A stretch of DNA of 51,503 bases. It comes from Bacteroidota bacterium. GTDB lineage: Bacteria; Bacteroidota; Bacteroidia; Flavobacteriales; Schleiferiaceae. A model generated the notes under the pieces. The model did not search any database. It saw only the letters and a list, made by a program, of their open reading frames with translations, and was not told the origin of the DNA. The stretch is from the NCBI GenBank assembly GCA_003045825.1, contig PZPA01000003.1, positions 1-51,503 on the forward strand, in the 5' to 3' direction. Of the stretch, positions 1-51,503 are shown piece after piece (the first letter of the stretch is position 1; every line of letters starts with the position of its first letter). The translations under genes were made by a program, and so were the position numbers.

Positions 1-103
1 GCTTGAACTTGGGGTTCTTCTTGTTAATAACATATAAGCGTCCTTTGCGACGAACGATCTTGCAATCTACGCTACGCTTTTTAACTGATGCTCTTACTTT
101 CAT
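1..103 (-). CDS. rpmJ: Ribosomal protein L36 (partial, 3' end cut by window edge)
   Basis: Small protein of the large ribosomal subunit. Thirty-four codons are visible from the ATG at 101-103; the family is about 38 residues, so only the last few are missing beyond position 1. The start reads [11 protein letters not shown], typical of L36. Of the four zinc ligands in the classic form, only Cys14 remains: the positions usually held by Cys11, Cys27 and the His are Ser, Asn and Phe. This is therefore a zinc-free (C-minus) form. It is the last visible gene of the minus-strand ribosomal operon, four bases after infA. Confidence 0.93.
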
Positions 104-107
104 TTCT

Positions 108-323
108 CTAGTATCTGTACGTTATACGAGCCTTTGATAAATCGTATGGGCTCATTTCTAGTTTTACTTTATCACCGGGTAGTAGTTTAATGTAGTGCAT
201 TCTCATTTTTCCTGAGATATGCGCTGTCACTACGTGACCATTCTCTAACTCTACACGAAACATTGCATTTGACAATGCTTCTGTTACAGTTCCGTCTTGC
301 TCTATTGCGCTTTGTTTCGCCAT
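108..323 (-). CDS. infA: Translation initiation factor IF-1
   Basis: A 71-residue OB-fold protein that binds the ribosomal A site during initiation with IF-2 and IF-3. The family pattern is clear: [11 protein letters not shown] at the start, then [11 protein letters not shown] and the end [10 protein letters not shown]. The length matches the usual 71-72 residues. It lies one base after the secY stop codon and four bases before rpmJ, so it is surely cotranscribed. The map and adk genes often found between secY and infA in other bacteria are absent here, as is usual in flavobacteria. Confidence 0.97.
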
Positions 324-324
324 C

Positions 325-1668
325 TTAACTAAACGTACTTTGTGTATTTCTACCTCTCAACTTTCCGGTTTTCATCAAACCGTCGTAATGTCTATTCAAC
401 AAATAGCTTTCAATCTGCTGTAATGTATCTAGAATAACGCCCACTGTAATAAGCAATGAAGTACCTCCGTAGAAGTAAGCCCACTGCGTATTCAATCCAA
501 CTGTCATCGCAACCGCTGGCAAGATTGCCACTAATGCGAGCAATAAGGATCCCGGGAAAGTTATTCTACTCAATACAGTATCTAAAAACTCGGCTGTTGG
601 AGCACCCGGCTTAATACCTGGCACAAAACCACCATTCCGCTTAAGATCATCTGCAATTGAATTTGTATTCACTTGAATCGCTGTGTAAAAATATGTGAAC
701 ACAATGATCAAGACTGCGAATGCTAAATTGTACCACAATCCCTGAATATTACCAAAAACTGTAATCAACCAGCTAACACTGTCGCCTTCAGCACCACTGT
801 ACTGAAGTACGGTGATAGGAATGAACATGATTGCCTGAGCAAAGATGATCGGCATTACACCCGCCGCATTGACTTTCAGCGGTAAGTATTGACGCGCCGA
901 TTGCGTAGAAACAGCACGACCTCCTGCCGCTTGCTTAGCGTATTGCACAGGTATCTGACGTACAGCTTGCGTTAAAGCAATAGCGAACATGGTAATAATG
1001 AACAGTGCGAACAGCTCAATAATGAAAGCAACCCATCCTGCACCTTGGCCAACCTGACTTAACATCTCTTGAAGAAATGCTTGAGGCAGCGTGGCAATAA
1101 TACCAACCATGATGAGTAAGGAAATACCGTTACCAATACCTTTATCAGTAATACGCTCCCCTAACCACATTGCGAAAATGGTACCTGTTGTTAACGTAAC
1201 CCATGCTAGGAACCAGAAAGTACCTGGATCTAAGGTTAAGGAAACACCTTGAGCACTCAAGTTTGCCAAATAAGATGGCGCTTGAACGCCGGCAATAAGA
1301 ATGGTTAAATAGCGCGTAATTTGATTCAACTTACGGCGACCACTCTCCCCATCCTTCTGCATTTTCTGTACAGCAGGAACTGCCATACCCATTAACTGAA
1401 TGATAATGGATGCGGATATATAAGGCATGATACCTAAAGCCATTACTGAAGCACGAGAAAACGCACCACCAGTAAACGCATTCAATACGCCCAACAAACC
1501 TTCAGAGGTTTGCGCTTGTAATTGCGATAAACTTTCAGGATCAACACCAGGAAGAAGAACCGTAGAACCAATTCTATATATCAAAAGTAATCCAAGAGTT
1601 GTGAGGATTTTATCCTTCAACTCTGAGATCGCCCAGATATTTTTAATGGTTTCTATAAAACGTTTCAT
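325..1668 (-). CDS. secY: Protein translocase subunit SecY
   Basis: The 447-residue pore subunit of the SecYEG channel, which moves unfolded proteins across or into the inner membrane with SecA or the ribosome. The N-terminus ([19 protein letters not shown]) and the hydrophobic segments along the chain fit the ten-helix SecY fold. The cytoplasmic loop [10 protein letters not shown] near residue 240 and the [11 protein letters not shown] region are recognisable. It follows rplO by four bases and precedes infA by one base. Confidence 0.97.
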
Positions 1669-1672
1669 CTAA

Positions 1673-2122
1673 TTACAAAGTCGTTGCTGTACCACCATTT
1701 GCTTCAATAGCAGCGGTAGCAGTTTTACTAAATGCATGAGCAGTTATATCCAATTTCATGGTTACTTCGCCACGTCCTAAAATTTTAACTAACTCTTTCT
1801 TTCCTACAAGACCGTTGTTCACTAAATCAGCAACAGAAATCTTGGTTTTCAATTTTTTCGCTTCAACAAGAGATTGAAGGGTATCCAAGTTCAAGCCCTT
1901 ATATTCTACACGGTTTGGATTAGTGAATCCGAACTTTGGTACACGACGCTGAAGCGGCATTTGACCACCTTCAAAACCGATTTTACGGCTGTAACCTGAA
2001 CGCGATTGCGCACCCTTGTGACCACGCGTAGAGGTACCTCCGTGTCCGGAGCCTTCACCTCGACCTACTCGCTTACGGCTGTGGGTTGCACCCTCCGCAG
2101 GTTTGAGATTTGATAAATCCAT
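1673..2122 (-). CDS. rplO: Ribosomal protein L15
   Basis: A 149-residue large-subunit protein that assembles late and contacts 23S rRNA. The first 20 residues ([20 protein letters not shown]) and the Gly/Arg-rich extension that follows are diagnostic, as is [18 protein letters not shown]. The length is usual. It sits between rpmD (14 bases upstream) and secY (four bases downstream), the standard spc-operon order. Confidence 0.97.
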
Positions 2123-2136
2123 TCTTATCTATTTAA

Positions 2137-2316
2137 TTAAAGTTCAACAACCTCTACAAGGTGATTCACCTTGCGCACCATACCAAGAACTTGAGGTGTT
2201 GCCTCAACTTCTACAGATGCGTTCATTTTGCGCAGACCCAAAGCATCCATTGTTGCCTTTTGACGTGCACTACGTCCAATAACGCTGCGTTTTTGTGTAA
2301 TCTTAATTTTTGCCAT
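2137..2316 (-). CDS. rpmD: Ribosomal protein L30
   Basis: A 59-residue protein of the large subunit. I chose the ATG at 2314-2316, which gives MAKIKITQKRSVIG, the exact family N-terminus. The frame is open 25 codons further upstream, but that extension runs into rpsE and has no resemblance to L30. The ferredoxin-like fold motif LGLRKMNASVEVEATPQVLGM is clear. It lies 13 bases after rpsE and 14 bases before rplO. Confidence 0.96.
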   Translation of the reverse strand: MAKIKITQKRSVIGRSARQKATMDALGLRKMNASVEVEATPQVLGMVRKVNHLVEVVEL

Positions 2317-2329
2317 TTCCTCTGAGGAA

Positions 2330-2854
2330 TTATCCGTTAAAAACTTTGTCCACAGAAATACCACGAGTTTTCGCGATCTCCTTAACATCACGCAATTTCA
2401 ATAAAGCATCAAAAGTTGCTTTTACTACGTTTTGCGGATTAGAAGAGCCTTTACTCTTAGCTAGTACGTCGTGTACACCGACACTCTCAAGAACTGCACG
2501 CATTGCACCACCAGCAATTACCCCAGTACCGCTGGATGCGGGACGAAGGAATACTCGCGAACCAGCGAACTTGCCGTTCTCTTCGTGTGGAATCGTACTT
2601 TTTACTAATGGAATACGGAATAAGTTCTTTTTAGCATCTTCAACCGCCTTTGCAATCGCTTCGCTTACTTCTTTAGACTTACCACTACCGAAACCAGCAG
2701 TACCGTTTTCATCACCCACCACTACGATAGCGGAAAAGCTGAATGTACGACCTCCCTTATTTACTTTAGTTACACGGTTTACCGCTACCAAGCGGTCTAC
2801 CAATTCAATACCCGTAGGCTTTACTTTACGTGCGTTATGCATTGTATTCGCCAT
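2330..2854 (-). CDS. rpsE: Ribosomal protein S5
   Basis: A 174-residue small-subunit protein near the decoding centre, involved in translational accuracy and mRNA unwinding. The N-terminal dsRNA-binding-like domain is visible in [20 protein letters not shown], and the C-terminal domain in [19 protein letters not shown]. It follows rplR by one base, suggesting coupled translation. Confidence 0.97.
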
Positions 2855-2855
2855 T

Positions 2856-3212
2856 TTAGAATTTCAAGCCGCCTTTGCGAGCGCCTTCAGCCAATTGTTT
2901 CACACGACCATGGTAGAGATAGCCACCGCGATCGAAACAAACTTCAGTTATACCTTTTTCCATAGCGAGCTTAGCTAATCCTTCACCTACTTGGAAACTT
3001 TTATCAGTCTTAGTACCTGTAGCGCCTTCCAACTCTTTGTTACGAGAAGAGAAAGACATAAGGGTTACTTGATTCACGTCGTCAATCAATTGCGCGTAAA
3101 TTTCTTTGTTACTTCTATACACAGATAGACGTGGCTTCTGAGCTGTACCTGTAACTACTTTGCGAATTCTTCTACGAATACGAAGTCTTCTTTCTGATTT
3201 ACTTAATGCCAT
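2856..3212 (-). CDS. rplR: Ribosomal protein L18
   Basis: A 118-residue protein that binds 5S rRNA and attaches it, with L5, to the central protuberance. The N-terminal basic stretch [20 protein letters not shown] and the pattern [19 protein letters not shown] identify it, along with the C-terminal [20 protein letters not shown]. It lies between rplF (10 bases) and rpsE (1 base). Confidence 0.97.
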
Positions 3213-3222
3213 TTGCTATCTA

Positions 3223-3774
3223 TTATTTACTTGCAGACTTACCTGCTTTTCTGCGAATTTGCTCACCTACAAATTTGACACCTTTACCTTTATAAGGTTC
3301 TGGTTTACGCAACGAGCGAACTTTAGCCGTTATCGCGCCCACCAATTGCTTATCGTGAGATGAAAACTTGATTATGGGGTTTTTACCTTTCTCCATAGTT
3401 GTCTCAACAGCTACCTCAGAAGGTATATTGATCAGGAAATTGTGAGAGAAACCCAAAGATAAATCTAACAACTGTCCTTGGTTAGACGCACGGTACCCAA
3501 CACCCACTAATTCTAATGAATGTGACCAACCTACGCTGACTCCTAAAATCATGTTATTGATTAAGGCACGGTAAAGGCCGTGTTTGGCCTTATGCTCCTT
3601 TGTTTCCGCAGGACGCTGAACCGTGATGATGTTATCCTCAATGGATGCAGTGATACCACTGCTCAATTCTTGAGTGAGTTCACCCAGTTTACCTTTTACA
3701 GTAACAACGTCTCCATTTATCGAAACGTCAACTCCTGTAGGCACGGCAATTGGGGCTTGACCTATTCTTGACAT
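3223..3774 (-). CDS. rplF: Ribosomal protein L6
   Basis: A 183-residue large-subunit protein near the factor-binding site, made of two related domains. The N-terminus MSRIGQAPIAVPTGVDVSI and the C-terminal signature PEPYKGKGVKF are diagnostic. It lies 11 bases after rpsH and 10 bases before rplR. Confidence 0.97.
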   Translation of the reverse strand: MSRIGQAPIAVPTGVDVSINGDVVTVKGKLGELTQELSSGITASIEDNIITVQRPAETKEHKAKHGLYRALINNMILGVSVGWSHSLELVGVGYRASNQGQLLDLSLGFSHNFLINIPSEVAVETTMEKGKNPIIKFSSHDKQLVGAITAKVRSLRKPEPYKGKGVKFVGEQIRRKAGKSASK

Positions 3775-3785
3775 AATATTAAATA

Positions 3786-4184
3786 TTAACTAACGGTACA
3801 CAAAACCTCGCCGCCGATATTCTCTTTGCGAGCTTGCTTGTCAGTCATTAAACCTTTAGACGTACTAACTACGGCAATACCAAGTCCGTTCTTAACACGC
3901 GGAAGCGTATCACTACCTAAGTATTGACGAAGACCTGGCTTAGAAATACGCTTGATTTCACGAATCGCTGGAGTCTTTGTTAGTCTATCATATTTTAAAG
4001 CAACCTTCAAAACGTTTTGAGGAACTACTTCTTCAACCTTAAAGTCATGGATATATCCCTGATCTTTTAAGATAGCAGCAATAGAAACTTTTGTTTTGCT
4101 TGAAGGGATTTCTACAACACGCATTCCAGCCGTTTGGCCATTGCGAATACGCGTTAGAAAATCTGCAATTGGATCTGTATTCAT
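3786..4184 (-). CDS. rpsH: Ribosomal protein S8
   Basis: A 132-residue primary 16S rRNA-binding protein, which in E. coli is also the translational repressor of the spc operon. The start DPIADFLTRIRNGQ and the C-terminal GLGIAVVSTSKGLMTDKQAR are textbook. I looked for no repressor site, so autoregulation here is only expected from the family. Confidence 0.97.
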   Translation of the reverse strand: MNTDPIADFLTRIRNGQTAGMRVVEIPSSKTKVSIAAILKDQGYIHDFKVEEVVPQNVLKVALKYDRLTKTPAIREIKRISKPGLRQYLGSDTLPRVKNGLGIAVVSTSKGLMTDKQARKENIGGEVLCTVS

Positions 4185-4203
4185 AATTCTCTTTAATCTA
4201 AAA

Positions 4204-4473
4204 TTACCAGCTAGCTTTCTTCACCCCTGGGATCAAACCCTGGTTTGCCATTTCACGGAACGTTACACGGGAAAGTCCAAACTGACGCATGTAGCCGCGT
4301 GGACGACCTGTCAAATTACAACGGTTTCTACCGCGAACTGGAGAAGAATTCTTAGGTAGCTTCTGCAAACCTTCGTAATCACCTGCAGCTTTCAATGCTT
4401 CACGCTTTGCAGCGTATTTAGCAGCTAGTTTTGCACGTTTGACCTCGCGGGCCTTCATTGATTCTTTAGCCAT
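4204..4473 (-). CDS. rpsN: Ribosomal protein S14, zinc-free form
   Basis: An 89-residue small-subunit protein. The ATG at 4471-4473 gives [20 protein letters not shown], the usual start; ten more open codons upstream overlap rplE and do not match the family. The C-terminal half ([20 protein letters not shown]) has one Cys where the short zinc-ribbon type has paired CxxC motifs, so this is the longer zinc-independent form. It lies seven bases after rplE. Confidence 0.96.
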
Positions 4474-4480
4474 TGCTCTG

Positions 4481-5029
4481 TTATTTTGTAAATGGAATAC
4501 CAAATGCTGTTAACAATGCCTTCGCTTCTTTATCAGTTGAAGCAGAGGTTACGAATGTGATATCCATACCGGAAATACGGTTCACTTTATCAATATCAAT
4601 CTCAGGGAAAATGATCTGCTCCGTGATACCGAAAGTGTAGTTACCACGACCATCAAAGCCTGATGCCTTGATACCACGAAAATCGCGGATACGTGGCAAC
4701 GAAGCACTGATTAATCGATCCAAAAATTCATACATGCGCTCACCTCTCAACGTAACACGAGCACCAATAGGCATTCCTTTACGTAATTTGAAGTTACTCA
4801 CGTCTTTCTTAGATTTTGTAGGAACCGCTTTTTGACCAGTAATAGTCGTCATTTCTGCGATCGCTTGATCTACTAATTTCTTGTCTGCTACAGCTGCACC
4901 AACACCTTGGCTTACTACGATCTTCTCAAGCTTTGGAACCATCATTACATTACTGTAATTAAATTCCTCTACCAACTTAGCGATGATCTCCTCGCTGTAC
5001 TTAGTCTTAAGTCTAGGTCTCATGCTCAT
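4481..5029 (-). CDS. rplE: Ribosomal protein L5
   Basis: A 182-residue protein that binds 5S rRNA and contacts the P-site tRNA. Recognised by [37 protein letters not shown] and the [16 protein letters not shown] region. The start codon shares one base with the rplX stop codon (TAATG on the minus strand), typical of reinitiation. A second ATG two codons in would also serve. Confidence 0.96.
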
Positions 5030-5349
5030 TATGATAATACCTCACCGGATTTTTTAGCGTAACGTACTAGGTTACCGTTCTCATCCAATTTTCTTCCGAC
5101 ACGCGTCACTTCATTAGTAGATGGATCTACTAGTGCTACGTTTGAAATGTGAATTGGAGCTTCCATTTCAACAATGCCACCTTGTGGATTTGACGCGCTT
5201 GGTTTCTGGTGCTTCTTAATCATGTTAAGACCTTCAACAACCACGCGATTCATTTTAGGGATCACACGTACAATACGGCCTTCTTTACCTTTGCTTTCGC
5301 CGGCAAGAACCTTTACTTGATCTCCCTTTTTTACTTTAAACTTTGCCAT
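5029..5349 (-). CDS. rplX: Ribosomal protein L24
   Basis: A 106-residue assembly-initiator protein for the large subunit. It starts with a KOW motif, visible as [20 protein letters not shown], followed by [14 protein letters not shown]. The stop codon overlaps the rplE start by one base. It lies 20 bases after rplN. Confidence 0.97.
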
Positions 5350-5369
5350 CTTAATCTGTATCGTTAAGA

Positions 5370-5738
5370 TTATAGTACCTCAGGTGCAAGAGAAACAATC
5401 TTCATGTATTGCTTGTCACGTAACTCGCGAGCTACAGGACCGAATACACGAGTACCTCTCATTTCACCACCGGTATTTAATAATACACATGCGTTATCAT
5501 CGAAACGGATATAGGATCCATCTGGACGACGCACTTCTTTCTTTACGCGTACCACAACAGCAGTAGACACTTGACCTTTCTTCACTGTTCCAGCAGGCGT
5601 TGCCGCTTTAACAGTTACAACGATCTTGTCGCCTACGCTTGCATAGCGTCTTTTCGTTCCGCCTAACACACGAATGACCAAAACTTCTTTGGCACCTGTG
5701 TTATCTGCTACTCTTAATCTTGATTCTGTCTGTACCAT
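5370..5738 (-). CDS. rplN: Ribosomal protein L14
   Basis: A 122-residue protein at the subunit interface and the binding partner of ribosome silencing factor RsfS, whose gene is also in this window at 41668. [19 protein letters not shown] and the end [12 protein letters not shown]-like sequence ([12 protein letters not shown]) are diagnostic. It lies two bases after rpsQ. Confidence 0.97.
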
Positions 5739-5740
5739 GA

Positions 5741-6001
5741 TTATTTAGCTCTTTCGATAACTTCAACCACTCTCCAATTTTTAGTCTTGGATAATGGACG
5801 AGTTTCCATAATTCTTACAGTATCACCCGTGTTGCAGTCATTTGTCTCGTCATGAGCGTGGAATTTGCTCGTAAACTTCACAAACTTCCCATACTTAGGG
5901 TGCTTTACTTTGCGCTCAACCTTCACTACAACAGACTTATCCATCTTGTTGCTCGCTACTACGCCGACACGCTCTTTACGCAAGTTTCTTGTGTTTTCCA
6001 T
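5741..6001 (-). CDS. rpsQ: Ribosomal protein S17
   Basis: An 86-residue OB-fold protein that binds 16S rRNA early in assembly. [19 protein letters not shown] and the motif [20 protein letters not shown] identify it. Seven bases separate it from rpmC upstream and two from rplN downstream. Confidence 0.97.
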
Positions 6002-6008
6002 GATACTC

Positions 6009-6203
6009 TTATTCTTCAGTTGAGCGAGTACTCAATTCAGTGCTCAAACGAGCAATATTTTTTCTAGCAACTTTAATTTGCATAGGGTTTTCTAATGGGC
6101 TTAAGCTGTGTGTCAACTTCATGCTCATATAGTTGGCCTTCTCCTCAGCCAAACGCTCTGCTAATTTCGCAGTAGCCAATTCTTTTATCTCAGTGTACTT
6201 CAT
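6009..6203 (-). CDS. rpmC: Ribosomal protein L29
   Basis: A 64-residue helical-hairpin protein near the nascent-chain exit tunnel, where chaperones and SRP dock. [20 protein letters not shown] and the C-terminal [13 protein letters not shown] match the family. It follows rplP by five bases. Confidence 0.96.
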
Positions 6204-6208
6204 GACTT

Positions 6209-6628
6209 TTACTCTTGCAAATCTCTACGTACTATGAACTTGGTGCGAACTGGCAACTTCTGTGCAGCTAGACGCAAAGCTTCTTGAGCGATATCGAAGG
6301 GAATACCATCGATTTCGAACATGATACGTCCTGGCTTAACAACTGCAGCGTAATATTCAACACCACCTTTACCCTTACCCATACGAACCTCTAGAGGCTT
6401 CTTCGTTATTGGCTTGTCAGGGAAAATACGGATCCACATCTGACCTTCACGCTTCATATAACGCGTTGCAGCGATACGTGCAGCTTCTATCTGACGTGCA
6501 GTGACCCATTTTGAATCTAATGACTTTAAACCGTAAGCGCCGAATACCAACTGTGCACCGCGCTGTGAGTTACCTTTCATTTTGCCTTTAAAGACTTTTC
6601 TGTGTTTTGTGCGTTTTGGCTGTAACAT
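6209..6628 (-). CDS. rplP: Ribosomal protein L16
   Basis: A 139-residue protein in the A-site region of the large subunit. [19 protein letters not shown], the [20 protein letters not shown] stretch and the end [12 protein letters not shown] are typical. It lies nine bases after rpsC. Confidence 0.97.
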
Positions 6629-6637
6629 CTCTAAAAG

Positions 6638-7342
6638 TTATTTACGGTTAGTACGCTTAGCACGACCACCACGACCACCTGGCTTGGTAGAACCCAATTG
6701 GTTGCTTAGATCTCGCTTGCCATAAACTTCACCTTTCATGATCCACACCTTAATGCCTAAACGGCCATAAGTGGTATGTGCTTCACTTAAATGGTAATCG
6801 ATATCTGCACGGAAAGTACTCAACGGTGTACGACCATCCTTGTACATTTCTGAACGTGCCATTTCCGCACCGTTTACACGACCCGAAATCAACACCTTGA
6901 TACCTTCTGCACCCATGCGCATTGCTGCAGAAATTGCCATTTTGATTGCGCGACGGTGACTAACACGGCCTTCAATCTGACGAGCAATAGAGTCTGCCAC
7001 AAGTTTAGCATCTAATTCTGGACGCTTAATCTCGTAGATGTTGATTTGAACTTCCTTGCCGGTAAGTTTTTTCAACTCTTCCTTAAGCTTATCAACCTCT
7101 TGTCCACCTTTACCGATAATTACTCCCGGACGTGCCGTTGTAATTGTAACAGTAACCAAACGCAATGTGCGCTCTATGATGATACGGCTAATACTTGCCT
7201 TCGAAAGACGAGCATACATGTAATTTCTAATCTTGGCATCCTCGGCGATTTTATCACCATAGTTACGACCTCCGTACCACTGGCTATCCCAGCCACGGAT
7301 GATTCCTAATCTATTACCAATAGGGTTGGTTTTTTGTCCCAT
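6638..7342 (-). CDS. rpsC: Ribosomal protein S3
   Basis: A 234-residue protein lining the mRNA entry channel. The ATG at 7340-7342 gives [20 protein letters not shown], the conserved N-terminus; ten extra open codons upstream extend toward rplV and are not conserved. A type II KH domain is visible around [19 protein letters not shown] (about residues 60-80), and the C-terminal domain in [19 protein letters not shown]. The tail is Gly/Arg/Lys-rich. Confidence 0.96.
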
Positions 7343-7352
7343 TCTTCCCTTT

Positions 7353-7751
7353 TTAAGATTCTTTACTACCAACGATTAGCGTCACGTGGTTGCTACGCTT
7401 GCGAATGCGGTGCGCGCGACCCTGTGGAGCGGCTTGGATGCGCTTAAGCATACGACCACTATCTACACTAATCTCTTTAACTATCAAACCAGCTTCTTCA
7501 AGATCTGCACCCTCGTTTTTTGCTTGCCAGTTCGCGATAGCGCTTAATAGCAATTTCTCTAAACGATTAGATGCATCTTTTGGGCTGTACTTAAGAATGG
7601 CCAATGCCTTCTCTACCTCTACGCCACGAATTTGGTCTGCAACCAAACGCATTTTGCGAGGAGAAGTTGGGCAATCATTAAGCTTAGCAATTGCAATAGC
7701 TTTCTTCGCTGCCTTGAGCGTTTCAGCTGCATGTTTCTTTCTAGCTCCCAT
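7353..7751 (-). CDS. rplV: Ribosomal protein L22
   Basis: A 132-residue protein whose long loop lines the exit tunnel near the macrolide site. The motif [20 protein letters not shown] and the C-terminal loop region [20 protein letters not shown] identify it. It sits between rpsS (six bases) and rpsC (ten bases). Confidence 0.96.
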
Positions 7752-7757
7752 CTCTTA

Positions 7758-8024
7758 TTACTTCTTGTTTTTTCCGTGACCACGGAAGTTGCGGGTTGGA
7801 GAGAATTCACCAAGCTTGTGCCCTACCATGTTCTCAGTCACATAAACGGGGATAAATGTCTTACCGTTATGAACTCCAATAGTCTGACCTACAAAATCTG
7901 GTGAAATCATAGATGCACGTGACCAAGTCTTGATCACTGTGTTTTTACCGCTCTCCACATTAGCGAGTACTTTCTTCTCTAACTTGTAGTGGATGTAAGG
8001 TCCTTTTTTAAGCGAACGTGCCAT
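7758..8024 (-). CDS. rpsS: Ribosomal protein S19
   Basis: An 88-residue protein in the 30S head that touches the 23S A-site finger. [19 protein letters not shown] and the signature [18 protein letters not shown] are diagnostic. It lies 11 bases after rplB. Confidence 0.97.
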
Positions 8025-8035
8025 ATACTTTCAGA

Positions 8036-8860
<825 letters not shown>

Positions 8861-8865
8861 TGTAA

Positions 8866-9156
8866 TTAAATATTACCGTATAAATCGATGGTCTCTCCAC
8901 CAGCTACTTTAACCATTGCTTTTTTATAAGCAGATTTACGTCCTCTCACTAAACCAGCCTTAGTATACTTCGTCTGGAATTTTGCAGGAACAATAGCAGT
9001 GCGAACACTTTCTACACTTACGCCGTAGAACTCTTCTACAGCTTTTTTTATCTCAACCTTATTAGCAGTTCGAACCACCTCAAAAGCATAGACGTTTTCA
9101 TCTTCGCTTTGTGCGGTTGCTTTTTCAGTAATGATTGGTTTAATCAAAATATTCAT
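8866..9156 (-). CDS. rplW: Ribosomal protein L23
   Basis: A 96-residue protein at the tunnel exit and a docking site for trigger factor and [22 protein letters not shown] and the motif [20 protein letters not shown] are typical. It lies seven bases after rplD. Confidence 0.96.
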
Positions 9157-9163
9157 GGCTCTC

Positions 9164-9790
9164 TTAGCTTAAAATCGCTGTAATTTTCTCAACTGCACCC
9201 TCTGATAAAACCACTTCTGAAGCGTTCATTATATCGTAAGTGCTTATTTCTGAGCTATTTACAACTTTAACCCCTTGTAAATTGCGGGATGACAAATATA
9301 GGTTTTTATCGTAGTCACCAACGATGAATAGCGATTTTTTCTTGTCTAAACCTAAAGCAGCCATCACATTAATGAAGCTAGTGGTCTTTGGCACCTCAAA
9401 GGTGAAGTTCTCAACGACCTTCAAATTCTCAGATTTTACCTTCATGGACAACGCAGACTTACGTGCCAATTGCTTCACTTTCTTATTCAATTTGAACCCG
9501 TAGTTACGAGGACGTGGACCGAATACCGTACCACCACCACGCTGAATCGGTGATTTCAATGAACCAGCACGAGCGCCACCAGTACCTTTCTGTTTGTGGT
9601 GCTTCTTAGTAGTACGATTTACCTCTGCACGCTCTTTAGATTTGTGCGTACCCTGACGAGCATTCGCCAAGAATTGCTTAACATCTAAATAAATGCTATG
9701 ATCATTAGGCTCAATACCAAAAACCTTCGCGTCTAACGTAACGCTCTTTTTGGTCTCTTTTCCGTTTATGTCTAATACCTTCAATTCCAT
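9164..9790 (-). CDS. rplD: Ribosomal protein L4
   Basis: A 208-residue large-subunit protein with a globular domain and a tunnel-lining loop. The loop motif KQKGTGGARAGSLKSPIQRG followed by GGGTVFGPRPRNY is diagnostic. In E. coli L4 represses the S10 operon; I see no direct evidence for that here. The start overlaps the rplC stop by one base (TAATG). Confidence 0.97.
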   Translation of the reverse strand: MELKVLDINGKETKKSVTLDAKVFGIEPNDHSIYLDVKQFLANARQGTHKSKERAEVNRTTKKHHKQKGTGGARAGSLKSPIQRGGGTVFGPRPRNYGFKLNKKVKQLARKSALSMKVKSENLKVVENFTFEVPKTTSFINVMAALGLDKKKSLFIVGDYDKNLYLSSRNLQGVKVVNSSEISTYDIMNASEVVLSEGAVEKITAILS

Positions 9791-10407
9791 TATTTCTCGA
9801 TAATTACAGTTGAATTCTTAGCTCCTGGAACAGAACCTTTAACTACTAACAAATTCTTTTCAGCATCCACCTTCAAAACAACAAGGTTTTGAACCTTAGC
9901 ACGCTTGCCACCCATACGGCCGGCCATACGCATACCCTTGAATACTCTCGAAGGATCTGAACCAGCACCAATAGAACCTGGCGCACGAAGACGGTTGTGT
10001 TGACCGTGCGTTGCTTGACCAACACCGGCAAAGCCATGACGCTTTACAACACCTTGAAAACCTTTACCCTTAGAAGTACCCACTACATCTACGTAGTCGC
10101 CCTCTTCGAATAAGTCCGCTGTCAAGACTTGTCCTAGTTCTAATCCACCTTCAAAGTCAGTGAATTCAACAAATTTCTTTTTAACAGAGGTGCTTGCTTT
10201 CTGCACATGTCCTTGCAATGCTTTCGAAACGTTTTTCTCTTTCGCCTCTCCCCAACCTAGTTGGATCGCATTGTAACCATCGACATCCTCAGTTTTCACC
10301 TGAGTAACTACACATGGACCTACCTCTAGGACAGTACATGGCCAGTTCTTACCCTCAGGGCTGAAAATGCTGGTCATTCCGACTTTTTTACCAATTAATC
10401 CTGGCAT
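9790..10407 (-). CDS. rplC: Ribosomal protein L3
   Basis: A 205-residue protein near the peptidyl transferase centre that starts 50S assembly. [20 protein letters not shown], the segment [16 protein letters not shown] and [20 protein letters not shown] are the family signatures. It lies 29 bases after rpsJ, the largest gap inside the S10 part of the operon. Confidence 0.97.
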
Positions 10408-10436
10408 CTCTTCTGGAATTTAAATTTAGTCTTCTG

Positions 10437-10742
10437 TTAGACCTTGATTTCTACTTCTACTCCACTCGGCAACTCTAACTTCATCAAAGCGTCAATCGTT
10501 TTTGACGATGAAGAGTAGATGTCCAACAAACGCTTGTAATTGCTTAGCTGGAACTGCTCGCGTGATTTTTTGTTTACGTGTGGTGAGCGGAGCACCGTGT
10601 AAATACGCTTGTTTGTAGGTAATGGAATAGGTCCATTAACAACTGCGCCGGTACTCTTCACTGTCTTTACAATCTTCTCAGCAGACTTATCTACTAAGTT
10701 GTGATCGTAAGACTTAAGCTTGATGCGAATTTTTTGACTCAT
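10437..10742 (-). CDS. rpsJ: Ribosomal protein S10
   Basis: A 101-residue small-subunit protein, which in many bacteria also acts in transcription antitermination as Nus[21 protein letters not shown] and [20 protein letters not shown] are diagnostic. It follows fusA by 12 bases; there is no tuf gene between them, unlike E. coli. Confidence 0.97.
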
Positions 10743-10754
10743 TATCGTCTATTA

Positions 10755-12860
10755 TTAAGCTTTTGTTTCTTCAATTACTTTCTCAGAGATGTTGCTTGGT
10801 GTTTCAGCATAATGCGAGAACTCCATTGTAGAAGCCGCACGACCTGAACTCAACGTACGTAATGTAGTTACGTAACCAAACATTTCTGACAACGGCACAT
10901 TCGCCTTGATAACCTTCGCGTTATTACGATCAGACATATCATTAACCTGACCACGACGACGGTTCAAATCTCCTACGATATCACCCATATATTCTTCTGG
11001 AGTTACAACCTCCATCTTCATAATAGGCTCCATAATAACCGGAGATGCTTTTCTAGCACTTTCTTTAAACCCGATTTTAGCCGCCAATTCGAACGACAAT
11101 TGATCAGAATCTACAGGGTGGAATGATCCATCCTTGAGTACAATTTTAAAGCTGTCTACCTTAAAACCTGCCAATGGTCCGTTTACCATAGCCGATTTAA
11201 ATCCGCTTTCGATAGATGGAATAAATTCCTTAGGAACATTACCACCTTTTATCTTATTCTCGAATTGGAGACCCTCGCCTTCGAAGTCTTCATCTACCGG
11301 CGAAATATCAAATACGATATCAGCAAATTTACCACGTCCACCCGTTTGCTTTTTGTATTGCTCACGGTGGCTGCATGATCCTGTAAGTGCCTCTTTATAT
11401 TCTACCTGTGGTTCACCTACGTTCACCTCAACTTTGAATTCGCGTCTCATACGATCGATGAGAATATCCAAGTGAAGCTCACCCATACCTGAAATAATGG
11501 TTTGACCTGAAGCCTCATCAGTTTGAACACGGAACGTTGGATCCTCTTCAGACAATTTTGCTAAAGCCGTACCCATCTTATCCACATCAGCCTTTGACTT
11601 TGGCTCCACTGCGATACCAATAACTGGCTCTGGGAAAGTCATTGACTCAAGTACAATAGGTGCTTTCTCATCACAAAGCGTGTCACCTGTACGGATATCT
11701 TTAAAACCTACACCTGCACCAATATCCCCAGCAGTAATCTGATCGATTGGTTGCTGCTTGTTTGAGTGCATCTGGAAAATACGAGAAATACGCTCTTTCT
11801 TACCCGAACGAGTATTCTTAACGTAAGATCCAGCATCCAATGCACCAGAGTACACACGGAAGAAACACAAACGACCCACGAATGGATCTGTTGCGATCTT
11901 AAATGCTAGCGCAGAGAACGGCTCATTTACAGAAGGCTTACGGAAGTCAGGATTACCCGTATCCGGGTTAGTACCTTCAATAGCCTCCACATCCATAGGT
12001 GATGGCAAGTAACGCATTACAGCATCGAGCATTGCCTGTACCCCTTTATTCTTAAATGCAGAACCACACATCATAGGAATGATGCTCATATCTATAGTTG
12101 CGGCACGCAAGGCAGCGATGATCTCATCTTCAGTGATGCTGTCCTCGTCTTCGAAGAATTTCTCCATCAAAGTATCGTCGTATTCAGCAACCGCTTCGAT
12201 TAACTCGCCGCGCTTCTCATTAACTACGTCAATCAAGTCCGCAGGGATTTCGATCGAATCGTAGGTCATACCTTTATCCTCTTCGTTCCAAACGATAGCC
12301 TGCTTGCTGATCAAATCAACAACACCTCGGAAGTCCATTTCGTCGCCGATAGGAACTTGAAGCGCTACTGGATTTCCCCCAAGCATTTCTCTCACCTGAT
12401 TACATACCATGAAAAAGTCTGAGCCTTGACGGTCCATCTTGTTCACGAAACCTAAACGAGGAACACGGTACTTATCCGCTTGGCGCCATACCGTTTCCGA
12501 TTGTGGCTCTACACCATCAACCGCTGAGAACAATGCAACCACACCGTCCAATACACGCAATGAACGTTCAACCTCTACAGTGAAGTCAACGTGACCAGGG
12601 GTGTCGATGATGTTAATAGCGTATGGTTGATCGCGGTAAGTCCATTCACAGTGTGTTGCAGCCGAAGTAATGGTAATACCACGCTCTTGCTCTTGCTCCA
12701 TCCAGTCCATGGTTGCAGCACCATCGTGAACCTCACCAATTTTGTGACTCACACCTGTGTAATATAAAATACGCTCAGTAGTCGTGGTTTTACCAGCATC
12801 AATGTGCGCAGCAATACCAATGTTTCTAGTGAACGTTAGATCTCTATTTCCTTTTGCCAT
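10755..12860 (-). CDS. fusA: Elongation factor G
   Basis: A 701-residue GTPase that drives translocation of tRNA and mRNA, and ribosome recycling with RRF. The G1 loop [15 protein letters not shown] is near residue 17, the switch II segment [19 protein letters not shown] near residue 85, and the G4 NKMD near residue 140. Domains II to V follow, with GMGELHLDI in domain III and the domain IV/V region [16 protein letters not shown]. Full length. It is cotranscribed between rpsG and rpsJ. Confidence 0.98.
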
Positions 12861-12873
12861 GATACAGTGTCAA

Positions 12874-13341
12874 TTAGAATCTAAAGTGTGAAAATGCTTT
12901 GTTCGCTTCAGCCATACGGTGAACTTCCGTACGCTTCTTAACCGCAGCGCCTTCTTCTTTCGAAGCAGCTATTACTTCTGCAGCTAATTTCTGAGCCATC
13001 GAACGCTCATTACGCTTACGTGTAGCGAGGATCAACCACTTCATTCCTAAAGTAACCTTACGCTCAGGACGAACCTGCATTGGGATTTGGAAGTTTGCAC
13101 CACCAACGCGACGACTACGTACTTCAACGTGAGGCATTACATTGTTGAGGGCTTCTTTCCATGTTTCTAAACCATTTCCTTCCGTCTTCTCTGATACAAT
13201 GTCTATGGCATCATAAAAGATGTTGAAAGCGATAGACTTCTTTCCGTCTAACATCAAGTTGTTTACAAAACGTGTTACAAGCGTATCGTTAAACTTTGGA
13301 TCCGGAAGTAACGGACGTTTTTTAGCTCTTGCTTTTCTCAT
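12874..13341 (-). CDS. rpsG: Ribosomal protein S7
   Basis: A 155-residue primary assembly protein of the 30S head, touching the E site. MRKARAKKRPLLPDPKFND, RRVGGANFQIPMQVRPERK and the C-terminal KRTEVHRMAEANKAFSHFRF are typical. It lies 23 bases after rpsL and 13 bases before fusA. Confidence 0.97.
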   Translation of the reverse strand: MRKARAKKRPLLPDPKFNDTLVTRFVNNLMLDGKKSIAFNIFYDAIDIVSEKTEGNGLETWKEALNNVMPHVEVRSRRVGGANFQIPMQVRPERKVTLGMKWLILATRKRNERSMAQKLAAEVIAASKEEGAAVKKRTEVHRMAEANKAFSHFRF

Positions 13342-13364
13342 GAGTTCTTAAAGTCTACAGTAGT

Positions 13365-13739
13365 TTATTTCTTTGGTCTCTTCGCACCGTACTTAGAACG
13401 ACGCTGCGTTCTTCCGCTTACACCCGCTGTATCAAGTGCACCACGTACAATGTGGTAACGCACACCAGGAAGATCCTTTACACGACCGCCGCGAACCAGC
13501 ACTATACTGTGTTCCTGTAGGTTGTGACCTTCACCGCCGATGTAGGCGTTAACTTCGTTTCCATTACTAAGACGTACCCTGGCCACTTTACGCATTGCCG
13601 AGTTTGGTTTTTTCGGCGTCGTTGTGTAGACACGAGTACATACACCCCTGCGTTGTGGGCAGGAATCCAGCGCAGCAGATTTACTCTTTTGTTTGATCTG
13701 TTTGCGACCTTTTCTTACAAGCTGTTGAATCGTTGGCAT
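13365..13739 (-). CDS. rpsL: Ribosomal protein S12
   Basis: A 124-residue decoding-centre protein that sets translational accuracy. The segment [20 protein letters not shown] carries Lys at the position where streptomycin-resistance changes usually arise, so it looks wild type. The conserved [17 protein letters not shown] is also present. This is the first gene of the long minus-strand translation operon, about 55 bases after the predicted transcription start. Confidence 0.98.
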
Positions 13740-13779
13740 ACGTACCTTTTGATTTCTAGTTTAATCCAATAATCAGTTA

Positions 13780-13794
13780 CCCCATTTTTTGGGG
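13780..13794 (-). other. Small stem-loop at the predicted 5' end of the rpsL operon mRNA
   Basis: On the minus strand CCCCA and TGGGG pair around a five-A loop. The predicted transcription start for the -7 box at 13799-13806 falls at or just before this hairpin, so the transcript would begin with it. It could protect the mRNA 5' end; this is inference. Confidence 0.35.
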
Positions 13795-13798
13795 ACTG

Positions 13799-13829
13799 CA
13801 AATGTAGGGTAAATATTTCCACAACCAAA
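13799..13829 (-). promoter_or_regulatory. Promoter of the rpsL-rpsG-fusA-S10-spc operon
   Basis: On the minus strand a TTTG (13826-13829) is followed, after exactly 19 bases, by TACATTTG (13799-13806). This is a full match to the Bacteroidetes primary-sigma consensus TTTG / TAnnTTTG with its normal spacing. It lies 59 bases before the rpsL start codon. Confidence 0.7.
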
Positions 13830-13925
13830 CCGGGTGTGAATAAAATAATTGGCTCATTCTGAATTATTTGTGATTATTGGCGAATAGTGGGCTGCAGAGG
13901 GGTTTAAATTGGTCCAATTTTGTGG

Positions 13926-13956
13926 GTTGAAAAGGCGCCAAATAGGTGTAACTTTG
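13926..13956 (+). promoter_or_regulatory. Promoter of pcrA
   Basis: The -7 box TAACTTTG at 13949-13956 is an exact TAnnTTTG match. Nineteen bases upstream lies GTTG (13926-13929), one base off the TTTG -33 box. It points rightward, 32 bases before the pcrA start, and diverges from the rpsL promoter about 100 bases away. The bases between the two promoters are AT-rich with no other structure that I can see. Confidence 0.6.
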
Positions 13957-13988
13957 TCCATCTTGTCGAACGGTAAAGACTCCCCTAA

Positions 13989-16373
13989 TTGGCACAATTT
14001 TTAAATGAACTAAATGAAGCACAGCGAGTTGCTGTGGAAAAGATTGACGGTCCCGTCATGGTGATTGCTGGTGCCGGTTCGGGCAAAACCAGAGTATTGA
14101 CCTACAGAATCGCCTATTTATTGGATAAAGGCGTTGATGCGTTCAATATTCTTTCCTTGACCTTTACAAATAAGGCCGCACGAGAGATGAAAGAGCGGGT
14201 GGGTAGAATTGTGGGTGACGGCGAAGCGAAGAATTTGTGGATGGGAACCTTTCACAGTGTTTTTGCAAAGATTTTGCGCATAGAGGCCGAACGTTTAGGC
14301 TATCCGACCAACTTTACCATTTATGATGCCGATGACAGTAAAAAATTGATCACCACTATTATCAAAGAAAAACAGCTGGATAAAGACATCTACAAAGCGA
14401 AGAGTGTTTCATCTAGAATTTCATCATTAAAAAACAACCTGATAACACCCAAGGCCTATTTCCAAAACGGAGAGTTGCAAGCACAGGATAGCACTGCAAA
14501 AATGCCCATGTTTGGAGAAATTTATCAGGCTTACACGGAGCGTTGTTTTCGCGCGGGAGCAATGGACTTTGACGATTTACTGCTTAAAACCAATGAGTTG
14601 CTTTACAAGTTTCCCGAGGTTTTAGCGAAATACCAAAATCGGTTTAAATATATTTTAGTGGACGAGTACCAGGATACGAACCACAGCCAATATTTGATTG
14701 TAAAAGCGTTAGCGGCGAAATACGAGAACATCTGCATTGTAGGTGATGATGCGCAATCCATCTATGCCTTCCGCGGCGCCAATATTCGCAATATTTTGAA
14801 TTTCCAAAAGGATTATCCTAACACACAGCTGTTCAAATTGGAACAAAACTATCGCTCCACTAACACCATAGTTCAAGCTGCCAATAGTATCATTTCAAAG
14901 AACAAAGAACAAATTGAAAAGAACGTTTGGACACAAAATAGAAGCGGCGATAAGATTGTGGTACACAAGAGCATCTCAGATTCAGATGAAGGAAATTATG
15001 TAGCAACAAATATTTGGCAGACCGCCATGAATGATGGCGCGAAAAACGACGATTTTTGCATCTTATACCGCACAAATGCGCAGAGTCGAAGTTTTGAAGA
15101 TGCGCTTAGAAAAAAAAACATACCCTACAAGATATACGGAGGCTTAAGCTTTTACCAACGGAAAGAGATTAAAGATGTTTTGTCTTATTTGCGTTTGGTG
15201 ATTAATCCTAAGGACGAAGAAGCATTTCGAAGGGTGATCAACTATCCCACACGAGGAATTGGTGCTACGACCTTAGCGAAACTTGCGGTGGCAGCCGAAC
15301 AGCAGCAATGGTCACTTTGGGAAACTTGTGAGAAATTAGGCACTATAAGCAGCGGAATAGGCGCATCAGCCGTTAGAAAAATCGTGGATTTCACGACACT
15401 AATTAACAGCTTTGCGATTTTCGCGAAAGGTCACGATGCTTTCGATACGGTTGCTCATGTCGCCAAAAGCGTTGGGCTGATCAAAGTTTTAGGTGAAGAC
15501 AAAACGCCCGAAGGGGTGACGCGCTATGAGAACGTCCAGGAATTACTGAATGGAATTAAAGATTTTAGCGAACAACAAAAAGAATTGGCTGAAGGCGACC
15601 CCTCTCTATCTAACTTCTTATCTGACGTAGCACTGTTAACCGACCGGGATAACGAAGTGGATGATGGACAGCCCAAAGTAAGTATGATGACTATTCATTT
15701 AGCGAAAGGCTTAGAGTTTCCTTACGTTTATATGGTGGGATTAGAAGAAAATTTATTCCCAAGCATGATGAGTATGGGAAGTCGAAGTGAATTAGAGGAA
15801 GAGCGCCGATTATTCTACGTAGCTTTGACTAGAGCTGAAAAACGTGCGCACATTACCTATGCCCACACAAGGTACCGATGGGGTAAATTGATTGATTGCG
15901 AACCATCACGCTTTATTGATGATATCGACGAACAGTACCTGGACATTCATATACCAGAATTCGCACCGACGAGCTTTAGCTCACCCGCCCTTGACAGTGC
16001 CTTCGGCGGGGGAAATACTAAAGGACAAACGGTATATAAGGGCAGCAACAAAAATTGGGGAGCAAAAAAACCTGAAAGCAAATCAGGCAGAAGTGCCTTA
16101 GGCCCCGGTAGTGGTGTAACTTCGTCCCAGCCAACTTTGCGGGGCAAGCCTCTTAAGAAAGTGAGCGCTTCAACAGGAAGTTTTGAGGCCAGCGGCGATA
16201 ATTTAAAGCCTGAAGAACTGGCCGTGGGTTTACGCGTAGTTCACGGTCGATTTGGGCTAGGAACGGTGAAAGAACTCGAAGGTGCGGGAGCAGATGCAAA
16301 AGCTATCATCGCATTTGACAATGCCGGTGAGAAAAGATTGTTGCTAAAATTTGCAAAGGTCCGGGCAGTTTAA
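13989..16373 (+). CDS. pcrA: UvrD/PcrA-type ATP-dependent DNA helicase
   Basis: A 794-residue superfamily 1A 3'-to-5' helicase for nucleotide-excision repair, mismatch repair and removal of RecA or RNA polymerase from DNA. Walker A (AGAGSGKT) is near residue 27, motif II DEYQDTN near 224, GDDAQSIYAFRGA near 252, QNYRST near 285, motif V TIHLAKGLEF near 568 and motif VI YVALTRAEKRA near 610. The C-terminal 50 residues (LRVVHGRFGLGTVKELEG) form the Tudor-like domain of PcrA/UvrD. The start is TTG: an in-frame TAA lies directly before it, and LNELNEAQRVAV is the family N-terminus, so no longer start exists. The DUF4290 gene follows 25 bases later. Confidence 0.95.
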   Translation: MAQFLNELNEAQRVAVEKIDGPVMVIAGAGSGKTRVLTYRIAYLLDKGVDAFNILSLTFTNKAAREMKERVGRIVGDGEAKNLWMGTFHSVFAKILRIEAERLGYPTNFTIYDADDSKKLITTIIKEKQLDKDIYKAKSVSSRISSLKNNLITPKAYFQNGELQAQDSTAKMPMFGEIYQAYTERCFRAGAMDFDDLLLKTNELLYKFPEVLAKYQNRFKYILVDEYQDTNHSQYLIVKALAAKYENICIVGDDAQSIYAFRGANIRNILNFQKDYPNTQLFKLEQNYRSTNTIVQAANSIISKNKEQIEKNVWTQNRSGDKIVVHKSISDSDEGNYVATNIWQTAMNDGAKNDDFCILYRTNAQSRSFEDALRKKNIPYKIYGGLSFYQRKEIKDVLSYLRLVINPKDEEAFRRVINYPTRGIGATTLAKLAVAAEQQQWSLWETCEKLGTISSGIGASAVRKIVDFTTLINSFAIFAKGHDAFDTVAHVAKSVGLIKVLGEDKTPEGVTRYENVQELLNGIKDFSEQQKELAEGDPSLSNFLSDVALLTDRDNEVDDGQPKVSMMTIHLAKGLEFPYVYMVGLEENLFPSMMSMGSRSELEEERRLFYVALTRAEKRAHITYAHTRYRWGKLIDCEPSRFIDDIDEQYLDIHIPEFAPTSFSSPALDSAFGGGNTKGQTVYKGSNKNWGAKKPESKSGRSALGPGSGVTSSQPTLRGKPLKKVSASTGSFEASGDNLKPEELAVGLRVVHGRFGLGTVKELEGAGADAKAIIAFDNAGEKRLLLKFAKVRAV

Positions 16374-16398
16374 CAAAAGAATTTACTTATTTGAAAGC

Positions 16399-17031
16399 AT
16401 GGAATACAATACTGAACGTACAACATTAAAAATTCCAGAATACGGGCGCAATGTGCAACGTATGGTGGACTACTGTCTAACAATAGAAGATGCTGAGCAT
16501 CGCAATAAGGTTGCACAAAGCATCATAGATGTGATCGGCAATTTGAATCCTGCCATTCGTGATGCGCCGGATTATACCCACAAGTTGTGGGACCACCTAT
16601 TCATTATGTCGGATTTCAAATTGGACGTAGAGAGCCCATATCCTATTCCAACTGCAGAAAGTTTTGTGGGTCTTCCCGATGAAGTACCCTACCCCCAGAA
16701 ATCGCGCAAATTCCGTCATTACGGTGGCGTGGTGAAAACGATGGTGAAACATGCCATTGAGATGGAAGATGGTGAAGAAAAGGAAGCATTGATTTATGGA
16801 ATTGCTTATGCGATGAAGCGCAATTATCTAAAATTTAACAAAGACACGGTTTCCGACAGTACTATTTTGACGGATTTGGATGAAATGTCTGAAGGAAAGT
16901 TTAAGACTGAGGGAATTGATCTGCCGCATTCCAAATCTTTCAATATCGCTCCTGCAGAACGCAATACAACTGCCGTTCGCAAAAAAGGCAACAACAACAA
17001 CAATAGCAAGAAGAAAAAAAGAAGATACTAA
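16399..17031 (+). CDS. DUF4290 family protein
   Basis: A 210-residue cytoplasmic protein of a family largely confined to Bacteroidota and often found next to murA, as here. Its function is unknown. The start at 16399 gives MEYNTERTTLKIPEYGRNVQ, the conserved N-terminus; 16 more open codons upstream overlap the end of pcrA and look unrelated. The body is mostly helical and charged. The last 16 residues are low complexity, a run of Asn followed by KKKKRRY, a strongly basic tail that could bind nucleic acid or membrane. There are six bases before murA, so they are probably cotranscribed. Confidence 0.85.
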   Translation: MEYNTERTTLKIPEYGRNVQRMVDYCLTIEDAEHRNKVAQSIIDVIGNLNPAIRDAPDYTHKLWDHLFIMSDFKLDVESPYPIPTAESFVGLPDEVPYPQKSRKFRHYGGVVKTMVKHAIEMEDGEEKEALIYGIAYAMKRNYLKFNKDTVSDSTILTDLDEMSEGKFKTEGIDLPHSKSFNIAPAERNTTAVRKKGNNNNNSKKKKRRY

Positions 17032-17037
17032 AACTAC

Positions 17038-18342
17038 ATGGGGACATTTAAAATTACGGGTGGCAAGAAATTAAAAGGTGCCATTACTCCGCAAGGTGCT
17101 AAAAATGAAACGTTGCAAATTCTTTGCGCAGTGCTGCTTACCGCTGAAGAGGTTCGCATTACAAACATCCCTGATATTGTAGATGTCAACAAACTCATTG
17201 ATCTCTTAGCAGATTTAGGTGTACATGTATCCAAGAATGGCCCAGGTGATTTTACTTTCAAAGCTGCGGTCGTCAATCTGGATTATTTGACCTCTGAAAC
17301 CTTTAAACAAAAAGGTGCCAGCCTGCGAGGCTCAATTATGATCGTTGGTCCTTTGTTGGCGCGTTTTGGAAAAGCTTATATACCGAAACCGGGGGGAGAT
17401 AAAATTGGCCGCCGTAGACTCGATACACACTTTTTAGGCTTCGAGAAATTAGGCGCTAAATTCCAATACGACGCAAAAGACACCTTCTACAGTGTCGATG
17501 CGTCCCAGCTTAAAGGCACCTACATGCTTTTAGATGAGGCATCGGTTACTGGTACTGCCAATGTGGTAATGGCCGCAGTAATGGCAAAGGGTAAAACAAC
17601 GATATACAACGCCGCTTGTGAACCTTATCTCCAGCAGTTGTGTAAAATGCTCGTTCGCATGGGTGCTAAAATCAGTGGTATTGGTTCAAACATGCTTCAT
17701 ATAGAAGGTGTTTCAGAATTGGGCGGTACTACCCACCGGATTCTACCTGATATGATCGAGATTGGCTCATGGATTGGAATGGCAGCAATGACCGGATCAG
17801 AGATTACCATCAAAGATGTGAGCTATCCTGATTTAGGAATCATCCCTACTGTATTCAGAAGGCTAGGGATTCATACCGAATTACGCGGAGACGATTTATA
17901 CATTCCGGCCCACGACCATTATGAAATAGAGAGCTTTATTGACGGGTCTATCATGACCATTTCAGATGCTCCATGGCCTGGATTCACACCTGATCTTTTG
18001 AGCATCATTTTAGTTACCGCAACGCAGGCAAGAGGTTCCGTTTTGATTCACCAGAAAATGTTCGAAAGCCGTTTATTCTTCACGGATAAATTGATTGACA
18101 TGGGGGCACAAATTATTCTTTGTGATCCGCATAGAGCCACCGTGATTGGACTTGATAAACAATCGCCTCTTCGTGCCACAACGATGACTTCACCGGACAT
18201 TCGTGCCGGAGTAAGTTTGCTTATTGCCGCGTTAAGCGCAGAAGGAACTTCTACCATTCATAACATAAACCAGATCGATCGCGGTTATCAAGACATTGAC
18301 AGTCGCCTCCAAGCATTGGGTGCAGATATCGTACGATTATAA
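17038..18342 (+). CDS. murA: UDP-N-acetylglucosamine 1-carboxyvinyltransferase MurA
   Basis: A 434-residue cytoplasmic enzyme that transfers enolpyruvate from PEP to UDP-GlcNAc, the first committed step of peptidoglycan synthesis. Lys22 and Asn23 (GAKNETL) match the substrate-binding pair of E. coli MurA. The active-site loop reads PGGDKIGRRRLD, with Asp121 where E. coli has Cys115. An Asp in this position is known from other bacteria (Mycobacterium, Chlamydia) and makes the enzyme insensitive to fosfomycin while active. The repeated inside-out alpha/beta fold is intact and the length is normal. Confidence 0.95.
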   Translation: MGTFKITGGKKLKGAITPQGAKNETLQILCAVLLTAEEVRITNIPDIVDVNKLIDLLADLGVHVSKNGPGDFTFKAAVVNLDYLTSETFKQKGASLRGSIMIVGPLLARFGKAYIPKPGGDKIGRRRLDTHFLGFEKLGAKFQYDAKDTFYSVDASQLKGTYMLLDEASVTGTANVVMAAVMAKGKTTIYNAACEPYLQQLCKMLVRMGAKISGIGSNMLHIEGVSELGGTTHRILPDMIEIGSWIGMAAMTGSEITIKDVSYPDLGIIPTVFRRLGIHTELRGDDLYIPAHDHYEIESFIDGSIMTISDAPWPGFTPDLLSIILVTATQARGSVLIHQKMFESRLFFTDKLIDMGAQIILCDPHRATVIGLDKQSPLRATTMTSPDIRAGVSLLIAALSAEGTSTIHNINQIDRGYQDIDSRLQALGADIVRL

Positions 18343-18353
18343 ATTTCAGATCT

Positions 18354-18920
18354 ATGAAATCCCTTAAACTTTTACTTTCGGGCACTACCCTAGTTTTCTT
18401 AGGATTGGTAACCACGGCTTCTCAAACAATCTACGAAGATGCTCGCCCCATTGAACACGCGTTCGATCAAATGGCAGCGGTAGGAATTGGTGATAAGGCA
18501 CCGGATATTGCAATGAGAGATCCTGAAGGAAACATTCGCAAATTGAGCGACCTCAAAGGTCAAGTCGTATTGATTGACTTCTGGGCCTCATGGTGTCGTC
18601 CTTGTCGCGCAGAAAACCCTAATGTGGTGCGCACTTACGCTGCGTATAAAGATGTTGCCTTTAAAAACGGCAAAGGCTTCACTGTGTTTTCTGTTAGCTT
18701 AGACCAAAACAAAGCGGCTTGGCTGAAAGGCATTCAACAAGACGGTCTGGTTTGGGACAATCACGTCAGTGACTTACAAGGCTGGAGAAATGCAGCTGCA
18801 GGTCTTTATGGGGTAAACAGCATTCCTGCTACCTACCTCATAGATGGAGATGGCGTGGTGATTAAAAGAAATCTGCGTGGACAAGCGCTAGAAAATACAC
18901 TGGCCAAATTGAAGAAATAA
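18354..18920 (+). CDS. TlpA/ResA-like thiol-disulfide oxidoreductase, exported
   Basis: A 188-residue thioredoxin-fold protein. An N-terminal signal sequence (about residues 1-23, ending TTASQ) points to the periplasm. The redox motif WCRPC is near residue 80 within VVLIDFWASWCRPCRAENPN, and the cis-Pro appears in SIPATYLIDGDG. Such proteins reduce or rearrange disulfides, for example in cytochrome c maturation or as peroxiredoxin-like AhpC/TSA relatives. It lies 11 bases after murA and is followed by a strong terminator, so it ends the pcrA-murA transcription unit. Confidence 0.85.
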   Translation: MKSLKLLLSGTTLVFLGLVTTASQTIYEDARPIEHAFDQMAAVGIGDKAPDIAMRDPEGNIRKLSDLKGQVVLIDFWASWCRPCRAENPNVVRTYAAYKDVAFKNGKGFTVFSVSLDQNKAAWLKGIQQDGLVWDNHVSDLQGWRNAAAGLYGVNSIPATYLIDGDGVVIKRNLRGQALENTLAKLKK

Positions 18921-18938
18921 TTGACCTCTGGTCATTTA

Positions 18939-18965
18939 GGCGCGGCGTTCCGCCGCGCCTTTTTT
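18939..18965 (+). terminator. Rho-independent terminator after the TlpA-like gene
   Basis: A perfect nine-base GC stem (GGCGCGGCG / CGCCGCGCC) with a TTC loop is followed by six T. It ends the plus-strand unit from pcrA. Confidence 0.93.
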
Positions 18966-18990
18966 ATGCCCAAAATTGCGCCTACGTAAA

Positions 18991-19021
18991 GCCTTTCGCT
19001 GACACGTTGTCAGCGAAAGGC
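18991..19021. repeat. Perfect 14-bp inverted repeat upstream of grpE
   Basis: The arms GCCTTTCGCTGACA (18991-19004) and its exact reverse complement (19008-19021) flank CGT. It has no T-tract on the plus strand and only TTT on the minus side, so it is not an ordinary terminator. It sits 25 bases after the previous terminator and 56 bases before grpE. It could be an operator, an mRNA hairpin or a small repeat element. It does not resemble the CIRCE heat-shock operator. Confidence 0.85.
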
Positions 19022-19077
19022 GACTTGGCTAACATTTTGCTTATTTACAAATAGAAGTGTAAAAAACTACCCCAAAG

Positions 19078-19653
19078 ATGTCTGAAAAGGAACAACATAA
19101 AGACGAAGAATTGAACCAAGAACAAGCAGAAACCCAAAGGGAAGAGCATCCGGAAAGTGCTGCTGAATCATCTGAAAAACAAGAAGTTGAAGATAATCCA
19201 ATTCAAAAACTTCAAGACGAAGTTCAAGACTTGAAGGATCAGAACTTGCGACTGTATGCTGAATTTGAAAACTTCAGAAAGCGCACCGCGAAGGAACGCC
19301 TTCAGATGATGGACAGTGCCAATAAGGACACATTAGCTGCATTATTGCCAGTTTTGGACGATTTTGACAGAGCGCTGAAAAACACTGAGGCCACTCCTGA
19401 AAACGAAGCTGTATTGGAAGGGTTAAAACTGATTCAACACAAGCTTGGTGAAACGCTCAAAAACAAGGGACTCATCGCTATGGAAAGCACCATTGGTAAG
19501 GCCTTTGATGTTGAGGAAATGGAAGCCATTACTCAAATCCCTGCACCAAGTCCTGAACTCGCAGGAATGGTGATTGATGAAGTAGAAAAAGGCTATAAGA
19601 TTGGTGAGCATGTATTGCGCTACGCTAAGGTAGTCGTGGGTAAAGAAGCATAA
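19078..19653 (+). CDS. grpE: Nucleotide exchange factor GrpE
   Basis: A 191-residue cytoplasmic cochaperone that releases ADP from DnaK. The first 45 residues are acidic and Gln/Glu-rich and probably disordered. The long dimer helix follows ([20 protein letters not shown]), then the family motif [13 protein letters not shown] near residue 60 and the C-terminal beta wing around [13 protein letters not shown] and [20 protein letters not shown]. One base separates it from dnaJ, the usual operon. An unusual inverted repeat lies upstream. I see no confident promoter box. Confidence 0.95.
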
Positions 19654-19654
19654 A

Positions 19655-20779
19655 ATGGCAAAAAGAGACTATTACGACATACTTGGTGTAACCAAAGGAG
19701 CTAGTCAAGACGAAATCAAAAAAGCCTACCGCAAGGTTGCTTTAAAATACCATCCTGACCGAAATCCTGATAACAAGGAAGCCGAAGATAAATTTAAGGA
19801 AGCGGCGGAAGCCTACGATGTGCTCGGCAACGAGGAAAAGCGTCGTAAGTACGACCAGTTTGGACACCAAGCTTTTGGCGCTGGCGCCGGCGGTGGTGGG
19901 TTCAACGGGAATATGAACGACATCTTTGATATGTTCGGTGACATCTTCGGCGGTGGCGGAGGTGGCGGCGGCTTTGGAGGCTTTGGTGGTTTTGGCGGTG
20001 GCGGTCAGCGTCGTCAAGCGAAAGGCTCTAATCTGCGTGTCAAGGTAAAATTGACCCTAGAAGAGATTGCTGAAGGGGTAGAAAAGAAAATGAAAATCCG
20101 TCGTGCCCGAATTGCTGAAGGTGTGACGTTCAAGACGTGTACTACGTGTAACGGTGCCGGACAGGTTCAACAAGTAACGAACACTATTTTAGGCCAAATG
20201 CGGACGGCAGCAACCTGTTCTACCTGTAATGGGAGCGGCAAAATTGTCGATCAAAAACCATCAGGTGTAGGTAGCGACGGTTTAGATCGAAACGAAGAAG
20301 TTGTAAGTGTTAAAATTCCAGCCGGCGTTCAAGACGGTATGCAATTACGTGTTGGTGGTAAGGGCAATGAAGTGCTCGGTGGTGTTGCCGGTGATTTGAT
20401 CGTTTTGATTGAAGAAATTCAGCACGAACAGCTCACAAGAGATGGAGAAAACTTGCATTTCGAACTGAATTTAAGTTTTCCAGATGCGGCATTGGGGACA
20501 CAAGTAGAAATACCTACCGTTAGTGGTATTGTGAAAATTGGCATCGACGCCGGCACTCAGCCTGGAAAAATCCTACGCCTTAAGAATAAAGGATTGCCTA
20601 GTGTACAAGGATACGGTAAAGGCGACCAATTAATTCACGTCAATGTTTGGGTACCAAAAAATTTAAATAGCGATGAAAAGAAAGCCATCGAGAAACTTAA
20701 AGGAAATGAGAATTTCGAGCCCAATCCCGGTAAGTCTGACAAAGGATTTTTTGACCGAGTAAAGGAGATGTTCTCTTAA
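19655..20779 (+). CDS. dnaJ: Chaperone DnaJ (type A) with a reduced zinc domain
   Basis: A 374-residue Hsp40 that delivers clients to DnaK and triggers its ATPase. The J domain has HPD at residues 33-35. The Gly/Phe-rich linker runs from about 74 to 120. The zinc domain has only two CxxCxGxG-type motifs (Cys162/165 and Cys188/191) instead of four; the outer two are replaced by [11 protein letters not shown] and PSGVGSDG. By position the remaining pair forms zinc site II, the one needed for work with DnaK, and site I is gone. The C-terminal substrate domains are intact. I believe this variant is common in flavobacteria. A terminator follows. Confidence 0.93.
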
Positions 20780-20797
20780 ATAGGTTTCGTATTTTAC

Positions 20798-20825
20798 ACT
20801 CCCACCTCAGCCGTGGGAGTTTTTT
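20798..20825 (+). terminator. Rho-independent terminator after dnaJ
   Basis: The eight-base stem ACTCCCAC / GTGGGAGT around a seven-base loop is followed by a run of six T. It separates grpE-dnaJ from the ABC transporter genes, only 20 bases upstream of the next start codon. Confidence 0.9.
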
Positions 20826-20845
20826 ATTTCTTAGAAATTTTATCC

Positions 20846-21754
20846 ATGATAACTGCAAAAAAGGTTACTAAAGAATATAGTGCCAAACGAGCGTTAGATG
20901 CTGTTGACCTCTGTATCCCAAAAGGAAGCATTTATGGTTTGCTCGGACCTAATGGTGCCGGCAAGACCTCATTCATCAGAATCATGAATCAAATCACAGC
21001 CCCCGATCATGGTGATGTGTATTTTGGAGCAGAACTTCTGCGACCCATTGATATTGCAAGAATCGGGTATTTACCTGAAGAGCGGGGCTTGTACAAGAAA
21101 ATGAAGGTTGGCGAGCAGGTACTTTATCTAGCGCGATTGAAAGGCCTAACAACCAACGAAGCCAAAAGCAAAGCCAAAGAGTGGTTTGAACGCTTGGAAA
21201 TGACGGGTTGGTGGGATAAGAAAGTAGAAGACTTGAGCAAGGGTATGGCGCAAAAAGTCCAGTTTGTAACCACCGTATTGCATGAACCTGAGTTATTAAT
21301 CTTTGACGAACCGTTTACTGGTTTTGACCCGATCAATACGAACCTGATTAAAAACGAAATAAAACGCCTCAATGAGAATGGTGCAACCGTGATATTCTCT
21401 ACACACCGAATGGAAAGTGTTGAAGAGATTTGTGATCACATCGGGTTGATTGACAACGGCAAGGTGATGATAGAAGGCAACTTGTTGGAGATCCGTAAAC
21501 ATTACAAAGACGGAACCTTTGCCTTTACCACACGAACATCCATTTCGGATTGGGGTAAACACGAGGTGCTTTCGCAAAAAGAGGACCCTATGGGATACCG
21601 GACCGTACTTAAAGCAGTAGCGTTCCCTAAAGATTTAGTCATTTCATTAAGCCAAAAAGAGGCACTAGTTGCTTTTGAGGAAGTGCTCCCTACAGTGAAC
21701 GATATATTCATCGAAATCGTCAAGAACGGTCCTAAACCTTGGAATCATGAGTAA
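20846..21754 (+). CDS. ABC transporter ATP-binding protein (NatA-like)
   Basis: A 302-residue ATPase for an ABC-2 type exporter. Walker A GPNGAGKT is at residues 34-41, the signature LSKGMAQKV near 130 and Walker B LLIFDEP near 150, followed by the H-loop in IFSTHRM. The C-terminal 80 residues match the DUF4162-type extension of NatA-like proteins. I chose the ATG at 20846; 11 upstream open codons run back into the dnaJ terminator. It overlaps the permease gene by eight bases. The substrate cannot be told; sodium or an antibiotic-like compound is possible for the family. Confidence 0.88.
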   Translation: MITAKKVTKEYSAKRALDAVDLCIPKGSIYGLLGPNGAGKTSFIRIMNQITAPDHGDVYFGAELLRPIDIARIGYLPEERGLYKKMKVGEQVLYLARLKGLTTNEAKSKAKEWFERLEMTGWWDKKVEDLSKGMAQKVQFVTTVLHEPELLIFDEPFTGFDPINTNLIKNEIKRLNENGATVIFSTHRMESVEEICDHIGLIDNGKVMIEGNLLEIRKHYKDGTFAFTTRTSISDWGKHEVLSQKEDPMGYRTVLKAVAFPKDLVISLSQKEALVAFEEVLPTVNDIFIEIVKNGPKPWNHE

Positions 21755-23054
21755 TCCTATTTTCTTGATTATACAGCGTGAATTCTTATCTCGCGTACGC
21801 AAAAAAACCTTCATTCTAGTTACCCTCATAGGGCCATTGGCTTTCGCCGCGCTCATGATTGTACCCGGACTTCTCGCATCGATGCCTGAGGATAATAAGC
21901 GTATTGTTGTCCTGGACGAACCTTCGCTCCTCTTGCCACACGAGGGTAAGGAACAGTACACTTTGGAGTATTTAGACCCAAGAGAAAACGACTTGGAATT
22001 GGCAAAAGATTTGCTGCGCGATTCAGAATACGATGCACTCCTCTACATCCCTTCAGGCGAGAATTGGGATCCTGACTTTATCAAAAACAACATCTTGCTT
22101 TTTGGAAAAGAGGACCCTTCCATGGAGCTACAAGGCTATTTGGACTACTTGCTTGAAGAGCAAATCAACCAAGCAAAATTGCTGAAAAATGGGGTTGACC
22201 CTGAGATCGTTGCGCAGATAAAGACAAATGTCAACATCAAAAGCTTTACCCTAGGAGAAGAGGGTAACGATGAGCAAAGTGCTGTCCCAATCAAAATGGC
22301 GCTTGGCTACATAACAGGAATGCTCATCTATTTCTTCATTTTCTTTTATTCTGTGCAGGTCATGCGTGGTGTAATGGAGGAAAAAAGCAGTCGTATCGTG
22401 GAAGTCATAATTTCCAGCGTCCGCCCGTATCAACTGATGATGGGTAAAATTTTAGGTATTGGCTTAGTCGGGGTGCTTCAATTCATTATTTGGATCGGTC
22501 TTTCAGGAGTTCTTTACACGGTCATTAGCACCCTAATCTTCCCTGAGTTATTTGCGGAACAAGCTGCGGCAGGGATCGCAGGTAATCCTGCAGCAGATAC
22601 GGTTGGGTTAGAAGTTATGGATATGTTGCGTTCCGTTAATTTCACTACGATCATCACGGGTTTTGCATTCTACTTTTTCGGAGGGTACTTTCTCTATAGC
22701 GCATTGTTTGCGGCAGTGGGCAGTGCTGTGGACCAAGAAGCCGATTCGCAACAATTCATGCTTCCCGTTACCATTCCAATGATCCTAGCCATTATCACAG
22801 CAATGAACGTCATTCAAGAACCCAATGGTTCGTTGGCTTTTTGGATGAGTATGATACCTCTTACTTCGCCGATCACTATGATGATACGACTGCCTTTTGG
22901 CATTCCGCTATGGGAAGTCTTTCTAAGTGGCGCTATATTAGTAGCTACCTTCTTCATTGTGGTTGGACTTGCCGGTAAAATTTACCGCGTTGGGATTCTG
23001 ATGTACGGTAAAAAAGTAACCTGGAAAGAACTATTCAAATGGCTGAAATACTAG
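21747..23054 (+). CDS. ABC-2 type permease (NatB-like)
   Basis: A 435-residue inner-membrane protein, partner of the ATPase just upstream. A first membrane segment (FILVTLIGPLAFAALMIVPG, about residues 23-42) is followed by a large extracytoplasmic domain up to about residue 180, then five or more membrane segments. The conserved EEKSSRIVEVIISSVRPYQL coupling region near residue 215 is typical of NatB/YhaP-like permeases. The start overlaps the ATPase gene and the end overlaps the MscS gene by 16 bases. Confidence 0.87.
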   Translation: MSNPIFLIIQREFLSRVRKKTFILVTLIGPLAFAALMIVPGLLASMPEDNKRIVVLDEPSLLLPHEGKEQYTLEYLDPRENDLELAKDLLRDSEYDALLYIPSGENWDPDFIKNNILLFGKEDPSMELQGYLDYLLEEQINQAKLLKNGVDPEIVAQIKTNVNIKSFTLGEEGNDEQSAVPIKMALGYITGMLIYFFIFFYSVQVMRGVMEEKSSRIVEVIISSVRPYQLMMGKILGIGLVGVLQFIIWIGLSGVLYTVISTLIFPELFAEQAAAGIAGNPAADTVGLEVMDMLRSVNFTTIITGFAFYFFGGYFLYSALFAAVGSAVDQEADSQQFMLPVTIPMILAIITAMNVIQEPNGSLAFWMSMIPLTSPITMMIRLPFGIPLWEVFLSGAILVATFFIVVGLAGKIYRVGILMYGKKVTWKELFKWLKY

Positions 23055-23977
23055 AGAACATTATCGCCTTTATTGACTCCTTTTTAAGCTATAAAATTTG
23101 GGGGTATGATTCCGTGCGGCTTTCAGTGAAAAGTGTGCTTCAAGTTGTATTTCTCTTTTTGGCTGCACGCTTCGGAATTTGGTCAATGGGACGTGTATTC
23201 ATGAGAAGTCGGATGGGCGTAAATTATGACGAAGGTCGACGCTACACTATTCTTCAAATTTCTAAGTACCTCATTTATACCGTGGTCATTGTTATGGCCC
23301 TAGAAACCGTAGGAGTTAAGGTAACTACCCTACTTGCGGCCTCCACTGCTTTATTTGTAGGTTTAGGTCTAGGTCTACAAGATGCCTTTAAAGACTTGAG
23401 TTCCGGTGTGATTATTTTAATGGAACGCACCTTATCCGTTGGCGATATTATTAAACTTCAGGACCAATTTGGAAAGGTAGAAGCCGTAGGACTTCGCACA
23501 ACAACAGTGCGCACTCGAGACGATATTCTCATTATTGTACCCAATAGTAAACTGACGAATGAAATCGTTGTAAACCTTACCCACAGCGAAGAAACTACGC
23601 GTTTCTCAATCAACGTAAGTGTCGCTTTTGGTAGCGATACCCAACACGTGGCAACACTTTTAAAACAAGTTGCTTTAGATCACCCAGAATCCGAGCCGGG
23701 TCAAGAGCCATTGGTAATTCTGAAGGAGTTTGGCGATAGTGCATTGATCTTTGAATTGAATTTCTACACGCGGAACCTCTTCCACGTTGAAAAAATTAAA
23801 AGCGAATTGCGTTTTGAAATTGACCGCGAATTCCGCGATCATAAAATCATTATTCCATTCCCACAGCGTACGGTTTGGCAGGGGCCAGAAAGAGTTAAGC
23901 AATTTGGCGACGGAATTGTGGGCGCTGGCGAGAATATTGCATCGGAAGACGAAGACACCACTTCTGGTGCATTATAA
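23039..23977 (+). CDS. MscS-family mechanosensitive channel
   Basis: A 312-residue inner-membrane channel that opens under membrane tension to release solutes after osmotic downshock. There are two N-terminal membrane segments, then a Gly/Ala-rich pore helix in LLAASTALFVGLGLGLQDAF (about residues 98-117). The beta domain follows (SSGVIILMERTLSVGDIIKL and VPNSKLTNEIVVNLT), then the alpha/beta domain. The last 25 residues form a poorly conserved acidic tail. The start lies within the last codons of the permease gene, so translation is likely coupled. Confidence 0.9.
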   Translation: MAEILENIIAFIDSFLSYKIWGYDSVRLSVKSVLQVVFLFLAARFGIWSMGRVFMRSRMGVNYDEGRRYTILQISKYLIYTVVIVMALETVGVKVTTLLAASTALFVGLGLGLQDAFKDLSSGVIILMERTLSVGDIIKLQDQFGKVEAVGLRTTTVRTRDDILIIVPNSKLTNEIVVNLTHSEETTRFSINVSVAFGSDTQHVATLLKQVALDHPESEPGQEPLVILKEFGDSALIFELNFYTRNLFHVEKIKSELRFEIDREFRDHKIIIPFPQRTVWQGPERVKQFGDGIVGAGENIASEDEDTTSGAL

Positions 23978-23986
23978 GTATTGAGT

Positions 23987-25150
23987 ATGAGCAGAATATT
24001 ATTGATTGAAGACGAGGAAGCCATTCGTCGTGTATTAAAGAAAATTCTCTTAGAAGAGGATGATTCTAACGACATTCACGAAGCGGCTGACGGTAAACAA
24101 GCCATCGAAGTATTTGGTGATGGCGCTTGGGATCTAGTATTCTGTGATATCAAAATGCCGCACATGGACGGTGTCGAAGTCCTTGAACGAATGATGGCTA
24201 TAAATTCTGAAGTTCCCGTTATTATGATTAGTGGGCATGGAGATATAAATACAGCTGTAGATTGTTTGAAGAAGGGTGCATTTGATTATTTACCAAAGCC
24301 CCCAGATTTAAATCGGCTGTTGAGTACTGTTCGTCACGCATTGGAAAAGAAAACGCTGGTTCAAGAAGTCAAAACGCTCAAAAAGAAGGTCAGTAAAAAG
24401 TACACCATGATAGGTGAAGGCACTGAAATGATGGAATTGCGCGGACTCATAGAGAAAGTGGCACCTTCTGAAGCGCGCGTTTTAATTACTGGTCCAAACG
24501 GCGCGGGTAAGGAATTGGTCGCCCACCAAATACACGAGCAAAGCGCCCGCTCAACGAATGCAATGGTAGAAGTGAATTGTGCTGCTATACCTGCAGAATT
24601 GATCGAAAGTGAGCTTTTTGGCCACAAAAAAGGAGCTTTCACGGGTGCTCAGAAAGACAGAAAAGGAAAATTTGAATTGGCCCATGGCGGTACACTGTTC
24701 TTAGATGAAATAGGCGATATGAGCTTGAGCGCGCAAGCAAAAGTTTTGCGTGCCTTGCAGGAGCATAAAATCACTCCTGTCGGTGGCGATCGCAGCATCA
24801 AGGTTGATGTACGTGTATTGGCGGCCACCAATAAAGATTTAAAAAGTGAAATCGCGGCCGGTAAGTTTAGAGAGGATCTTTATCACCGCTTAAGCGTAAT
24901 TCTGATTGAAGTGCCTGGATTGAATGACCGCAGCGACGACATTCCACTCTTGGCACAACACTTCTTACAGCAAATCGCCGACGACTATGGCGTTTCTTCG
25001 AAAGGAATCAGCGGCGCGGCCATAAGTGCATTACAAGGCTACGATTGGACAGGGAACATCAGGGAATTTAGAAATGTCATCGAACGCTTACATATTTTAG
25101 GCGGTTCAGAAATTAGTGCTGACGACGTAAGCACATACGCACGTAAATAG
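23987..25150 (+). CDS. Sigma-54-type response regulator without a DNA-binding domain
   Basis: A 387-residue NtrC-family protein. The receiver domain (1-120) has the acidic pair near residues 8-9, the phosphorylation site Asp54 (FCDIKMPHMDG) and Lys104. The AAA+ domain has Walker A GPNGAGKE (169-176), GAFTGA (216-221) for sigma-54 contact and Walker B LFLDEIG (about 237). The chain ends just after the AAA+ lid with no helix-turn-helix domain, so it probably activates from solution or through a partner. A TTG two codons upstream is an alternative start. It lies nine bases after the MscS gene; no histidine kinase gene is nearby. Confidence 0.9.
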   Translation: MSRILLIEDEEAIRRVLKKILLEEDDSNDIHEAADGKQAIEVFGDGAWDLVFCDIKMPHMDGVEVLERMMAINSEVPVIMISGHGDINTAVDCLKKGAFDYLPKPPDLNRLLSTVRHALEKKTLVQEVKTLKKKVSKKYTMIGEGTEMMELRGLIEKVAPSEARVLITGPNGAGKELVAHQIHEQSARSTNAMVEVNCAAIPAELIESELFGHKKGAFTGAQKDRKGKFELAHGGTLFLDEIGDMSLSAQAKVLRALQEHKITPVGGDRSIKVDVRVLAATNKDLKSEIAAGKFREDLYHRLSVILIEVPGLNDRSDDIPLLAQHFLQQIADDYGVSSKGISGAAISALQGYDWTGNIREFRNVIERLHILGGSEISADDVSTYARK

Positions 25151-25153
25151 ACG

Positions 25154-25161
25154 TACTTTTG
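25154..25161 (+). promoter_or_regulatory. Possible promoter -7 box for the small protein and MATE genes
   Basis: TACTTTTG is an exact TAnnTTTG match, 19 bases before the next ATG and just after the regulator stop codon. No TTTG lies at the usual distance upstream, so this is only partial support for an internal promoter. Confidence 0.4.
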
Positions 25162-25180
25162 CCTTTCAAAACGGATACAA

Positions 25181-25408
25181 ATGGACTTTCCTAAATTCTT
25201 AGTTGCAGACAATACCGATCTACCGGATGCGGTTTATATCGTTCACACAGAGTTTCCTGCCTTCATTCTCAATCTCGAGAACGATGAGATAAAGTGGTTG
25301 GATGATATCGGCGATGAAAGTGAAGGTGATTTGACCAAAATTCTAGAAGGATTGATCGCAGAGGCAGAGGTGTTTTATACCCGTGAGGTAGAGCGCTATA
25401 ATCTCTAA
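25181..25408 (+). CDS. Small conserved hypothetical protein
   Basis: A 75-residue acidic cytoplasmic protein without signal or membrane segment. I do not know a function. It looks like a small protein seen in flavobacteria, with the pattern FLVADNTDLPDAVYIVHTEF and a C-terminal helix rich in Glu (IAEAEVFYTREVERY). It follows the sigma-54 regulator by 30 bases and precedes the MATE gene by six bases. A good -7 box lies 19 bases before its start. Confidence 0.72.
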   Translation: MDFPKFLVADNTDLPDAVYIVHTEFPAFILNLENDEIKWLDDIGDESEGDLTKILEGLIAEAEVFYTREVERYNL

Positions 25409-25414
25409 GCCGAA

Positions 25415-26761
25415 TTGGCCTATCAATGGAATACATATAAATCCCAATACGGGATTAGTCTAAAATTGGCCTACCCGGTCATGATCGGGCAATTAGGACA
25501 AATTCTTGTCTCTGTTGCAGATTCTATCATGGTGGGTAAGTTCTTAGGCACTATTCCTTTAGCGGCCGTTTCCCTAGCCGTTTCTATACTCATCATACCC
25601 ATGGTTTTTGCTATTGGTGTTGCGTACGGCCTTACCCCTTTAATTGCGGGTGCCGACGGCAAAGAAGATCCTGCAGAGGCCGTGAAATACTTCAAGAACG
25701 GGCTTGTTTTAAATTCCATATTGGGATTACTCGTATACGGTGTTCTGGCCCTTTTTGCTCAATTTGCGCACCTTTTAGGTCAGGATGCACGTGTCGTTGA
25801 GGCTTCATTGCCATATATCCATTTGGTTGGGCTCTCGATCGTCCCCATGATGAGCTTTTTTGCCTTTAAGCAATTCGCGGAAGGATTGAGCGATACGAAG
25901 GCCGGTATGCGCGTTAGTCTGGTAGCCAATTTGCTGAACATATTATTGAACTATCCACTAATTACAGGTTGGGGACCGTTCCCGGAGTTGGGCCTAGCCG
26001 GTGCTGCTATAGCTACATTAAGCACTCGTTTCTTAATGCTTGCGGGGATGGCTTTGTACATCCGGAAGCACCAAAAATTTGCCAGTTACTGGAGCCATTG
26101 GCGCAACAGCCAAATCTCATGGAAAAGCATTCGAGACATATTAGTCATTGGTGTCCCAAGTGGTTTGCAATATGTATTTGAAGCTGGTGCTTTTGCTATG
26201 AGCGGAGTGATCGTCGGGATGATAGGTCCTGTGCAACAAGCCGCACATCAGATCGCACTCAACATCGCTTCTGTCAGCTACATGATGGTAAGCGGACTTG
26301 GGGCAGCAGCAACCATTAGAGTGGGGAATCAATTGGGCAAGAAAGACTTTCCTATGCTTCGCTTAGCTGGCCAAAGCTTGTTCCACCTAACTCTGGCCAT
26401 GATGGTATTGACCATGGGACTGCTCATTGCATTGCGCAATATTGTACCCGAATTTTACAGCTCCGATCCTGAAGTATTGCAATACACTGCCGTGCTGATG
26501 ATTGCCGCTGGTATTTTCCAATTGCCAGATGGACTCCAAGCCACAACCTTAGGCGCGCTTCGCGGTGTTCAGGACGTTAACATTCCTACCATTATTGCCT
26601 TTATCGCCTATTGGGTTGTTGCTGTACCGCTGTGCTACTACCTGGGCGTGGTAATGGCCATAGGTCCTTTAGGCGTTTGGGTTGGGTTGGCTATAGGACT
26701 GTTACTCGCCGCAATTGCTTTGTATTGGCGCTTTCAGTACAAGGTGCGTAGTTTGCATTAA
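25415..26761 (+). CDS. MATE-family efflux transporter
   Basis: A 448-residue inner-membrane protein with about 12 helices in two halves, which exports drugs or metabolites using sodium or proton gradients (NorM type). LAYPVMIGQLGQILVSVADSIMVGKFLG near residues 19-46 is the usual first-helix signature, repeated in the second half around VPSGLQYVFEAGAFAMSGVI. The start is TTG, six bases after the small upstream gene; no in-frame ATG lies before Met33. The stop codon overlaps that of the convergent oligopeptidase gene. Confidence 0.9.
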   Translation: MAYQWNTYKSQYGISLKLAYPVMIGQLGQILVSVADSIMVGKFLGTIPLAAVSLAVSILIIPMVFAIGVAYGLTPLIAGADGKEDPAEAVKYFKNGLVLNSILGLLVYGVLALFAQFAHLLGQDARVVEASLPYIHLVGLSIVPMMSFFAFKQFAEGLSDTKAGMRVSLVANLLNILLNYPLITGWGPFPELGLAGAAIATLSTRFLMLAGMALYIRKHQKFASYWSHWRNSQISWKSIRDILVIGVPSGLQYVFEAGAFAMSGVIVGMIGPVQQAAHQIALNIASVSYMMVSGLGAAATIRVGNQLGKKDFPMLRLAGQSLFHLTLAMMVLTMGLLIALRNIVPEFYSSDPEVLQYTAVLMIAAGIFQLPDGLQATTLGALRGVQDVNIPTIIAFIAYWVVAVPLCYYLGVVMAIGPLGVWVGLAIGLLLAAIALYWRFQYKVRSLH

Positions 26762-28782
26762 GCCGAAATTCCCGCACGCTTTAACAGGGCGTCTACCTTT
26801 GGATCACGTCCTCTAAAGTTTCGGTACAGTTCATCCGGTGGAACCGTACCACCACTTTGTAAGACAACCGAGAAATCGGCAGCTACGTTTGGATTGAACA
26901 ATCCTTCCTCTTCAAACCGTTCAAAAGCATCTGCATCTAATACCTCTGCCCATTTGTAACTGTAGTAGCCGGCACTATACCCGCCCTGGAAAATATGACT
27001 AAATGCGGTGCTCGAAAGGGTTCCAGCAACTTCTGAAAATAAGGAAGTTCGCTCCGTTGCCGCCTTTTCATGCGCAGCCACACTGCCTTCGAAGCGGTCA
27101 GTCCTGTGGTGCCAACTCATATCTAAATAGCCAAAGTTGAGCTGACGCAGCGTCATGTACCCCTCTAAAAAGGTCTGACTTTCTTTTATCTTATCGATAA
27201 ATTCTGTTGGCAGCACTGCACCGGTCTGGTAATGTTTAGCGAAGAGCGCCAAAGCTTCAGGCTGGTAGCACCAATTTTCCATGATTTGAGACGGAAGTTC
27301 CACAAAATCCCAATAAACACTGGTACCCGTGAGTGACGGGTACGTCCCACGCGCCATCATTCCGTGCAAGGCATGTCCAAACTCATGGAATAAGGTTGTG
27401 ACTTCATTGAAGGTCAGTAGTGATGGCTTTGATGCTGTGGGCTTGGTGAAGTTGCACACAATACTAATGTGCGGTCGTACTTCCTGTCCCTTCATCGTAT
27501 GCATGCTCTGGTAGCTGGTCATCCAAGCTCCTGCACGCTTTCCGTCTCGAGGGAAAAAGTCCGCGTAAAAGAGACTTAAAAAATTACCGTTGGCATCAAA
27601 AACTTCATAGGCATCAACGTCCTTATGGTACACGGGGAGCTCGGTATTGTGTTCGAAACGGAGTCCAAACAATCGGGCCGCAACGGTAAAGGCACCCGCT
27701 AAAACATTTTCAAGTTTAAAATAGGGCTTCAACGCCTGATCGTCTAGGGAAAGACGCTCCATCTTGAATTTTTCAGACCAATAACTAAAATCCCAAGGCT
27801 GAAGTGGAAGTTCAGCACCTTGTGCTGAAGCATAGTCAGCCACCGCTTCCAAATCTTTCTCTGCGGCTGGTTTAGCGACCGCAAGTAGGTGGTCCAAAAA
27901 GGTAAGCACCGTATGTGGCGTTTTCGCCATACGCTTGCTCAAGGTGAGCTGGGCATGAGAATCGAACCCAAGCAATTGTGCGCGCTCCATACGTTTGTTC
28001 ACGAGGTCTGTGATGACTTGCTCATTGTTGTTTTCGTTCTCTTTAGCACCACGAGAGCCATAAGCGCGGTAAAAATGCGCACGCAATTCGGAGCGGTCGG
28101 CATATTTCATCACTGCCATGTAGGTGGGCATATCTAAACCCAATGCATAGCCTTCTTTCCCCTGCTGTTCGGCGAGTTGAGCGGCAGATTCAACCACGTC
28201 TTCAGGAATTCCTTGAAGGTCCTCGGCAGAAGTGGTATGGTAATGAAACGCCTTCGTTTCGGATAGAATATGCTCCCCAAACGTCAATGACAACGTGCTT
28301 AATTCTTCATTTAGAACAGTTAATCTATTCCGGTCATCGCCTTTTAAAGCCGCACCATTACGGACAAAACTCTCATAGGTTTCCTTCAATAAACGCTGTG
28401 CTTCTAACGCTAGGTCCTTACCCTCGGATTCATAGACAGTCTGAATGCGCAAAAACAAAGGCTCATTCAACAAAGTCTCGCTACTAAATGCCGTCAACTT
28501 CGGCGAAAAAGTGCGCGCAATTTCTTGAATTGTGTCGTTTGTCTCTGCACTATTGAGGTTAAAAAAACAACTGCTTACTTTATTCAATTCCAGCGATGAG
28601 AATTCTAGAGCGGCCACGGTATTTTCAAATGTGGGTGCCTCAGAATTGGCCACAATGGCATCCTGACGCTCCTTTGATACCTTAATCCAATGTTCCAATG
28701 CGGGTAAAAAATGTTCTGGATCAATACGGTCAAAGGCAAGTGCTTGATGCGGCGTTGCGGGAAAATCTATAAGTGGATTCAT
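26758..28782 (-). CDS. M3-family oligopeptidase (Dcp/OpdA-like)
   Basis: A 674-residue cytoplasmic zinc metallopeptidase that trims short peptides from protein turnover or uptake. The zinc motif HEFGHALHGM is near residue 460 within FNEVTTLFHEFGHALHGMMA, followed by the second ligand region. The helical N-terminal half and the motif GGYSAGYYSYKWAEVLDAD near the end are typical of oligopeptidase A and dipeptidyl carboxypeptidase. No signal peptide is seen, and the start MNPLIDFPATPHQALAFD fits the family. I cannot separate Dcp from OpdA by eye. Confidence 0.9.
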   Translation of the reverse strand: MNPLIDFPATPHQALAFDRIDPEHFLPALEHWIKVSKERQDAIVANSEAPTFENTVAALEFSSLELNKVSSCFFNLNSAETNDTIQEIARTFSPKLTAFSSETLLNEPLFLRIQTVYESEGKDLALEAQRLLKETYESFVRNGAALKGDDRNRLTVLNEELSTLSLTFGEHILSETKAFHYHTTSAEDLQGIPEDVVESAAQLAEQQGKEGYALGLDMPTYMAVMKYADRSELRAHFYRAYGSRGAKENENNNEQVITDLVNKRMERAQLLGFDSHAQLTLSKRMAKTPHTVLTFLDHLLAVAKPAAEKDLEAVADYASAQGAELPLQPWDFSYWSEKFKMERLSLDDQALKPYFKLENVLAGAFTVAARLFGLRFEHNTELPVYHKDVDAYEVFDANGNFLSLFYADFFPRDGKRAGAWMTSYQSMHTMKGQEVRPHISIVCNFTKPTASKPSLLTFNEVTTLFHEFGHALHGMMARGTYPSLTGTSVYWDFVELPSQIMENWCYQPEALALFAKHYQTGAVLPTEFIDKIKESQTFLEGYMTLRQLNFGYLDMSWHHRTDRFEGSVAAHEKAATERTSLFSEVAGTLSSTAFSHIFQGGYSAGYYSYKWAEVLDADAFERFEEEGLFNPNVAADFSVVLQSGGTVPPDELYRNFRGRDPKVDALLKRAGISA

Positions 28783-28810
28783 GAAAGGTGTAACTAGTTA
28801 TGCGGATATT

Positions 28811-28818
28811 CAAAGATA
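28811..28818 (-). promoter_or_regulatory. Promoter -7 box of the M3 peptidase gene
   Basis: On the minus strand TATCTTTG exactly matches TAnnTTTG, 28 bases before the start codon. A clear -33 box is missing. It faces the copA -7 box across only 21 bases. Confidence 0.5.
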
Positions 28819-28839
28819 CTTTTTACCATTCGCAATACC

Positions 28840-28847
28840 TACCTTTG
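28840..28847 (+). promoter_or_regulatory. Promoter -7 box of copA, four bases before the ATG
   Basis: TACCTTTG exactly matches TAnnTTTG. It ends only four bases before the start codon, so the predicted transcript would begin at or next to the ATG. No TTTG is found 19 bases upstream. Confidence 0.5.
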
Positions 28848-28851
28848 AACC

Positions 28852-30987
28852 ATGGCAAAAGAGCAAATTCAATGGGCTTTATCAGGAATGACCTGCGCCG
28901 GCTGCGCGCACAGTGCGCATAGCATTGCTGAGGGCACTCCAGGTATGGAACAAATTCAGGTGCGCTATGCCAGTGGGAGTTTTAAAGCCACCGTGGATAA
29001 GGAGCTATTGGATGTGCCGGCCCTTAAAAAAAGTTTGGCCGCAGCGGGTTATGGACTTACGACGAGCTACATCAGTCCCCGCAGTAGAATCAAAAATCAA
29101 AAAGAAGCTATAGACCGTAAGCGGAATGAGTTGATCGCAGCAACTGCGCTTGCTCTACCGTTATTTGTGGTAGGAATGGCTCATGTACACTCAGGATGGA
29201 GCATTGGGCTTCAATTTCTTCTCGCCAGTATACTTAGTTTTTACTTTGGTAGAAAGATTCACTCAAAGGCATTTGCGCTGGCTAAAATGGGCAGCACGAA
29301 TATGGACACTTTGGTAAGCTTAGGCTCTTTGGTCGCTTACGCCTATTCTATCGTAGGATTGGCCATGGGGAGTCACGACCAGGTGTATTTCGAGAGCGCA
29401 GGATTGATTATTTATTTCATTCTCATTGGGAAACTTTTAGAGGACAGAGGAAAGTTGTCGAACAGTAAGGCATTGACTGCGCTCTTGTCCATTCAGCCTA
29501 ATGAAGCCATTTTAGTTGAAGATGGCAGGCAGCAGAAGGTGGCTGTTGAATCACTGGAATTGGACCAATTGGTTTGGATTCCACCCTCACAACGAATCCC
29601 GGTGGATGGAATAGTTACCGAAGGCAGTAGCACCATCGATGAGAGCACATTTACGGGGGAACCTCTACCTGTGGAAAAAGGGATGGGCTCAAAAGTTTGG
29701 GCGGGTACAATGAACGGTAATGAAGGACTGCTCGTACGCGTAACGCACACAGGTCGAAGCAGCGCATTGGGCGGGATTATTGACGCAGTAGTAGATGCTC
29801 AGGGCACAGCCGCCCCAATCGAAGCGTTGACTGATCGTGTTTCAAAGATTTTTGTACCTACCATTTTGGCCTTGAGTATTGCGACAGGACTCATCTGGCA
29901 TTTTGCATTTGACGCGCCGAAAGCGGTGATTTACGCTATCGATGTTTTGGTCATTGCCTGCCCTTGTGCACTAGGGTTAGCCACACCGTTGGCAGTAGTC
30001 GCGGCGACGGGTATAGGAAGCAAGAACGGCTTGTTGATCAAGGATGCTGCCGCCCTGCAATTGGCCGGTGATGTGAAATTTGCGCTCTTAGATAAAACCG
30101 GCACACTTACCCTAGGAAAACCGGTGGTGACGAATATTGACTGGAGTGATTTGGCCGCGCGTTCGGCCTTTATCTCCTTAAATGAGAAGGGCACGCACCC
30201 GCTAAATCATGCGCTTGTATCCTACTTTGGAAATGTGGATGGTTTGCCTCAAGTGAAGCGATTCAAAGCGGTACCCGGTAAGGGAATTCAGGGTAAAATT
30301 GATGGGCGTATGCATTACATAGGTTCGGGCCAATTTTTCACCGAGATCTGTGGCGTACCCGCTCCTGTTGCCCCATTCACCCATACCCTTTGTTTTACAG
30401 AGGACGGGGCCATTGCGTTGGCTTCCTTCGAAGATGCGCTGCATCCTGATGCACCAAATCTTGTTCGGGAACTGCAAAAACGAGGTATTACGCCCATTAT
30501 TGCATCCGGCGATGTGGTGGAAGCCGTGGCAAAAACCGCTCAGGCGCTGGGAATAGCACTGTACCACGGCAGGTTGCAGCCCCACGACAAGGTAGCACTC
30601 GTAAAAGAATACCAAAAGCAAGGTCGTACCCTCATGTTGGGCGACGGCATTAATGATAGCATTGCCTTAAATGCCGCTGATGTCGGCGTTTCATTAACTC
30701 ATGGAACTGCTGTAGCGCAAGAAAGTGCGGCGGTTGTGTTGACGCGTGAAGGGTTACCGCAATTGGCACAGTACTTTCAACTCAGTACCCTTACCATGCA
30801 AACCATTCGAGGCAACCTATTGTGGGCGTTTGGATACAATCTTATTGCACTCCCTATCGCAGCAGGCCTGTTTGCCGTACCGCTGGGATTAGAATTAACC
30901 CCCATGATGGCAAGTATTGCCATGAGTTTTAGTAGCTTGGGCGTAGTGGTCAATTCATTACGACTTCATAAAAAACCCTTACGATGA
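28852..30987 (+). CDS. copA: Copper-exporting P-type ATPase
   Basis: A 711-residue P1B-1 ATPase that pumps Cu(I) out of the cytoplasm. One N-terminal HMA domain has GMTCAGC (Cys15, Cys18). Membrane helices follow, then the actuator loop with TGEP near residue 269, the membrane CPC motif (370-372) and the phosphorylation site DKTGT starting at Asp414. GDGIND begins at 597, and the last helix carries MSFSSLGVVVNSLRL, the MxxSS feature of copper-specific pumps. A single HMA domain and the overlap with a small HMA gene suggest the latter is its metal donor. Confidence 0.94.
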   Translation: MAKEQIQWALSGMTCAGCAHSAHSIAEGTPGMEQIQVRYASGSFKATVDKELLDVPALKKSLAAAGYGLTTSYISPRSRIKNQKEAIDRKRNELIAATALALPLFVVGMAHVHSGWSIGLQFLLASILSFYFGRKIHSKAFALAKMGSTNMDTLVSLGSLVAYAYSIVGLAMGSHDQVYFESAGLIIYFILIGKLLEDRGKLSNSKALTALLSIQPNEAILVEDGRQQKVAVESLELDQLVWIPPSQRIPVDGIVTEGSSTIDESTFTGEPLPVEKGMGSKVWAGTMNGNEGLLVRVTHTGRSSALGGIIDAVVDAQGTAAPIEALTDRVSKIFVPTILALSIATGLIWHFAFDAPKAVIYAIDVLVIACPCALGLATPLAVVAATGIGSKNGLLIKDAAALQLAGDVKFALLDKTGTLTLGKPVVTNIDWSDLAARSAFISLNEKGTHPLNHALVSYFGNVDGLPQVKRFKAVPGKGIQGKIDGRMHYIGSGQFFTEICGVPAPVAPFTHTLCFTEDGAIALASFEDALHPDAPNLVRELQKRGITPIIASGDVVEAVAKTAQALGIALYHGRLQPHDKVALVKEYQKQGRTLMLGDGINDSIALNAADVGVSLTHGTAVAQESAAVVLTREGLPQLAQYFQLSTLTMQTIRGNLLWAFGYNLIALPIAAGLFAVPLGLELTPMMASIAMSFSSLGVVVNSLRLHKKPLR

Positions 30988-31175
30988 CCCTAAATTCAAA
31001 AATCAATTGCGGTGGATGCATCGCCAAAGTACAATCGGACCTTAATGCCTTGTTGGGCGAAGGAAACTGGAGTGTTGATACCGCGCTTCCAAACAAACCT
31101 TTGACCTTTGCGGACGACGCAGATGTCGATGAGGTTCTTGATGTATTGGATGCACATAATATGATTGCCGACTAA
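30984..31175 (+). CDS. Small heavy-metal-associated (HMA) domain protein
   Basis: A 63-residue protein with one ferredoxin-like metal-binding fold. The metal site is CGGC (Cys9, Cys12) after KIN rather than the GMTC of classic copper chaperones. The pattern GEGNWSVDTALPNKPLTF matches small HMA proteins of Bacteroidota. It starts inside the last codons of copA (ATGA overlap), so it is translated with the pump and may act as a CopZ-like copper chaperone. The metal is inferred from context. Confidence 0.82.
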   Translation: MTLNSKINCGGCIAKVQSDLNALLGEGNWSVDTALPNKPLTFADDADVDEVLDVLDAHNMIAD

Positions 31176-32224
31176 TGCACATAGTGCTTCTTGCACGAAA
31201 AACCCTGTATACACAGCCCGGTGGCGATACAGTGCAAGTGGAAGAAACGGCTTCCGCACTCCGTCGTTGTGGCCATGAGGCATCCATCGTTTTAGCCGGT
31301 GATGCCCTACCGCGCAAAGCAAACGTTCTTCACGGCTTCAATCTTGGGAGACCTGCGGATCTTCTACCTTATTTTAGATCGTTCAAAGGCAAGAAGATTC
31401 TCAGCAGTATTTATGTCGATTACAGTCTTGCAGACCAGCAGCGTTTTCCAGTGCTCTATTCTTTGGTGGGAAAACACGGCTTAGAATATGTAAAGACGAT
31501 AGCTCGTGCACTGAACGGCAGCGATAGATTCCCAGGCGCGCAATACATGGCCGTTGGCCAAAAATCACAAGTGCGCACGCTATTGCGTTTAACCGACCTT
31601 TTGATTACCTCGTCAAAAAGCGAAAAAGAACGTATTCAAGATGATTTCGGGAGTCTTTCTTGCCGCGTAAAAACAGTGCCACTGGGGATTGGCGAATCTT
31701 TTTTAGAACCCTATGAGGAAGCAAAAGAACGCAAGGGTCTCTTACTTTTGGGCCGATTAGAATGGCTGAAAAACCAAAAAACCATTATTACTTGGGCCAC
31801 TGCAAATAATTGGCCCCTTACGGTGGTTGGTGATGCCAACACGAATCAAAGGAAATACTACAGCGATTGCCTCGCCCAAGCCGGGCCAACCGTGACTTTT
31901 CTGCCGTATACCGCTGGCGACGAACTGAAACAACTGCTTCGAACGCACCATACATTGCTCATACCTTCGCACTTCGAAACCTTTTCGCTAGTGGGCTGGG
32001 AAGCCGCAGCACAGGGCATGCAAGTGCTTTACAATGACGTTGCAGACATGAATGAAACCCTCGCTCCTATAGGCACGGCCCTGCAACTTAAGAACCAAGC
32101 TGAAGCTCAAGAGAGCATCGACGCAGCGCTCCAGGAGAATGTAGGGCAAAAAAAATCCCACGATCTGCTCGAGAGCAGATCGTGGGACACTATCATTTTA
32201 GCCTTGCTTGAAGCGTACGCTTAG
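31175..32224 (+). CDS. Glycosyltransferase, GT4-like
   Basis: A 349-residue cytoplasmic glycosyltransferase of the GT-B fold. The N-terminal half opens with MHIVLLARKTLYTQPGGDTV, a nucleotide-sugar enzyme type start. The C-terminal half has LLLLGRLEWLKNQKTII and LLIPSHFETFSLVGWEAAAQGM, the ESFGLxxxEAxAxG-like donor-binding motif. The sugar and acceptor are unknown; a surface polysaccharide role is likely. Its ATG shares one base with the stop codon of the HMA gene. The last 23 codons contain a minus-strand terminator hairpin serving the convergent lipoprotein gene, and the two stop codons abut. Confidence 0.85.
   Translation: MHIVLLARKTLYTQPGGDTVQVEETASALRRCGHEASIVLAGDALPRKANVLHGFNLGRPADLLPYFRSFKGKKILSSIYVDYSLADQQRFPVLYSLVGKHGLEYVKTIARALNGSDRFPGAQYMAVGQKSQVRTLLRLTDLLITSSKSEKERIQDDFGSLSCRVKTVPLGIGESFLEPYEEAKERKGLLLLGRLEWLKNQKTIITWATANNWPLTVVGDANTNQRKYYSDCLAQAGPTVTFLPYTAGDELKQLLRTHHTLLIPSHFETFSLVGWEAAAQGMQVLYNDVADMNETLAPIGTALQLKNQAEAQESIDAALQENVGQKKSHDLLESRSWDTIILALLEAYA
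32148..32187 (-). terminator. Minus-strand terminator inside the glycosyltransferase gene
   Basis: A perfect 15-base inverted repeat (TCCCACGATCTGCTC and its complement, 2-base centre, 32156-32187) is followed on the minus strand by eight T (32148-32155). It lies 37 bases after the stop codon of the lipoprotein gene and entirely within coding sequence of the opposite-strand gene. On the plus strand no T-tract follows. Confidence 0.85.
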
Positions 32225-32779
32225 TTATCTACCCGCGCGCTCCATCTCTTTTTCATACGTCTCTTTGAACTTCTCATAGTTGTAGTCCACCATGATCTTA
32301 TCGTTCTTGCTCAAGGCCTTATAGTAATCTTTCACGATTTTCTCACCGTCCAATTCTATGGCGATGTAGTATTTAAACTTACCACTAGACTGAACCTGTG
32401 TAACGCGGTCGCACACTACAACCGCACCACTGATACGCTCGTTAATTACCGTACGAGAATTTTCTTCGAAACGCTCCAATACCTCTTCAACATTATTGAC
32501 TTCCATGCTCTTCACATAGTTGTCCGCAACCACCTTCATGGTACTGTTTACCATTCCTGCAAGTTCAGTACGCGCATTGCTCAAGGCTTTCTTCTTGGCG
32601 ACGTTCATATCCGCACTTTCACCGAAGCTATAAACACGGAACGTCTTGTTATCGCTTTTAAATTCTGAACAAGGCAATACTTGCTCTATTTCGCCTTTAG
32701 GCACTTTTGTTTTAGAACCACAGCTGGCAAATAAAAGTCCTGCACTGACAATGGCCACTAAGAGAATTCTCGCTTTCAT
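32225..32779 (-). CDS. LPP20-like lipoprotein
   Basis: A 184-residue predicted lipoprotein: the signal ends at LLFASC with Cys20 as the lipidated residue. The mature part has the pattern FGESADMNVAKKKALSNARTEL, typical of LPP20 / FlgO-like domains, followed by a long helix and a beta region ending in YYIAIELDGEKIVKDYYKAL. The function is unknown; an outer-membrane or periplasmic role is likely. It is separated from the upstream DUF1905-like gene by 81 bases in which I see no clear promoter box. It ends one base from the convergent glycosyltransferase. Confidence 0.8.
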   Translation of the reverse strand: MKARILLVAIVSAGLLFASCGSKTKVPKGEIEQVLPCSEFKSDNKTFRVYSFGESADMNVAKKKALSNARTELAGMVNSTMKVVADNYVKSMEVNNVEEVLERFEENSRTVINERISGAVVVCDRVTQVQSSGKFKYYIAIELDGEKIVKDYYKALSKNDKIMVDYNYEKFKETYEKEMERAGR

Positions 32780-32860
32780 AATACACGGTTTTAACTGTTA
32801 ATTAAGGTAGGTTAAGGTACGAAGTCCTTGCAATGATGAATCCAAAAGGCGTGCCAAAAT

Positions 32861-33346
32861 CTACCACTTCCCTTTTTGAACCAATTTCGCTCGCTCCGCT
32901 TCAAAGAATTCCAAAGCGCGCTCTACCTGAAGGTCTATATTTTTAATGCGCATGGTCGAATGACAGATGGTTCGCTTGCGACCGTCGGATAGCTTATTCC
33001 ATATGCGTTCTACGACTTCATCTTGCGCGCGAAGCGCTTTCAATACTTCAGGAACTTCCACACCCAAGGGATTGGGATCTTCAAAGATCTCGAAGAACAC
33101 CTTTTCACCAGTCATCAACCCCAAAGATGTCATGTGCTTTTTGCTGATCATCATGCAACGCATGCCTGGTATGTGGGTATTTAGACCACATTGAATGTGA
33201 CCTTCTCCATTAATTTTAAGGACGATGCGAGTGCGGTGTTTTCGGGGAAAATCGGCGATAATAGCAGTTGAAACGCTCAATACATTATGAGGCATATTGG
33301 GAAACATGGGTTCTATAAAGGCTGTACCGCTATAGAGTAATTTCAT
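32861..33346 (-). CDS. DUF1905 / YdeI-like domain protein
   Basis: A 161-residue cytoplasmic protein. The N-terminal 90 residues look like a DUF1905 beta domain (RIVLKINGEGHIQCGLNTHI and MMISKKHMTSLGLMTGEKVF). The C-terminal 55 residues (LKALRAQDEVVERIWNKLSD) resemble the helical YdeI/OmpD-associated region. Function unknown. It starts one base after the stop codon of the peroxidase gene, so both are on one transcript. Confidence 0.6.
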   Translation of the reverse strand: MKLLYSGTAFIEPMFPNMPHNVLSVSTAIIADFPRKHRTRIVLKINGEGHIQCGLNTHIPGMRCMMISKKHMTSLGLMTGEKVFFEIFEDPNPLGVEVPEVLKALRAQDEVVERIWNKLSDGRKRTICHSTMRIKNIDLQVERALEFFEAERAKLVQKGKW

Positions 33347-33347
33347 G

Positions 33348-34412
33348 CTACCAAGGATCAGTGAATGACGTATCCGTCAAGAAGGTGGCATCCGAAAACG
33401 TCTTTAAAAAGTCCAACAAACCCTGTTTTTGCGCCACGGACCAATTCCGTCCCACGCCCGCAGCCTTCATATTAGGATCTAACGTAGGCGATGGATGACC
33501 ACCCATATTGTAAAAATCCAAGACTTCAGCCAGCGTTTGAAAACGACCGTCGTGCATGTAGGGGTAACTGTATTCGACATTCCGCAGGGACGGTACCTTG
33601 AATTTACCGCGGTCGGATGGATCTCCAGTAACGAACTCGCGTCCTGCGCCAACAGCATAAACACTATCTAATCCATTATTCGTGAATTGCAGCAATCCGT
33701 GTGCGCCTAATTGGTATCCTGTGGTTGCTAAACCGTGACAGTGGAAACAATCGCCTTGTTCGTTATTGAAAATATCAAAACCCAATTGTTCAGAAGGTGT
33801 AAATGTGTAATCTCCCTGCACATACTGATCCAACTTGCTGCCACCAGTGACCAAGGTGCGAACAAACTGAGCCAATGCTTTCGCCGTATTTTGTCTTGTT
33901 ATAGGGTCGTCCGTACCAAAAGCGTCATCAAACAGCTCAACATAGGTAGGATCCTGCGCCAATTTTGCAATGACATCTGGCCATTGCGCGTGCATTTCAA
34001 TGGGATTTACTATTGGATCTTGAACTTGATCTTCAAGGCTGTTTTCACGCCCGTCCCAAAAGAAGAAATCTTGCCAAGCCATGTTTGTTAGTGTCATAGC
34101 ATTGACTGTACCTGTACTTCCGTCTATCCCTGTTGAAAATTGAAAAGGCTCCGCAAATCCATGCTCTTGACTGTGACACGAATTACAACTTTGCGTGTTA
34201 TCACCAGAAAGACGAGGGTCGAAGAATAAATGACGTCCCAGCTTTGCGCCCTCCACCGTAAGTGGATTATCAGCAGGTAAATCGGGAGTTGGGAAATGAG
34301 AAGGATACGCTAAGGCGAGTGGTGTAGGGTTGTGCAAAGGCTCATCAGGCCCACAGCTCGCGGCTATGAACAGCAGTACTAATGGTATTAAGATTAAGCT
34401 ACTCTTCTTCAT
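33348..34412 (-). CDS. Di-haem cytochrome c peroxidase / MauG-like lipoprotein
   Basis: A 354-residue exported protein with two haem c sites: CNSCH (76-80) and CFHCH (222-226). The signal ends in FIAASC with Cys20 as a likely lipidation site, so it is tethered to a membrane and faces the periplasm. Motifs such as GRHLFFDPRLSGDNTQSCNS and KVPSLRNVEYSYPYMHDGRF are those of bacterial cytochrome c peroxidases, which reduce hydrogen peroxide with electrons from cytochrome c. I chose the ATG at 34410-34412 because MKKSSLILIPLVLLF begins a proper signal. It overlaps the RluD gene by 14 bases. Confidence 0.9.
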   Translation of the reverse strand: MKKSSLILIPLVLLFIAASCGPDEPLHNPTPLALAYPSHFPTPDLPADNPLTVEGAKLGRHLFFDPRLSGDNTQSCNSCHSQEHGFAEPFQFSTGIDGSTGTVNAMTLTNMAWQDFFFWDGRENSLEDQVQDPIVNPIEMHAQWPDVIAKLAQDPTYVELFDDAFGTDDPITRQNTAKALAQFVRTLVTGGSKLDQYVQGDYTFTPSEQLGFDIFNNEQGDCFHCHGLATTGYQLGAHGLLQFTNNGLDSVYAVGAGREFVTGDPSDRGKFKVPSLRNVEYSYPYMHDGRFQTLAEVLDFYNMGGHPSPTLDPNMKAAGVGRNWSVAQKQGLLDFLKTFSDATFLTDTSFTDPW

Positions 34413-35463
34413 CCTTATGCGGTTCAACGGCACTAGTGTACGAATCGAATTTACGAATCACTTCTTGCATATCCTCTGGTAAAACACTTTCGTAGCGGTG
34501 TTGTTCGCCCGTTTTTGGATGCGTAAAGCCTAAACTCTTTGCATGCAGGGCGTGACGGGGACAAGCTTTGAAACAATTTATAATGAATTGCTTGTATTTC
34601 GTAAACGTCGTTCCTTTCAATATTTTATCTCCACCATAGCGCTCGTCATTGAACAAGGGGTGACCTAAATATTTCATGTGCACGCGAATTTGATGCGTGC
34701 GCCCTGTCTCCAATTTACAACTGACCACGGTTACATACCCAAAGCGCTGGAGCACTTTATAATGTGTCACGGCATGTTTTCCTTCGCTGCCGTCCTCGAA
34801 AACCGCCATTTGTAATCGGTCGGATAGACTTCTACCAATATGACCAGTGATGGTTCCTTCGTCTTCCTTCACATTGCCCCATACGATCGCAATGTATTCG
34901 CGTTGGGTTGTTCGGTCATAGAATTGCTTCGCAAGATGGCTCATTGCCAATTCTGAAGCAGCTACTACCATCACCCCCGTCGTGTTCTTATCTAACCTGT
35001 GTACCAACCCAGGGCGTTCCTCGCCGCTTGAACCGACCGGCAAGTTTTCAGCCAAATACGCCAGTGCATGGACCAGAGTACCTGTATAATTCCCATGACC
35101 GGGGTGGCAAACTAAGCCCGCCTCTTTATTCACGACAATGACATGTTCATCGCGGTACAATAGATCTAAAGGAATATTTTCTGGAACAATCTCAGAATCG
35201 CGCGGCGGATCTGCCAATACCAATTCTACAGTATCTCCTGCCTTCACCTTATAATTGCTTTTCACCGGCAAACCATTCACATGAATGGAACCTGCATCGG
35301 CAGCTTTCTGAATGCGACTGCGGGAAGTATCCTCTAGAAAATTGAAAAGAAATTTATCAACGCGCAGTGGGTTTTGACCTTTATCTGCCGTAAAACTGTG
35401 ATGGACGTACAGTTCATCGTTGGAGGTACTATCGTGCTGCTCGTCCATTAAAGTTTGATCCAT
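34399..35463 (-). CDS. rluD: RluA-family pseudouridine synthase (RluD-like)
   Basis: A 354-residue enzyme that makes pseudouridine in 23S rRNA. The N-terminal S4 RNA-binding domain is in LRVDKFLFNFLEDTSRSRIQ, and the catalytic Asp158 is in the motif HRLDKNTTG. The C-terminal part has CKLETGRTHQIRVHMKYLGH. The exact RNA target is not provable by eye. The start at 35463 overlaps the upstream secreted-protein gene by 16 bases; an alternative ATG at 35448, arranged as TAATG with that gene's stop, would give 349 residues. In Bacteroidota this gene commonly neighbours a PASTA protein and ddl. Confidence 0.9.
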   Translation of the reverse strand: MDQTLMDEQHDSTSNDELYVHHSFTADKGQNPLRVDKFLFNFLEDTSRSRIQKAADAGSIHVNGLPVKSNYKVKAGDTVELVLADPPRDSEIVPENIPLDLLYRDEHVIVVNKEAGLVCHPGHGNYTGTLVHALAYLAENLPVGSSGEERPGLVHRLDKNTTGVMVVAASELAMSHLAKQFYDRTTQREYIAIVWGNVKEDEGTITGHIGRSLSDRLQMAVFEDGSEGKHAVTHYKVLQRFGYVTVVSCKLETGRTHQIRVHMKYLGHPLFNDERYGGDKILKGTTFTKYKQFIINCFKACPRHALHAKSLGFTHPKTGEQHRYESVLPEDMQEVIRKFDSYTSAVEPHKDEEE

Positions 35464-37265
35464 TTAGTATGAGTTACGGAACCCTCAAGAAGGGTGCGTA
35501 TGAGGTACATTCCTTTCGGCAATGAGGTAATGTCCAATTCTATTTTTTCTTCGCCGGCCGCCGTCATCATCTCCTGCCCATTGAGGCCCTGCACCGCCAC
35601 TTCAAAGTAGCCCGCACGGTTAGCGGCAATGGTTACACTACTGCTCGATGGATTGGGATAAATGTCGAAGGTATTGACTTTGGGCGCTGTAACCGTCATA
35701 GTTGCTGGTGTATAGCGGAAAAATGGCCGAAGCAGCAATGCCCCGGGCTCCAAAGACGGATACCAATTAAATCCATCACCGTAATAACGCGGCATGGCAT
35801 TGGGCAATGTACGTTCTTGGTCAAGCCCCAAATACATCGTTGTTTGAGAGGAGACATCCACATATCCAATCCAAACGGAAGAATATGCGCTAATATCAAC
35901 GGCAGAGTCCAGTTCAAAATGAAAGAAGTCATTACGGTCCCAATGCGTCGAATGTTGATATACAGAATCTGTTAAATACAAAAGTGCGCCGGGCGCAGAG
36001 CCCGAATCAGCAGGGGCCCAAACGGCCAATCTGAACGTATAAACTGAATCATCGTACCAAGCGAAATTCATGGAAACCCCTTTCAACGAATCGCTCGAGC
36101 CTAGGCCCCCAGTATTGAACTTTTGTGCTACCCTAGATCCTGTGACATTTTCAATACCGTAGGCTCGCTCCGCAGTGCCGTCGTCAAGGGCAAGGTAATT
36201 GTCCAAATGTAAGGCACCATATACCGTATCGTTTTGCCTGGTACCCGCTGCAGAACCGTCGAACCATACTTTCGTTGTCACCGTTGTTGCGCCATTCAGC
36301 GTACCTAATGCTGCCGCTGGGACACCTACGTCAAAAGTCAAATCCTGATCGTGCTGTGTAGTTGTAATTACAGGTACTGCGGTTTGTTGTTGAATCAATA
36401 TGCCGTTTTCTTCCCACCGGTACTGGCCAAGATTTAAGCTCCAACCTCCAGAAGGAACAGTACCTAACCTACGGTAGGTAAAGGTGAGGTTGTTGGGGCG
36501 GTTCGCAATAGTATTGCTCATACTAAGCCACCACGGCCAAGAAGTGTAGGGTCCATTTCCAATAATTAATGGGTGCGGACGAGCAAAAGCAGGCTCCGTA
36601 ACGATTGAATCACCTGAATTTCGGTCTTTATCCAGCTGCACATAATCTACATTCCAAACATCATATGCACCACCGCGTGCGCCATAAGTTGACAATCGAA
36701 ATCTGAAACCTTTCTTTAAAAACTGGCTGCCCAAAACCGGAATCATGGCTGTTTTAAAGGCATCGGGATTTCCTGTTCCCTTTTCACCCCAAACCTGCGT
36801 CCAAGTCGAATCTGCAGGCGAATAAAACGATACGACAAGACTATCGCTTAATGAGGGTACTTCTCCCCTGCCTGCCCGCTGGTATTGAAACGAAAGCCAG
36901 ACATCGGAAGCACCTTGGAGGTTAATATACTGCGAGGTTAATTGGTCCGAAATTCCATTCGTTGCTGTATTGCCCGGCTGATAAGGCTTACCGTATCCAT
37001 TACAGCCGTCAAAAGTGGCAACACCTATAGAATTTTGATATAAGGGCATGGCGTCGTTGACCCAAACGTCCTGATCACTCCACAAGCCTGGTGAAGGTTT
37101 GTCAATGCGGTAGGAAAAATCGTCCACAAAAGGGGTATTCAAGGTATCTGATGTTTCCGTGCTAAAATGTCCAGGCGATCCTCCGCTTAACGGCTGCGTT
37201 TGCTCAATCACTTGCGCTTGCGCCACTGTTAGTGCACCTAAAAAAACCAGGATATGAAATCGCAT
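35448..37265 (-). CDS. Secreted protein with type IX sorting domain
   Basis: A 605-residue exported protein. The signal peptide is residues 1-17 (ending AQAQ). Two or three beta-rich jelly-roll regions follow, one resembling a MAM or lectin-like fold (SDVWLSFQYQRAGRGEVPS). The last 75 residues form a type A C-terminal sorting domain, starting FDIYPNPSSSSVTI and ending with KGMYLIRTLLEG and THTKWIKL. Such proteins are carried over the outer membrane by the type IX system and attached to the surface or released. There is no catalytic motif that I recognise. It lies two bases after the PASTA gene. Confidence 0.85.
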   Translation of the reverse strand: MRFHILVFLGALTVAQAQVIEQTQPLSGGSPGHFSTETSDTLNTPFVDDFSYRIDKPSPGLWSDQDVWVNDAMPLYQNSIGVATFDGCNGYGKPYQPGNTATNGISDQLTSQYINLQGASDVWLSFQYQRAGRGEVPSLSDSLVVSFYSPADSTWTQVWGEKGTGNPDAFKTAMIPVLGSQFLKKGFRFRLSTYGARGGAYDVWNVDYVQLDKDRNSGDSIVTEPAFARPHPLIIGNGPYTSWPWWLSMSNTIANRPNNLTFTYRRLGTVPSGGWSLNLGQYRWEENGILIQQQTAVPVITTTQHDQDLTFDVGVPAAALGTLNGATTVTTKVWFDGSAAGTRQNDTVYGALHLDNYLALDDGTAERAYGIENVTGSRVAQKFNTGGLGSSDSLKGVSMNFAWYDDSVYTFRLAVWAPADSGSAPGALLYLTDSVYQHSTHWDRNDFFHFELDSAVDISAYSSVWIGYVDVSSQTTMYLGLDQERTLPNAMPRYYGDGFNWYPSLEPGALLLRPFFRYTPATMTVTAPKVNTFDIYPNPSSSSVTIAANRAGYFEVAVQGLNGQEMMTAAGEEKIELDITSLPKGMYLIRTLLEGSVTHTKWIKL

Positions 37266-37267
37266 AA

Positions 37268-38089
37268 CTATTGGGGTAACGAATTTACAGGCAATGCCTC
37301 GGGCACATAGGCCGCACTACTATCTGCGGTCAGCCAAAGATCAACGGAGCTGCCTACGGGCACCTCAGCATCCATTTTAAATTCTGGAAACTGCCGCAAT
37401 ACAAACGCACCAGCCGTATCGTTTATTTCCTCTTCAATAATAGTTGCCCCTAAATTCAAGCTGTAGGTCATAAGCGTCTGCTGCGCTTGTGCAAAGGTCA
37501 ATCCGATTAAATCAGGTAAAAAGGCGTTCCGATCGCTTTCGCCCCCACTAACATAAAGGGTAAAATGACTACCTGTTTGGAAGAGCGCTTGCTCCTGAGC
37601 CATTGCACCATCCTCATCAACCACCTTTAATACCAAGTCATGACTAAGGTCAGGAATAAGAATGAGGCTATCTACAAAAAAGCCTTTGTCTTGGAACTTA
37701 CTAAGTACATAACTGACAAGCTGGTCCTTGTAATTAGGTAGTGGATATTTAGGTAATGCAGACGGATTTGTGCTTATAAATAGTGTGCGTCCCAACTTTA
37801 CTTCTGCATACGCTTCGGGAAACACTTCTACGACGGCTCCCTCCTTTACACCGGGAACATAATGGGTTGAATCTATGACTTCATAGGTCAATCCCGCCGC
37901 CTCAAGCGCTTCTGTCGCTTCTATTAAGGGGAGCAACCGAATATCCGGTACAGCCACTGTTTTTCCATGTTGCGTAGTACTGTGCATCCACCACAATGTA
38001 CCTGCAACGACCAACAATACGCCCAAAACAGAGAAGAGCGCTGTTCTTAAAAAGGTCTTGCTAAAAAGAAAAAGTATCCACTGCTTCAT
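37268..38089 (-). CDS. PASTA-domain membrane protein
   Basis: A 273-residue protein with a short cytoplasmic N-terminus, one membrane helix (about residues 13-35) and a periplasmic part of about three PASTA-like repeats (VPDIRLLPLIEATEALEAAG and LPDLIGLTFAQAQQTLMTYS). PASTA domains usually bind peptidoglycan or beta-lactams, but here there is no kinase or penicillin-binding domain. The location, divergent from ddl, supports a cell-wall role. It is the first gene of a five-gene minus-strand group. A -7 box (TATCTTTA) ends four bases before its start. Confidence 0.85.
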   Translation of the reverse strand: MKQWILFLFSKTFLRTALFSVLGVLLVVAGTLWWMHSTTQHGKTVAVPDIRLLPLIEATEALEAAGLTYEVIDSTHYVPGVKEGAVVEVFPEAYAEVKLGRTLFISTNPSALPKYPLPNYKDQLVSYVLSKFQDKGFFVDSLILIPDLSHDLVLKVVDEDGAMAQEQALFQTGSHFTLYVSGGESDRNAFLPDLIGLTFAQAQQTLMTYSLNLGATIIEEEINDTAGAFVLRQFPEFKMDAEVPVGSSVDLWLTADSSAAYVPEALPVNSLPQ

Positions 38090-38093
38090 GGGG

Positions 38094-38101
38094 TAAAGAT
38101 A
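38094..38101 (-). promoter_or_regulatory. Probable -7 box of the PASTA operon
   Basis: On the minus strand TATCTTTA matches TAnnTTTG in all but the last base and ends four bases before the start codon. There is no clear TTTG at 19 bases upstream, though TTTCG is close. Confidence 0.38.
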
Positions 38102-38137
38102 CTTTTTATCGTCCCTCTATCGAAAGCAGAGTTGCAT

Positions 38138-38145
38138 TACATTTA
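38138..38145 (+). promoter_or_regulatory. Probable -7 box of ddl
   Basis: TACATTTA matches TAnnTTTG except the last base and ends five bases before the ddl ATG. It lies in the 61-base gap between ddl and the divergent PASTA gene. No good -33 box. Confidence 0.38.
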
Positions 38146-38150
38146 CAACT

Positions 38151-39140
38151 ATGGAAAATGGCGTTAAAACCGTAGTCGTTCTCGCAGGAGGATACTCTTC
38201 CGAGCACGAAATAAGTCTTGCTTCTGGCCAGACTGCATTCGCTGCGTTTGAAGCAGCAGGATACCGAACATTGTTCGTTAAAGTGGAGCGTTCCGGTTAT
38301 TCGCTGGATGGCAAGGACGTGCGCATTGAAGATCTAGGGGCCGATTATGTCTTTAATAGTATTCACGGATCTCCCGGAGAAGACGGCCACATTTCTGGCG
38401 TGTTAGAAGTGTTGAATATACCACACAGTACATGCGCTACCTTCCAGAGTGCTTTAACTTTCAATAAAGCACAATGCAACGCCGTATTAAGAGATGCGGG
38501 GATTCAAGTACCTAAAGGAGAACTGTTCAACGAATTCCCGGGGGCAGCTGCATTTAAACATTGGCAATTTCCAGTATTCGTTAAGCCCAATTGTGCCGGA
38601 TCAAGTTATGGCGTTTCGCGCGTAGAAGAACCCACCCAATTAGAAGCAGCATTTCAATATGCTTTTACGGAAGGAAGGCAAGTCTTAGTGGAAGAAGGAG
38701 TAACGGGCAAGGAAGTCGGTTGCGGTGTTTTGCGATCATCGTTCAATTTTGATTCAAAAAAAACTGAATCGGACCAAAGTAGGGCCATCGGAATAACTGA
38801 AATTGTCCCTACTGAAGGTGCTTTTTTTGATTTCGAGGCGAAGTATAAAGGCAAATCACAGGAAATCACACCTGCAAGAATTAGCGAAGGTCTTCATACA
38901 CAGATTGAAACGATCTCCCAAACCGTATACGACCACCTAAATCTTAAAGGCATCGTTCGAATCGACTACATCATTAATGAAAGCGACCAACCCGTGCTTA
39001 TTGAAGTCAACAGTATCCCCGGACTGAGCGCTGCGAGTATCATACCGCAACAGGTGGCCTCGCGAAATTGGTCCTTAGCAACGGTCTTGAGCACACTCGC
39101 CGAAGAGCACATGGCTGCACATACCGAAAAGAATAGCTAA
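38151..39140 (+). CDS. ddl: D-alanine-D-alanine ligase
   Basis: A 329-residue ATP-grasp enzyme that joins two D-Ala for the peptidoglycan stem. The N-terminal GGYSSEHEISLASGQ, the HGSPGEDGHISGVLE loop near residues 65-79 and the ATP/Mg region IEVNSIPGLSAASIIPQQ near the end are diagnostic. The length is slightly under the usual 330-350. It is followed nine bases later by coaD. The divergent PASTA gene and the wall role fit together. Confidence 0.95.
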   Translation: MENGVKTVVVLAGGYSSEHEISLASGQTAFAAFEAAGYRTLFVKVERSGYSLDGKDVRIEDLGADYVFNSIHGSPGEDGHISGVLEVLNIPHSTCATFQSALTFNKAQCNAVLRDAGIQVPKGELFNEFPGAAAFKHWQFPVFVKPNCAGSSYGVSRVEEPTQLEAAFQYAFTEGRQVLVEEGVTGKEVGCGVLRSSFNFDSKKTESDQSRAIGITEIVPTEGAFFDFEAKYKGKSQEITPARISEGLHTQIETISQTVYDHLNLKGIVRIDYIINESDQPVLIEVNSIPGLSAASIIPQQVASRNWSLATVLSTLAEEHMAAHTEKNS

Positions 39141-39149
39141 CTTCGAAAC

Positions 39150-39608
39150 ATGGCACGAATCGCACTTTTTCCGGGATCCTTTGACCCCATCACGCTAGGA
39201 CACGTTGATATCATTACACGTGCGCTCCCATTGTTTGATGAAATTAGAATAGCTGTCGGAACCAATAGCGCTAAAAACTACCTCTTCTCACTGGAACAGC
39301 GAATAGCTTGGATTACCGAAACTTTCGCGGACGAAGACAAAGTTAAAGTGGTTACTTACGATGGTTTAACGGTAGATTTTGCCCTACAAGAAGGGGTCAA
39401 CTTCTTGCTACGCGGCTTACGGAATCCGGCGGATTTTGAGTTTGAAAAAGCCATCGCACAAGCGAATCGTGAAATGACGCCTGAATTAGAAACAGTATTC
39501 CTTTTGACTAGTGCACGTTTTGCCTACATCAGTTCGAGCATTGTACGGGAAGTCTTTAACTACGGTGGAGATTTTACGAAGTTCGTTCCTGATGCCGTAA
39601 AACCTTAG
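39150..39608 (+). CDS. coaD: Phosphopantetheine adenylyltransferase
   Basis: A 152-residue hexameric enzyme that makes dephospho-CoA from phosphopantetheine and ATP, the fourth step of CoA synthesis. The nucleotidyltransferase motif GSFDPITLGH is at residues 9-18, and ISSSIVREV lies near 128. The substrate loop LLRGLRNPADFEFEKAIAQA is present. Its stop overlaps the stop of the convergent Nudix gene. Confidence 0.95.
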   Translation: MARIALFPGSFDPITLGHVDIITRALPLFDEIRIAVGTNSAKNYLFSLEQRIAWITETFADEDKVKVVTYDGLTVDFALQEGVNFLLRGLRNPADFEFEKAIAQANREMTPELETVFLLTSARFAYISSSIVREVFNYGGDFTKFVPDAVKP

Positions 39609-40222
39609 GCCTGCTCTGCAATAAAATCAAGAAACACTTCTTCCAAGCTGTTGTAGGATGGAATCTCCATTAGACGCTGCTTAATTACGGATGGTGTCGC
39701 CCAATATACCGCACTGATTCCTTCTGCGGTTTGTGGTTTAAGCTTTTTCGAATAGTCCGTTTTCATAGGGTACCAATACGTAGTTTTTAAAGCAAACTCC
39801 CCCTTGTGAATATAGCAATGGTAGGTCTTCACCGCCGGCCCAGTAATTTCGCAACGCTTGACACGACACTCCTCCTCGACCTCTCGAACAGCGCAGACAG
39901 CAATGGTTTCTCTCAATTCTAATTTACCTTTTGGAAGGTCCAATTTCCCATTGCGCTCAATGACCAATAACTGCCCATCGTTATTTCTAACCCAACCGCC
40001 TCCTGCAATAATATGGTGGTGCAAGGTTAAGAATAATGCCCAGAAATCGTGGTCAACACCTATTTCAACTACCTGTTTAACAGGATCTTTATAACAACCT
40101 TTGAGCCATTTTTGCACTTTCCTCGCAGTGGACAAATTGTTGATAAACTCGGGTGCAAAAGCACCAGGCACCACGACCAAAATGGCCTTATGAATAAAAA
40201 CTTTGGTGTAATTTTGGAGCAT
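39605..40222 (-). CDS. Nudix hydrolase
   Basis: A 205-residue cytoplasmic protein. The Nudix domain spans about residues 75-170; the box runs GKLELRETIAVCAVREVEEE near 100-119. The usual Gly after REVEEE-x is replaced by Arg (CRV), while the Glu residues that bind metal remain. The N-terminal 70 residues (MLQNYTKVFIHKAILVVVPG) are a lineage-specific extension known from flavobacterial Nudix proteins. The substrate is unknown. The start at 40222 overlaps the pyrE start in the same CATG; a TTG four codons earlier is an alternative. Confidence 0.82.
   Translation of the reverse strand: MLQNYTKVFIHKAILVVVPGAFAPEFINNLSTARKVQKWLKGCYKDPVKQVVEIGVDHDFWALFLTLHHHIIAGGGWVRNNDGQLLVIERNGKLDLPKGKLELRETIAVCAVREVEEECRVKRCEITGPAVKTYHCYIHKGEFALKTTYWYPMKTDYSKKLKPQTAEGISAVYWATPSVIKQRLMEIPSYNSLEEVFLDFIAEQA
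40209..40216 (+). promoter_or_regulatory. -7 box of pyrE, inside the Nudix gene
   Basis: TAATTTTG exactly matches TAnnTTTG, ends four bases before the pyrE ATG and lies within the first codons of the divergent Nudix gene. No TTTG 19 bases upstream. Confidence 0.48.
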
Positions 40223-40862
40223 GATACAAAACAAACAAGTTGCGCTTCAAACTGCGGAGAGCTTATTGCAAATTAAGGCAATCAAATTACAACCGGAAAA
40301 TCCATTTACGTGGGCTAGTGGGTGGAAAAGTCCTATTTATTGTGATAACAGGCTCACACTGAGCTTTCCAACAATCAGAAATTTCTTGAAAATAGAATTT
40401 GCAAAGCAGATTGAAGAAATTTATGGCAAACCAGATTACATCGCAGGAGTTGCTACAGGTGCTATCGCTATTGGCGTTCTTGTTGCCGAATACCTTGGCG
40501 TACCGTTTGTTTATGTGCGTGATAAAGCAAAAGGCCACGGACGTCAAAACGTGGTTGAAGGGTATTTAGAAAGCGGCGCCTCAGTTATTGTCATTGAAGA
40601 TTTGATCTCCACCGGCGGTTCGTCATTGAAGGCCGTAGATGCCTTGAAAGAGGCCGGCGTCCGTGTGATGGGCATGTTGGCTATTTTCACCTATGACTTT
40701 GAACTGTCTCGAACCAATTTTGAAAAAGCCGGCGTTCGACTCAACACCTTGAGTGATTACCACCATCTTCTTGAACAAGCGGCCCTTCAAGGAGCGATTT
40801 TAGAGGACCAGATTGCGCTTCTCAAAGAATGGAGAGAACAACCTGAAGTGTGGGGCAAGTAG
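40221..40862 (+). CDS. pyrE: Orotate phosphoribosyltransferase
   Basis: A 213-residue enzyme that converts orotate and PRPP to OMP in pyrimidine synthesis. The family N-terminus FTWASGWKSPIYCDNRLTLS is clear. The PRPP loop VIVIEDLISTGGSS lies near residues 117-130, and the flexible catalytic loop VRDKAKGHGRQNVVEG near 94-109. The start MIQNKQVALQTAESLLQIKA matches Bacteroidota PyrE. Three bases separate its stop from that of the convergent birA. Confidence 0.95.
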   Translation: MIQNKQVALQTAESLLQIKAIKLQPENPFTWASGWKSPIYCDNRLTLSFPTIRNFLKIEFAKQIEEIYGKPDYIAGVATGAIAIGVLVAEYLGVPFVYVRDKAKGHGRQNVVEGYLESGASVIVIEDLISTGGSSLKAVDALKEAGVRVMGMLAIFTYDFELSRTNFEKAGVRLNTLSDYHHLLEQAALQGAILEDQIALLKEWREQPEVWGK

Positions 40863-40865
40863 TCC

Positions 40866-41591
40866 TTAATTAGGATCTACCCACTTTATTTGATCGATAT
40901 CAAACGTGTCCACGACGTTGTTCTCAAAACGCAGGGCTAAACGACCGTTTTTAGTCACGCCTTCTACTGTTGCCATTACTTCTTTTCCATTAATAAGGTA
41001 AGACTGCGGTTCCAGTTGGCCCCAAAGTATATCATGGTACGCGCGGACCAATTGACTTGTTGTGTATGGGCTAGTGAGCGCTTCTGAAAATTGCCTTTGA
41101 ATACGCTTGGCTAAAGAAAGTGGTGTCTCCTTATTGCTCGTGCATTCATTCAAAAATGCCGCCCGCGTAAGTGCGTCGTTCGTTGGGTTCAAGTTGATGC
41201 CAATCCCAATACTACTGCTTTTGATTCCACCCCCTGACCAGTGATTTTCGATCAGCATACCGCCCAATTTTTTAGTACCCACCATTAAATCGTTGGGCCA
41301 CTTAAACAACACGGAATCCGGGAAAATAGGCTTGAGTGCAACGCATACGCGCTGGTTCACCTCGAAACTTTCCTTCAATGAAACGGGCCAATTGACATAT
41401 ATGGACAATAACAGACTACTACCCGGTGAATCGTGCCACTTTGACACCCCACGACCGCGACCCGCAGTTTGATGCTCAGCTAGTAGCGTAGTGAAAGAAT
41501 CCAATTCCCCCTGCTGCCGCAGCATTCGCTTCAATTCAAGCTGCGTACTATCTACTATTTTTAACTGATAAAAGGGAAGAATTTCCGACAT
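40866..41591 (-). CDS. birA: Biotin-[acetyl-CoA-carboxylase] ligase, monofunctional
   Basis: A 241-residue enzyme that attaches biotin to carboxylase carrier proteins. The biotinyl-AMP loop GRGRG is at about residues 47-51 (EHQTAGRGRGVSKWHDSPGS). KWPNDLMVGTKKLGGMLIEN near 98-117 and GIGINLNP are the other signatures. The N-terminal DNA-binding domain of E. coli BirA is absent, so it is not a repressor; this is usual in Bacteroidota. It diverges from rsfS across a 76-base gap. Confidence 0.93.
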   Translation of the reverse strand: MSEILPFYQLKIVDSTQLELKRMLRQQGELDSFTTLLAEHQTAGRGRGVSKWHDSPGSSLLLSIYVNWPVSLKESFEVNQRVCVALKPIFPDSVLFKWPNDLMVGTKKLGGMLIENHWSGGGIKSSSIGIGINLNPTNDALTRAAFLNECTSNKETPLSLAKRIQRQFSEALTSPYTTSQLVRAYHDILWGQLEPQSYLINGKEVMATVEGVTKNGRLALRFENNVVDTFDIDQIKWVDPN

Positions 41592-41667
41592 TGTGCCCCA
41601 TTATTGATCCAAAGCCCAAGATGGCATATGTTTTGGTAATTTAAGGACAAATACACAATACATTTTA

Positions 41668-42039
41668 ATGCATACAAAACCCGAAGCTTCGTCTGAGCTC
41701 GTCAAGAAATTTGTCGTAGAAGGACTACAGGAAATCAAAGGACAGAACATTACTGTTTTAGACCTACGAGAAATAGAAAATGCAGTCACCGATTTTTTCA
41801 TCATCGCAGAAGGAAATTCGAACACGCAAGTAAATTCTTTAGCCGATAGCGTGCACAAAGTGGTGCGCGAAAACGTTGGTGATAGACCGTGGCACATTGA
41901 AGGACGTGAAAATTCAGAATGGGTACTCATGGATTACGTCACCGTAGTGGTGCATATTTTCCAGACAGGTATCCGCGAATTTTACGATTTAGAAAGCCTT
42001 TGGGGTGATGCGGAAGTAACAACTATAGAAAACGATTAG
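41668..42039 (+). CDS. rsfS: Ribosome silencing factor RsfS
   Basis: A 123-residue protein that binds L14 and blocks subunit joining in starvation or stationary phase. NITVLDLREIENAVTDFFII, GDRPWHIEGRENSEWVLMDY and HIFQTGIREFYDLESLWGDA are diagnostic. ftsH follows after five bases, a linkage usual in Bacteroidota. A TACATTTT sequence, close to a -7 box, ends one base before its ATG. Confidence 0.94.
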   Translation: MHTKPEASSELVKKFVVEGLQEIKGQNITVLDLREIENAVTDFFIIAEGNSNTQVNSLADSVHKVVRENVGDRPWHIEGRENSEWVLMDYVTVVVHIFQTGIREFYDLESLWGDAEVTTIEND

Positions 42040-42044
42040 GCCTT

Positions 42045-44219
42045 ATGGCAGATAATCCCAACCAGAATCAAATAGACAAACTGAAAAAACAGTTTGCGAA
42101 AAATAGGGGCACGAAAGGCGATGACAAAAAGCCCGGAACCCCCAAAAAGGGTGGTAACAAATTCAATTTTTATTGGATTTATATCATCGTATTTGCACTC
42201 TTCATAGGCATGCAGATCTTCACTGCTATGAGTTTTAGCACCAAGAATTCCACGTACCAGGAGTTTGAACAAGCCCTAGAGCTGGAGGATGTAGATCACG
42301 TGAATATATTGAACGATCGAAAGGTGCAAGTCTTCATCAAGGAAGAAAGCCTGCGCGAAAGCGAACGATACGATGAGGTCAGCAAGACCAACTTCAGCGA
42401 TGCAGTTAACCCCGGGCCACATTATGTGTTTGAAATGCCTTCAACCACTTTCGAAGACAGGCTCAAAGACTATTACGAGGCAAGGGACATCAACGACCGT
42501 ATTCCCGTAAACTACCAAACACAGGACAATTTCCTAGGAGACATCGTTTCGTGGGTTCTTCCATTGGTACTGATGGTGGCAGTATGGATGTTCTTAATGC
42601 GCAGAATGTCTGGCGGTGGTGCCGGCGGTGCCGGTGGCGGTTCTCAAATTTTCAATATTGGTAAATCGCGTGCGAAAGTTTACGATAAGGATACTGAGGT
42701 AAAGACCACATTTGCAGAGGTCGCTGGAATGACCGGTGCAAAAGAAGAAGTGTTGGAAGTAGTGGACTTCCTCAAAAACCCAAAGAAATATACAGACCTA
42801 GGTGGTCGTATACCCAAAGGAGTGATGCTTTCAGGCCCTCCAGGAACCGGTAAAACCTTGCTTGCAAAAGCTGTTGCTGGGGAAGCTAAGGTGCCCTTCT
42901 TCTCGCTATCGGGTTCTGATTTTGTCGAGATGTTTGTTGGTGTAGGAGCTTCGCGTGTTCGTGATTTGTTCAAGCAAGCCAAAGAAAAATCACCTTGTAT
43001 CATCTTCATCGATGAAATTGATGCCATTGGTCGTGCCCGTGGGAAGAATAATTTCTCAGGAGGTAATGACGAACGTGAAAACACATTGAACCAATTGCTT
43101 ACTGAAATGGACGGCTTTGGCACAAACGAACATGTGATCGTTATGGCCGCAACCAACCGCGCTGACATCCTAGACCGGGCATTAATGCGCGCCGGGCGTT
43201 TTGACCGCATCATCTATGTTGACCTTCCTGAATTGACGGAGCGTGAAGCTATTTTCGAGGTCCATCTCAAAGGAATCAAAACCGACGATAGTGTTGATGT
43301 TGGTTTACTAAGTAAACAAACCCCAGGGTTCTCCGGAGCTGATATAGCGAACGTTTGTAATGAAGCGGCACTCATCGCAGCACGTAAAGAGAAAAAAGAG
43401 GTAGGAAAACAGGACTTCTTAGACGCAGTGGACCGCATCGTTGGTGGACTAGAAAAGAAAACCAAGATCATCACCGAATCAGAGAAAAAAGTTATTGCCT
43501 ACCACGAAGCCGGTCATGCTGCCACTTCTTGGTTGCTCGAGCATGCTGCACCTTTGGTAAAAGTTACCATTGTGCCGCGTGGACGTTCTCTAGGTGCCGC
43601 ATGGTACCTTCCTGAAGAACGCCAAATCACCACGGCCGATCAAATGTTGGACGAAATGTGTGCCACCATGGGTGGTCGCGCTGCTGAGAAGGTAATCTTC
43701 GATAAAATCTCTACGGGTGCACTCAGTGACCTTGAAAAGGTTACCAAGCAAGCACGTGCGATGGTAACGGTCTATGGATTGAACGATGTGTTGGGTAATG
43801 TCACCTACTATGATAGCCAGGGGCAGAACGAATACGCCATGGATAAACCGTATTCAGAACACACTGCTGAAACAATCGATCAAGAGATAAGCAAGATCAT
43901 TGAAAAGCAGTACGAGCGCGCCATTGAGATGTTGGAAAACAATCGGGAAAAATTGGACCAGTTGGCCAACTTACTGCTCGAAAAAGAAGTGATTTTCAAA
44001 GAAAACGTAGAGGAGATCTTCGGCAAACGCCCTTGGGATAAAGAAGAGGAAAAAGTAGAGGAAGTTGCTGCTTCAACTGAGACAGGTACCGCCGTAAATG
44101 CGGAAGAACCGGCTTCCATTGAAGCGACAGTTGAAGAATCCATTGAGGATACTAACAAAGTTACGCCCTCGGTAGAAGCGGATACCTCGAGCGATATCGC
44201 TACATCGAAGGAAGAATAA
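42045..44219 (+). CDS. ftsH: ATP-dependent zinc metalloprotease FtsH
   Basis: A 724-residue membrane AAA+ protease that degrades membrane and short-lived cytoplasmic proteins. A basic N-terminus precedes a first membrane helix at about 41-65, a periplasmic region and a second helix at about 165-185. A Gly-rich linker follows, then Walker A GPPGTGKT (264-271) and Walker [12 protein letters not shown] near 323. The zinc site HEAGH is at 487-491. The last 45 residues are strongly acidic and Ser/Thr/Glu-rich. A strong terminator follows, ending the rsfS-ftsH unit. Confidence 0.96.
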
Positions 44220-44245
44220 GCCTTTAGCGCAAAGTAGCACCGTAC

Positions 44246-44274
44246 AACCGCGGCCCGATGGGCCGCGGTTTTTT
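44246..44274 (+). terminator. Rho-independent terminator after ftsH
   Basis: An 11-base perfect stem (AACCGCGGCCC / GGGCCGCGGTT) around GAT is followed by T. It lies 26 bases after the ftsH stop codon. Confidence 0.92.
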
Positions 44275-44320
44275 GTTAATAGCTACGGGCCGCGGGCAGT
44301 GGTATTTGGTTCACACGTAT

Positions 44321-44328
44321 TATTTTTG
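44321..44328 (+). promoter_or_regulatory. Probable -7 box for the LUD-cdsA-psd unit
   Basis: TATTTTTG exactly matches TAnnTTTG, 19 bases before the LUD gene start, after the ftsH terminator. The TTTG at 44305 is too close to be the -33 box, so support is partial. Confidence 0.42.
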
Positions 44329-44347
44329 ATAAAACGTGACTCGCGCC

Positions 44348-44965
44348 ATGGCAAAATCCTCTGGATTTCTTTCAAAGCTTAAATCTAGTCTACTCGGGAA
44401 AAGTGAGAAGACCGAAGAAAGTGGTGCCGGAAAATTCGCTCCAAAGAAGGAGGAGCCTCTAGATGTTAAGTTCGTTCAGACTTTTACCGAAGGAGGTGGC
44501 AACTTCATGTATTGTACAAACCTTCAAGAGGCCGTTCATGCCTTGGAACAATACGCAGCTGACCACCAATGGAACGGGGTATACATTTCAAGTCCGGCAA
44601 TAGCGGATTGGAGCAACCACACAAAATTGGACACCACTTTTGAAAACGATGGGCAATTTCCAACTGTACTTAGTACATGTGAGGCCCTTATTGCCTTCAA
44701 TGGTGGTATTATGATCCATTCACACCACACCGGTGGCAGGAAATTAGGGGATCTTCCAAAGCACCACGTACTCATTGCACATACTTCGCAGATTGTTCCC
44801 AACCTTCGAGATGGGCTCACCGCGATCAATCAAAAATACCGTGAAAACAGGCCTTCAAATATTGCGGTCATTCGCGCGCCGAACGACCAAGCGGTGGAAT
44901 TGGCTTCTGCAGATCCAAACAAAGGAAGAACGGTCTTTCTTATCCTAATTGAAGACGAAGCCTAA
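44348..44965 (+). CDS. LUD (LutC/YkgG-like) domain protein
   Basis: A 205-residue cytoplasmic protein. The C-terminal 140 residues match the LUD domain, seen in HHVLIAHTSQIVPNLRDGLT and VIRAPNDQAVELASADPNKG. The domain occurs in the lactate-utilisation protein LutC, but the LutA and LutB partners are not near, so the role here is unclear. The Ser/Lys-rich first 45 residues look disordered. I chose the ATG at 44348 over a GTG four codons earlier. Its stop overlaps the cdsA start (TAATG), and linkage to cdsA-psd hints at an envelope-related job. Confidence 0.8.
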   Translation: MAKSSGFLSKLKSSLLGKSEKTEESGAGKFAPKKEEPLDVKFVQTFTEGGGNFMYCTNLQEAVHALEQYAADHQWNGVYISSPAIADWSNHTKLDTTFENDGQFPTVLSTCEALIAFNGGIMIHSHHTGGRKLGDLPKHHVLIAHTSQIVPNLRDGLTAINQKYRENRPSNIAVIRAPNDQAVELASADPNKGRTVFLILIEDEA

Positions 44966-45726
44966 TGGGAAAACGTGCGCTCTTTGGAGCCTTGTATGCT
45001 GCCGTTCTTATCGGACTCTTGGGCTTCACCCCTTTTGGTACTGTGCTACTCATGGTATTCACCATCTTACTGCTCAATGAAGGAGCGAAACTTTTGAGGA
45101 TCGACCCTAAGCCTATCAGACTTCTCGCCGTTCTGTGCATGCTGTTTTTAGCTAAGGTAGACTTTGGAACTGCCCAAGAACTGGTCTTGACTTCCGTAGG
45201 CCTCAGTATTCTGCTCGCCTTTGGCGCATTGCGCGCAGCGGAACCTGCATCTGAAATGCGCAAAACGCTGTTTCTCGTAGCGTACATCTGGTTACCCATG
45301 ACGCTCGTCATACAGCAGAGTTGGAAATTCCCAGAACTTATCTTATTTATTTTCGTGATGATCTGGGCTTCAGATACATTCGCTTATTTGGCCGGTAGAA
45401 GTTTTGGTAAGCGTCCATTTGCACCCAAATTATCGCCCAAGAAAACGATTGAAGGCTTTGTAGGCGGCATTGTAGGAACCTTACTTACTTGTGGCATTTT
45501 GAACCATTATTGGGAAGTAGTGCCTGATACGGTTGCATTAGCCATGGCACTTGCCACCAGTATTGCAGCGCCATTCGGAGATTTAATTGCCTCTGCATTG
45601 AAACGCGAAGCGGATGTCAAAGATTCAGGCGTATTTTTACCCGGACACGGAGGCGCGCTAGACCGACTAGATAGTTTTCTAACTGCTGCTCCACTCTCAG
45701 TACTCATTTATAGCTATTTGATATGA
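44965..45726 (+). CDS. cdsA: Phosphatidate cytidylyltransferase
   Basis: A 253-residue inner-membrane enzyme that makes CDP-diacylglycerol, the precursor of phosphatidylethanolamine and other phospholipids. It has about seven membrane helices. The family signature near the end is SALKREADVKDSGVFLPGHG followed by GALDRLDS. The start shares one base with the LUD stop, and the end overlaps psd (ATGA), so the three genes form one translational unit. Confidence 0.93.
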   Translation: MGKRALFGALYAAVLIGLLGFTPFGTVLLMVFTILLLNEGAKLLRIDPKPIRLLAVLCMLFLAKVDFGTAQELVLTSVGLSILLAFGALRAAEPASEMRKTLFLVAYIWLPMTLVIQQSWKFPELILFIFVMIWASDTFAYLAGRSFGKRPFAPKLSPKKTIEGFVGGIVGTLLTCGILNHYWEVVPDTVALAMALATSIAAPFGDLIASALKREADVKDSGVFLPGHGGALDRLDSFLTAAPLSVLIYSYLI

Positions 45727-46379
45727 CCATCCACAAAGAAGGAAAAGGAACGCTCACCGTTTCATTCATCGCACTATTCATCATTAATGCACTCGTTCAA
45801 TATTTGATCGATCTGCAATGGCTACAAATCGCAACACTCGCGCTCAGTGTAGTACTTTATGCGATTGTTCTTCAATTTTTCCGCAATCCGAAACGTACGG
45901 TTACCTTGAATCCAGATGCCATCATTTGTCCGGCTGACGGTAAAGTAGTGACCATCGAAGAGGTCTTTGAAGACGAAATATTAAAAGATAAACGCATTCA
46001 AGTGTCCATCTTTATGTCGCCATTCAATGTACACGTCAACCGCTATCCATTGGGTGGCAAGGTAGCTGAAGCGATCCACCATGAAGGTAAGTTTTTAGTT
46101 GCCTGGCACCCGAAAAGCTCGACGTTGAACGAACGCACGACGGTTACCATTGACAATGACCGTTGGGGTAAAATCCTATTCCGCCAAATCGCTGGAGCTG
46201 TTGCACGTCGTATTGTAATGTATTCAAAACCGGGTGATCTAGCGCTTCAAGGTTCAGAGTACGGCTTTATTAAATTTGGCTCACGAGTAGACTTGTTCCT
46301 GCCTTTAGATAGTGAAATCCTGGTGAAAGAAGGTGAAGTTGTCAAGGGCGGCATTACCGAATTGGCAAAACGCCCTTAA
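45723..46379 (+). CDS. psd: Phosphatidylserine decarboxylase
   Basis: A 218-residue, short-type enzyme that makes phosphatidylethanolamine. It is made as a proenzyme and cuts itself at Gly186-Ser187 in IKFGSRVDLFLP, turning Ser187 into the pyruvoyl group. One or two membrane segments lie in the first 50 residues. The motif ICPADGKVVTIEEVFED and FMSPFNVHVNRYPLGG are typical. It overlaps cdsA by four bases. Confidence 0.94.
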   Translation: MTIHKEGKGTLTVSFIALFIINALVQYLIDLQWLQIATLALSVVLYAIVLQFFRNPKRTVTLNPDAIICPADGKVVTIEEVFEDEILKDKRIQVSIFMSPFNVHVNRYPLGGKVAEAIHHEGKFLVAWHPKSSTLNERTTVTIDNDRWGKILFRQIAGAVARRIVMYSKPGDLALQGSEYGFIKFGSRVDLFLPLDSEILVKEGEVVKGGITELAKRP

Positions 46380-46392
46380 TGCAGCGCAGCGC

Positions 46393-47082
46393 CTAAACGA
46401 GTAGATTTTTAGCCCAACCCAGGACCAATTCGAATTGGTCATCGCGGCTCATATCGCTATTGTCCAATGTCCGTGCATCCGCCGCCGCAAATAATGGCGA
46501 ATCTGAACGTTCCATATCTGCCTTGTCACGCGACTTAAGGTTTTCTAGCACCTCTGTAAAAGAGACCACTTGTCCATTGTGATCCAATTCCGCCTTTCGT
46601 CGTGCAGCGCGTACATCGTCCGAAGCCGTCATAAAGATTTTCAGCTCTGCGTTTGGAAAAACTACCGTTCCTATATCGCGGCCGTCCATCACCACACCCC
46701 CGTTGCGACCCATTGCTTGCTGCAGCGCCACTAAATGTCTACGAACTTCGGATAGTTTCGCAACATGGGAAACGACATGACTTACCGCCATCTCACGAAT
46801 TTCCTCTTCAACACGATGGCCATTTAGAAAGGTCGCATTCGTACCCGAGGTATCCAGTTCAAATGAAATATGAACATCATCCAACGCGCCTTCTATTGCT
46901 TTAGAATCGCAGCCGTTTTCTTTACTCACCCACCCCTTACGCAACGCATAAAGTGCCACCGCACGATACATCGCTCCTGAATCTACGTAAACGTAGTTCA
47001 TGGATTTCGCAAGTGCTTTGGCCAGTGTACTTTTTCCGGTCGAGCTGTGTCCATCAATAGCAATAGTGAGCGGCTTCGTCAT
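46393..47082 (-). CDS. cmk: Cytidylate kinase
   Basis: A 229-residue cytoplasmic enzyme that phosphorylates CMP and dCMP. The P-loop GHSSTGKST is at residues 11-19, and VDSGAMYRAVALYALRKGW and MDGRDIGTVVFPNAELKIFM are the other signatures. Nine bases after porQ on the minus strand, in the same order as many Bacteroidota. It converges with psd across 13 bases. Confidence 0.94.
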   Translation of the reverse strand: MTKPLTIAIDGHSSTGKSTLAKALAKSMNYVYVDSGAMYRAVALYALRKGWVSKENGCDSKAIEGALDDVHISFELDTSGTNATFLNGHRVEEEIREMAVSHVVSHVAKLSEVRRHLVALQQAMGRNGGVVMDGRDIGTVVFPNAELKIFMTASDDVRAARRKAELDHNGQVVSFTEVLENLKSRDKADMERSDSPLFAAADARTLDNSDMSRDDQFELVLGWAKNLLV

Positions 47083-47091
47083 GAAGAATGC

Positions 47092-48093
47092 TTATAAATT
47101 CAGGTTCAAAGATAGGGTATTCATGCGCCCAGCTACGCTCCGCAATTCATTCGCAAAGTGCAATTGGAACTTTGAGAAATATACCGAAGCACCAAGCGTA
47201 AAACCGCCGCTTGTCCTACGGTCAGATAACGCCATTTCAAACTGACGCCTGAAACTATAACCCGCCATAAGATGCAAGCGCTGGGTGGGCAGGAATTCTA
47301 AAGACCCATTTAGGTGGCGTAAACCCAGATTTAGTAACGATTGTGCCACTTGTGTCGCTTCCCCTGTAACGGGATCAACGGTCACAAGATTGGGATCGTC
47401 GTATCCCAAATTTGGTCGGTTCAGCTGGTCAAACACCAAAGCCCAGCGAAAAGGTGCGTGCTCTAATTTTTGACCAAACGCCACCAAAAGGTTAAGGGGT
47501 AGTGCTTCACGTGTTCCGGCAAAAGTGGTCAGTTGCCTGCCTGTATTCTTTACAAGCACGGCGACATCTAACCCATTCTTTAACCGGGTCATGGCCTGAA
47601 AATCCATTGCGATCGCCCAACTTTGGTAGCTTTCGTAGGTTCCATTCACTAATTTCCCGGTCATCCCAAAGTGCCAGTTACGCCATTGGGCCAATTCCGT
47701 TCCAAGCGATAATGCGATATCCCCGGCATAAAAGATGCCTAAGTTATTTCCCCAGACATCTGTAGCCGTAAACTCACCATACTGAATGGTCTGTGCCGCA
47801 GCAATTACCGGACGTCCTTTAATTTTAAAACCGTAACTGCCTTGAATTAATTGAATACCGTCTCCAAGGGATCCTGCACTCATTTCCATTTGGTACAAGG
47901 TACTGTCGTTGAGAAGCAGCGGATTCTGAACTGCGAAGGCGCCCACAGGACCTGGGTTGATATACGAGGTATTCGCCAAAGCAGAACTTCCCGCAAAAAC
48001 ATTACGGTCAAGGAAAGAGAATACTTCTGTACCTCCGCTCTGCGCGATGGCCAGCGAACTCCAGAGTACGGTTATGACAAGGGCTCTTATCAA
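47092..48093 (-). CDS. porQ: Type IX secretion protein PorQ
   Basis: A 333-residue outer-membrane beta-barrel protein. The signal peptide is residues 1-17 (ending AIAQ). The mature start SGGTEVFSFLDRNVFAGSSA resembles the GG-FxFLxLPxSAR pattern of PorQ, and the rest consists of amphipathic strands ending in an aromatic-poor LSLNLNL. With PorZ/PorU/PorV it helps attach type IX cargo at the cell surface. Its start overlaps the lon stop (ATGA) and cmk follows, the usual PorQ setting. Confidence 0.85.
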   Translation of the reverse strand: MIRALVITVLWSSLAIAQSGGTEVFSFLDRNVFAGSSALANTSYINPGPVGAFAVQNPLLLNDSTLYQMEMSAGSLGDGIQLIQGSYGFKIKGRPVIAAAQTIQYGEFTATDVWGNNLGIFYAGDIALSLGTELAQWRNWHFGMTGKLVNGTYESYQSWAIAMDFQAMTRLKNGLDVAVLVKNTGRQLTTFAGTREALPLNLLVAFGQKLEHAPFRWALVFDQLNRPNLGYDDPNLVTVDPVTGEATQVAQSLLNLGLRHLNGSLEFLPTQRLHLMAGYSFRRQFEMALSDRRTSGGFTLGASVYFSKFQLHFANELRSVAGRMNTLSLNLNL

Positions 48094-50546
48094 GATTTTT
48101 TAGTTTCCACAGGCACGAGCTTCTTCGCGTTTTTCACCTTTTGATCTAAGATAGCTAAATCCAAGACTTCTCGCATTTCCCCGACGTAATGGAACGTCAT
48201 GCCTTTTAAATAATGGTCTTCTATTTCCTCTATGTCCTTACGGTTCTTATCGCATAAAACGATCGTAGTGATCTTTGCGCGTTTCGCCGCTAGAATTTTT
48301 TCTTTGATTCCTCCAACTGGCAATACCTTACCGCGAAGTGTGATCTCACCCGTCATCGCAAGTTTTGCTGCCACCCGCTTTTGTGTAAAAAGGCTGGTCA
48401 ATGCCGTGAGTAAAGTAATCCCTGCTGATGGACCATCCTTTGGTATGGCACCTTGTGGTACGTGAATATTGATATCATATGAGGTGAACAATTTAGGATC
48501 GATTCCCAATTCCTCTGCATTACTCTTTAAATAAGCTAATGCAATGGTTGCACTCTCTTTCATCACATCCCCCAAATTTCCTGTAACGATCACTTTCCCA
48601 TTTCCACGGCTAATAGAGCTTTCTATAAATAGAATGTCTCCACCTACAGGTGTCCACGCCAAGCCCGTTACCACGCCCGCGTGGTCATTACCTTCATAAC
48701 TATCACGCTCTCTTGAGGGGCCAAGAATGGTGCCTATGGCCTCTTTTTCTATTTTCACCACGTCGGCATCGCCCATGGCAATATCTTTTGCCGTGTGTCG
48801 AATAAGTTTGGCTACTTTTTTGTCCAATGAACGCACCCCACTCTCGCGTGTATATCCCTCTACTACAGCCTTTAATTCTGGCTTACCAATACTGAATTGG
48901 CCCTTAGTGAGACCATGATTTTCAAGCTGCTTAGGTACCAAATGACGCTTTGCAATCTCTACTTTTTCATCTGTCGTATAGCCCGAGACATTAATAATCT
49001 CCATCCGGTCCAGCAAGGCCGGCTGAATGGCTCCTAGGTTGTTAGCGGTAGCAATAAAAAAGACCTTACTGAGGTCGTAGCCCATTTCTAGGTAGTTATC
49101 ATAGAAACTGTTGTTCTGCTCTGGATCCAAAACCTCGAGCATTGAGGAAGAGGGATCGCCGCCCGTGCCGTAACTAAGTTTATCAATCTCATCGAGTATG
49201 AAAACAGGATCGTTTGAGCCCGCTTTTTTCATGTTCTGCAATACGCGCCCAGGCATAGCGCCTATATACGTTTTACGGTGACCGCGAATTTCTGCTTCAT
49301 CACGCAGCCCACCTAAGGACATACGGACGTAAGGCCGTCCTAAGGCTTCTGCAATAGATTTACCCAACGATGTTTTTCCGACTCCCGGAGGCCCCGCCAA
49401 ACAAAGAATAGGACTCTTCATATCTCCTTTTAGTTTGAGCACGGCGAGATGTTCCAAGATGCGCTCCTTGACTTTTTCTAGACCGTAATGATCCGCGTCC
49501 AACGACTTTTGGGCCGCTTTAAGATTGATACTAGCATCACCTTTGCTCTCAAAGGGCAAGTCCAGCATGAACTCTAAATAATTGCGTTGAATAGCAAATT
49601 CCGGCATTTGCGGATTCAGCCGCTGTAACTTACGCAGTTCCTTTTCGAAGTGCTCCGAGGTTTTGCTGTCCCACGTTTTACCTTTTGACCTTTGGCGCAT
49701 TTCTTCTATATCCCCTTCGCTGCTATTGCCACCCAATTCTTCCTGAATGGTTTTCATCTGCTGGTGCAAGAAGTATTCGCGCTGCTGCTGATCAAATTCG
49801 TGTTTTACTTTGTCGTGAATTTCATTTTTCACCTCGAGCATTTTCAACTCAAGATTCAAGCCTTCAAGCACCTTAACCGCACGTTCCTTTAGGGAGTCTA
49901 ATTCTAAAACCTCTTGCTTTTTCTCCAGCTTCATACTGCTGTTCGAGGCAATAAAGTTGAGTAGAAAAGTGTTGCTCTTGATGTTGTCTAATGCTGCTTG
50001 CGCCTCACTAGGGATGTGTGGACTCTCTTGAATTAATCGGGCTGCGATATCCTTTATAGAATCCATGAGCACGGTAAATTCCGCATCGTCCTCTCCAGGA
50101 ACAAATTCTGGAAGGAATTCAACTTTCGCCATATTAAACGGCTCGGTTTCCACCCATTCTAAAATTCTAAAACGTTTCTTTCCTTGAATAATGATGGTAG
50201 TATTGCCGTCTGGCATTTTGAAGCTCTTCACAATCTGTGCAAGCGTTCCCGTCGGGAACACCTCGTTCTGGCCAGGGTCTTCAGTGGCTCCATCACGTTG
50301 CGCAATCATCCCAACAAACTTCTGGTCTTCCTTGATACTCTTGATCAATCGAAGACTCTTGTCTCGACCGGCCGTTATAGGCGCAACAACACCAGGAAAA
50401 ATCACTGTGTTTCGCAAGGGCAAAATGGGAAGCAATTCCGGAATTTGATCGTCATTAATTTCAACCTCTTCATCAGAAGTCATTAATGGAATAAATTCCG
50501 TGCTTTCGCTAATAATATCGCTAAGTGACAAAGTGTCCATATTCAT
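48090..50546 (-). CDS. lon: ATP-dependent protease Lon
   Basis: An 818-residue soluble protease that removes damaged and regulatory proteins. The N-terminal substrate-binding domain is at about 35-240 (LPILPLRNTVIFPGVVAPIT). Walker A GPPGVGKTSLGKS is near residue 388, Walker B FILDEIDKLS near 450. The proteolytic domain has catalytic Ser707 in PKDGPSAG and the Lys near 750 in VGGIKEKILAAKRA. Length is normal. It is the first gene of the lon-porQ-cmk unit; I see no confident promoter box upstream. Confidence 0.96.
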   Translation of the reverse strand: MNMDTLSLSDIISESTEFIPLMTSDEEVEINDDQIPELLPILPLRNTVIFPGVVAPITAGRDKSLRLIKSIKEDQKFVGMIAQRDGATEDPGQNEVFPTGTLAQIVKSFKMPDGNTTIIIQGKKRFRILEWVETEPFNMAKVEFLPEFVPGEDDAEFTVLMDSIKDIAARLIQESPHIPSEAQAALDNIKSNTFLLNFIASNSSMKLEKKQEVLELDSLKERAVKVLEGLNLELKMLEVKNEIHDKVKHEFDQQQREYFLHQQMKTIQEELGGNSSEGDIEEMRQRSKGKTWDSKTSEHFEKELRKLQRLNPQMPEFAIQRNYLEFMLDLPFESKGDASINLKAAQKSLDADHYGLEKVKERILEHLAVLKLKGDMKSPILCLAGPPGVGKTSLGKSIAEALGRPYVRMSLGGLRDEAEIRGHRKTYIGAMPGRVLQNMKKAGSNDPVFILDEIDKLSYGTGGDPSSSMLEVLDPEQNNSFYDNYLEMGYDLSKVFFIATANNLGAIQPALLDRMEIINVSGYTTDEKVEIAKRHLVPKQLENHGLTKGQFSIGKPELKAVVEGYTRESGVRSLDKKVAKLIRHTAKDIAMGDADVVKIEKEAIGTILGPSRERDSYEGNDHAGVVTGLAWTPVGGDILFIESSISRGNGKVIVTGNLGDVMKESATIALAYLKSNAEELGIDPKLFTSYDINIHVPQGAIPKDGPSAGITLLTALTSLFTQKRVAAKLAMTGEITLRGKVLPVGGIKEKILAAKRAKITTIVLCDKNRKDIEEIEDHYLKGMTFHYVGEMREVLDLAILDQKVKNAKKLVPVETKKS

Positions 50547-50600
50547 CTAAATCAATTAAGGGTTTGCCCCAAATTCTGCGTCATGCTGTCACTTAAGGTC

Positions 50601-50629
50601 AAAAAAGGGCCACTCTTTTGGAGGGCCCT
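50601..50629 (-). terminator. Terminator after the outer-membrane protein gene
   Basis: On the minus strand GGGCC...GGCCC with extra pairs and one bulge is followed by six T (50601-50606). It stands 27 bases after the stop of the upstream gene and separates it from lon. Confidence 0.8.
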
Positions 50630-50655
50630 ATATATGGTTCAAAGGCTGTGCCGAA

Positions 50656-51360
50656 CTATTGCTCGAAGAAACCTAAACTCATTCCGAATTTAAATGTAAT
50701 GCTTCCATCGAGTGCATTGCGCTCTGCAGGATTCGCATCTAAATATTCTTGGGTGTAATTAAAACCTTCCACGTTAGAAACGCCAAATCCATTGTAATAG
50801 ATACCTAGGTTATAAAAACTTTTCAGCGACCTACGAATTCTCCATCCAAAACCAACGGCATACGTGTAGGTATGACCGGTACCTGGATACAAGGCAATTT
50901 CCTCAGGGTATTGCGCATTCGTATTTAAATGTGGCTGGTAGGTCAATGCACCTACCCCAACATGAATGAATGGTGTGTGGTGATTGCGTTGATTGTATTT
51001 TCCGAAAGGAATAAAATGCACATTCGTAAACACATTAACATTTAAAAGATCCGTATCCACCTGATAATCGCGAGTTGCATTCCCGTGAAGGTTATCATGA
51101 CTATAGATACTTCCATAGTTTACATCTGCACCTACGCTGAGCAAACTGTTGAAATTATATTTGAGTTGAGTCCCTAATCCAAAACGCGCTTCTTGAGTCA
51201 ACGCACCTAAACTTCCCCCATTAACATCGCCGAGGTAGTTCTGTGTCAGTGCATATCCGCCCAATTCTAAAAAAGCCGTTGTACGTTGCGCTTGAGCGCT
51301 AAAGGTCATTCCGACCATTGCCGCCACCAGAGCGCTATATTTTATCTTCTTCATAATCAT
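50656..51360 (-). CDS. Outer-membrane beta-barrel protein (DUF6089-like)
   Basis: A 234-residue exported protein. The signal peptide is about residues 1-24 (ending SAQA). The mature protein alternates in beta strands and opens with FLELGGYALTQNYLGDVNGG, resembling DUF6089-type barrels of Bacteroidota; it ends with FKFGMSLGFFEQ, typical of an outer-membrane barrel with a terminal aromatic. Function unknown. The ATG at 51360 overlaps the stop of the upstream gene (ATGA), which supports this start over an ATG two codons in. A terminator follows. Confidence 0.75.
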   Translation of the reverse strand: MIMKKIKYSALVAAMVGMTFSAQAQRTTAFLELGGYALTQNYLGDVNGGSLGALTQEARFGLGTQLKYNFNSLLSVGADVNYGSIYSHDNLHGNATRDYQVDTDLLNVNVFTNVHFIPFGKYNQRNHHTPFIHVGVGALTYQPHLNTNAQYPEEIALYPGTGHTYTYAVGFGWRIRRSLKSFYNLGIYYNGFGVSNVEGFNYTQEYLDANPAERNALDGSITFKFGMSLGFFEQ

Positions 51361-51503
51361 TGTGAATCCCTCAAAAATACCAATTTATTATCGTCAAACG
51401 TGTGCATTCTGTACCCCATTTCACTGAAGGATGTTAACGAGCTCATTTCTTTAATATTGTTTTCTAAACACCAGCGCACAAAAGCACCTCGCGCCTGCTT
51501 GCT
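51357..51503 (-). CDS. Unidentified protein, C-terminal fragment (cut by window edge)
   Basis: The minus strand is open from the window edge to a TGA at 51357-51359, giving the last 48 residues (including GAFVRWCLENNIKEMSSLTS). The sequence looks like real coding sequence: no stop in the frame, and its stop overlaps the start of the outer-membrane protein gene. I do not recognise the family. Confidence 0.6.
   Translation of the reverse strand, partial: SKQARGAFVRWCLENNIKEMSSLTSFSEMGYRMHTFDDNKLVFLRDSQ

Follow-up and report, generated by a model that had tools for sequence, protein, structure and literature searches.

Promoters of the σ54 class require an activator in any case, and the classical σ54 enhancers lie at about −80 to −150 and tolerate changes of position. 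The described systems closest to the one reported here are those of the NtrC/PspF type. Common to both are a dyad some 17 bp long around a 3-bp centre, a GG-N10-GC promoter and an AAA+ activator with a Fis HTH, and our candidate activator, like PspF, is without an N-terminal regulatory domain. The difference is that the site described here lies at about −45 with nearly fixed spacing, against −80 to −150 in those systems, that the orientation of its half-sites varies, and that its targets are chaperone genes. The CIRCE/HrcA system, with the consensus TTAGCACTC-N9-GAGTGCTAA, also places an inverted repeat upstream of a chaperone operon, but the repeat here has another sequence, a 3-bp instead of a 9-bp spacer, and a place upstream of the promoter. 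In Myxococcus, HsfA is an NtrC-family activator driving σ54-linked heat-shock genes; our case would resemble it in having an NtrC-family activator on heat-shock genes. Is any such control described in Bacteroidota? According to the available part of PMC12316311, the chaperone cluster is enriched for σ54 promoters in this phylum, with grpE, dnaJ, groES and groEL enriched in Flavobacteriia and Hsp90 in Bacteroidia. With reference to a Blattabacterium genome paper, the same part describes σ54 dependence for grpE in both F. psychrophilum and B. thetaiotaomicron, and for groES in the latter species; it names no activator. The main text of PMC12316311 mentions no inverted repeat, palindrome or upstream activating site. 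A literature search by title and abstract start, with subscription papers mostly outside its scope, found neither the operator nor the activator described as a heat-shock regulator. The σ54 control of Bacteroidota chaperones has already been published, while the operator and the probable regulator are apparently undescribed.

The window, that is, the whole stretch of 51,503 nucleotides that was analysed, carries the following features of concern here.

18938..18966, + strand: intrinsic terminator of the upstream gene, distinct from the repeat (stem 18938-18960, then a T-tract)
18991..19021, no strand: perfect inverted repeat with 14-bp arms and a 3-bp loop, the proposed activator binding site (operator or promoter-proximal enhancer)
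19000..19012, no strand: conserved heart of the repeat, half-sites TGACA and TGTCA 3 bp apart, present in 24/24 genus grpE upstreams
19026..19041, + strand: σ54-type −24/−12 element TGGCTAACATTTTGCT, its GG-N10-GC given by TGGCTAACATTTTGC (19026-19040)
19078..19653, + strand: grpE, the gene proposed to be controlled (PF01025, E 5.7e-40)
19655..20779, + strand: dnaJ, the next gene of the operon (PF01556, PF00226)
23981..25150, + strand: response regulator of the σ54-activator type without a DNA-binding domain (receiver, Sigma54_activat and AAA lid, no HTH; GAFTGA present)

The inverted repeat at 18991-19021 is real and beyond chance. It reads GCCTTTCGCTGACA-CGT-TGTCAGCGAAAGGC, and its arms (18991-19004 and 19008-19021) are 100% complementary around a 3-nt loop. 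Repeats with arms of at least 14 and loops of 3-8 number two in the window (the other is at 32156-32187) and none in 20 Markov-1 random windows. The repeat starts 30 bases after the end of the terminator stem and ends 56 bases before the grpE ATG (19078), so that it is flanked by the terminator of a thioredoxin-like gene and by grpE-dnaJ. The first-pass annotation had described perfect 14-bp arms around three bases at this distance from grpE, and the exact complementarity and the coordinates confirm it. It had also held that the repeat is separate from the upstream terminator and lacks a T-tract of its own, which agrees with the terminator scan and with the sequence: the repeat is absent from that scan, GACTTGGC comes next, and an intrinsic terminator is ruled out. 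The statement that the repeat is not CIRCE-like stands as well, for its sequence differs from the CIRCE consensus and does not fit it. No Rfam RNA family is assigned, as the 8 matches found up to E 5 in 18300-19700 are every one below the gathering score. Could the repeat be a dispersed element, as had been suggested? The 17-bp core GCTGACAN3TGTCAGC has a single mismatch-free copy in the 1.83-Mb assembly, and with up to 3 mismatches it is not in excess (34 matches per strand vs 48 for the reversed pattern). This suggestion is thus refuted.

There is a further question of which part of the repeat is kept in relatives. The genus set consisted of the window's genome and 24 relatives, GrpE identity being 85-87% in the five near ones; a grpE upstream was obtained from 24 of the 25 genomes (G011 had no grpE match). 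TGACA-N3-TGTCA is found exactly 13 bp before TGG in every one of the 24, and the TGG-N8-TTGC that comes next is kept too. In 23 of them the longer core, CTGACA-N3-TGTCAG, is free of mismatches; G020 has one. The information content is 1.81 bits on average for columns −8 to +8 around the dyad centre vs about 0.5-0.6 for the flanks and outer arms, so what is conserved is the core together with the promoter and not the long arms. The repeat proposed earlier for a check upstream of grpE in relatives is hence kept throughout the genus in its core, while its outer arms drift.

The site, its conservation and its fixed distance to the promoter are direct observations; the transcription start, at about 19051, is predicted, and would place the dyad centre at about −45. 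The pattern TGGC-N7-TTGCW has 38 matches in the window's genome, of which 30 were examined. Beyond grpE, only two of these 30 are outside ORFs of at least 70 aa, one upstream of a different gene (L078) and one with no gene downstream (L084). The −12 element is more variable elsewhere: in the genus groES promoters it reads TTCC, TTTC or TTGC, not uniformly TTGC, and many non-genus −12 elements read TTTGA. When compared with a classical enhancer, the site is not about 80-150 bp upstream with tolerance of position but mostly fixed 12-13 bp before −24. This promoter-proximal position is the main oddity of the model. Farther half-site pairs do exist, at 23, 32, 32, 42 and 43 bp from −24. For the pairs farther than 12-13 bp, no helical phasing is significant with all ten included (P = 0.21). 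With five pairs left, after removal of four judged to lie in terminator stems and of G055, where TGGA at 12 bp is apparently the true −24, P becomes 0.0016; this value is not counted as evidence because the removal was made after the data had been seen.

Does the same kind of site occur before other genes and in other genomes? Like σ54 enhancers, it recurs before promoters of its own class, namely before groES in the window's genome and across the genus, where all 22 groES upstreams have the strict form (spacing of 12-13 bp). Outside the genus, two TGNCA half-sites are found at an 8-bp interval, in most cases with 12 bp between them and TGGC, and their orientation may be inverted, everted or direct with the spacing unchanged, so that often no palindrome is formed. 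A blind search of 80 genomes (the window's own included) with TGNCA-N3-TGNCA-N12-TGGCA gave 56 matches in 49 genomes, and the reversed pattern gave 2. The gene behind the match is grpE in 22 cases (19 assigned by Pfam, two by coordinates in G027 and G037, one by the frame before dnaJ in G078), groES in 23 (6 by Pfam, 16 by coordinates, and one, at a contig end in G004, by similarity alone), htpG in 6 (all by Pfam) and secA in 1. In total, 51 of the 56 matches stand before three chaperone genes. For the last four, no family was identified downstream; each falls within a frame of 126-323 codons free of stops.

Counted gene by gene within 260 bp upstream, the strict form is present before 41 of 58 grpE (shuffle expectation 0.005) and 22 of 37 groES (expectation 0.015). 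For the non-genus genomes alone, the numbers are 17/34 and 0/15 in the strict form and 23/34 and 1/15 in the loose form, with grpE near-misses such as those of G050, G051 and G055, one letter off at 12 bp, tallied as misses. One non-genus groES, that of G059, is among the blind matches despite the 0/15 of the strict upstream count. Paired half-sites at any spacing are found in four non-genus groES, three of which (G039, G040, G049) look like terminator arms. When one mismatch is allowed, the strict N12 pattern matches groES and nothing else in the window's genome, so no wider regulon is shown there. The absence of the strict form from 17 of the 34 non-genus grpE and from all 15 non-genus groES of the upstream count is a point against the model, as is the variable −12 element. 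Nevertheless, the idea of an operator for stress control of a chaperone operon, put forward in the first-pass annotation, gains support from the constant spacing to a σ54-type promoter in all 24 genus genomes and from the relaxed form at grpE, groES and htpG order-wide; unrelated genome-wide copies, for which a check had been proposed, are not in excess, and the order-wide form is mostly before chaperone genes. The σ54 promoter and an activator are additions to that earlier reading.

Which protein might bind the site? The window's genome has an rpoN gene (PF04963, C54:12636-13208, E 3.5e-52), and RpoN was detected in 59 of the 60 genomes searched, among them G051; the exception, G007, is 74% complete, and G074 was outside this search. 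The genome encodes two genuine σ54 activators (GAFTGA, AAA+), only one of them with a DNA-binding domain, besides three weaker activator-domain matches in other ORFs (E 6e-9 to 2e-4). The activator with a DNA-binding domain, on contig C56, has no receiver domain and ends in a Fis-type HTH. Its gene order is miaB - activator - lptE - TPR-like 402-aa gene (no Pfam match) - secG - groES - groEL, with miaB and groEL named by eye, and the order in G074 differs little, the 402-aa gene being absent (genes named by eye). Both places are known in 21 genomes, and in 18 of these the gene of the Fis-type activator is at most 4 kb upstream of groES and shares its strand; the three others are G044, G047 and G048. 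The protein was read in 26 of 29 chosen genomes, with partial sequences for G044 and G057; of the three left, G012 and G055 have activator matches of fitting length and G078 (86% complete) has none listed. In seven of the 29 (G043, G046, G047, G051, G056, G058, G074) it is the only strong activator. The recognition stretch ISERTLYRKI is identical in all 22 aligned complete C-termini; outside the alignment, G035 has it too and G046 reads ISERTLYRKL. Among the best 25 NCBIfam families, the protein scores far below every curated activator cut-off.

The other activator is the response regulator of the window. Its gene shares the strand of grpE and starts 4.3 kb past the end of that gene; in those genus genomes whose coordinates were compared, it is about 5 kb downstream of grpE, again on the same strand. 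The protein ends after the AAA+ lid, and is not likely to be the binder because it has no DNA-binding domain. All seven genus copies that were read, located by a GAFTGA-like pattern, keep the GAFTGA loop, but 11 non-genus copies have GAFTSA, GAFTTA or GSFTSA instead. The protein is possibly a second activator linked to stress; alternatively, its contact with σ54 may have been lost elsewhere. As a second and unexplained activator candidate in the grpE operon, it also counts against the model.

Taken together, the place is a functional regulatory site, very probably linked to σ54, of a kind known in principle but unusual in geometry. We consider it likely, on the sequence comparisons above, that the repeat is the binding site of the groESL-linked Fis-type activator for σ54-dependent heat-shock transcription of grpE-dnaJ. 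It is observed that the site recurs before chaperone genes and that the genome has rpoN and the activator; the use of σ54, the identity of the binding protein and the induction by heat are what we infer. In this scenario, the C56 activator would bind both TGACA half-sites, whose centre is some 45 bp ahead of the predicted start. Its AAA+ ring would then open the closed complex that RpoN-RNA polymerase forms at TGG-N8-TTGC. The opening would turn on grpE-dnaJ, presumably under protein-folding stress. One guess, by analogy with other heat-shock regulators, is that the activator senses stress by chaperone titration.

One may ask whether a different protein occupies the dyad, such as a repressor that overlaps the promoter at its upstream edge and is released by stress. 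A protein in contact with polymerase would fit the place beside −24, a dimeric repressor would fit the palindrome seen in the genus, and the spacing is 13 bp in genus grpE and mostly 12 in the other sites. However, direct, inverted and everted half-sites at one spacing are odd for a simple palindromic repressor, a σ54 promoter would need its activator anyway, and a Fis-type activator is linked to groESL. We regard this explanation as unlikely.

Still more doubtful is a structural function of the long arms, as a hairpin in RNA or a cruciform in DNA, of which the conserved core would be a part. The predicted fold of the repeat is strong (−25.2 kcal/mol, z = −7.3, 0/200 shuffles equally good), and the outer arms pair beyond reshuffled arms, in 94 of 168 cells vs a shuffled mean of 63.7 with 0/10000 shuffles reaching 94, a test inflated by relatedness, the paired letters differing between lineages. 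But arm lengths across the genus range from 8 to at least 16 pairs, and nine of the 24 genomes have arms of only 8-9 pairs, including G020 with its mismatch inside. The non-genus half-sites often form no palindrome, and palindromes can be corrected by template switching, which could yield such arms in the absence of selection. As nine genomes manage without long arms, these are read as a genus-level elaboration, a palindrome growing around a fixed functional core. The hairpin suggested earlier is unlikely as part of the grpE message because the repeat is upstream of the predicted start, yet its outer arms covary. Finally, it is very improbable that the TGACA/TGTCA boxes belong to an ordinary σ70-class promoter and not to an operator: a σ70-like match, TTGTCA-17-TAACAT, overlaps the repeat, but TAACAT drifts in relatives (GAACAT, AGGCAT, TAGTAA) whereas TGG-N8-TTGC is kept, TAnnTTTG, the Bacteroidota −7 consensus, is not kept either, and two boxes 8 bp apart are conserved, not one.

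To return to activation by the Fis-type protein, how far might it extend? It is somewhat more likely than not that the heat-shock response of Flavobacteriales has this receiver-less activator, encoded beside groESL, as its master regulator, and that together with RpoN the protein fills the role played elsewhere by RpoH or HrcA, acting from a promoter-proximal TGNCA-N3-TGNCA. For the chaperone genes of the order, the findings supply a specific operator, one candidate activator and a regulon that can be tested (grpE-dnaJ, groESL, htpG), and they suggest a promoter-proximal geometry of σ54 activation. Sites of this kind precede chaperone genes in many relatives, some of which have tiny, symbiont-sized genomes. 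If true, the master-regulator reading would explain why RpoN is retained in flavobacterial insect endosymbionts, other than by nitrogen control. In the available part of PMC3971599, Walczuchella, Uzinura and Blattabacterium are noted to keep RpoN, unusual for insect symbionts, and nitrogen use is tentatively suggested.

Some minor observations should be noticed. Two symbiont-sized genomes of the same order, G051 (0.34 Mb; 344,793 bases) and G074 (0.63 Mb; 629,662 bases), have paired TGACA/TGTCA boxes before groES, as TGACATTATGTCA 23 bp before TGGCA in the former and TGTCATAATGACA 43 bp before TGGCA in the latter. In the window, the second perfect repeat, at 32156-32187, has 15-bp arms. A run of A precedes it on the + strand, so that in the minus-strand direction it makes an intrinsic terminator complete with T-tract. 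This would terminate the minus-strand ORF 32225-32779, and it is situated within the 3' end of a convergent ORF on the + strand, 31175-32224. A perfect 11-bp hairpin at 44246-44270, followed by T's, is an ordinary intrinsic terminator.
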